A DNA stretch of 40,806 nt, from positions 1 through 40,806 of the forward strand of contig CANHRE010000014.1 in NCBI GenBank assembly GCA_947463095.1, given 5' to 3'. The stretch is from Flavobacteriales bacterium. Lineage in GTDB: Bacteria > Bacteroidota > Bacteroidia > NS11-12g > UBA955. Under the pieces are notes generated by a model, which worked only from the letters and a program-made list of their open reading frames with translations, did not search any database and had not been told where the DNA came from. Numbering within the stretch: the stretch's first letter is position 1; the number at the start of each line of letters is the position of its first letter. A program made the position numbers and the translations under genes. Positions 1-40,806 of the stretch are shown here, piece by piece.

Positions 1-1
1 C

Positions 2-1786
2 GAATTCAACAAGGTTGGCGCTTCCATCACAGGAAATACAGCTTTTTGGACCGGCAGCAACTGGGGCGGTATAGGAAATCCTTTTTCTAATTTTACGAAG
101 CAGCTGGCTTCTACCGGAGATACCCTTTACGCATTGGGCAGTGATGCCGACGTGGCAGGAATCAAACGATTCACGGGTACCGGATGGGTAAAAATGGACA
201 GCTTCTCTGATTACAACCGCTATGAACCCCAAACCATAGAAGGAGAATCAGGTCGCTTGTGGATCAGCGGTTTTTTTGAACATGCTGGAACTGCATACAA
301 ATTGCTCAGCGCGTCACCTGGCATACAAAGGCATAAACTGAAGGAGCATGGCAACATTATGGGCCTCAGCCTTTGGAATAAAAAGCTTCATGTGTGGGGT
401 GCGCTGAATACCATTGGAAATATCTGTCTGTATCATCTGGGCTTAGGCAGCCTGAGCGGAGTGGTTTATCAGGAAACGAACGAAAACTGTCTGCACGACG
501 CTTCCGAGCCCCTGCTGAAAAACAGGGTTGTGATTTTACGTTCAGGTGCGGCTGAATACCTCAGCATGAGCGATGGCGCAGGTAGTTTCAGCTTTTTTGT
601 ACCCCCGGGTGCCTATGAATTGCTTTCTGCATCGCGCAAACACTGGGAACCCGCATGCGGCCGCAAAATTATCAACATCGTGGCGGGAGAAGATCAGCGG
701 CATGACTTAGGGCTGCACCTCATCCCCAACCATACCGACCTTCGCCTGAAACTGGTATCCCTGAACCCTTCGGGAATGGATCCTGATCGCTTCATGCGCT
801 ACGAGGTGAGTATGGAAAACATCGGCTCCAATGCCATCCGCGGTGCTACACTGCACTTCTTCCACGACAAACGTCTGGAACAGTTTTCCAGCCAACCACC
901 AGCCAGCAACTACATGAGCCCTGAAGCGGTATGGAGCATCCCGGAATTGGCGCCGGGCAGCATGTCAAGAATAAACCTGCGCGTGCATGTTCCTGAAGGC
1001 ATTTCAAACCAGGAGCTTCTAAAAGCCTGGGTACGCACCGGTACCCTGTTCAGTTCCTCTGACCTGGACGTTAGCGACAACATAGATACCATCGCCCTCA
1101 CCCCGGCCGGTATGGCGGGTAACGGAAATGTTAAATCGGCATCGCCGGAGGCCTACATCCTTCCCCAAACAGAGTTCCTTACCTATACCATCCACTTCCG
1201 AAACAATACCGAGTTCAAAACAGGCCGCTTCAGCATCGTAGATACCATCGATCTGAACCTGCCCGTGGAATACCTGGAAACGGTTGCCTGGAGTCATGAT
1301 TACCGACTTCGCGTAGTAGATGGTCGTATAGCAGTGTTTACCATGGATCCGGGTGTTTTGCTTCCTTCGGAACAATCGGATTCACTCAGCAGGGGATATT
1401 TCTCCTACCGCATCAAAGTGAAGCCGAATCTGGCAACAGGCACAGAAGTGATCAATGCCGCACAAATTGCTTTCGATGTGTATGGCAAGGGCCAGACCAA
1501 CCGCACCCTGCACGTTTATACCAACCCTTCTATAGGCGTTGTAGATTTCCAGCATACCTTGGGTTTCCGCGTGTATCCTAATCCCGCCTCAGGACGCTTC
1601 TTCGTAGAAAACCGGCAGGGCCAGTCAGCCAATTTTGCGCTCTTCAACATACAAGGCGTCAAGCTCATGCAATGCACCATTCCTGCCGGCGGTCGTCGCT
1701 TGGTGGATGGCAGCGCTTACCCTGGAGGCATTTACCTGCTTCAATCCGGATCGGAAGGCGTGAAAATTATGCTGCAACAGCCTTAA
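2..1786 (+). CDS. T9SS type A sorting domain-containing secreted protein (5'-truncated by window edge)
   Basis: Reading frame is open from base 2 (EFNKVGASITGNTAFWTGSNWGGIGNP...) into the listed ORF. C-terminus FRVYPNPASGRFFVENRQGQSANFALFNIQGVKLMQ...GGIYLLQ...KIMLQQP is a typical Por/T9SS sorting domain. Confidence 0.9.
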   Translation, partial: EFNKVGASITGNTAFWTGSNWGGIGNPFSNFTKQLASTGDTLYALGSDADVAGIKRFTGTGWVKMDSFSDYNRYEPQTIEGESGRLWISGFFEHAGTAYKLLSASPGIQRHKLKEHGNIMGLSLWNKKLHVWGALNTIGNICLYHLGLGSLSGVVYQETNENCLHDASEPLLKNRVVILRSGAAEYLSMSDGAGSFSFFVPPGAYELLSASRKHWEPACGRKIINIVAGEDQRHDLGLHLIPNHTDLRLKLVSLNPSGMDPDRFMRYEVSMENIGSNAIRGATLHFFHDKRLEQFSSQPPASNYMSPEAVWSIPELAPGSMSRINLRVHVPEGISNQELLKAWVRTGTLFSSSDLDVSDNIDTIALTPAGMAGNGNVKSASPEAYILPQTEFLTYTIHFRNNTEFKTGRFSIVDTIDLNLPVEYLETVAWSHDYRLRVVDGRIAVFTMDPGVLLPSEQSDSLSRGYFSYRIKVKPNLATGTEVINAAQIAFDVYGKGQTNRTLHVYTNPSIGVVDFQHTLGFRVYPNPASGRFFVENRQGQSANFALFNIQGVKLMQCTIPAGGRRLVDGSAYPGGIYLLQSGSEGVKIMLQQP

Positions 1787-2451
1787 TGGCGGTCGAAGCA
1801 CTCCATCATCAATAAAAATCCACTGTCGAAACGGATGCTCACAAAGCCTTCCCCGGCAACCTTGTTGCTGCTGCCTGTGCGCCAGGGCAAGGTCCACTGT
1901 GCATCTTCCACATTAAATTCCAGGTTCTCTGTATATAATCCCCTTACTTCCGGAACGGGTATCAGTGAAATGTTAAATCCCTTTGGATACCATTTTCGGA
2001 AGGCCTTTTTTACGGGAAATACTTTCGAATAATCGTCGAGCATGACCAGTTCTATCTGCTCCTGATACTTCGGCAACATGGCCAGATTGTGGAAGCCATG
2101 ATCGGCGCGGCGCCCGGTAGCCCAGACAATATTACACGCCCGGTGTCCCTGTTCTATCAGCCATTCGATGCCCTTTTCCAGATCTGACTTATCCTGGTCT
2201 GGTGTGTGGATAACCTGCACAGGCTGATACTGCTCCACCAGGCTTTCCGGGTCGCGGATGCCATCGAAATCGCCCAGCACGGCGTCAAAGCGTATACCCA
2301 GTTCGAGCACGCGGTGCAAGGCGCCATCCAGCACCAACACAAAGGGATTCCATTCCAGCAGTTGCCCGAGGAGCTCGGAAGAACAAGATTCACCATTGGC
2401 AATAATCAGGCTTGGCTCCTGCAGGTCGCGGACAAAATGATGCGATGACAT
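1783..2451 (-). CDS. thiN: thiamine pyrophosphokinase family protein
   Basis: LVLDGALHRVLELGIRFDAVLGDFDGI...HTPDQDKSDLEKGIEWLIEQG...VWATGRRADHGFHNLAML matches the TPK catalytic-domain pattern (GDFDS/T, DQ-x-TD-like, G-x-R-x-DH). Confidence 0.85.
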   Translation of the reverse strand: MSSHHFVRDLQEPSLIIANGESCSSELLGQLLEWNPFVLVLDGALHRVLELGIRFDAVLGDFDGIRDPESLVEQYQPVQVIHTPDQDKSDLEKGIEWLIEQGHRACNIVWATGRRADHGFHNLAMLPKYQEQIELVMLDDYSKVFPVKKAFRKWYPKGFNISLIPVPEVRGLYTENLEFNVEDAQWTLPWRTGSSNKVAGEGFVSIRFDSGFLLMMECFDRH

Positions 2452-2473
2452 GCTGTTGGTGCAAATTAGGCAT

Positions 2474-2503
2474 AAAAAAAGCCGGCAACAGGTACCGGCT
2501 TTT
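2474..2503 (-). terminator. rho-independent terminator downstream of sucD
   Basis: AAAAGCCGG-caacaggta-CCGGCTTTT stem, followed on the minus strand by a T-run. Confidence 0.75.
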
Positions 2504-2524
2504 GAGTTTTTTCGTTGAAGGGAA

Positions 2525-3397
2525 TTAACGCCCCAGCACTTCTTTCATGCGCTGCCCGATTTCGGCGGGGCTTTCAACCACATGGATGCCGCATTCACGC
2601 ATGATGGCCATCTTGGCTTCTGCGGTATCGTCTTTACCACCCACGATGGCTCCGGCATGGCCCATACGGCGTCCTGCAGGGGCGGTTTGACCAGCGATGA
2701 AACCTACCACCGGCTTGGTGCCGTATTCTTTTATCCAGCGGGCGGCTTCAGCTTCCATACCTCCGCCGATTTCGCCTATCATCACGATGCCTTCTGTTTC
2801 AGGATCGTTCATGAAAAATTCAACGGCCTCTTTGGTGGTGGTACCGATGATGGGGTCTCCGCCGATACCGATAGCGGTGCTTTGTCCCATGCCCAGCTTG
2901 GTGAGTTGATCTACAGCCTCATAAGTGAGTGTTCCTGACTTGGAAACCACGCCAATGCTTCCTTTTTGGAAGATGAAGCCCGGCATGATGCCGATTTTAG
3001 CTTCACCAGGAGTGATGATACCAGGGCAGTTTGGTCCTATCAGGCGGCTGTTCTTCCCTTCCAGGTAGGCTTTGGCTTTCACCATATCCTTCACCGGAAT
3101 ACCTTCGGTGATGCACACAATCACAGCGATGCCGGCATCGGCAGCTTCCATGATGGCGTCGGCGGCAAACGCCGGAGGTACAAAGATGATGCTCACATTG
3201 GCACCGGCTTGCTTCACCGCTTCTTCCACGGTATTGAACACCGGACGTTCCAGATGTGTTGTTCCCCCTTTGCCGGGCGTAACACCGCCCACAACCTGGG
3301 TTCCATATTCAATCATCTGGGTAGCGTGAAAGGTGCCTTCATTTCCGGTAAAACCCTGAACGATGACAAGGGAATTCTTATTTACAAGGATGCTCAT
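2525..3397 (-). CDS. sucD: succinyl-CoA ligase (ADP-forming) subunit alpha
   Basis: [62 protein letters not shown] (phospho-His motif). Confidence 0.97.
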
Positions 3398-3485
3398 GGA
3401 ATTATTGAAGCCGCGAAATTACGCTGCAGGCTTTTAAGGAACAATCAGTACCGGAAGTATGGTGAAAAAGCGAACTTTGCAGTGC

Positions 3486-3965
3486 ATGAGCACAACAGCA
3501 CAAGCAACAGAAACAGTAGAACAGGCGCTGATAAAACTGGGGGTTAACCCGGAAGAGGTGCGCTGCAGCGAGCCCGGCCAATGGTTGGTATTCCGCGACG
3601 ACTTCGAAATCTACCTCGATGTTTGGGAGCAGGAAGAACTTACCCCCTGGAACTATTTCAAGCCAGAAGGTGCCCTCAGCGTGTTTCAGGTAAGTGTTCC
3701 TGTGTTTTACATGCCTGATGCTCGCAGGGAAGAACTTATGGAAGAACTCCTTGCCGTGAACATGAACTTATTCTATGGTGCCTTCACCTACAACCCCAAT
3801 GAACAGATTGTGCTGCTGAAGTATAAGCGCTTGTCTGAACATCTGCAGTTGAACGATGTGGTAGAAACAATAGAATCTCTGGGCTATTATGCCGAAATGA
3901 CTTTCAAGGTGCTCAGCGAAGAATTTGGCCTCAAGGCCGTCCAAACCAAAGACCAGGAACCCTGA
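3486..3965 (+). CDS. YbjN-like / type III secretion chaperone-fold domain protein
   Basis: ~160 aa acidic protein from MSTTAQATETVEQALIKLGV...; fold resembles the YbjN/CesT-like family. In-frame ATG at 3486 sits just after an aactttgc box. Confidence 0.55.
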   Translation: MSTTAQATETVEQALIKLGVNPEEVRCSEPGQWLVFRDDFEIYLDVWEQEELTPWNYFKPEGALSVFQVSVPVFYMPDARREELMEELLAVNMNLFYGAFTYNPNEQIVLLKYKRLSEHLQLNDVVETIESLGYYAEMTFKVLSEEFGLKAVQTKDQEP

Positions 3966-3979
3966 AAGCAGCTGAATTT

Positions 3980-4732
3980 ATGAAACGGGTTTCCATCATC
4001 ACGGTGGTGTTTAACAACCGCGCGGGATTGGAACGCACCCTGAAGAGCATTGCCAAACAAACCGACCTCAGCCACATGGAATACATCATTGTGGACGGTG
4101 GCAGTACCGACGGCACCCTGGACATCATCCGCAGTTATGAGCTGTTTATTGACCGCTGGATCAGCGAGCCTGACCGCGGACTTTACCACGCTATGAACAA
4201 GGGGCTGGCACTGGCTACGGGTGAATACGTATGGTTCATGAACAGTGGGGATGCCTTGTACAACGACCACTCGCTCGAAACCGTTATAGGAGCTATAGCC
4301 ACAGGCGCGGACTTCATCTACGGCGACACCATGTTTATCAGTCCGGAAGGTGCTGAAATTGGCCTGATGAGCCGCGTTACCCCTAAGAAACTGCCGCAGC
4401 ATCCCGGACCCCGAACTTTTGCCTACGGCATGAATATCTGCCACCAGAGCGTGGTGGTGAGACGCAGTCTGGCCCCAACTTACAACGAACAATACCGAAT
4501 GGTTGCCGATATTGACTGGATCATACGCATCCTGAAAAAACGCCCTGCCAGTGCTTTATGTCCGCATCCTCTGGCGCGCTTTGAGCTGGGTGGAATATCC
4601 CAGCAGCGCATCCGCAGTTCGTGGAAGGAACGCTTTCAGGTACTTTCAGCACATTACGGCTTCCTGCCAACCCTGTTCCGCCATGCAAAGCTGATGTTCC
4701 GCTCGCTGCGGTTCCGTTTATCAGGGGCATAA
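3980..4732 (+). CDS. family 2 glycosyltransferase
   Basis: VSIITVVFNNRAGLERTLKSIAKQTD...YIIVDGGSTDGTLDIIRSY...WISEPDRGLYHAMNKGLALATGEYVWFMNSGD: GT2 (WcaE-like) signature. Confidence 0.92.
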   Translation: MKRVSIITVVFNNRAGLERTLKSIAKQTDLSHMEYIIVDGGSTDGTLDIIRSYELFIDRWISEPDRGLYHAMNKGLALATGEYVWFMNSGDALYNDHSLETVIGAIATGADFIYGDTMFISPEGAEIGLMSRVTPKKLPQHPGPRTFAYGMNICHQSVVVRRSLAPTYNEQYRMVADIDWIIRILKKRPASALCPHPLARFELGGISQQRIRSSWKERFQVLSAHYGFLPTLFRHAKLMFRSLRFRLSGA

Positions 4733-4761
4733 AAAAAGCCCCGAGGGCTACTCAGGGCTTT
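4731..4761 (-). terminator. rho-independent terminator downstream of gltA (between convergent genes)
   Basis: AAAGCCC...GGGCTTT inverted repeat with flanking A/T run. Confidence 0.7.
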
Positions 4762-4782
4762 GTGCTGTTATTGTTTAGCAGT

Positions 4783-6072
4783 TTAACGATCCTGCATGAA
4801 TTTAAAGTTGCGCGGCACCTCACCGGTATAGATTTGGCGAGGACGGGCAATAGGCTGCTTCTCGCGGCGCATCTCCTGCCACTGGCTGATCCAGCCGGGC
4901 AAACGGCCCAGGGCGAACAGTACCGTGAAGAAATCGGTAGGGAAGCCGATGGCGCGGTAAATGATGCCGGAATAGAAATCCACATTCGGATAAAGCTTCC
5001 GTTCTACGAAGTACGGATCCGTCAGGGCTGTTTCTTCCAGCTTCTTGGCGATCTCCAGCACCGGGTCATGCACACCGAGTTTATTCAGTACATCATCACA
5101 GGTCTTCTTGATGATTTTAGCACGGGGATCGAAATTTTTATACACCCGATGACCGAAGCCCATGAGCCTGAAGTTGTCGTTTTTGTCCTTGGCCTTATTC
5201 ACCCATTTCTGAACATCACCGCCATCCTGACGAATCAGTTCCAGCATTTCCAGTACTTCCTGGTTGGCACCGCCATGCAGCGGACCCCAGAGGGCGGCAA
5301 TGCCTGCAGCGATGCTGCTGTATAGGTTGGACTGGCTGCTGCCCACCATGCGCACCGTGCTGGCGCTGCAATTTTGTTCATGGTCGGCATGCAGGATAAG
5401 CAGTTTATTCATGGCATCTACTATCACCGGATCAGGCTGATAGTGGTCCATTGTTACCTGAGCAAAAGTCATGTTCAGGTAGTTGGAAACATAGTCCAGG
5501 TTGTTCTTGGGATAGATGATGGGATGACCGCTGCGCTTCTTGTAAATCATGGCGCAGATGGTAGGCATCTTGGCCAGCAGGCGCAGTACAGTGCGGTTGA
5601 TAGCATCTTCTGGCCTGTTGGGATTAAGGCTTTTTGGGTAGAAAAGACCCAGGGCGCTGATCATGCTGTTCAACTGGCCCATGGGATGGCTTCCCGTGGG
5701 GAATGCCTTGAACATTCCTTCGAGCCCTTCATTCACCAGGGTATGCTCGCGGATGGCGTTGTCAAAATCGTCAAACTGCTGTCTGGTTGGCAACTCACCA
5801 TTCAGCAGCAGATATGCCACCTCAAGGAAGCTGGCCTTGGCAGCCAAATCCTCGATAGAATAGCCCCTATGCCTCAGGATGCCTTCTTCCCCATCCAAGA
5901 AGGTGATGCCGCTGGTGGTGGCACCGGTGTTTTTATAACCGATATCCAGAGTGATATAACCCGTTTTGGCCCTCAGGTCGGAAATGTCAATGGCTTTTTC
6001 CCCTTCAGAACCTGTGAAAACCGGCAGCTCGTATTCGTTGCCTTCCAGAATGATTTTGGCATTGTCGGCCAT
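4783..6072 (-). CDS. gltA: citrate synthase
   Basis: MADNAKIILEGNEYELPVFTGSEGEKAIDI...; HADHEQNCSASTVRMVGSSQSNLYSSIAAGIAALWGPLHGGANQEVLEML; GFGHRVYKNFDPRAKIIK. Start placed at the MADNAK Met (6072). Confidence 0.97.
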   Translation of the reverse strand: MADNAKIILEGNEYELPVFTGSEGEKAIDISDLRAKTGYITLDIGYKNTGATTSGITFLDGEEGILRHRGYSIEDLAAKASFLEVAYLLLNGELPTRQQFDDFDNAIREHTLVNEGLEGMFKAFPTGSHPMGQLNSMISALGLFYPKSLNPNRPEDAINRTVLRLLAKMPTICAMIYKKRSGHPIIYPKNNLDYVSNYLNMTFAQVTMDHYQPDPVIVDAMNKLLILHADHEQNCSASTVRMVGSSQSNLYSSIAAGIAALWGPLHGGANQEVLEMLELIRQDGGDVQKWVNKAKDKNDNFRLMGFGHRVYKNFDPRAKIIKKTCDDVLNKLGVHDPVLEIAKKLEETALTDPYFVERKLYPNVDFYSGIIYRAIGFPTDFFTVLFALGRLPGWISQWQEMRREKQPIARPRQIYTGEVPRNFKFMQDR

Positions 6073-6191
6073 AAGTATAATCAGCGTGTGTTTGAGTTGC
6101 GCAAAACTAATCAGGGACTGATGATTTCCCAAGATTATCTCGGCAAAACAATGAATGATGCTTATGGTTTTACACAGGCCTTCTTCTGAAG

Positions 6192-6199
6192 TACCTTTG
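6192..6199 (+). promoter_or_regulatory. Bacteroidota -7-type promoter box (TAccTTTG) upstream of the methyltransferase
   Basis: TACCTTTG matches TAnnTTTG, 13 nt before the ATG. Confidence 0.45.
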
Positions 6200-6212
6200 C
6201 CAAAAGGATTTC

Positions 6213-6974
6213 ATGACGGAACGGGTTCCTGATCACCTCTTCAACGAAGCGCATTATCTGGGTCGCCCCGCCGACGCCGACGACCTGATCATCCGTCGCA
6301 GGGTGGCGCTTACACGCAACTGGAAAAACTTCTGTAACACCGGCGAAAACCTGCTGGAAATAGGCTGTGGCAACGGCGCATCGCTGATGCTGTTGCGCCT
6401 TGATTTCCGGGAATGCCTTGGCGTTGAACTCTTTCCCGAGCACGAGCAGGTTTTTCAACAGCTGAAAGCGAAAAACCAGGCCAACAACTGCCGTTTTCAA
6501 CTGCATAATATCGAAGAAGCGCCGGTGGAGGGTCGGTTTTCCCGGCTCATCAGCTTTGAAGTCATTGAACATCTGCGCAGTGAAGATGCGGTGGCTAACT
6601 ACTTCCGCTCCCTGCAGCCCGGTGGTATGGCCGTATTCAGCGTACCCAACAAATGGTGGATCTTCGAAACACATGGCGCCAGGCTGCCGCTGCTTCCCTG
6701 GAACCGCGTGCCCTTCTTTTCCTGGCTGCCCCGCCCATTACACGAACGCTGGGCCAATGCCCGCATCTATACCAGAAAACGCATCGTGAACCTGTTAGAA
6801 AAGCACGGCTTTCAGGTACAGTCGGCCACCTATGTTACCGCCCCGCTCGATGTGCTGAAAGAAGGCGCACTCAAGCGTTTCCTCCAGCGTTACATCTTCA
6901 AGGGAAATACCACCCGTATCCCCTTCCTCAGCACCAGCATCCTGGTGAAGGCCCTCAGGCCTGTTTCTGAATGA
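6213..6974 (+). CDS. class I SAM-dependent methyltransferase
   Basis: ENLLEIGCGNGASLMLLR motif I; SFEVIEHLRSEDAVANYFRSLQPGGMAVFSVPN. Confidence 0.9.
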   Translation: MTERVPDHLFNEAHYLGRPADADDLIIRRRVALTRNWKNFCNTGENLLEIGCGNGASLMLLRLDFRECLGVELFPEHEQVFQQLKAKNQANNCRFQLHNIEEAPVEGRFSRLISFEVIEHLRSEDAVANYFRSLQPGGMAVFSVPNKWWIFETHGARLPLLPWNRVPFFSWLPRPLHERWANARIYTRKRIVNLLEKHGFQVQSATYVTAPLDVLKEGALKRFLQRYIFKGNTTRIPFLSTSILVKALRPVSE

Positions 6975-7212
6975 AATTATACCCCTTCTGGCTGATTCTG
7001 TATTGATACAGCCGTAAGTCGTCCACATCATAAAACACCGAAGACGTAGCCTCCTCCGGAACCGCAAGTACCAAGCGATGGTGCAGCAATTGCCGGATGA
7101 TGTCGCCCAGTATGTTCTCCGGTATGCGCGTTTCCTCCAGCAGCGCTTCAAAGCGCTCCGGAAAAATCAACCGCGACAACACCTGCCGCTCCAGAGCATC
7201 CGGCTCGTACAT
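6955..7212 (-). CDS. small hypothetical protein (85 aa), possible winged-helix fold
   Basis: Full ORF in the gap between convergent/unidirectional genes; EETRIPENILGDIIRQLLHHRLVLAVPEE...YQYRISQKGYNFI looks like a compact HTH/wing pattern. Confidence 0.55.
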   Translation of the reverse strand: MYEPDALERQVLSRLIFPERFEALLEETRIPENILGDIIRQLLHHRLVLAVPEEATSSVFYDVDDLRLYQYRISQKGYNFIQKQA

Positions 7213-7258
7213 GGGTCAAAGTTAAGTACAAACACCGCTTCAGCGCCCCGCAAAGCCT

Positions 7259-8392
7259 TCAGTAAGCGCGGTCTTTCCAGCTAAAGCGGATACGCAGCAG
7301 GCGCGCCAGCGCAATGAGCAGCGGATAAATGGTTTGAAACCCCTGAAACGAAACCAACTCGGCAAAGTGTACCCGGATGCGGAACAAAGACGCAATGCTG
7401 CGGAAATAGAACCACTCCGATGCCAGCTTCAGGCTCCAGGCGCCGAGGACGGCCGATGTAAGCAGGGCGTTGCAGCGGAACAGCATGGGTAAGGACAGCA
7501 GCAAAACGGCATACCACAACACCAATACGCTGCGGAACAGGCGTACCGCCCCACCCTGCATGCTGCCCTTAGAGGCCCAGCGCAGGCGCTGCATCATAAA
7601 AGACTTCAGGTTCGGTGCGGCAGCGGTATGCACCAGCGCCCCGGGATGTTTGCAAAAGCCCACTGCTCCAGGATAAGCGCGGTGTACGGCTCGCATAAAC
7701 AGCTCATCATCGCCGCCGGGCAGGTGGCGGTGTGCTTCGTAGCCACCCAGTTCCTCCCAGACATGGCGATAAAACATCAGCGAAGCACCATTGCACATGG
7801 TCGGTCGGCCCAGTCGCATGCTTACAGCGCCAAACGCCACCAGCCCGGCATGTTCCAGCGACTGAAAACGCCGCAGAAAAGACCTTCCCTGCTCCAGACA
7901 AACCGGGCCGCATACCATCTTCCGGCCTTCACCAAGCATACTGGCGGCCATGCACTGCAGCCAATCCACACTGCCGTAGCAGTCGGCATCGGTGAGCAGA
8001 CACAGTTCAGCATTGCTGCTGCTGATGGCAACACTCAGCGCCGCCTTCTTACCGCGCATACCCTCTTCTAGGCTCATGAGTTTCAGCGGCATATCGGGAT
8101 GCACCTGCTGAAAGTCGCGTATCAGGCCACCGGAGCCATCACTGCTGTGGTCGTCGGCAAGGATAAACTGTACTGCATAGCCCTTCGTATTTAAATTCTT
8201 CCACCATTCCAGAAAGGCAGGCAACCGGGCAGCCTCATTGCGAAAAGCAGCCACAACGGCGATGCTGATATTTGGGTTTTCAACAACAACGGCGTCTTTG
8301 GGCTTCCAGCGCGTCCAATAACGGGCGGCTGCCACAAACAGGCAGGCATAACCCAAAGCGGGCAGCAACAAAAACCAGAAAAACAGGTTCAT
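7259..8392 (-). CDS. family 2 glycosyltransferase, membrane-anchored
   Basis: ISIAVVAAFRNEAARLPAFLEWWKNLNTKGYAVQFILADDHSSDGSGGLI...LLTDADC; C-terminal hydrophobic segments. Confidence 0.9.
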   Translation of the reverse strand: MNLFFWFLLLPALGYACLFVAAARYWTRWKPKDAVVVENPNISIAVVAAFRNEAARLPAFLEWWKNLNTKGYAVQFILADDHSSDGSGGLIRDFQQVHPDMPLKLMSLEEGMRGKKAALSVAISSSNAELCLLTDADCYGSVDWLQCMAASMLGEGRKMVCGPVCLEQGRSFLRRFQSLEHAGLVAFGAVSMRLGRPTMCNGASLMFYRHVWEELGGYEAHRHLPGGDDELFMRAVHRAYPGAVGFCKHPGALVHTAAAPNLKSFMMQRLRWASKGSMQGGAVRLFRSVLVLWYAVLLLSLPMLFRCNALLTSAVLGAWSLKLASEWFYFRSIASLFRIRVHFAELVSFQGFQTIYPLLIALARLLRIRFSWKDRAY

Positions 8393-9294
8393 CGCAAACG
8401 CTGCTGCAATATGGCAAAAAGTCCGGCAAGTGCAGGCAGCAGCACATTAAACAGATAGATGCACAAGGCGGCTGTGGTAAGCGCCAAATCATTGCCGACG
8501 GGGATGACCATCATGGGTACGGCAACACGCACGCCCACGTCTACCAAGGCGATGGAGGGGAAGAAGCTTTGAACGAAAAAAATGAGGGCCACACTCCACC
8601 AGGCGGAAAGCGGATCGGAAAGCACACCAAAATGCAGCAACAGAAACGCATAGGTGCTGCTGAACACCAGGTATCGCAGCACCGAGATACCGAACACAAG
8701 GGCCATATCACCCCAGCGCAGTACCCGAACACGTTCCAGTGCCTGTTGAAGGGCATTGGAAGTTCGCGAGGGCACCCTGCCGCTGCGGTGAAGCCAAAAG
8801 GCGATAATTAGAAACAGCAGCAGAAAGGCCGGAGCCAGGGTTTTTGCGGCAGGGGGCAGCAAATCCGGCAGCATCCAGCCCGCAGCGAGGCCACAAAGGA
8901 TGGTCACCAGCATCTGTGTCATACTGCCGAAAACCGACAGGGCAGCAGCAGAAATACGCTGTTCCGGATTCACCCACATAAGGCGCCCGATATATTCTCC
9001 TATGCGAAAGGGGATGATGTTACTCACGGCTGCGCCGGCCAGGGTTCCGCGAATGGCATGGCCCGTGCTGCATTCCTGAAGGTGTCGCAGCAGGCTCCGC
9101 CATTTCAAGGATTCCAGCAGCCAATTCAGCGCCGACGCCAGCAACAGCGCAGGCCAGAGCCAGGGGCTTTGCCGCGATACCATACCCAGCAACTGCAAAG
9201 GGTCGGGAAACCCCTTCAGCTCGCGCAGCATCAGCCACACAAAACACAACACAAACAGCAGGCGCAGGATTTGCCAGAAGCGTTTCCTGTTCAT
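8389..9294 (-). CDS. UPF0104 / lysylphosphatidylglycerol synthase TM-region (YbhN/AglD-like) membrane protein
   Basis: Multi-TM protein with LLASALNWLLESLKWRSLL, IIPFRIGEYIGRLMWV, FFPSIALVDVGVRVAVPMMV. Confidence 0.75.
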   Translation of the reverse strand: MNRKRFWQILRLLFVLCFVWLMLRELKGFPDPLQLLGMVSRQSPWLWPALLLASALNWLLESLKWRSLLRHLQECSTGHAIRGTLAGAAVSNIIPFRIGEYIGRLMWVNPEQRISAAALSVFGSMTQMLVTILCGLAAGWMLPDLLPPAAKTLAPAFLLLFLIIAFWLHRSGRVPSRTSNALQQALERVRVLRWGDMALVFGISVLRYLVFSSTYAFLLLHFGVLSDPLSAWWSVALIFFVQSFFPSIALVDVGVRVAVPMMVIPVGNDLALTTAALCIYLFNVLLPALAGLFAILQQRLR

Positions 9295-9794
9295 GCGCCT
9301 CCCTGATGTGCTTTCAGGATTTTTTGTTCGATGGATGTGGTAGAATAGCCTGGAACAAAGGGGATGGTAAGTATCTTACCCCCACGGGCAGTAACCAGGT
9401 CGTAACCCACAATATCTTCCGGACGGTAATCAGCGCCTTTTACCAACACATCGGGACCAATTTCCCGAATCAACTCCAGCGGTGTTGGTTCATCAAACAG
9501 CACCACAGCACCAACCGAGGCCAAGGCTGCCAGCACCTGCGCCCTTGCCTGCTCATCCTGTATAGGTCGGGAAGGCGACTTGTCCAGGCTGCGTACACTG
9601 TGATCTGTATTCAGTCCTATCACCAGCACATCGCCCAGCAGGGAGGCTTCCTCCAGATAACGCACATGACCGGGGTGCAACAAATCGAAGCAACCATTGG
9701 TAAACACAATACGTTGTCCGCTGGTGTGCAGTCGTGCCCCAAAAGCAACGGCTTCTTCACGGGGTATAATCTTATCCGATATTCTGGTTTTCAT
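9291..9794 (-). CDS. rfaE2: D-glycero-beta-D-manno-heptose 1-phosphate adenylyltransferase
   Basis: IVFTNGCFDLLHPGHVRYLEEASLLGDVLVIGLNTDHSVRSLDK...RPIQDEQARAQVLAAL nucleotidyltransferase. Confidence 0.93.
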   Translation of the reverse strand: MKTRISDKIIPREEAVAFGARLHTSGQRIVFTNGCFDLLHPGHVRYLEEASLLGDVLVIGLNTDHSVRSLDKSPSRPIQDEQARAQVLAALASVGAVVLFDEPTPLELIREIGPDVLVKGADYRPEDIVGYDLVTARGGKILTIPFVPGYSTTSIEQKILKAHQGGA

Positions 9795-10788
9795 CGGATG
9801 CTTTGTTCAGTTTTTGCATGGCCATCCAAAACCACAGGTAGGCTATGCTTCCGGTAATCAGGATAAGGATGTTGTTGAAGGCCAGGTTCAGCAGGGCGTA
9901 GTTGGCTGCATCCTGTTCGGCGATGCCGTACACCTGGGCTATGCCATGTGCAATGGGAAATACGATACCCAGTCCGGCAGGTGCGGGGATGCTGATGCCT
10001 ATAGCAGAAAACAATACGATGCTCAGTCCGGCGGTGGGCCAGAGGTGCGCTGTGGCCGGAAGGGCCTTCATGAGCATCCAGGCAGAAAGGGCATAACACA
10101 TCCAGATGCCGAGGCTGCTCAATACGAAGAGCAACGGCTGTTGCAGGAGCAGGATGCTGCGCAAGCCACTCGACAAGCGCTGCAACAACCCTTCACCGCC
10201 ATCTGTAGGCGTTCTTTTATTCCTGCGGGAAAGCACCACAATCCCAATGAGCAACAGAGCCACGGCGCCGGCACCCGCAAGAAGGAGTCCGGTGGTGCCG
10301 AGCTTGCCGTAGACAGGATGCCAAATATGTTCCTGCACGTAGCCGAACAGGTACTTAAATTCAAAGAGCAGCGCTGCACTGAACATCAGGCCCAGCAACA
10401 GTACGTCTACGATGCGTTCGGTGATAACCGTACCCAACAGCAGCGCCACGGGGATGCGTTCCGAGCGCGACAGCATCGCGCAGCGCAGCAGCTCGCCTCC
10501 GCGTGAGGTACCTGCATTTAATAGGTAGCCACTGAGCACCGCCAGATAGCTGCGCAGGTTGTTCATGCGGTAACCCAGGGGCTGCAACAGGTAGTTCCAG
10601 CGGTATGCACGAAGGAAATGGGCCAGCAAGGTGATGCATGATGCGCCGAGTACCCAGGATAAACGGGCTCCGGTGAGGGCGTTCCAGGAAGACCGTAAAT
10701 CCACCTTCTGCAGAATGAGCCATAGCAACAGCAGTGCAAGCAGCAGAAACACCAGGTTGACCAGAACCTTGCGGTGAGACGGTTTCAC
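9772..10788 (-). CDS. UPF0104 / lysylphosphatidylglycerol synthase TM-region membrane protein
   Basis: Multi-TM; ALTGARLSWVLGASCITLLAHFLRAYRWNYLLQPLGYRM...GYLLNAGTSRGGELLRCAMLSRSERIPVALLLGTVITERIVDVLLLG. Confidence 0.88.
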   Translation of the reverse strand: MKPSHRKVLVNLVFLLLALLLLWLILQKVDLRSSWNALTGARLSWVLGASCITLLAHFLRAYRWNYLLQPLGYRMNNLRSYLAVLSGYLLNAGTSRGGELLRCAMLSRSERIPVALLLGTVITERIVDVLLLGLMFSAALLFEFKYLFGYVQEHIWHPVYGKLGTTGLLLAGAGAVALLLIGIVVLSRRNKRTPTDGGEGLLQRLSSGLRSILLLQQPLLFVLSSLGIWMCYALSAWMLMKALPATAHLWPTAGLSIVLFSAIGISIPAPAGLGIVFPIAHGIAQVYGIAEQDAANYALLNLAFNNILILITGSIAYLWFWMAMQKLNKASDENQNIG

Positions 10789-11132
10789 AATAACTTATTT
10801 TGACGGTCGGGAAAAAGATTCTTCGGCTCATGCGCATCGGCTTCTTCCGGCGTCATGAGTCCAAAGGTCATAATAATCAGCTCATCACCCACCTGACCCT
10901 TGCGCGCCGCAGCGCCATTCAGACCAATGATGCCCGTGCCGCGATCGCCCGCGATGATGTATGTTTCAAATCGCTCCCCATTGTTGTTGTTCACAATGAG
11001 CACCTTTTGGTTGGGACGCATCCCGCAGGCATCCACCAAATTCATGTCAATGGTGATGCTTCCCGTATAGTTCAGTTCGGTTTGCGTGATGCGCACATTG
11101 TGGATTTTAGCCAGAAGTACTTCGATGAGCAT
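10785..11132 (-). CDS. panD: aspartate 1-decarboxylase
   Basis: MLIEVLLAKIHNVRITQTELNYTGSITIDMNLVDACGMRPNQKVLIVNNNNGERFETYII: includes the G-S self-processing site. Confidence 0.97.
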   Translation of the reverse strand: MLIEVLLAKIHNVRITQTELNYTGSITIDMNLVDACGMRPNQKVLIVNNNNGERFETYIIAGDRGTGIIGLNGAAARKGQVGDELIIMTFGLMTPEEADAHEPKNLFPDRQNKLL

Positions 11133-11214
11133 GATTCAGGCCTCAAAGATAACAAGAGCCCTCCGTTGAATTCTACGTTAAAAATTCCATTTCATCCGCA
11201 TGAAACCATAGTTA

Positions 11215-11222
11215 TATTTGCT
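11215..11222 (+). promoter_or_regulatory. Bacteroidota -7-type promoter box (TAtaTTTG)
   Basis: TATATTTG 16 nt upstream of the ATG at 11238. Confidence 0.4.
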
Positions 11223-11237
11223 CTGTTCAACTTAATT

Positions 11238-11744
11238 ATGAAAAACTTCATATTGCCTTCATTGCTGCCTTTGCTGCTGCTGGCATCCTGCGCAGGCGAA
11301 ACAAAACAGCTGGAGCATGAAATAAGCTTGCCTCTTAACTGCTCAGGCCCGCTGTTTGAAGGCAGCAACACCGCAGCCCCTGAATTCAGAAATTTTATGG
11401 ACTCGCTATTGAAGTCCAAAGGATATACTTCCGAACAACTTCACTCGGTGAAGCTGGTATCGGCCATGTTGAGTACAGAAGACAGCGCTGGCTTTGACAA
11501 CAGCGCCAGCGCAACACTAAGCATGTCCACTCCGAAATCGAACATGCAGGAGGTTGCCGTTCTCAATCCGCTGCCCAAAGGCAGCAAAACCATTACCCTA
11601 AAAACGTCCGATGAACGGGAACTGCGTGGTTACTTTGCAGAACCGAACATCAGCATGGTTTGCGATGTGAACCTCCTGAAAGACCGCGACCCCGACTTCA
11701 TCATGAACGGCAAGTTCCGTTTCCGCATTTTTGTAAAGCCCTAA
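11238..11744 (+). CDS. hypothetical lipoprotein
   Basis: MKNFILPSLLPLLLLASCAGETKQ signal peptide with LASC lipobox; start chosen at 11238 rather than the ORF-track start 10800, which overlaps panD. Confidence 0.75.
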   Translation: MKNFILPSLLPLLLLASCAGETKQLEHEISLPLNCSGPLFEGSNTAAPEFRNFMDSLLKSKGYTSEQLHSVKLVSAMLSTEDSAGFDNSASATLSMSTPKSNMQEVAVLNPLPKGSKTITLKTSDERELRGYFAEPNISMVCDVNLLKDRDPDFIMNGKFRFRIFVKP

Positions 11745-11768
11745 ACCCTCCAATAAAAATACCGAATC

Positions 11769-12221
11769 ATGAGCATCAGAAACCTGTTATTCAGCATCCT
11801 CGGCATCGGCATGCTGGCCTCCTTCAGTCCCGCCGACGACGGCGACCGACTGATCGGCGTGTGGGAACCCAGCAACGGCAAAGCCCGCGTAAAGGTGGAA
11901 AAAATCAGCGGCAAGTACTACGGCAAGATAGTATGGCTGCGTGAACCTATCGACCCGCAAACCAAACTGCCCAAGGTAGACAAGAACAATCCCGATGTGA
12001 ACATGCGCACCGTGCCGTTGAAAGGCTACCGCATGCTCAAGGACTTCGCATATAAGGGCAGCAATGAATGGTCTGACGGCACCATCTACGACCCGGAAAA
12101 CGGCAGCACTTACAACTGCGTTATCAAGATGAAGGATGCCAATACCCTGGACATCCGCGGATATATCGGCATCCAGACGTTTGGCCGCACCGACGTGTGG
12201 AAACGTCTGAAAGTGAACTGA
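11769..12221 (+). CDS. DUF2147 domain-containing protein
   Basis: Signal peptide then DRLIGVWEPSNGKARVKVEKISGKYYGKIVWLREP...DGTIYDPENGSTYNCVIKMKDANTLDIRGYIGI...FGRTDVWKRL. Confidence 0.9.
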   Translation: MSIRNLLFSILGIGMLASFSPADDGDRLIGVWEPSNGKARVKVEKISGKYYGKIVWLREPIDPQTKLPKVDKNNPDVNMRTVPLKGYRMLKDFAYKGSNEWSDGTIYDPENGSTYNCVIKMKDANTLDIRGYIGIQTFGRTDVWKRLKVN

Positions 12222-12242
12222 TTGTTTCCAAAATCTCCCCAT

Positions 12243-12272
12243 AAAAAAAACCGGCCTGGGCCGGTTTTTTTT
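12243..12272. terminator. bidirectional rho-independent terminator between convergent genes
   Basis: aaaaaaaa-CCGGC-ctgg-GCCGG-tttttttt. Confidence 0.88.
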
Positions 12273-12290
12273 ATGGGGTAATGAACCAAA

Positions 12291-13352
12291 TCAAGGACTG
12301 ACCAGGTTGAGCGAAATCTGGAAGTAGGGCGCGGGGCTTAGAGAATTCTGCATCAGGAATGGCTGTTCTCCAAAAAAACCGCGGAAGAAGTTCCCGCGAT
12401 CCACGTTATAACTGTAATTGGCACGAACTCCCGCCTGGGCGCTGAGCCAGAGGAAGCCGTGCAGGCTGTGTTCATAGGTGAAGCGGAAGCGGAGTTCACT
12501 GCGGCGCAACTCAAAATCGGGAATGCCGAAAGCTTTGGCGCCCTGAATCCAGTAGCTGCCGCCTTCCAGCTCATAGCCAAAAAACAGCAGGTTGCGCGGG
12601 TTGAAGGTGCGGCGTATGGCGGCACGCGCGGGAAAGAGCATTTCCACCCCATATTTACGTGATGGCCAGGTATAATTGAGCAGCAACGCCGGGATGTAGT
12701 TGATTTCCCCAGCCCTCCAGGTGCGCACCGCCCCTAGAGCCCACTGCTTGCGGTCGTGTACTTTTTTCCCGTACAACACCGCAGCGCTGCTTTTTGCATA
12801 ATCGAAGGCTGCTCCGAGTGTGTTTAAACTATAATCGCCATTCACTTCGAGTTGGCCCTGAAACAACAAAAAGCGCTGATCGTCTAAAGGCTTGAACACC
12901 GTGGTATTGAGCGCTGCACTGCGGAAACCATTCAGCAGAAAATCTGAATTGCTCGGAGGGCGAAGCAAACCGCCTCCGGCTTTTTCCGAATAGCGCTGCT
13001 CCAGGTAATTCGCGCCGACCGTCCAGGTGAGTGCATTTTTTGAAATTACCGGAATATTCGCCGAGAAGCGCAGTCCCCGGCTGTTGCTGATGTTGCGGCT
13101 GATCGCATTACTACCCGCAAAAGAATCCAGGTTCATGGAATAAGGCCCCTGGATATCGTAGCCCAGGCTGATCAGCTTTTGCGGACTCAGGTCGAGCACT
13201 TTGCTGGTACAAAAGCGGCGGGCGCCATTATCGGCAAAGCCCAGGTTCTCGTACTGGCTGAAATCTTCTTCCGCCGCGGCGGTGTCATTCTGTGCAAGAA
13301 GTGGCTGCACCAAGAAGCATGATGCTGCAGTGATGATGTGAAGTAATTTCAT
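12291..13352 (-). CDS. hypothetical outer-membrane beta-barrel-like protein (DUF6268-like)
   Basis: Signal peptide (MKLLHIITAASCFLVQPLLAQ), alternating aromatic/polar strands (GANYLEQRY, FRFTYEHSLHGFLWLSAQAGVRANYSYN). Confidence 0.6.
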   Translation of the reverse strand: MKLLHIITAASCFLVQPLLAQNDTAAAEEDFSQYENLGFADNGARRFCTSKVLDLSPQKLISLGYDIQGPYSMNLDSFAGSNAISRNISNSRGLRFSANIPVISKNALTWTVGANYLEQRYSEKAGGGLLRPPSNSDFLLNGFRSAALNTTVFKPLDDQRFLLFQGQLEVNGDYSLNTLGAAFDYAKSSAAVLYGKKVHDRKQWALGAVRTWRAGEINYIPALLLNYTWPSRKYGVEMLFPARAAIRRTFNPRNLLFFGYELEGGSYWIQGAKAFGIPDFELRRSELRFRFTYEHSLHGFLWLSAQAGVRANYSYNVDRGNFFRGFFGEQPFLMQNSLSPAPYFQISLNLVSP

Positions 13353-13443
13353 AAGAAAGTCCAAAGATGCACAAAATAGGATAAATCAGCCCGGGCTGCT
13401 TATTGGTTTAACCAAGCAAAACGCGCAAATTTGGGGCTTCGTT

Positions 13444-15957
13444 ATGAAAGATAAATTGCGCGCCATCGGGCTTCCGCTCTTGCTGTGCCTGATTATTTCA
13501 GCCCTGTACACCCTACCTACCTTTAACGGGAAGATTCACTCTCAAAGCGACGTAAACCAGGGTTTGCTGAGTTTAACTGAAGCCAATAAATACAAGGAAC
13601 GCGACGGGCATCTGCCCTACTGGACCAATGCCATCTTCAGCGGCATGCCCACTACTTTGATTGGCGGACGGCCTTCCGACAACCTGATTGCTAAAGCCAA
13701 CCACGTATTCCTGAAGGCATTATATCCTTACCGCATCATGGCTGTGAACATGATTGGTTTTATGGTATTGCTTTTGGCTCTGGGCATTACACCCTGGCTG
13801 GCTGCCGGCGGCGCGGTGGCTTATTCTTTCGCTACCTACAGCATCAGCAGTATTGAAGCGGCACATTACACTAAATGCCTTGCCATGGGTGTGATGCCGG
13901 CCATCCTTGGCGGCCTCATCATGATCATGAAGCGCAACTACCTGTGGGGCTTGTTCACCACGGCTTTCAGCTTAAGCCTTCAGATTTATTATTTCCACTA
14001 TCAGATTACCTATTATACCGCTATCCTCATTGGCATCTTCGCCGTTTTCTATGCCTATCAGATGATACGCGAGCGCAACTGGAGGCAGCTGTTGATTGGC
14101 GGTACTTTGGCGCTGGTGGCGGGAACCCTAGGGGTGGTATCCAACATCAGCAAGCTGAAAACCACTTCTGAATATGCCGAGCAGTCCATGCGCGGAGGTT
14201 CTGCCCTCGCCACCAACGACGCGGCGCCTGCCAACGGCGCAGGAAGCGAAGTGGGCAACAAGGGCTTGAACAGGGACTATGCTTTTGGATGGAGCTACGG
14301 CTTGGCCGAAACCTTCACGCTGATTATTCCCGGCTTTGAAGGAAGAAGCAGCAACGAAAATCTTGGCGGACGTTCTTCCGGACTGTACGAAGACCTTACT
14401 GCAGGCGGCGCCGACCCGGGTCAGGCGAAGGAATTTGCCGAGCGGGCACCCACCTATTTCGGTGACCTGCCCTTTACCAGCGGCCCCGTATATGTAGGTG
14501 CTGCCATCATGTTCCTTTTTGTGCTTAGCCTGTTTGTGGTGCGCGACGCCATTCGCTGGCCCATCCTTGTTGCCCTGGCGGTGTCGCTCTTCCTGGCCTG
14601 GGGCCGCAACTTCGCACTGCTCAATGACTTCCTCTTTGAAACCCTTCCCTACTACAATAAGTTCCGTACACCCATGATGGCCCTTACCATCGCTCAGGTG
14701 ATGATTCCCCTGATGGCTCTGCTGGGCCTCCAAAAGTGGCTGAGTAAGGAGGTGAGTGCTGCAGACAAGCTGGGCAGCCTGAAAAAAGCCGGAATGATTA
14801 CCGGAGGTTTTGTGCTGCTGTTTGGCCTTATCGGCAGCTTCATGCGCGAATTTTCTTCAACAGAAGATGGACAGATGCAGGCCTTTCTGTCCGACGCCCT
14901 GCAAAGTGCGCGTGCCTCTATGGTACGCATGGATTCATTGCGCTCCCTGCTGTTTATCGGACTGAGTTTCGGCCTGCTTTGGTATTGGCTGAAGGGCCGT
15001 GTGAAAGACAATCTGCTTTACTACGGCATCATCGCCATCATGTTGCTTGACCTGGGCGGACTTGCCTGGCATTACCTCGGTTGGAAAGACTATAAATTCA
15101 AATACCGCCTCGACCCTCAGGTAGAGCAAACTCAGGCCGATGATGAAATTATGGCCGATAAAGACCCGCATTTCCGCGTGTTTGAACTGACTCCCAACCG
15201 AGATCCATTCTCCGACAACCGCGGCGCCAAGTTCCACAAGCTGATCAACGGCTATCATCCTGCAAAGCTGAGCGTATACCAGGACCTGATCCTGAACCAC
15301 CTGGGTAAGAACAACCCAAAGGTACTGGACATGCTGAACTGCAAGTATTATATCGGATACGACGACAAAGGTCAGTCGATGGCACAGCAACGCCCCACGG
15401 CCCTTGGAAATGCCTGGTTTGTGAAGCAGTTACGCTGGGTTGCCGATCCGCGCAGCGAAATCAACGCGCTAAAAGCCGGCAACATGCCCCAGGACACCCT
15501 GAATGATTCCATGCCAGAGCTGCCTTCGGCAAACTTTATGCCTGATGCGGAAGCGTTAGCGCAGAAGATGAACGGCACCGTGAACAACGAGCAAATTCTG
15601 GGCAGTGGCGGCACTTACATGCTGGATAGTGCGGCGAGCATCAAACTCAGCAGTTACCATCCCGACTCCCTTCGATACAGGAGCAACAACAGTGCTGAAG
15701 GCCTGGCCGTGTTCTCAGAACTTTACTACCCCGGCTGGCGCGCCTATGTTGACGGAAAAGAAGTGCCTTACGGAAGAGTTAACTACGCGCTGCGTGCCCT
15801 GAAGATTCCCGCCGGCAGCCATGAGGTGCTGTTTGTATTCGCACCTGAAAAAGGACATAACTACGGACAGATGGAACTGGCCTGTTCCGTATTCATCCTG
15901 CTGCTGCTGCCCGCCGCCTTTATCCTTGGAAGAAAGAAAGAACAAGAAGCTGCTTAA
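13444..15957 (+). CDS. YfhO family membrane protein
   Basis: N-terminal SALYTLPTFNGKIHSQSDVNQG, many TM segments, C-terminal YYPGWRAYVDGKEVPYGRVNYALRALKIPAGSHEVLFVFAPE typical of YfhO. Confidence 0.92.
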   Translation: MKDKLRAIGLPLLLCLIISALYTLPTFNGKIHSQSDVNQGLLSLTEANKYKERDGHLPYWTNAIFSGMPTTLIGGRPSDNLIAKANHVFLKALYPYRIMAVNMIGFMVLLLALGITPWLAAGGAVAYSFATYSISSIEAAHYTKCLAMGVMPAILGGLIMIMKRNYLWGLFTTAFSLSLQIYYFHYQITYYTAILIGIFAVFYAYQMIRERNWRQLLIGGTLALVAGTLGVVSNISKLKTTSEYAEQSMRGGSALATNDAAPANGAGSEVGNKGLNRDYAFGWSYGLAETFTLIIPGFEGRSSNENLGGRSSGLYEDLTAGGADPGQAKEFAERAPTYFGDLPFTSGPVYVGAAIMFLFVLSLFVVRDAIRWPILVALAVSLFLAWGRNFALLNDFLFETLPYYNKFRTPMMALTIAQVMIPLMALLGLQKWLSKEVSAADKLGSLKKAGMITGGFVLLFGLIGSFMREFSSTEDGQMQAFLSDALQSARASMVRMDSLRSLLFIGLSFGLLWYWLKGRVKDNLLYYGIIAIMLLDLGGLAWHYLGWKDYKFKYRLDPQVEQTQADDEIMADKDPHFRVFELTPNRDPFSDNRGAKFHKLINGYHPAKLSVYQDLILNHLGKNNPKVLDMLNCKYYIGYDDKGQSMAQQRPTALGNAWFVKQLRWVADPRSEINALKAGNMPQDTLNDSMPELPSANFMPDAEALAQKMNGTVNNEQILGSGGTYMLDSAASIKLSSYHPDSLRYRSNNSAEGLAVFSELYYPGWRAYVDGKEVPYGRVNYALRALKIPAGSHEVLFVFAPEKGHNYGQMELACSVFILLLLPAAFILGRKKEQEAA

Positions 15958-15961
15958 GACC

Positions 15962-16558
15962 ATGAAGAACAAGCTGAACATCATCCTCTTCGGCCCTCCC
16001 GGCGCAGGAAAAGGCACCCAGAGCGAGAAACTGCTGGCACATTACCAACTGAAGCATATCTCCACGGGCGACATCCTGCGGGCGGAACGTAAAGCCGGTA
16101 CCGAACTGGGGCAGCAGGCCAACGCCTACATAGAAAAGGGTGAACTCGTTCCCGATCATGTGGTGATAGGCATGGTGGAGCAGGTGGTACGACAGCATCC
16201 CGATGCCCGCGGCTTCATCTTCGACGGATTCCCGCGCACCGAAGCACAGGGCGAAGCACTGGACCGTATGCTGGAACAACTGGACATGAACATCAGCATG
16301 GTGCTGGCACTGCAGGTAGATGAAGAAGAACTCACCCGCCGCCTGGTAGAACGTGGCAAACTAAGCGGCCGCGCCGACGACCTGGACGAAGCCACCATCC
16401 GCAACCGATTCCGTGTTTACAACAACGAAACTTCGCCGCTGATTGCCTTCTATAAAAACCAAGGCAAACTGCAGCATGTGCAGGGCATGGGCAGCGTGGA
16501 AGAAATATTTTCCAGCCTTTGCCGTTGTGTAGACAGTTCCCTGGCAGAAACCTATTAA
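15962..16558 (+). CDS. adk: adenylate kinase
   Basis: MKNKLNIILFGPPGAGKGTQSEKLLAHYQLKHISTGDILRAERKAGTELG...FDGFPRTEAQ...RGKLSGRADD. Start at 15962. Confidence 0.97.
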   Translation: MKNKLNIILFGPPGAGKGTQSEKLLAHYQLKHISTGDILRAERKAGTELGQQANAYIEKGELVPDHVVIGMVEQVVRQHPDARGFIFDGFPRTEAQGEALDRMLEQLDMNISMVLALQVDEEELTRRLVERGKLSGRADDLDEATIRNRFRVYNNETSPLIAFYKNQGKLQHVQGMGSVEEIFSSLCRCVDSSLAETY

Positions 16559-16571
16559 AATCCTATACATC

Positions 16572-17300
16572 ATGAATCGAAATGCAGTGCTGGCGGTAGG
16601 CATCGCCGCAGCATCCCTCTCCCTGTCCGCCTGGCTTCTGGGCAGTGGCATCCGCAACAAAGGACTGCGGGAAACCGTAGAAGTAACCGGTCTGGCTGAG
16701 AAGAACTTCAGCAGCGACTTGGTAGTGTGGCGGGGCAGCTTCAACAAGATGAACATGAGCCTGAAGGATGCCTACCAGTCGCTCAAGGAAGACGAAGCCA
16801 AGGTGAAAGTCTACCTGAAAGGCAAAGGTGTTCACGACAGCGCCATCGTATTCTCCGCTGTTGACATCAACCAGGAATTTGATTATACCTACGTGAATGG
16901 CGAAAACCACCGCAGTTTCCAGGGCTATCGCCTTACCCAGAGTGTAAAGGTGGAATCGAAGGATGTAAACGGCATCGAGCGCATCTCACGCGAGGTAACT
17001 GAGTTGATAGATCAAGGTGTGGAACTGAACTCACAGGCGCCTGAATACTATTATACCCGTCTGGCGGAACTGAAGCTGGACTTGATTAAGCGGGCCACTG
17101 AAGACGCAAAGAACAGGGCCGAGAAAATATCCGATGCTGCAGGTTCTGCGCTGGACAAGCTGCAGCGCGCCGACATGGGTATTTTCCAGATTACAGGCTT
17201 GCATTCTTCGGAAGAGTTTTCCTGGGGTGGTGCCTTTAATACGGATTCACGGGAAAAAACCGCGCGCATCACGGTGAATCTCAGCTACAAACTGCGCTGA
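16572..17300 (+). CDS. SIMPL domain-containing protein
   Basis: LRETVEVTGLAEKNFSSDLVVWRGSF...; YYYTRLAELKLDLIKRATEDAKNRAEKISDAAGSALDKL. Confidence 0.9.
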   Translation: MNRNAVLAVGIAAASLSLSAWLLGSGIRNKGLRETVEVTGLAEKNFSSDLVVWRGSFNKMNMSLKDAYQSLKEDEAKVKVYLKGKGVHDSAIVFSAVDINQEFDYTYVNGENHRSFQGYRLTQSVKVESKDVNGIERISREVTELIDQGVELNSQAPEYYYTRLAELKLDLIKRATEDAKNRAEKISDAAGSALDKLQRADMGIFQITGLHSSEEFSWGGAFNTDSREKTARITVNLSYKLR

Positions 17301-17332
17301 AACCCATAACCCTGCCAACGGAACAAGCTGCG

Positions 17333-18550
17333 TTGCCCCGCCATCTGTGGTGGTTCAGCGGAGGCTTGCTCCTGCTGCTGGCCTTCAACCTCCCCGATTC
17401 CGGCCACGGATTTGACTTATCGTGCTGGTCGGCCTGGATGACTCAACTGGACACCCGTCCATTCCACCGCATCTACGATATAGACTGCAACTACCTGCCC
17501 GGGTACCTGTACCTGCTGAAGTTCCATCTGTGGATGACGGGCAGCGCTGAAGCCGCCAGCCATCATCTGCACCAACTGAAGCTTTATACACTGCTTTTCG
17601 ACCTGGGCTCCATCCTGCTGCTCTTGTCCATGAGCAATAATCCGCAGCGCATCAACCTGCACTGGGGCCTGTTCGCCTTCAACGCTGCCTACTTGTACAA
17701 TACCCTCAACTGGGGACAGATAGATGGCATACCCGCCTTCTTCGTGCTGCTTTCGTTAAAATTTCTGCTGCAAAAACACACAGTTGGGGGGAGCATGGCG
17801 TACCTATTGGCCCTGAACGTGAAACTGCAGATGATCATCTTCGCCCCCATCATCCTCTGGCTGCTGTGGGATGCGCTGCGCGGGAAGCCTTTGCGTATGT
17901 TCCTCAGGGTAAAGCTGGCGGCCTTGGGACTTCAGGCACTCCTCATACTCCCCTTCCTCATCGGTGGCACTGTAGTGCCCTTGTGGCGGGTGGTGATCGG
18001 CTCTGTGGGCTATTTCCAGAGGGTGAGCATGAACGCTTTCAACTTCTGGTACCTTGCATTGCCGGAATCGGTAAACCCTGTGGAACTGGATGACCGGGCT
18101 GCATGGTTTGGCGGCCTGAGCTATCACCAGTGGGGTATGATGCTGTTGCTGATCAGCGGTGTGCTATGCGCCAGCCTTCTTTTTGGACGGCGATGGAAGG
18201 CCGCGATATCAAACAGAACGTTTCCTGCCTTCCTGCCTGATGATTATTTGCTGGCCGGAGCGATGCTGTCACTCTTATTTTTCTTCTTCCCCACCCAGAT
18301 GCACGAGCGCTACAGCCATCCTGCGTGGCTGTTTTTGGGTCTGTGGTGCATCCGCAGTGGCCAATACATGCCATTCATCGTGTTTAGTGCGGCCTATTAC
18401 CTGAACATGGAAATGGTGTTGCGCAGCCTGGAACTAAGCAATTACAATGCCTTCTTTTTTCAGCCGGTATTCATAGCCTCTCTATATGGCATCCTGGTCG
18501 CGTATATGTTCTATGCATCCGCGCTGCAGGGGCGGCGTGCCACAACCTGA
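17333..18550 (+). CDS. GT-C type integral membrane glycosyltransferase (mannosyltransferase-like)
   Basis: Multi-TM, early acidic loop (FDLSCWSAWMTQLDTRPFHRIY), LYNTLNWGQIDGIPAFFVLLSL, FFPTQMHERYSHPAWLFL. TTG is used in the ORF track; true start uncertain. Confidence 0.72.
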   Translation: MPRHLWWFSGGLLLLLAFNLPDSGHGFDLSCWSAWMTQLDTRPFHRIYDIDCNYLPGYLYLLKFHLWMTGSAEAASHHLHQLKLYTLLFDLGSILLLLSMSNNPQRINLHWGLFAFNAAYLYNTLNWGQIDGIPAFFVLLSLKFLLQKHTVGGSMAYLLALNVKLQMIIFAPIILWLLWDALRGKPLRMFLRVKLAALGLQALLILPFLIGGTVVPLWRVVIGSVGYFQRVSMNAFNFWYLALPESVNPVELDDRAAWFGGLSYHQWGMMLLLISGVLCASLLFGRRWKAAISNRTFPAFLPDDYLLAGAMLSLLFFFFPTQMHERYSHPAWLFLGLWCIRSGQYMPFIVFSAAYYLNMEMVLRSLELSNYNAFFFQPVFIASLYGILVAYMFYASALQGRRATT

Positions 18551-18622
18551 AACATCCTCAAACGTTTACAAATGTTTACAAGCATCATCGGTGCCCGCCC
18601 ATGATTTGATTTGCTGCTTCAG

Positions 18623-19723
18623 ATGCAGCACGCCTTGACATACCAGATTGCCTTGCAGCTTGTTCCGGGCGTAGGCGATGTGTTGATGAAGGCATTGGTA
18701 GCATATTGCGGCAGCGCGGAGGGGGTGTTTCGGGAGAAACGACATAAGCTGTCTAAGATACCCGGTGTCGGCATGAATACAGCCGCTTCCATTGCAGGCT
18801 TCAGGGACTGGGAGCGTGCGGAATCCGAATGTGCCTGGGTGCAGCAGAACGGCATCCGGGCACTTTTCTTCACCGAGGCTGAATACCCCTTTCGTTTAAA
18901 GCATTGCAGCGACAGCCCGGGGTTGTTGTTTGTGAAGGGCAATATGGACCTTAATGCGCGGCGCATTGTTGGCGTGGTAGGCACCCGCAGGGCCAGCAGA
19001 CAGGGCAGGGCGCGCACCGCACAATTCAGCCTGGAACTGGCGGGATACGGTTGCAGCATCGTCAGCGGTCTGGCCTATGGTATTGACGCGCAGGCGCATC
19101 AATCGGCCGTAGAAGCAGGCATCCCCACAGGGGCTGTTGTAGCACATGGCCTGGATGTGCTGTATCCGCCGAGCCACCACCAGCTGGCACGAAACATGTT
19201 GGCGCAAGGTGGCGCCATCATCAGCGATCAGCTGCATGGCATGAAGCTGAGCCCCGAGCACTTCCCCAAAAGAAACCGCATCATCGCCGGCCTGTGTGAT
19301 GCGCTGCTGCTGGTGGAGAGCATGGAAGATGGCGGGGCGATGATTACAGCAGACATTGCCGCCTCTTATAACCGCGATGTATTTGCTGTTCCCGGCAGGC
19401 CCGATGACCCGGCCAGCGCCGGCTGCAACCTGCTGATTCGTCAGAACCGCGCGGCATTGGTTTGCAACGCCGCTGATATGGCCGACATGATGGGATGGAC
19501 CCAACAAACAACTGCGGCAGAGCGACAACTACCCCTGTTCAGGCAGCTGAACCCGGAACAACAATCTATTGTATCCGTATTGCAACAGGGCAATAAGTCG
19601 GTGGATGAGTTGTTTGATGAAACAGGCATTTCAGGCAGTAAACTTGCACACCTCCTGCTGAATATGGAACTTGAAGGCCTCATAGCCCAGCTCCCCGGCA
19701 TGAATTATCAATTAAGAACATGA
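18623..19723 (+). CDS. dprA: DNA-processing protein DprA
   Basis: VGVVGTRRASRQGRART...IVSGLAYGIDAQAHQSAVEAGIPTGAVVAHGLDVLYPPSHHQLA...FPKRNRIIAGLCDALLLVES...AVPGRPDDPASAGCNLLI. Confidence 0.96.
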   Translation: MQHALTYQIALQLVPGVGDVLMKALVAYCGSAEGVFREKRHKLSKIPGVGMNTAASIAGFRDWERAESECAWVQQNGIRALFFTEAEYPFRLKHCSDSPGLLFVKGNMDLNARRIVGVVGTRRASRQGRARTAQFSLELAGYGCSIVSGLAYGIDAQAHQSAVEAGIPTGAVVAHGLDVLYPPSHHQLARNMLAQGGAIISDQLHGMKLSPEHFPKRNRIIAGLCDALLLVESMEDGGAMITADIAASYNRDVFAVPGRPDDPASAGCNLLIRQNRAALVCNAADMADMMGWTQQTTAAERQLPLFRQLNPEQQSIVSVLQQGNKSVDELFDETGISGSKLAHLLLNMELEGLIAQLPGMNYQLRT

Positions 19724-21603
19724 AGCGCCTTTTTTTCATTCCCTGCGCCCTGCTGTGCCTGTCAGTGGTGCATGTTTCCGCCCAAAAGACGGGTGGTAAG
19801 AACCTCCTTGTCCCTTCGCATGTTGCGCCTCCGCATTGGTATTGCGGATTCAGCCGTGAACAGTTGGAAATTATCATCCACGCGCCACAAGCCGCTTCCT
19901 GGGTGATGAGCATGGAACCTTATGAACAGGTAGCCTTCACCGGAATAACCAAGGGAACAGCCCCTGATATCCTCTACCTGAGCCTGAACATCGGCCGCGA
20001 TGCCCAACCGGGAACCCTGAACTTCCGCGTGAAGGTGCCTACAAAAAATGGCTTACAAGAGCGCAACTGGACTTATACCCTGAAGGCGCGTAATCGCCAA
20101 TGGCAAGTGCAACAAGGCCTGAACAGCGCCGACGTTATGTACCTGATCATGCCCGACCGCTTTGCCAATGGGAACCCGGCCAACGACCGCCCAGCAGAAG
20201 TGATTCCCGACAGCTACTCCCGCGATACGCTGAAAGGCAGGCACGGCGGCGACCTGAAAGGTATCCACGACCACCTGGATTACCTGCGTGACCTGGGCAT
20301 CACCGCGCTGTGGCTCAATCCGGTGCAGTGGAACGATCAGCCGCGCGAAAGCTACCACGGCTATGCCATTACCGACCACTACCGCATCGACCCTCGCTTC
20401 GGCAGCAACAACGACTATCTGCTGCTGATGGAAGCCATGCGCGGCCGGCAGATGAAAATGGTGATGGACATCATCCCCAACCACACCGGCAGCAGGCACT
20501 GGATGTTCCTGAACCGAGACACAGGATGGTTCAATGCCTGGCCACAATTCACACGCACCAATTACCGCGCAGCAACCATGCTCGATCCCTATGCCTCTGA
20601 GTATGAACGCAAGCTGAACAGCGATGGATGGTTTGACCACCATATGCCAGACCTGAACCAGCGGAATATCCATGTAGACAACTACCTCACTCAGCTTTAC
20701 CTGTGGTGGGTAGAATATGCAGGCCTGCAAGGGTATCGCATTGACACCTACGCCTATCCTGACCAGATGTTCATGACACACTTGTGCCAAACACTGCTCA
20801 CCGAATACCCGCAGTTGGGCATCTTCGGAGAAACATGGGTGAACGGCATAGGCACCCAGGCCTGGTTCGTACAGAACAACATACGTCAAACCCTGAACAG
20901 CAACTTGCCCGGCGTAACTGATTTCCAGCTCCTGTGGGCCATGCAACATGCCCTGACCAGTCCCTTTGGATGGAATGACGGCCTGAACCGCGTGTACGCA
21001 ACCCTGGCGGAAGATTACCTATACACCGACCCATACAAACACTGCATCTTCCTGGATAACCACGACCTGACGCGCATCTATACCCACCTGAACGGAGACC
21101 TGAACAAATGGAAAATGGGTATGACCATGTTGCTCACGCTGCGCGGAATACCCTGCATTTATTACGGAACCGAAATATTAATGCCCGGCAGCACAAACCC
21201 TACCGATGCACTGGTGCGCAAAGACTTCCCGGGTGGATTTCCCGGTGACAGCAGCAATAAATTCAAGGCTGAAGGCAGAACCCCTGCCGAACAAGAAGCG
21301 TTTACCTTTTTGCGCAACCTGACACAAATGCGCAATGCCGAGCCTGCCTTTCAGGATGGAAAGCTGATGCAATTCACCGGTGAGGAAGGAACGTGGGTCT
21401 ACTTCAGGTACAACCAGTCCAAATGTTTTTTAATCGCCCTGAACCAGGAGCAAAAGACGAAGCGCATATCTACGGCGCGCTTTGCTGAGCGGCTCCAGGG
21501 ATACAACAGCCTGTTAAACCGCATGAGCGGACAACGCAGCAGCATACCGGAATACCTTGAACTTGCTCCGGAATCTGCAAGCATTTTTGAACTCCAACCA
21601 TAG
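19720..21603 (+). CDS. alpha-amylase family GH13 (neopullulanase/cyclomaltodextrinase, SusA-like), secreted
   Basis: Signal peptide; N-terminal starch-binding-like domain; DIIPNHTG, YRIDTYAY (nucleophile D), GETW (acid E), FLDNHDLTR (D). Confidence 0.93.
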   Translation: MKRLFFIPCALLCLSVVHVSAQKTGGKNLLVPSHVAPPHWYCGFSREQLEIIIHAPQAASWVMSMEPYEQVAFTGITKGTAPDILYLSLNIGRDAQPGTLNFRVKVPTKNGLQERNWTYTLKARNRQWQVQQGLNSADVMYLIMPDRFANGNPANDRPAEVIPDSYSRDTLKGRHGGDLKGIHDHLDYLRDLGITALWLNPVQWNDQPRESYHGYAITDHYRIDPRFGSNNDYLLLMEAMRGRQMKMVMDIIPNHTGSRHWMFLNRDTGWFNAWPQFTRTNYRAATMLDPYASEYERKLNSDGWFDHHMPDLNQRNIHVDNYLTQLYLWWVEYAGLQGYRIDTYAYPDQMFMTHLCQTLLTEYPQLGIFGETWVNGIGTQAWFVQNNIRQTLNSNLPGVTDFQLLWAMQHALTSPFGWNDGLNRVYATLAEDYLYTDPYKHCIFLDNHDLTRIYTHLNGDLNKWKMGMTMLLTLRGIPCIYYGTEILMPGSTNPTDALVRKDFPGGFPGDSSNKFKAEGRTPAEQEAFTFLRNLTQMRNAEPAFQDGKLMQFTGEEGTWVYFRYNQSKCFLIALNQEQKTKRISTARFAERLQGYNSLLNRMSGQRSSIPEYLELAPESASIFELQP

Positions 21604-21610
21604 TAAGCGA

Positions 21611-22177
21611 ATGAGCCCTAAAAATGCCCAAGTACTTCAAGAGCCCCAGCCAGGGCTGTTCCTGATTGCCGATCCTTTTTTGGCAGACCCGGGATTTAGC
21701 AAGAGCATCATCTTCCTGGTATCCCACGACCATTCAGGCAGCGTGGGGTTTATCCTGAACCAGCCCGGTGTTTTGAAGGTAGGACATGTTATTGACGGTT
21801 TCCCCGAAGAAAAGACGGTGATGCACGGAGGACCAGTTGCATTGGACCAGGTATTTTTTATCCATACATGCCCCAGGGTGACAGGTTCTTACCACATCAG
21901 AGAAAACCTGCACTGGGCAGGAGCACCTGATGCCCTGCGCAGCGCGGTCGATTACGGTCTGCTTTCCATGAATGAAATACTCTTTTTCAATGGTTACAGT
22001 GGGTGGGGCCCCGGGCAGCTGGTGCAAGAGCTTGAAGACAAAAGCTGGATACTTGCCAATCTTGATACGAAATGCCTCTTTGACAAGCCTGAGGGCCTTT
22101 GGAAGAACAGCCTTCGTGCGCTGGGCGGGCACTATGCATGGTTGAGTGAAGCCCCGGAACACCCTCAGCTAAACTGA
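21611..22177 (+). CDS. YqgE/AlgH family protein
   Basis: PGLFLIADPFLADPGFSKSIIFLVSHDHSGSVGFILNQP...GGPVALDQVFFIH...FFNGYSGWGPGQLVQELEDKSW. Confidence 0.93.
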   Translation: MSPKNAQVLQEPQPGLFLIADPFLADPGFSKSIIFLVSHDHSGSVGFILNQPGVLKVGHVIDGFPEEKTVMHGGPVALDQVFFIHTCPRVTGSYHIRENLHWAGAPDALRSAVDYGLLSMNEILFFNGYSGWGPGQLVQELEDKSWILANLDTKCLFDKPEGLWKNSLRALGGHYAWLSEAPEHPQLN

Positions 22178-23031
22178 TGATGGATGTAAATATGCTGCGC
22201 AGTGCGTTTATCAGGCAGGCGGCTGCCGCGCACGGCAGTAGCGAAGCTGCCGCCATGTTCAGGGAAGTGTACCTGCATTTCAGCGGTATTGATTACCAGA
22301 ATCCCTTGCGCAATGATCCTGTTTCAGACGCCCTGGCACAGAGCGTATTGCATATTGCACGTGAGTTGGAGAAGGGAATACCCCTGCAATATGCGTTGGG
22401 CTATACCTATTTTCATGGGGAACGTTTTGAAGTGGATTCTGATGTACTTATTCCCAGGCCGGAAACAGAAGAATTACTGGATTGGATTATTGAAGACTAT
22501 GCAGAGAACCCTCCCGTAACTATACTTGATATAGGCACCGGAAGCGGATGCCTGGCTATTTGCCTTGCCCAGGCCTTCCCCAATGCAGAAATCCTTGCCC
22601 TTGACGCATCAGAACAGGCATTAAACAAAGCGCGCTCAAATGCCTTGCGCATACTCGGCTCCGAACATAATATCCATTGGCAGCTTTTAGATTATTTAAG
22701 TGATTTCCCTGACAAAAGTTTTGAATTAATCGTTTCCAATCCACCTTACATATTATTAAAAGACAAACATATAGTTGACCAGCATGTATGGACTCATGAG
22801 CCATCGATGGCGCTATTTGTATCCGGTGATGACCCCTTATTGTTTTACAGAAGGATGGCACAAAACCTACTATTGCAACATTCCGGGACCATATATGCCG
22901 AATTGCATTCCGGGCAGGCCAATGCTGCAGAAGCTATGTTCAGGGCAAACATAAGCGGTGTTGAAATCACCTTAAAAGCTGATTTCAACGGGGTGATGCG
23001 TATGATTCGATGCATAAAAAAAGGGAACTGA
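22177..23031 (+). CDS. prmC: peptide chain release factor N(5)-glutamine methyltransferase
   Basis: IPLQYALGYTYFHGERFEVDSDVLIPRPETEELL...TILDIGTGSGCLAICLA...FELIVSNPPYI (NPPY motif). Confidence 0.95.
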   Translation: MMDVNMLRSAFIRQAAAAHGSSEAAAMFREVYLHFSGIDYQNPLRNDPVSDALAQSVLHIARELEKGIPLQYALGYTYFHGERFEVDSDVLIPRPETEELLDWIIEDYAENPPVTILDIGTGSGCLAICLAQAFPNAEILALDASEQALNKARSNALRILGSEHNIHWQLLDYLSDFPDKSFELIVSNPPYILLKDKHIVDQHVWTHEPSMALFVSGDDPLLFYRRMAQNLLLQHSGTIYAELHSGQANAAEAMFRANISGVEITLKADFNGVMRMIRCIKKGN

Positions 23032-23046
23032 ACCAGTTCCCTTTTT
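23018..23046. terminator. bidirectional rho-independent terminator overlapping the prmC stop codon
   Basis: AAAAAGGGAACTG-aac-CAGTTCCCTTTTT, perfect 13-bp stem. Confidence 0.88.
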
Positions 23047-23067
23047 CTCGCTTTTCCATTTAGCTGT

Positions 23068-23691
23068 TTACCCTTGCGAAGAAATGGAGATTACTCCATC
23101 GCTGTCTTTTACAAGTTCCCCGGTCTTGTAAATCTGCGAAAGGGTGGTAAACATGCTCTGCCTGAAGCTCTGACGATTTCTCTCGCCGGAGCGCTTAAAT
23201 AGTTCTGCAATCAAATCACCGGATTTAACAGGTCCACCAACTTCATTCATGTAATTGATGATGGATTGTTTTTTGGTAATGCCGCCGCGCTTGAAGCCCT
23301 TCTTAGGGCCGCGCTTTTTAGCCTTACGTGCACCGCCGGAGATGCTGGCGCCATCAAGGGCAAATGATTTAGCACTGAGTTTGCCAAAGGCTGCTTTAGC
23401 TTTGCGAATAGCACTCAATACATGCTTCACTTCCTTCTCCTGGCGCACCAGATTATCGAGGTTTGATGCACGAATATCATCAAAAGAAAATCCAATTGAC
23501 AGCGATTCTATTGGAGCTTTTGCATTCGCAACTGCCTTTTTCACCGCCGACTTTTTGATGATGCGATTTTTGGAACCTACCGGGCGGCCCTTACGCCGCG
23601 CAGGGGCTGCAGGATCTGATCCTGCAAATGCGGATACAACCTTTTTGGCTGCACTCTTTCCCGCCTTACCTGAATTCTGTTTTGTAGCCAT
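23068..23691 (-). CDS. basic AT-hook protein with C-terminal HTH/winged-helix-like domain
   Basis: ARRKGRPVGSKNR is a classical AT-hook (GRP core); second RGPKKGFKRG patch; C-terminal KKQSIINYMNEVGGPVKSGDLIAELF...LSQIYKTGELVKDSDGVISI resembles a winged helix. Confidence 0.7.
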   Translation of the reverse strand: MATKQNSGKAGKSAAKKVVSAFAGSDPAAPARRKGRPVGSKNRIIKKSAVKKAVANAKAPIESLSIGFSFDDIRASNLDNLVRQEKEVKHVLSAIRKAKAAFGKLSAKSFALDGASISGGARKAKKRGPKKGFKRGGITKKQSIINYMNEVGGPVKSGDLIAELFKRSGERNRQSFRQSMFTTLSQIYKTGELVKDSDGVISISSQG

Positions 23692-23792
23692 TTCTATTTG
23701 TTATGTGATGCAAATTTAAACACATTAAATTTAAATAAACCTAACAATTCCTGATTTAAAAGCATACATCGGTAAATCCGGGCTTAATTGAA

Positions 23793-23800
23793 TAAGTTTG
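23793..23800 (+). promoter_or_regulatory. Bacteroidota -7-type promoter box (TAagTTTG) upstream of dxs
   Basis: TAAGTTTG, 13 nt before the ATG at 23813. Confidence 0.45.
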
Positions 23801-23812
23801 TGCTCACAAAGC

Positions 23813-25555
23813 ATGCCCCCGCCGGAACCAATCAATAGCCCTGCCGACCTGAAACTGCTCGGGCCTGAACAATTGCCGGCCCTGTGTCAGAACATCCGCA
23901 AATTCCTTATTGACACCATACTGCACAACGGCGGTCATTTCGCCGGAAACCTTGGTGTGGTAGAACTTAGCGTGGCATTGCATTATGTATTGAACTCACC
24001 GGAAGAGCCCATCATTTGGGATGTAGGACATCAGGCTTACGTTCATAAAATACTGACCGGCAGGAGAGATTTATTGCATACAATCCGCAAAACACTGGGA
24101 ATCAGCGGCTTCCCCAAGCGCGGTGAAAACCCTCATGATGTATTTGGTACCGGGCATTCTTCTACGGCCATTTCTGCCGCCCTGGGCTTTGCTTTGGCAC
24201 ACCGTTTAAATACGCATGATCAACGCATCTTCACTGCTGTTGTGGGTGATGGCGCCCTTACCGGCGGAATGGCGTTCGAAGCACTGAACCACGCCGCGGT
24301 GAGCGATGCCCGCCTGTTGATTGTAGTCAATGACAACAGCATCGGCATTGACCCCAATACCGGAGCCATGAACCAGATGCTGCGCCACATGGAAACCGGA
24401 AAACCCAACTGGTTTACCGAGATGGGATTTCACTACAGCGGCCCTGTGGATGGTCATAACGTTGTGCAACTGGTACATACCCTGGAAGCGCTGCGCAATG
24501 CTGCCTTTCCTCATGTATTGCATATTAAAACGTTGAAAGGCAAGGGCTATGAACCGGCGGAAAAAGAACAAACCCGCTGGCACAGCACCGCTGCCTTCGT
24601 GAAGCTGGAGCCGGCCAGCAATCCTGCCCTGAAATCTGTGCCTCGCTATCAGGACGTGTTTGCTGAAACGCTATGCGAGCTTGCCGCCCTTGATGAACGC
24701 GTGTGCGGTGTTACCCCTGCCATGCCCTCCGGCAGCGGTATGCGCATGGCCATGGACCGATTTCCCGAGCGTTTTTGGGATGTGGGCATTGCCGAGCAGC
24801 ACGCCGTGGGGTTCTCGGCTGCGCTGGCGCTGGCAGGGAAAATACCCTTCTGCAGCGTTTATTCTACGTTCCTGCAACGCGCCTATGACCAGGTAATCCA
24901 TGACGTAGCGCTGCAAGAAGCCCCCGTAGTATTTTGCGTAGACCGCGCCGGCCTGGTGGGTGAAGATGGCCCCACACACCACGGATCCTTCGACCTGGCT
25001 TTCCTGCAGCCCTTACCCGGTGTGGTTATAGCCGCCCCGAAAGACGAAGAGGAGCTGCGCGCATTGATGTACTCCGCCACGCGCGACCGCACCAGGCCTT
25101 GGTTTATCCGCTATCCCAAAGGAGCAGCCACCGGAATTGCCTGGAAAACCCCATTCCGCAACATACCCGTAGGAAGTGGCAGCCTGCTGCGCAGCGGCCA
25201 ACATATTGCGCTGCTCACGCTGGGTACAACAACAGCATCTGCCTTAGAAGCAGCATCCGCTTCGGGAATCAACCCTACCGTGGCACACATGCGTTTTCTG
25301 AAACCCCTCGATGAGGCGCTGCTGCTTGCCTTGATGAATACCCATGACGTGCTTATAACCATTGAAGATGGCTGCATCTCCGGAGGACTGGCTAGTGCCG
25401 TTGCTTCCTTCACGGCGGCACATGGCTGGAAAGGCCGCATCCACAGCCTGGGTATCCCGGATTATTTCCCGTCCCATGGCAGCAACACCGATTTACAGCG
25501 GGAAGCCGGCTACGATACCGCAGGCATCCTGCACCTGTTGAATAACTGCACTTAA
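23813..25555 (+). CDS. dxs: 1-deoxy-D-xylulose-5-phosphate synthase
   Basis: GGHFAGNLGVVELSVALHYVL...IIWDVGHQAYVHKILTGR...GTGHSSTAISAALGFA...VVGDGALTGGMAFEALNHA...VYSTFLQRAYDQVIHDVALQEAPVVFCVDRAGLVGEDGPTHHG. Confidence 0.96.
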   Translation: MPPPEPINSPADLKLLGPEQLPALCQNIRKFLIDTILHNGGHFAGNLGVVELSVALHYVLNSPEEPIIWDVGHQAYVHKILTGRRDLLHTIRKTLGISGFPKRGENPHDVFGTGHSSTAISAALGFALAHRLNTHDQRIFTAVVGDGALTGGMAFEALNHAAVSDARLLIVVNDNSIGIDPNTGAMNQMLRHMETGKPNWFTEMGFHYSGPVDGHNVVQLVHTLEALRNAAFPHVLHIKTLKGKGYEPAEKEQTRWHSTAAFVKLEPASNPALKSVPRYQDVFAETLCELAALDERVCGVTPAMPSGSGMRMAMDRFPERFWDVGIAEQHAVGFSAALALAGKIPFCSVYSTFLQRAYDQVIHDVALQEAPVVFCVDRAGLVGEDGPTHHGSFDLAFLQPLPGVVIAAPKDEEELRALMYSATRDRTRPWFIRYPKGAATGIAWKTPFRNIPVGSGSLLRSGQHIALLTLGTTTASALEAASASGINPTVAHMRFLKPLDEALLLALMNTHDVLITIEDGCISGGLASAVASFTAAHGWKGRIHSLGIPDYFPSHGSNTDLQREAGYDTAGILHLLNNCT

Positions 25556-26112
25556 GCCAGATCTTCCACCCAGTTAAACAGCATTGTCCTTCCGTGTTCT
25601 GTGAGTATGGCTTCCGGATGGAATTGCAGCCCTTCCAATGGCAGATAACGGTGCCTGATGCCCATGATGGCTCCACTTTCCGTTTGGGCACTCACCAGCA
25701 TATCCGATCCGGCATCCTGCAGCATTAAACTATGGTAGCGGCACACCTTCAGCCTGGGGGGCAAGCCCCGATACACACCTTGGCCATCGTGTTCAATCGC
25801 AGTAGTTTTACCATGAACGGGCGCTGCTGCCTTGACCAACTTCGCACCGAAGTGCATACCTAAGGCCTGATGCCCAAGGCAAACGCCCAGGATGGGCAAG
25901 CGACGCCAACAACTTTCAATGAATGGCATGAGCAGTCCTGCCTGCTGAGGATCCCTGGGGCCGGGAGACAGTACCGCCGCATCACAGGGATAGCCTAACA
26001 CCTCCGGGTCGTCGTTCTTCATCACCCTGCAGTCAACGCCAGCCTCCATAAGGTAATGAGCCAGATTCCAGGTAAAGGAGTCGTAGTTGTCCAACAACAG
26101 GATGCGTTTCAT
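25552..26112 (-). CDS. anthranilate/para-aminobenzoate synthase component II (glutamine amidotransferase)
   Basis: LLDNYDSFTWNLAHYL...VLSPGPRDPQQAGLL...ILGVCLGHQALGMHFGAKLVKAAAPVHGK...LQFHPEAILTEHG; trpG versus pabA not distinguishable here. Confidence 0.92.
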   Translation of the reverse strand: MKRILLLDNYDSFTWNLAHYLMEAGVDCRVMKNDDPEVLGYPCDAAVLSPGPRDPQQAGLLMPFIESCWRRLPILGVCLGHQALGMHFGAKLVKAAAPVHGKTTAIEHDGQGVYRGLPPRLKVCRYHSLMLQDAGSDMLVSAQTESGAIMGIRHRYLPLEGLQFHPEAILTEHGRTMLFNWVEDLA

Positions 26113-26795
26113 GTAACACTTCCCTTTCCCGGTTGAAACTGTTTCAGGTAAAAAGGTTCGAAATAAGCAGCATCGGTAAATTCACCCTCACGGTAGGCTT
26201 CGAAGGCCAATACACCCATGCCTTCCGCTTTTGGCAGCAACTGATCTAAAAACAGCGCCTGATCCTGCCAGCTGCACAAGCCCTTCCATTTGGAAGCTCC
26301 TGACCCTGCAAATACCACCCGATGAGCGGACGCATATTCCAGAAAATCATCGGGCTCCAGTATTCTGGGCGCCACGGGCAGCATGCAGTTTAGATCCTTG
26401 CAGTTATAAACGGCCGTGTAGACCTCCATGCGCCGCGCATCGGTCATGGGCACGAACAGGAAATGATGCTCGGCACCTGTTTCCTGTCGCATGCTCCAGG
26501 CCAGCGCCTGAAGGGTGTCTATGGCCAACATAGGGATGTTCCAGCCAAAGCAAAGGCCTTTTGCCAAGCTGGCACCAATGCGCAGACCGGTGTATGAACC
26601 GGGACCTCGGCTGATGGCCACTGCATCGGGAATACGTCCCGCCTCAGCGCATAAGGCTGCAACCATTGGGGCCAACTTCTCTGCATGCGCCAGCGGCTGC
26701 GTTTCATTTCTGGAGGCCATCAGTGCCGTGCCTTCAAACAGCGCAGCAGAACAATAGATATCTGTGCTTTCTAAACACAGGATGAGCGGCTGCAT
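26109..26795 (-). CDS. tsaB: tRNA threonylcarbamoyladenosine biosynthesis protein TsaB
   Basis: LILCLESTDIYCSAALFEG...VAISRGPGSYTGLRIGASLAKGLCFGWNIPMLAIDTLQAL. Confidence 0.93.
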   Translation of the reverse strand: MQPLILCLESTDIYCSAALFEGTALMASRNETQPLAHAEKLAPMVAALCAEAGRIPDAVAISRGPGSYTGLRIGASLAKGLCFGWNIPMLAIDTLQALAWSMRQETGAEHHFLFVPMTDARRMEVYTAVYNCKDLNCMLPVAPRILEPDDFLEYASAHRVVFAGSGASKWKGLCSWQDQALFLDQLLPKAEGMGVLAFEAYREGEFTDAAYFEPFYLKQFQPGKGSVT

Positions 26796-27424
26796 CAGTC
26801 TCTGGTTTTAAATTCCCTGAAATGCCCATTCATGGCAATGGCCTTTTTCATACGCTCTGCTGCCGAAAGGTGTTTAAATAATTCCTTCAGCCAATGTAAA
26901 ACCATTTGCTGCATTCCGGCATAATCCTCTATTTGCAGCAACTCATATTCCTGCTCCAGGCTTAGCCCCAGCTTATGAACAAAGTCTGGTATTCGGGCAC
27001 CCTGTGAAAAGCGCCTTTGCGCTGCTGTATCTGTGAGCTGCAATACTTCATGCAATAAATCATCGGTGCGCAGGGTCAATTCTTTATCTTCATCTTCATC
27101 GAAAAGACGCGGCCCACAAAGCACCTGGTCAGGATGGTCTTGTTCCTTTGCCGGCATATAATCCAGAATATCGGCGGTATGCAATCCTTCCACAATAATG
27201 TCAGCACGACCGTCAGAATAACGGTTTACCACACGGTTTACCAAGGCGACGGTGCCCATTTCCTGCCTGATTCCATTAATCACAGGGAGCAGCACAAACC
27301 CGGATCCTTTGCTTATGCATTCACGCACCATCGCATCATAGCGCGGTTCGAAAATATGCAGGGGCAACAGTTCCTGCTGGAAGAGGCAAATAGGCAGCGG
27401 GAACACAGGCAACATCACAGGCAT
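26795..27424 (-). CDS. LON peptidase substrate-binding domain-containing protein
   Basis: LPVFPLPICLFQQELLPLHIFEPRYDAMVRECISKGSGFVLLPV...GTVALVNRVVNRYSDGRADIIVEG. Confidence 0.88.
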   Translation of the reverse strand: MPVMLPVFPLPICLFQQELLPLHIFEPRYDAMVRECISKGSGFVLLPVINGIRQEMGTVALVNRVVNRYSDGRADIIVEGLHTADILDYMPAKEQDHPDQVLCGPRLFDEDEDKELTLRTDDLLHEVLQLTDTAAQRRFSQGARIPDFVHKLGLSLEQEYELLQIEDYAGMQQMVLHWLKELFKHLSAAERMKKAIAMNGHFREFKTRD

Positions 27425-27493
27425 GATGCAAAATAAAGAGCTAACTTCAAAAACGGCACAAGATTTGGAAAGAGTTTATGGTAATCTATACTT

Positions 27494-27898
27494 ATGAAAA
27501 AACTTCACATTTTTTTGCTTTCGGCAACCCTGATTGGGTCTGCCGTAGCATTGATGAGTTTCACCCAGGAAGCAGGCGACGCCCCTCATCAGTATTTGCA
27601 GCTTACCACCATTGAGAGTGCTGTTCCCGGTGGTCTTGCCCGTTCGCGCATGATTGCCACCGACAAGACCGGAGCAGTAGAAGAAGTGAAGCTGGAAAAT
27701 TTTTACAGCATGGTAGGTATCAATTTCGAAAACATCCGTTTCAATGATGCCCAAATTACCACCAAGTTAGAGGCTTATGCAGCCGAAGGCTGGGAGCTGG
27801 TGAGTGTCACCTCTGCGTTCTCCGCTACCCCCAGCAGTCAGGGATCTGGCGGCAATGGCATTGTCTTCAGCCGCTATCTCCTAAAAAAACACCATTGA
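27494..27898 (+). CDS. hypothetical secreted/membrane-anchored small protein (DUF4177-like C-terminus)
   Basis: N-terminal signal peptide; YAAEGWELVSVTSAF...IVFSRYLLKK pattern. Confidence 0.6.
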   Translation: MKKLHIFLLSATLIGSAVALMSFTQEAGDAPHQYLQLTTIESAVPGGLARSRMIATDKTGAVEEVKLENFYSMVGINFENIRFNDAQITTKLEAYAAEGWELVSVTSAFSATPSSQGSGGNGIVFSRYLLKKHH

Positions 27899-29641
27899 TC
27901 AAAAGCCTTCCTTTTCTTGTTTTTTCCGAAGAATGATGGTAGCGGGGAGTCCAAGACTCCCCGTTACTATTTTATCAGGGCTGCAACTGAAATCCGTTTC
28001 CATACGCAAGGTCAATTTTGTCCATTTTGATTCCCTGCGCAGTCTGAATGACGTCTTCACACCTGCTGCGTTATTGTAGAACATGGTATCGTTGAGCGAC
28101 GGCCAGGCCGGCAGCACATATGTGTCAAAAGGAAGCAGCAGGGTGCGTTCCCATATTGCGCCGGGCAGTGCAACAAAGCGATCCGCAGGAAACAACAAGG
28201 CTTTCAGGTTCAACACCAAGTTGCTGTCCTGTTGCACGACCATTTCGGGGGCCGCACATAATCCCTCAAAAACGGTTTCGCCGTCGGGCATCCGGTTCAC
28301 ACGGCATCCCAGCAGCCAGGCTCCGGGCATCAGGCTGCGACAAACAGCGATATCAGTTTCGGCCCGTAGCGAAGCAGACAATCGTCCGTATTGCCTGAAT
28401 ATGTCGGCGTTTCTGCCTTTAAAATGCCGTTGAAACTGAAACAACAAATCCCGGTTCAGCACTATTTCTGCAATGTCCCTGTTGTTGCGTTCCATGGGCA
28501 GCGGAAGGCTGCTCCACTCAGCCAGTTCAGGATGTGCCGCAGGAATAAATAAGGCACGGCAGGCAACAAAATCATCGGAAACAGATTCCAAAAGTTGTCC
28601 GGAAGCATTGAAAAAAAGCCTGGCACCCGGCATATACAGGTACATAGCCGTCATGTCCGGCAGGTATGGCAGTTCCGGGTCGGGCTGAGGGTGAAATCGG
28701 TCACAAGTCCATACCAGTTGGTGTTCAATGGCCAACAGATCCAGCAGGCGGTGCATCAGGGCGTGGTTATAGGCCGGCTGTTCTTTGCGCAACATGGCCG
28801 GCAAGGCTGCCAGCATCCGGGCCTGCGTGCAAGGTTGCAGCTGAAGCGCTTTGCGGCTGATGTGCTGGAGTTGTTTTTCTTGCTTCCTATTTATGGTTTG
28901 CTCCATGGTGCGCAGCACATTCGCTGCTGCTTCTTCCCAACCGGGCATGGCACCTGTTCTTGATTTCCTCATGATGATACGCACGCCGGCAGGGGGTGCC
29001 TGCTGATAGCGGGAGGAGGAATCATCCCTCTGCAACAGCAGGGTGGTAATCACCTTCCCGTCGCGGTTCTGCCTGTCCGCCCCGGCCTGCATTCCGGTAA
29101 CCCCATACTGCAGGGTTAACTCAGGCGGATGCACCAGAATCATGTGCAAGGTTTCGCGGGCTGGCAGTTGATACCACTGGCTCAGGTAGGCAACATGCGG
29201 CATTTCCGTTACCATCAGGTACTCCAATACGCTTCCGGGCATACGGGCGCCAAACCAGATCCGGCCACCTTGCTGCTGTGTATCCAGTTGCAACAGCGCG
29301 TCTGTGGCAAGCTCCGCCAGCCCACCTGCAGAATCCCATAACCGCGCCTGCAACTTCAGCAAGCTGCCCGGAAAGGCTTCAAAACGATGCGCCTGCAATG
29401 ACATCCAGCCTGGATAAAACACCTTGCGGTGGATGAGGATAAACACAGACCCTGAAGCATACTCGACGATGCGGGTTTCTGCGAGCACCTGAGGCAGCGC
29501 AGCCTTGTCCGTCAGCTCCGAGGGCAAAACAGGCGCTACCGAGCCCCAGTGATAATAGTTAAATTCGGGTTTCTGCGCGCTTGCAGTAGAAACAGCTGCC
29601 GCCGTGCGGAACACCAAAAGAAATAAAATCGCATTCCTCAT
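27899..29641 (-). CDS. hypothetical secreted protein, possibly a divergent DUF3857/transglutaminase-like protein
   Basis: Signal peptide; segment LMHRLLDLLAIEHQLVWTCDRF...LPYLPDMTAMYLYMPGARLFFNASGQLLESVSDDFVACRALFIP resembles the post-catalytic part of DUF3857-transglutaminase proteins; no convincing catalytic Cys context seen. Confidence 0.5.
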   Translation of the reverse strand: MRNAILFLLVFRTAAAVSTASAQKPEFNYYHWGSVAPVLPSELTDKAALPQVLAETRIVEYASGSVFILIHRKVFYPGWMSLQAHRFEAFPGSLLKLQARLWDSAGGLAELATDALLQLDTQQQGGRIWFGARMPGSVLEYLMVTEMPHVAYLSQWYQLPARETLHMILVHPPELTLQYGVTGMQAGADRQNRDGKVITTLLLQRDDSSSRYQQAPPAGVRIIMRKSRTGAMPGWEEAAANVLRTMEQTINRKQEKQLQHISRKALQLQPCTQARMLAALPAMLRKEQPAYNHALMHRLLDLLAIEHQLVWTCDRFHPQPDPELPYLPDMTAMYLYMPGARLFFNASGQLLESVSDDFVACRALFIPAAHPELAEWSSLPLPMERNNRDIAEIVLNRDLLFQFQRHFKGRNADIFRQYGRLSASLRAETDIAVCRSLMPGAWLLGCRVNRMPDGETVFEGLCAAPEMVVQQDSNLVLNLKALLFPADRFVALPGAIWERTLLLPFDTYVLPAWPSLNDTMFYNNAAGVKTSFRLRRESKWTKLTLRMETDFSCSPDKIVTGSLGLPATIILRKKQEKEGF

Positions 29642-29967
29642 AAAATACTCAACTCCTTCATTGGGTCCCAGAACAGCCTATTAAAATCGATTACCTGGTC
29701 GTTCAACACTTGAATACCTTCTTGTTCCAACAGTTGCTGCATGGGGTAATCCGGAGGAAAATGTGCCTTACCGCTAAGCATACCCATGCGGTTTACCACG
29801 CGGTGCGCGGGCACACTGGGCAGCACCTGATGGCTGTTGTTCATGGCCCAGCCCACCAGCCTGCTGCTTTTCCCTGTGCCCAGGAAGCGGGCAATGGCGC
29901 CGTAAGTGCACACCCTGCCGTTAGGAATCAAACGAACCACCTCATAAACCTGCTCATAAAATGACAT
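29638..29967 (-). CDS. MGMT-family DNA-binding domain protein (alkyltransferase-like, ATL)
   Basis: SFYEQVYEVVRLIPNGRVCTYGAIARFLG...SRLVGWAMNNSHQVLPSVPAHRVVNRMGMLSG; PAHRV in place of PCHRV. Confidence 0.9.
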   Translation of the reverse strand: MSFYEQVYEVVRLIPNGRVCTYGAIARFLGTGKSSRLVGWAMNNSHQVLPSVPAHRVVNRMGMLSGKAHFPPDYPMQQLLEQEGIQVLNDQVIDFNRLFWDPMKELSIL

Positions 29968-30032
29968 ATTCTTGGGCTCCAGCATGAATTGGAACAAATT
30001 TTGCGAAATTTGACAGCAATATATCCTTTCTT

Positions 30033-31649
30033 ATGCAGAAGAACGCATCCGCACTATTCTTAGGCCTCATGGCTACCGCTGCCGGGCTGATGGCACAATA
30101 CCCCGCTCCTGCTGTAACCAACTGGGCCGAAACGAACCCGGTAGGTATCTATCCGAAGCTGAAAAATGCGCCTACCTGGGACGGACGTTCTTCCGGCAAC
30201 TACCGCATAGAAATTCGCATGAAAGGCATGAAACCGGGATTGGTTTATCTGGCTGACCACTTCGCCGATGCCAAATACCTGCGCGATACCGCGGTGGCCG
30301 ACAAAACCGGTGTGGCCGTATTCACAGGAAACAAGCGTTTGCAAAGAGGTATGTACCTGTTTGTATTTAACGGAAAATCGGAAATGTTTGAACTGGTGAT
30401 AGATGACGATCAGGATTTCATCATCAGCACCGACACTTCATGGAATGCCGACTTCTACAGCAAGATGAAGGTAGAAGGCCACGAAGGGAACGCTGCCTTC
30501 GCAGAGTACAACAAGAACCGCCGGGTTTACGCCGAAAAGCGGTATTTCCTGACACAGGATTTGCGCACCCTGAAAGACAGCGTTGGCAAGTTTCCTGAAA
30601 CCCCCACCAAGACGGAGAAATCTGCCAAGGCCGCTCTGGAAAAACAGATGTCTTCCCTTGAGCAGCAGTTAAAGGTTGTGGACATCAAAAACAACGAACT
30701 CGACAGCCTATACATCCTGAAATATCCCAGGCACTATTTATCTAAATTCCTGCTGGCGGTGCAGGAGGTGGACATTCCCCGCGAAATTCCGATTGGCAAA
30801 GACGGCAAACCCGACAGCATGGGCGCGGTATATCGCTACAAGGCTCATTTCTGGGATAAGGTTGACCTGTGCGAGGATGGCCTGATACGCTCCCCCTACA
30901 ACATCCTGAAGCGAAAAATTGACGAGTATTTCGACAACCTGGTGGCACCGGTGGTTGATTCCATCAACGATGAAGCCGACAGGCTCATTGCCCGCGCAGG
31001 ATGCTCGGTAGAAAATGAGAAATACCTGATCTGGTACATCACAAACAAATTTGAAACCAGCAAGATCATGTGTGTGGAAGACGGTGTTTTTGTACACATG
31101 GCCAAGAAATACTATTGCCAGGGCCGCGCCTGGTGGTGTGATTCTTCCACCATCGCCAAGATGTGTGAAGGCGCAGACCGCATGAGCCATACCCTTTGCG
31201 GTACTCAGGCTCCGGACCTGCAGTTGTTCGATACCGCCGGAGTTCCACAGCGTCTTTTCGCATTGCAGGCCCCTTATACCTTCGTGATATTCTGGGATCC
31301 TACCTGTGGACATTGTCAGAAGGTGGTTCCTGAATTATACACCACCTACCTGAAGCATAAAAATGAAGGTTGGAAGGTGTATTCTATTTCTAGCCGCGAC
31401 AAGGAAAAGGAATGGCGCGAATACCTGCAAAAGCACCCTGAAATCAAAGAATGGGTAAATGTGTGCAAACTGGAAGAAAACTCTGTCTGGCACCTTAATA
31501 TATACAACTACAACAACCTGTCAAATCCCACCATTTTTATCCTTGACCAGAACAAGAAGGTGATTGCCAAGAAGATTGACGTTGAAAAGATTGAGGAGTT
31601 CCTGAAAAACTACGAGGAAGTAGAAGCGCACAAGAAAACCCTGAAATAA
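30033..31649 (+). CDS. TlpA-like thioredoxin-fold protein (DUF4369/DUF5106-type)
   Basis: Signal peptide; RIEIRMKGMKPGLVYLADHF...; C-terminal TFVIFWDPTCGHCQKVVPELYTTYLKHKNEGWKVYSIS (CGHC active site). Confidence 0.88.
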   Translation: MQKNASALFLGLMATAAGLMAQYPAPAVTNWAETNPVGIYPKLKNAPTWDGRSSGNYRIEIRMKGMKPGLVYLADHFADAKYLRDTAVADKTGVAVFTGNKRLQRGMYLFVFNGKSEMFELVIDDDQDFIISTDTSWNADFYSKMKVEGHEGNAAFAEYNKNRRVYAEKRYFLTQDLRTLKDSVGKFPETPTKTEKSAKAALEKQMSSLEQQLKVVDIKNNELDSLYILKYPRHYLSKFLLAVQEVDIPREIPIGKDGKPDSMGAVYRYKAHFWDKVDLCEDGLIRSPYNILKRKIDEYFDNLVAPVVDSINDEADRLIARAGCSVENEKYLIWYITNKFETSKIMCVEDGVFVHMAKKYYCQGRAWWCDSSTIAKMCEGADRMSHTLCGTQAPDLQLFDTAGVPQRLFALQAPYTFVIFWDPTCGHCQKVVPELYTTYLKHKNEGWKVYSISSRDKEKEWREYLQKHPEIKEWVNVCKLEENSVWHLNIYNYNNLSNPTIFILDQNKKVIAKKIDVEKIEEFLKNYEEVEAHKKTLK

Positions 31650-31651
31650 GA

Positions 31652-32284
31652 TCAGCGGTTTTTTTCTTCCCAGTACTTTCGCGCGTCGCGGTATAGCGTG
31701 CCTGTAAGCAGGGTTGCGCCAAAGGAATAGATGGATCCGTTGAACGAAGGGCCTGCGCCGTTGGCCATCCTGAAGCCCAGTCCTGCATACAACCCCAGAT
31801 ATCGCGTAAGCCGGTACAGGGCGCTCACCTGAGCTTCCAGGGGAACCATCAACACGCGTGAAGTTTCATTCAGGTTGCCATTGCGCAGGGTACTTCGCGT
31901 TGCCACGCCCAAACCAAGCTGTGCCGGAATCTTCAGTTCCCAATGGGCATCTTTAAACAGCATATACTCAAACGTGGTGCTGGCATACGTCATGCCGAGG
32001 CGGCGGTAAACCGTGTCGCCGGGGCGCTGGTATTGCAGCGTCAGGATGCGCCTTCTCAGCGTGTACAGCCCCGCATAAACACCCACCTTGCCGTAATCCC
32101 AACCCAGGCGCCCCCCTAAAACCGAGGCCGGACTGGCACCAATAAAGGAGTTGCGGCCATCCAGCGACATGCTGAAAGCGGGTTCGGCGGAAAACCACAA
32201 CCGAAGTGAATCCCTGAGCGCAGGCGCCTGCGCTTTGCCTTCCGACACCATCAACAACAATACCCAAATGAGGCCTCTGCGCAT
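31652..32284 (-). CDS. hypothetical outer-membrane-like protein
   Basis: N-terminal signal peptide; repeated amphipathic strands (LGGRLGWDYGKVGVYAGLYTLRRR; LGLYAGLGFRMANG). Confidence 0.55.
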   Translation of the reverse strand: MRRGLIWVLLLMVSEGKAQAPALRDSLRLWFSAEPAFSMSLDGRNSFIGASPASVLGGRLGWDYGKVGVYAGLYTLRRRILTLQYQRPGDTVYRRLGMTYASTTFEYMLFKDAHWELKIPAQLGLGVATRSTLRNGNLNETSRVLMVPLEAQVSALYRLTRYLGLYAGLGFRMANGAGPSFNGSIYSFGATLLTGTLYRDARKYWEEKNR

Positions 32285-32341
32285 CCTTACTGAACGTTAT
32301 AACGGCAGATACGGGCGCTTGTTGCCCACATCCCGGTTCAT

Positions 32342-32367
32342 AAAAAAAGGCCTGTTTTACAGGCCTT
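32342..32367 (-). terminator. rho-independent terminator downstream of tRNA-Phe
   Basis: AAGGCCTGT-ttt-ACAGGCCTT stem followed by a T-run on the minus strand. Confidence 0.85.
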
Positions 32368-32371
32368 GGAG

Positions 32372-32444
32372 TGGTATCGGACGGAATCGAACCGCCGACA
32401 CAAGGATTTTCAGTCCTTTGCTCTACCGACTGAGCTACGATACC
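32372..32444 (-). tRNA. tRNA-Phe (anticodon GAA)
   Basis: Minus strand GGTATCGTAGCTCAGTCGGTAGAGCAAAGGACTGAAAATCCTTGTGTCGGCGGTTCGATTCCGTCCGATACCA, 73 nt; acceptor GGTATCG/CGATACC, anticodon loop CTGAAAA, T-loop GGTTCGATTCC. Confidence 0.97.
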
Positions 32445-32517
32445 ATTTCCTTTAGGGAATGTTCCTAAACGAGGGTGCGAAAATACATGATTCACCAGTA
32501 CCTTGCAAACAGAAGAT

Positions 32518-32865
32518 ATGAATCCTGAAGTAGAAGCTTTTGAACAGTTTCGTTTTGCCATGAACGAGAAAATCATGAGCGCCGACAATCTGGTGCTGAA
32601 ACGCTTGTTTAATCTAGACACCCAAACCTATCAGGAAGGCGCTCTGAGTGTAAAAACAAAGGAGTTGCTGGGCCTGGTGGCATCGTTGGTGTTGCGCTGC
32701 GACGACTGTGTAAAGTACCATCTGGGGAAGTCCAGGGAACAAGGCGTTAGCTCTGAAGAATTATTTGAAGTGCTGGCCGTGGCCAATATGGTGGGCGGCA
32801 CCATCGTAATACCGCATACGCGGCGCGCGGTGGCCTATTGGGAGGCCCTGCATTCAGACAGCTGA
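32518..32865 (+). CDS. carboxymuconolactone decarboxylase family (AhpD-like) protein
   Basis: ALSVKTKELLGLVASLVLRCDDCVKYHLGKSREQGVSSEELFEVLAVANMVGGTIVIPH; CxxC motif. Confidence 0.9.
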   Translation: MNPEVEAFEQFRFAMNEKIMSADNLVLKRLFNLDTQTYQEGALSVKTKELLGLVASLVLRCDDCVKYHLGKSREQGVSSEELFEVLAVANMVGGTIVIPHTRRAVAYWEALHSDS

Positions 32866-33432
32866 TCCTGAAGTCCAGGCTTCAGCTACTGTTTCCAGTT
32901 CATCATACCAGGCAGGCCCCATCTTCCGTATCAGGGCCTCTTTTAGAAATCGGTACATCGGAATCTGCTGTTCCTGCCCTGCTTTGCAGGCTGGCTGACA
33001 AACATACCATCGGTGGTAGTTCATCACCGTGAACTCCCCATAATTACCGGAACGGATGGGGTACAAATGACAGCTTAACGGCTTCTTGAAGGCTGTCAAT
33101 CCTTGCTGCCAGGCGCGTTCCATCCCGCAAAGGGTAAGCCCGTTTTCGCGGACGGCAAACACACAGGCACCGTCAGGATGACAGCGAATCACCGCCTCTC
33201 CGTCGCTGTCGCGCTCCCAAAATGCCCCCTCGGATAGCATTTCCCGGCTGTTGTCGGAAAGCACACTGCTGATGGCCGGAAGTGCTGCCTCAATGATGGG
33301 TATTTCTTCCTCAGCAAGTGGCGCGCCTGCATCACCCTGAACGCAGCATTCGCCTTTGCATTGCTGCAACTGACAGGCGAAGTGCGCTTCCAGAATATCT
33401 TCACTAAGCAGCGCGTTCCCGACTATAATCAT
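32854..33432 (-). CDS. DUF3109 family protein (Cys-rich, putative Fe-S)
   Basis: MIIVGNALLSEDILEAHFACQLQQCKGECCVQGDAGAPLAEEEI...CHLYPIR...YHRWYVCQPACKAG. Confidence 0.9.
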   Translation of the reverse strand: MIIVGNALLSEDILEAHFACQLQQCKGECCVQGDAGAPLAEEEIPIIEAALPAISSVLSDNSREMLSEGAFWERDSDGEAVIRCHPDGACVFAVRENGLTLCGMERAWQQGLTAFKKPLSCHLYPIRSGNYGEFTVMNYHRWYVCQPACKAGQEQQIPMYRFLKEALIRKMGPAWYDELETVAEAWTSGSAV

Positions 33433-33950
33433 CAGAAGTTATTCTTACTGAGGTAGGTTTCGAAGCCTTCCGCCTCCAGCCGTTCGGCCTTGTTTAGCAC
33501 TTCCTGCTCCAGGCTGGTTTTATACGCTTGCACCTTGTGGGCCAGTTCAGGATTGCCCACAGCCAGGATTTGTGCGGCCATGATGCCCGCGTTACGCGCC
33601 CCGTTGATGGCCATGGTGGCAACAGGAACACCGGGCGGCATCTGCACGATGGAATAGAGGGAATCCAGTCCCGACATGCTTTTCGACTGCACCGGAACAC
33701 CGATTACAGGAAGATGCGTGATGCTGGCCACCATGCCCGGCAGATGTGCTGCCCCGCCTGCACCGGCAATAATGACACCGAAACCCGATTCGTGGGCAGC
33801 GGCGGCAAAGTCAAACATCCTTTGCGGGGTGCGGTGTGCCGAAACTATGGTGAGTTTAAATTCCACACCAAAATGTTCCAGGATGCGGGCGGCTTCCTGC
33901 ATTACCGGCAGGTCTGAATCCGAACCCATGATGATTGCTACTTTGGCCAT
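33432..33950 (-). CDS. purE: 5-(carboxyamino)imidazole ribonucleotide mutase
   Basis: MAKVAIIMGSDSDLPVMQEAARILEHFGVEFKLTIVSAHRTPQRMFDFAAAAHESGFGVIIAGAGGAAHLPGMVAS. Start at 33950. Confidence 0.97.
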   Translation of the reverse strand: MAKVAIIMGSDSDLPVMQEAARILEHFGVEFKLTIVSAHRTPQRMFDFAAAAHESGFGVIIAGAGGAAHLPGMVASITHLPVIGVPVQSKSMSGLDSLYSIVQMPPGVPVATMAINGARNAGIMAAQILAVGNPELAHKVQAYKTSLEQEVLNKAERLEAEGFETYLSKNNF

Positions 33951-33963
33951 AGAGGATACAAAA

Positions 33964-34695
33964 TTAGGCAGTTCCTGATGATTGCACTTCTTGCCCGGGC
34001 TTACGCCACAGGTAATCCGCGCCTGACAGCAAGAGGTAGGCCAGGAATACCCAGGGTACAGATTGCCAGCCCTGCAGGATGATTCCCGCAAGCATCAACA
34101 GCAAAAAGGCATAGTGAAAGGGCTGAGCGCGCAGGCTGAATGACTTGAATTTAAACGCCATCAGGGGCAAATCGCTCACCAGCAGGTAAGCAGATAAGAC
34201 CGGGAACAAGGTTACAAAACGGAAATGCGTGACTACAGGCTCCAGCAATCCATGAGCCTCCACGATAAATGGGAACGAAGCGATGAGCAGCGCATTGGCC
34301 GGAGTGGGAACTCCCAGAAAGCCGGAGGTCTGTCGCTCGTCAATATTGAATTTAGCCAGCCTGTAGGCAGAAAACAGCGGTATGGCCAGAAAAACATAGC
34401 CATTAATACAGAAGCCTTCCGCAGCACAATAGCCATTGCTCACGGCCAGGTATTGCATGATAAACCCAGGCGCCACGCCAAAAGTGACCAGATCGGCCAG
34501 AGAGTCCAGCTGCTGGCCCAGTGGGGAATTAGCCTTCAGCAGTCGGGCAGCGAATCCGTCCAGAAAGTCAAAACCGGCAGCCAGAAGCATGAGCCAGGAG
34601 GCCTGTATGGGCTTCCCGTTGAATACCGCCGCGATGGCCAGACAGCCACAAGCCAGGTTAGACAGCGTGAGCAGGTTGGGAATCTGTTTCATCAT
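33964..34695 (-). CDS. pssA: CDP-diacylglycerol--serine O-phosphatidyltransferase
   Basis: IPNLLTLSNLACGCLAIAAVF; CDP-alcohol phosphotransferase motif DFLDGFAARLLKANSPLGQQLDSLAD. Confidence 0.94.
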   Translation of the reverse strand: MMKQIPNLLTLSNLACGCLAIAAVFNGKPIQASWLMLLAAGFDFLDGFAARLLKANSPLGQQLDSLADLVTFGVAPGFIMQYLAVSNGYCAAEGFCINGYVFLAIPLFSAYRLAKFNIDERQTSGFLGVPTPANALLIASFPFIVEAHGLLEPVVTHFRFVTLFPVLSAYLLVSDLPLMAFKFKSFSLRAQPFHYAFLLLMLAGIILQGWQSVPWVFLAYLLLSGADYLWRKPGQEVQSSGTA

Positions 34696-36605
34696 TCTTT
34701 AATCACGAAGCCCAGGGTGGCTTCCAGGTATTTGGTGTGCTGGGCGAATTTCGGAGTTCCAGGCAAACGTTTGCCTTCGTAGCGCCAGTCGGTACGTGAC
34801 AAGTCGCGGCCCACACCGCCGGAAATGCCCAGGCTGAGCGGGCCCAGTGCATAACGGAAATGCGCGGCTACAGAAACCAGCAGGGCCGGATTGCGGTATA
34901 AAACGCGTTCCGTGGGCTGCGGATTCAGGAAATTCTGAGGCCTGTCGGCGGGTTTTAATTCTATGCGCGACATGGCGAACCCTATTCCGGTGCCAATGGC
35001 CAGGTTAAAATGCCTGGAGCGCAGTACATCTTTAGCAGATTCCGAAACGACACGGAACATATTAAAACGCATCACGGAGTCAGACTGGGCACCGTAGCGC
35101 AGGTTCCGCGTGGGTAGCCACAACATGCTGATACGACCACCTGTAGATTCATCCCATTTGGTGGGGAAATAGGCGATGTCAAATCCCTGCATCATCAGGT
35201 TATCGGCAATAATGGGAAGACCGAATCCCTGCAGTGCCTGATTCAGCGGCCCCAGCTTGGTCCATTCCCGATGATACACATAACTCATGTGCGTGAATTC
35301 GTACTCAGATTGGTAATCGTAACCTTCTTCCTCATCATAATCGAAATCCTCTTCCGTGATGTTGTTGAACAGCACAAAGTCATAACGCGAGGCCAGCACC
35401 GGGAAGCTTTTCTTCAAACTGTCCAGAGAAAACAGGGCTACGCTGCCATCAGGAGTTTCCGCTGCAAAGGCTTCCACTTCCTGCTCCTGTGCGTTTTTAT
35501 CATTTTCCTCCTCATCATCTGCACCATCTGCATAAAAATAGCCGATGGTAACCACATGGCTGCGGAAAGGCTCCGGCATCAGCGTGGTCATTTTCTGCGA
35601 AATGGAATGGTAATTCAGCCAGCCGCAGGGGCCGTTCTGTATGGCAGTTCCAGCATGGCAACGACCGAATTGACCGTAGAATTTACCCTTGGGATATTGC
35701 TGCAGCAGCCCCTTCATGTTGTCGTACATCACCTTTTCGCGGAAGGTGTACTGATAGGGCGTGTACTCATAATCATCCCACTCCAGATATTGCTTCAGGG
35801 AACGCAGCAGGGTATCAGTCAGGCCGAAGTTCTTGCCGAGATAGCTGCGGTATTGTGCCTTCAGGCTGTCGAATTGCGCCAGGAAGAGCCGCAAGGTGGG
35901 GCGCACCTCGTAATTTTCTGCGGATACATCCGATGCATCGTTGTCATAGCCGCCCTCCTCTTCTTCCTCTTCATAAGAAGAACTTCCCTGGTGATAGATC
36001 TGCCGGGCCAAGCCCTTGATGGCTTCCACACCTACCAGCAAGCCATCGGGGATGCCGGAATCGGGAAGCAGGTGTTCCAGCAGCAGCAGCGGCACATCGG
36101 TGTATCGTTCCACGTCGATACCACTCACGATGATTTTGGCAGAATCGGGCAATTCCCGGTTCCACTCGCGCAGGGCACGGTACATATCCATGTAATCGCT
36201 GCCGGTGGTATTGTCCAGGATATCCAGCCAGATTGAGTCGCCGGTATTGATGAATTGCTGCAGCACATAGCCGCGGGCAAAGCCCAGCTCCAGGATCATG
36301 TTGCGCACCCCGCCCCGCTTGTACAGGTAGCGCATCAGCTTTAATTCCATGGCGCTGTTGAACTCCATAAAACGGTGATCTTCTCCACCAAGGAAGAAAC
36401 GTCCGTATTTAGCCGCAGAATCCATCACCTCAAATCCGGTGAAGGAGTCGTTGATCTGATGGTCAATCAACCAGGCGCGGGGTGCTTGTATGGAGACTGG
36501 CGCATCGGGTGGCGGTGGTATTTCATCTTTCTTTTGCGCAGAAGCCTGCATCGCCGAAAGCAGCATGATGCAGCAGAAGAGCATTCTTTGTTTCATATTA
36601 CCCAT
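34692..36605 (-). CDS. secreted protein, EreA/ChaN-like (erythromycin-esterase-type) domain plus C-terminal beta-strand-rich region
   Basis: Signal peptide (MLFCCIMLLSAMQASAQ); GGEDHRFMEFNSAMELKLMRYLYKRGGVRNMILELGFARGYVLQQFINTGD; KFYGQFGRCHAGTAIQ; C-terminal ALGPLSLGISGGVGRDLSRTDWRYEGKR...YLEATLGFVIKE strand pattern. Confidence 0.5.
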   Translation of the reverse strand: MGNMKQRMLFCCIMLLSAMQASAQKKDEIPPPPDAPVSIQAPRAWLIDHQINDSFTGFEVMDSAAKYGRFFLGGEDHRFMEFNSAMELKLMRYLYKRGGVRNMILELGFARGYVLQQFINTGDSIWLDILDNTTGSDYMDMYRALREWNRELPDSAKIIVSGIDVERYTDVPLLLLEHLLPDSGIPDGLLVGVEAIKGLARQIYHQGSSSYEEEEEEGGYDNDASDVSAENYEVRPTLRLFLAQFDSLKAQYRSYLGKNFGLTDTLLRSLKQYLEWDDYEYTPYQYTFREKVMYDNMKGLLQQYPKGKFYGQFGRCHAGTAIQNGPCGWLNYHSISQKMTTLMPEPFRSHVVTIGYFYADGADDEEENDKNAQEQEVEAFAAETPDGSVALFSLDSLKKSFPVLASRYDFVLFNNITEEDFDYDEEEGYDYQSEYEFTHMSYVYHREWTKLGPLNQALQGFGLPIIADNLMMQGFDIAYFPTKWDESTGGRISMLWLPTRNLRYGAQSDSVMRFNMFRVVSESAKDVLRSRHFNLAIGTGIGFAMSRIELKPADRPQNFLNPQPTERVLYRNPALLVSVAAHFRYALGPLSLGISGGVGRDLSRTDWRYEGKRLPGTPKFAQHTKYLEATLGFVIKE

Positions 36606-36606
36606 A

Positions 36607-37500
36607 TTATAACAGGTTCAGCACCTGTTCTCGTATTTGTTCCAGTTGTTCTTTCATGTCCACTACGGCCTGCTGCATGGGGAAATGGTTGGATTTCACG
36701 CCCATGGTATTGAGTTCCCGGCCTATTTCCTGGGCGATGAAGTTGAGTTTTTTTCCTGAAGGTTCGCGCAGCAGACAGGTTTCGAAGTAGTCGAGGTGCT
36801 GAGCCAGTCGGTTTTTTTCTTCGGTGATGTCCAGCTTCTCTACATAGAGGATTACTTCCTGTTCAAAGCGGTTGCGGTCCATCTTCCCTTCTGCTTCCTG
36901 TGTTTCCAGGGCCGACCACAGCCTTTTGCGAAGCAGTTCACGCCGCGCCTGTTCTTCCTGTTCCACCAATTTCAGGCCTTCGCGGATATGGTGTAAGGCA
37001 CTGCGCAGGATTTCGCCGATGCGCTGTCCTTCCTGTTTGCGGAAGCTTTCCATATGTTGGATGCTCAGGTCCAGGGCCTGAAAGAAAGCGATACGCAGCT
37101 GTTCTTCGTTAGCGACCTCGTTCACGCGGAGCACATCGGGCATGGCCATCACCTTGCCCAGCAGGTCGTGCACTTCGGTGTTCAGCTGATGGGCGAGCAA
37201 CTTCATCTGCGCGGCATAAGCTTCAGCCAGGGGAATATCGGTGGTAACCCGGCTGCCGTTTTCTGCGCCGGGCAGGTATTCCATACTTACGGAGGCGCTT
37301 ACCGAACCGCGTTCCAGTTGTTCGCGCAGCCGCTGCCGCAGTTCCGGTTCAAACGCAGCAAAATTCCGCGACATACGCACATCCAGGTCGAAATACTTCC
37401 CGTTCAGTGACTTCAAGGAGATGCGTATTTTAAAGCTTCCGGAGGTGATTTCTCCCTGACCATAGCCGGTCATGCTCTTCAGTTCACGAGGTCCGTTCAT
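36607..37500 (-). CDS. YicC family endoribonuclease
   Basis: SMTGYGQGEITSGSFKIRISLKSLNGKYFDLDVRMSRNFAAFEPELRQRLREQLERGSV...C-terminal EPSGKKLNFIAQEIGRELNTMGVKSN. Confidence 0.95.
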   Translation of the reverse strand: MNGPRELKSMTGYGQGEITSGSFKIRISLKSLNGKYFDLDVRMSRNFAAFEPELRQRLREQLERGSVSASVSMEYLPGAENGSRVTTDIPLAEAYAAQMKLLAHQLNTEVHDLLGKVMAMPDVLRVNEVANEEQLRIAFFQALDLSIQHMESFRKQEGQRIGEILRSALHHIREGLKLVEQEEQARRELLRKRLWSALETQEAEGKMDRNRFEQEVILYVEKLDITEEKNRLAQHLDYFETCLLREPSGKKLNFIAQEIGRELNTMGVKSNHFPMQQAVVDMKEQLEQIREQVLNLL

Positions 37501-38395
37501 CTTTTTGTTTCTGGGCGGTGTTCCCTTGAAAAACTACCAGGTACACTCCGGTAAATATCAGCAGAATAAACAACACTTTAGCACCGGTCAGGGCATCCCG
37601 GCCGCTCAGTGAGGCAATCAGGCTGGCCAGCACGGGCTGAAGGTAAATATAGGTACCGGCCAGCGAGGCGCTCGCGCGCTTGATGGCATAGGCATTCAAC
37701 TGGTAGGTGATGAACGTGGTAAACACCAGCACATAGGCAATCTTCAGCCAAACATCCCAGGGAATCACCTGGAAATTTGTTTCTGCCAGTTGTGGCAAGC
37801 CAAAAGGCAGCACGAACAGGGTGCCCAGGGTGAAGGTCCACTTGTTCACGGTAACAGCGTGGTAGCGGCTCACCAGACCTTTTACCAGCACCAGGTAAAT
37901 GGCATAGCTGATGGCGTTGAGTGTTACCCAGATATCACCAACCACTGTGGCGCCGCCGAATTGAAAACCTTCGCCGCCCATCAGCAATACCGCGCCGAAG
38001 CAGGCCACCAGAATGCCTGTGCTCAGCGCCATGTTGGGCCATTTTCTCCGTTTCAGATGATCAATAACCACTACGAATACAGGAGTGAACAACATGAGTA
38101 CCGATCCGTTGATGGGCGTGGTGATGGACATGCCCTTGAAGAACATCAGCATGTTGGCAGCCACGCCGGTGAGGGCGCAAAAAAACAGCAGTCTTCCATC
38201 CTGCCTGAAGTTAAAAGGCTGCCTGATGAGCAGGCTATGGGCAAGCCAGTACATCACAGCCGCCGCGCCAATGCGAATCACAATAAAGCCTTCCGGCCTC
38301 AGGTAACGGGGCATGATGTCGCGGGCCCAGCTGAAGAATATGGCATAAATGAGGGCCACGGCGAACAGCGCCAGATGCACCAGCGGCTGCTTCAT
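37484..38395 (-). CDS. EamA/DMT family transporter
   Basis: Ten-TM pattern; VALIYAIFFSWARDIMPRYLRPEGFIVIRIGAAAV...YLQPVLASLIASLSGRDALTGAKVLFILLIFTGVYLV. Confidence 0.92.
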   Translation of the reverse strand: MKQPLVHLALFAVALIYAIFFSWARDIMPRYLRPEGFIVIRIGAAAVMYWLAHSLLIRQPFNFRQDGRLLFFCALTGVAANMLMFFKGMSITTPINGSVLMLFTPVFVVVIDHLKRRKWPNMALSTGILVACFGAVLLMGGEGFQFGGATVVGDIWVTLNAISYAIYLVLVKGLVSRYHAVTVNKWTFTLGTLFVLPFGLPQLAETNFQVIPWDVWLKIAYVLVFTTFITYQLNAYAIKRASASLAGTYIYLQPVLASLIASLSGRDALTGAKVLFILLIFTGVYLVVFQGNTAQKQKDERTS

Positions 38396-39126
38396 GCCAT
38401 CCCTCTTTTCTTCTTGATTTGTTCGTAGGCCTGTTGTACCCTGCGGAATTTATCATCCGCTTCCTTCTTCAACTGCTCTCCCAGTCCGCTGAGCTTGTCG
38501 GGATGGTATTTCATGGCCATACGGCGGTAGGCGCGCTTCACCTCATCGTCGGAGGCATCAGGTTTGATTTCCAGTATCTCGTAGTCGGCATCGCTGCTCA
38601 CCACAAACATGGCGCGCACGCTCAGGTAATCGGGCGTGGTGATGCCCACATGGGCAGCGATGTATTCCAGCATGCGCAGTTCGCCGGGCGACACATCGCC
38701 GTCGGCTCTGGAGATGCGGAACAGGATGTGCAGCAGTTCCAGGCGCTGGCTGTACGACATGTTGGCGCGAATCTGCTTGCACACACCGGCCACGTCCACT
38801 TGTTTCTTGAGCAGTTCCCGCAGGATGAGCAGGTATTGCTTCACCTGTTCATCGGTATAGGTGCGCAGCAGCATAGACTTCACCATATCCAATTCGCTGC
38901 GCATCACCTTGCCGTCGGCGTTCATTACGGCGCTGATGAGCACCAGCAGGCTCATGGCAAAGTCGCCCGACTGCGTTTGCGAGGCCGACCTTCGCTGAAC
39001 GGGCTGATCCTCCTCATCCGAAGCAGATGCGTCGAAGAAGCTGCCTATGGCAAAGCCCACCAAGGCACCGATAGGGCCGCCAAGCACCCATCCGAGACCG
39101 CCTCCTATGAATTTTCCGAAGCTCAA
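38392..39126 (-). CDS. TerB + DnaJ domain protein (DjlA-like co-chaperone)
   Basis: Gly-rich N-terminus, TerB-like middle, C-terminal YEILEIKPDASDDEVKRAYRRMAMKYHPDKLSGLG (HPD motif). Confidence 0.92.
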   Translation of the reverse strand: MSFGKFIGGGLGWVLGGPIGALVGFAIGSFFDASASDEEDQPVQRRSASQTQSGDFAMSLLVLISAVMNADGKVMRSELDMVKSMLLRTYTDEQVKQYLLILRELLKKQVDVAGVCKQIRANMSYSQRLELLHILFRISRADGDVSPGELRMLEYIAAHVGITTPDYLSVRAMFVVSSDADYEILEIKPDASDDEVKRAYRRMAMKYHPDKLSGLGEQLKKEADDKFRRVQQAYEQIKKKRGMA

Positions 39127-40145
39127 GGTACAGCAGTAAAGTCTTTAAGTTTCTTTAATCTATTGCGGAGCACGGCATCCTGCATTTGCACCAGTTCATT
39201 CGCGCCGTTTACCCGAGCCCAGAAATATTCAATTTCAAACAGGCGGATGCTGCCGTCTCTGTTTTCCTGGGAATAAGTTTCATCGCTCACCGGAATGCGG
39301 AACAGTTCCAGGGATTGCGTTTTCCCATCGCAGGTATTGAGTTTCAGGGTACAAAACGGTTTGGAGCGCAACACCGTATCTGCGCGTTGTTTCGGCAGGT
39401 TCGGCCAGCCTTCCATCTGCACATGCTCAAACATGCCCACCAGCGAGCGCACCGGATTCAGCGGCACTTGCAGCTTGCGTCCCTGTGCGTCCAGCAGCGA
39501 AATACCGGCATCATCCGGGCGGTCAATCACAAAAGACGCCGAAGGTTCTTCGTGCCAGGTGATTTCCAGCCTGCGGATGTTGTCTGCCGTGGCATTCAGT
39601 ACTTCTTTACTGCGCCAATCTTTCAGGTTGGTGCTGAAGTAAGGCGTTACATACCCTTCAAAGCCCGGCACTTCCACCACATAAGGCCTTTTCAGACCGG
39701 GCATATACATGTAGGTGCCCATAGAATTCTGCGTTGGTCCACCCACGTACAGTGTTTTGGAAAGTTTACCGTTCAGATAGAATTCCGCTTTCACGGCATG
39801 CAGGTACAAGGTGCGGTTGATTTCTTCGGAAGCGCTGTCACCAACGGGATATTTCACCTGAAGCTTATTCATAACAAAGTTTAACAGCATATCAATATTC
39901 GATTTGCTGGCAGGAAAAACGCCTTGTGCATTTTTTACCGTCCAGTTTCCGGCCTCATCCTTTTGAAGCAGCACATGATCCTTGGTGCTGTTTTTGGAAA
40001 AGAATATTTTATCTACACGGTTGGTTTGTTCAATGGCAAAATCCTTGATTCCGGCTTCTGCCGTTGAGTTCAGATTCCGCCTGAGCAAAAAGAACGCCAG
40101 CGCAGCAGTGGCGGCGACGGCAAGGAGCAGGATGATGCGTTTCAT
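39123..40145 (-). CDS. DUF4340 domain-containing protein
   Basis: MKRIILLLAVAATAALAFFLLRRNLNSTAEAGIKDFAIEQTNRVDKIFFSKNSTKDHVLLQKDEAGNWTVKN. Start at 40145. Confidence 0.88.
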   Translation of the reverse strand: MKRIILLLAVAATAALAFFLLRRNLNSTAEAGIKDFAIEQTNRVDKIFFSKNSTKDHVLLQKDEAGNWTVKNAQGVFPASKSNIDMLLNFVMNKLQVKYPVGDSASEEINRTLYLHAVKAEFYLNGKLSKTLYVGGPTQNSMGTYMYMPGLKRPYVVEVPGFEGYVTPYFSTNLKDWRSKEVLNATADNIRRLEITWHEEPSASFVIDRPDDAGISLLDAQGRKLQVPLNPVRSLVGMFEHVQMEGWPNLPKQRADTVLRSKPFCTLKLNTCDGKTQSLELFRIPVSDETYSQENRDGSIRLFEIEYFWARVNGANELVQMQDAVLRNRLKKLKDFTAVP

Positions 40146-40256
40146 TCGAGGTACAAAAATAGGACTTATCAAACAGGCTGCCGTTGCCGTTCGTCAAAGG
40201 ATAAGCGGTGGTGAATGGATTTTTTAGGTTTCTATACATTGATGTGCCTATTTTTT

Positions 40257-40264
40257 TATCTTCG
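40257..40264 (+). promoter_or_regulatory. Bacteroidota -7-type promoter-like box (TAtcTTCG) without an intact downstream gene
   Basis: ttttttTATCTTCGtaaac, with a TTGA ~15-20 bp upstream. Confidence 0.3.
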
Positions 40265-40378
40265 TAAACACAACAACGCCTGTCTTTTGTGAATCTTGAT
40301 AACTACATATACTTTCAGGTACCCTGCATGATGGTGCAGGCTAAAAACGAAGCATTACAATAATGCCGGCAGAGCAAC

Positions 40379-40570
40379 TTGACGTTCTTCGCTACATCCA
40401 TGGGGTGGAAACTACAACGCGGTTATGTTACCCATTTACTCGAGCGTGGAAGGAATTTTCGGTATGTTCAGGAATTACTCGGTCAAAACAGCAGTTGCAC
40501 TGCCGCTATCTCTACCCATGCAAGCCAGCACAAGATGCGACAAATACGCAGCCCATTCGACAACCTATGA
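40379..40570 (+). pseudogene. C-terminal remnant of a XerC/D-type tyrosine recombinase/integrase
   Basis: LQRGYVTHLLERGRNFRYVQELLGQNSSCTAAISTHASQHKMRQIRSPFDNL aligns with the family pattern LRHSyATHLLErGtdlRYiQELLGHnSSkTTeIYTHvS...mrkIrSPfDNL; no N-terminal or core domain upstream and catalytic positions substituted. Confidence 0.8.
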
Positions 40571-40589
40571 ACCAACCAAAAAGGGAAAC

Positions 40590-40646
40590 AAAACTAGACC
40601 TATACAACAGAATACGGTGTATAGGGGATAAAAAACTAGACCTATA
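40590..40646. repeat. 15-bp direct repeat pair (aaaactagacctata), copies at 40590-40604 and 40632-40646
   Basis: Two exact copies, period 42 bp, directly downstream of the integrase remnant. Confidence 0.85.
40599..40625. repeat. perfect inverted repeat CCTATACA-N11-TGTATAGG, candidate recombinase core site
   Basis: 8-bp arms at 40599-40606 and 40618-40625 with an 11-nt spacer (acagaatacgg). Confidence 0.75.
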
Positions 40647-40672
40647 AGCAAGTTAGGCAACATGCTAAAAGA

Positions 40673-40759
40673 GCCAACGCACATTCAAGCACATTTGGTT
40701 TTTGCCGACACATAGGCAAACGCTGAAAAACCAAAAGAGCTTGAATTTTGCCAACGCAC
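40673..40759. repeat. nested stem-loop element flanked by 10-bp direct repeats GCCAACGCAC (40673-40682 and 40750-40759)
   Basis: ATTCAAGC(40683-90)/GCTTGAAT(40739-46), symmetric 3-nt internal loop aca/aga, TTTGGTTTTT(40694-703)/AAAAACCAAA(40726-35), GCC(40704-06)/GGC(40715-17), 8-nt bulge aaacgctg. Confidence 0.85.
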
Positions 40760-40806
40760 GACAGAAACAAAGTATTAACATTGACAAAAAGATAAAAGAC
40801 AATAAA

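Follow-up and report, generated by a model that had tools for sequence, protein, structure and literature searches.

The nested hairpin near the end of the window (the whole stretch of DNA that was analysed, 40,806 nucleotides, which is the entire contig of a 123-contig MAG) is a structured element, conserved in Bacteroidota, that borders the gene cassettes of integron-like arrays on their 5' side. In these arrays the GTT core of an attI or attC site is followed by a spacer, the 5' hairpin, often a promoter box, the gene or genes with their stop codon, a 3' hairpin and the next attC, and not all cassettes carry both hairpins. The hairpin is a cassette-boundary element, neither an attC site nor a target-site duplication, and it is, with novelty judged from the open-access literature, a previously unnamed and strongly conserved folded element of such arrays. 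That the hairpins act as boundaries of transcription units is a proposal as to mechanism, put forward tentatively and with rather less than even confidence. The features of the window on which this account is built all lie on the forward (+) strand and are as follows.

40379..40570, +: decayed C-terminus of a tyrosine recombinase, a 63-aa open frame ending ..RYVQELLGQNSS..RSPFDNL (weak TIGR02249 match, 33.5 bits)
40571..40654, +: attI-like 3' flank of the recombinase (from repeats and sister-locus comparison)
40583-40604 and 40625-40646, +: 22-nt direct repeat ..AAACTAGACCTATA within the attI-like flank
40652..40658, +: recombination core GTTAGGC, the end of the common attI-like sequence and the cassette start
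40659..40670, +: cassette start spacer (about 37 nt from GTT to the hairpin core GCACATTT)
40671-40757, +: 5'-type hairpin as matched by model R1 (88.7 bits; 3'-type model R2, 52 bits)
40673-40759, +: nested hairpin with its flanks, parts read directly in the sequence
40673-40682, +: upstream flanking motif GCCAACGCAC (sequence and homologue alignment)
40683-40690, +: outer stem 5' arm ATTCAAGC, variable and covarying, pairing with GCTTGAAT
40691-40693, +: conserved ACA side of the 3x3 internal loop, opposite AGA (homologues)
40694-40703, +: inner stem 5' arm TTTGGTTTTT, pairing with AAAAACCAAA
40704-40725, +: conserved loop with GCCGAC/GCAAACGC-type motifs (homologue alignment)
40726-40735, +: inner stem 3' arm AAAAACCAAA, pairing with TTTGGTTTTT
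40736-40738, +: conserved AGA side of the internal loop (homologues)
40739-40746, +: outer stem 3' arm GCTTGAAT, covarying, pairing with ATTCAAGC
40750-40759, +: downstream flanking motif GCCAACGCAC (sequence and homologue alignment)
40760..40806, +: leader of the first cassette, truncated where the contig stops (very similar to those of loci L067 and L094)

An earlier note on this DNA had described a nested hairpin with GCCAACGCAC flanks at 40673-40759, and every part that it named was found in its place, the contig ending at 40806, 47 nt past the hairpin. A repeat search returned the hairpin as the first inverted repeat (I1) of the last 4.8 kb, with 21-nt arms that are 90% complementary. Both strands fold more stably than dinucleotide shuffles: as single-stranded DNA the top strand reaches -18 kcal/mol against -9.0 +/- 2.2 (z -4.05, with 0 of 200 shuffles as stable), and the opposite strand folded as RNA does better than all shuffles except one (z -3.45). 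Across homologues both stems and the ACA/AGA loop are conserved, whereas the GCC/GGC cap, which the note had included in the architecture, is present in the window but not conserved. The exact identity of the 10-bp flanks is mostly specific to the window copy, the longest common repeat at other loci being usually 4-6 nt, and the flanks proved to be conserved parts of the element rather than the target-site duplications that had been suggested. The sole Rfam or tRNA match in the window is a tRNA-Phe (gaa) at 32371-32444 on the minus strand.

The palindrome is not unique, as it might have been, and belongs to a dispersed family whose different copies adjoin different genes. BLAST of the last 247 nt gave matches in 18 of 58 related genomes, as two separate parts (the flank of the decayed recombinase and the hairpin), while a hairpin-core pattern matched 9 of the 58 relatives (reversed control pattern, 0), at least 115 stretches or loci in the species collection and one viral contig. 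Judged by record titles, the matches come mostly from Bacteroidota orders, with a few from Balneolota, Ignavibacteria and Calditrichota and two from doubtful bins, and in a phylum-wide sample of 396 genomes a covariance model placed the hairpin in 65, representing 50 of 172 genera. Only some cassettes carry it, and BLAST found no hairpin at the other attI-like sites of the genus. No curated Rfam model matches the window hairpin, a search of two arrays at E up to 1 gave only two weak unrelated matches, both away from the hairpins, and nothing relevant to its sequence motifs was found in the open-access literature.

Comparison of the copies indicates a real fold that is maintained by selection. 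Among 109 non-redundant copies, pairing at the five positions outside the conserved GC amounts to 97, 94, 91, 89 and 86%, compared with 72, 50, 44, 52 and 57% for shuffled partners, and it drops at the sixth position. In a 69-sequence alignment of the 5' type, 105 cells have changes on both sides compared with 37 in shuffles, a signal that a one-column slide of the partner abolishes, although such covariation counts are inflated by sequence kinship and the controls remove this inflation only partly. The inner stem appears invariant in the 5'-type set because the search pattern demanded its sequence. The outer stem varies yet stays paired, so that the lack of covariation which would have spoken against a structured element is not what the homologues display, and compensatory base changes are found in the outer stem of the 5' type as well as in the 3' type. 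A protein-coding explanation of the hairpin was considered and is not supported, as loop lengths vary regardless of frame.

Weaker matches of the covariance model are a related hairpin at the opposite end of the cassette. Scanning 1.25 Mb with a motif that leaves the inner-stem sequence free gave 170 elements, and reversed sequence gave 0; inner stems of the 3' type, such as TTTGCAATT, TTGCCAAGT, TTTAAAAAC and TTTACAAAC, each have a matching partner, 12 of 16 pairs are changed on both sides, and the covariation score is 0.413 compared with 0.134 in shuffles. A model built from 3' types only (R2) matches the window hairpin with 52 bits (E 3.5e-12), and the 5' and 3' types are therefore taken as homologous. 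In a first set, 26 of 34 3' hairpins start close to the stop of a gene on their own strand, and in a wider set obtained with the 3' model 66 of 90 begin within 15 nt of a same-strand stop (4.7% at random and 4/90 on the mirrored strand), the two sets overlapping in some genomes and loci and thus not being fully independent. The commonest offset is +2, the last two bases of the stop codon being the first two of the element; some elements of the set of 90 with 3'-type sequence sit just ahead of a start codon. Past the 3' hairpin in L089, L105 and L137, a sequence that by eye resembles the end of a group II intron lies at the place expected for attC.

The genomic setting is an integron-like cassette array, as had been supposed, with an attI-like junction and attC-like sites. 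The decayed recombinase of the window has 53% identity to an intact 371-aa integrase of genome G001. Loci of the genus have in common a recombinase flank with repeated CTAGACCTATA. Most of them match as far as GTT (40652-40654), past which each sister locus carries a different cassette sequence; as far as sequence comparison can tell, a match up to GTT followed by different sequences is the signature of attI-type recombination. This divergence lies about 29 nt upstream of the outer stem, and the junction is thus not at the hairpin. The distance of about 37 nt from GTT to the hairpin core GCACATTT is the modal spacing in other loci, two of which (L203 and L185) display an intact integrase, then an attI-like flank, GTT and the hairpin. 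A search for integrases in genomes sampled in the same manner gave several matches that share a contig with hairpins and lie near them, as in G352, G070, G110 and G157, a co-location noted by inspection. In the host genome itself (G000), at least four further copies of the attI-like flank (on C33, C27, C5 and C111) are each followed by a different sequence, none with a hairpin, and those on C33 and C27 have decayed recombinases.

Sites resembling attC were detected by AACA..GTT ends with complementary inner arms and an allowed span of about 60 to 200 nt, a scheme that replaced a first detector requiring 7-mer complementarity, which was too loose against the reversed control. Folds at or below -9 kcal/mol occur in 45 of 93 regions upstream of hairpins, compared with 5 of 93 reversed and 2 of 80 downstream regions, and at -12 kcal/mol in 36 upstream regions compared with 0 and 0 in the controls. 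The upstream sites are uniform at about 124 nt (121-127 nt in 36/45), and the 5' hairpin follows such a separate site at about 31-240 nt. Within 420 nt after 3' hairpins, attC-like sites were found in 42 of 90 cases, most of them 121-128 nt long, at a loose distance of 24-195 nt. The reversed control gave 5 and the upstream control 13, among which there may be genuine attC sites. A hairpin is missing on one or both sides of some attC or attI sites.

With attC the hairpin shares an imperfect stem with variable complementary arms, conserved unpaired positions, occurrence in integron-type arrays and a more stable bottom strand, but it differs in having a conserved inner sequence and in the base of its stem, where direct GCCAACGC-type motifs stand instead of inverted RYYYAAC/GTTRRRY boxes. 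The identification with attC itself, to whose architecture the earlier note had likened the hairpin, was rejected, since the hairpin has direct flanks and no paired GTT/AAC boxes, these being located in the separate site of about 124 nt upstream.

The recombinases of these arrays resemble IntI (TIGR02249) as tyrosine recombinases beside an array with an attI-like site, but an intact relative scores 206 bits, in two stretches, against a cut-off of 265. The IntI-specific insertion, which has been described as essential to integron function (PMC8138268), is apparently absent, judging from the matches and by eye, from the integrases adjoining arrays in L128, L203, L185, L090 and L218. The array-linked integrase at L165:5389-6504 apparently lacks it as well, and several array-linked integrases have an additional N-terminal segment of about 80-100 residues, devoid of Pfam coverage in the one examined. 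Attachment sites with variable cassettes joined at GTT and attC sites between cassettes are thus present, as in integrons, but the integrases seem to be without the IntI insertion, and the system is therefore called integron-like.

On the gene side, a simple ORF caller places the next gene on the hairpin strand in 103 of 110 loci, the start codon being a median 81 nt away. Of 93 leaders, 47 have the Bacteroidota -7 box TAnnTTTG between hairpin and start codon, compared with 3.5 in shuffles, and the box occurs ahead of the hairpin in 11 of 87 cases, compared with 3.4, these shuffles preserving base composition only. Some 5'-placed copies lie just 9-31 nt ahead of the start codon, with no room for a promoter between. 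Leaders are common to loci with different genes. That of the window closely resembles those of L067 and L094, where the first gene encodes, judged from sequence, a 598-aa HsdM-like methyltransferase, and by this resemblance the gene missing beyond 40806 probably belongs to a type I restriction system; no HsdM relative was found elsewhere in the same MAG. A second, longer leader with its own conserved sequence (GCCGACACTC..GCCGACCC) stands between attC and hairpin in L051, L061, L079, L091, L147 and others, extending as far as about 240 nt ahead of the hairpin core. In L020, L036 and L123 the hairpin is found beyond the 3' end of an inverted gene and not ahead of a cassette gene, the inverted gene being NAD-epimerase-like in L123 and apparently the same in the other two.

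Nineteen cassettes have both a 5' and a 3' hairpin and hold whole operons of 2-11 kb, with one to eight genes that are nearly all co-oriented; the sample was fetched via the hairpin and is not an unbiased census. By Pfam and PADLOC, 12 of the 19 carry anti-phage defence or restriction genes (L127, L152, L083, L101, L131, L153, L105, L132, L107, L089, L093 and L049), including Avs2, Gabija, type IIG or Eco57I-like enzymes, an MvaI/BcnI-type pair, HerA (one with NurA) and two large helicase-nucleases related to PDC-S37, and the others encode metal export, an Hsp70 or enzymes. At L074:409-3047 a hairpin is followed by an inverted 334-aa gene and by a 417-aa protein that by eye resemble a WYL-type regulator and a reverse transcriptase, respectively, a cassette that is possibly retron-like. 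Like known integron cassettes, which are said in a review to carry mostly one ORF (PMC8618304) and some of which have their own promoters (PMC8876359), these units combine exchangeable genes with an attached recombination site, but they differ in having hairpins on both sides of the operon and in their multi-gene size.

Of the readings offered for the flanking repeats, that of a cassette-unit boundary has gained support. The 5' hairpin is placed after the recombination site and ahead of the genes, and the related 3' hairpin is fixed to the stop codon at a widely varying distance from attC, an arrangement to be expected of an element delimiting a transcription unit. In the proposed mechanism, the paired hairpins would mark and insulate the transcription unit of each cassette. 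In the mRNA, the 3' hairpin would take effect from the stop codon on, in transcription termination or 3'-end protection, and the 5' hairpin would halt or process read-through from the upstream cassette, so that each captured operon would be driven by its own promoter wherever it is inserted. Both would be boundary elements at the RNA level, for which a protein or Rho is the probable partner, given that their loops and flanks show conservation and are rich in C and A, and that most hairpins of the 3' type are without the T-run typical of intrinsic terminators. The spacing, which is tight to the gene end and loose to attC, points to gene expression over recombination geometry. On the other hand, a T-run follows the stem in only some copies, the next gene is inverted in a few loci, and some copies leave no room for a promoter. 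The stability of the bottom strand and the array orientation of the hairpin in two loci also oppose a boundary of transcription units, and it is therefore held with less than even confidence, while a role in recombination is considered unlikely.

This role would be that of an accessory structure, in which single-stranded hairpins of the bottom strand bracket attC and aid extrusion, strand choice or integrase docking. attC works on the bottom strand, and the hairpin has the same strand preference, its bottom strand folding more stably in 190 of 196 copies, by means of 1.7 and 3.4 kcal/mol compared with about 0.85 in shuffles, although base composition accounts for part of this bias. On the bottom strand, non-standard stem pairs frequently prove to be G.T or G.A. 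A symmetric scan of the top strand gave C.A 30 times and G.T 13 times, which together with the stability would suit a DNA structure of the bottom strand, but this wobble bias was not reproduced in a second, CM-derived set (17 compared with 17). The gaps between a 3' hairpin and the next 5' hairpin measure 217-466 nt in 7 of 9 cases, that in L215 containing an attC, and in L074 and L123 the hairpin keeps the orientation of attC and the array although the next gene is inverted. The loose spacing to attC, compared with the tight spacing to stop codons, and the attC or attI sites without a hairpin on one or both sides argue against it.

It is distinctly unlikely that the hairpins are relics of capture, that is, the ends of an operon-packaging unit comparable to IS200/IS605-type single-strand transposons, to which attC was added. 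IS200/IS605 and REP hairpins are imperfect palindromes with conserved foot sequences, as are the present ones, and can act as single strands. Homologous hairpins that flank unrelated operons in direct orientation, the very exact join to the stop codon and the leaders common to loci with different genes would be in keeping with such ends. However, the hairpins differ from those families in being placed at gene ends within cassettes bounded by attC, no unit flanked by hairpins but devoid of attC or attI could be established, and the element borders show no target duplication.

Ordinary intrinsic terminators are a still less probable explanation. The 3' type does sit at the stop codon, as a terminator or 3' UTR hairpin would, and the 5' type has a T-run of 5-7 after the stem in 58 of 116 copies. 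Against this, the 3' T-runs are mostly of 1-2 (32/53), the window copy has only TTT outside an AT-rich, interrupted stem where a GC-rich stem and a T-run would be expected, and the long loop and the flanks are conserved in sequence far beyond need; that the hairpin is no conventional terminator had been recognized from the outset. A MITE-like insertion with target-site duplications, suggested by the dispersed repeat and the identical 10-mers of the window, is scarcely credible, because the flanks elsewhere are rarely identical and the element is placed in a markedly non-random way with respect to attC and stop codon.

Integrons have rarely been reported from Bacteroidota, and IntegronFinder 2.0 listed just one that is complete in Bacteroidetes proper, that of Salinibacter ruber (PMC9024848). 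The covariance model of the hairpin allows arrays of the present kind to be found without reliance on the integrase. In the widest reading, which remains doubtful, a new class of boundary element would define the cassettes of a widespread Bacteroidota integron-like system whose integrases are without the IntI insertion, and the 5' hairpins together with the stop-codon-fused 3' hairpins would be the signals through which operons, including whole defence systems, are packaged or kept as autonomous mobile cassettes. Phylum-wide cassettes with paired hairpins locked to gene ends and with operon-sized defence content provide concrete sequences for testing how cassettes arise and how they are expressed far from the integron promoter.
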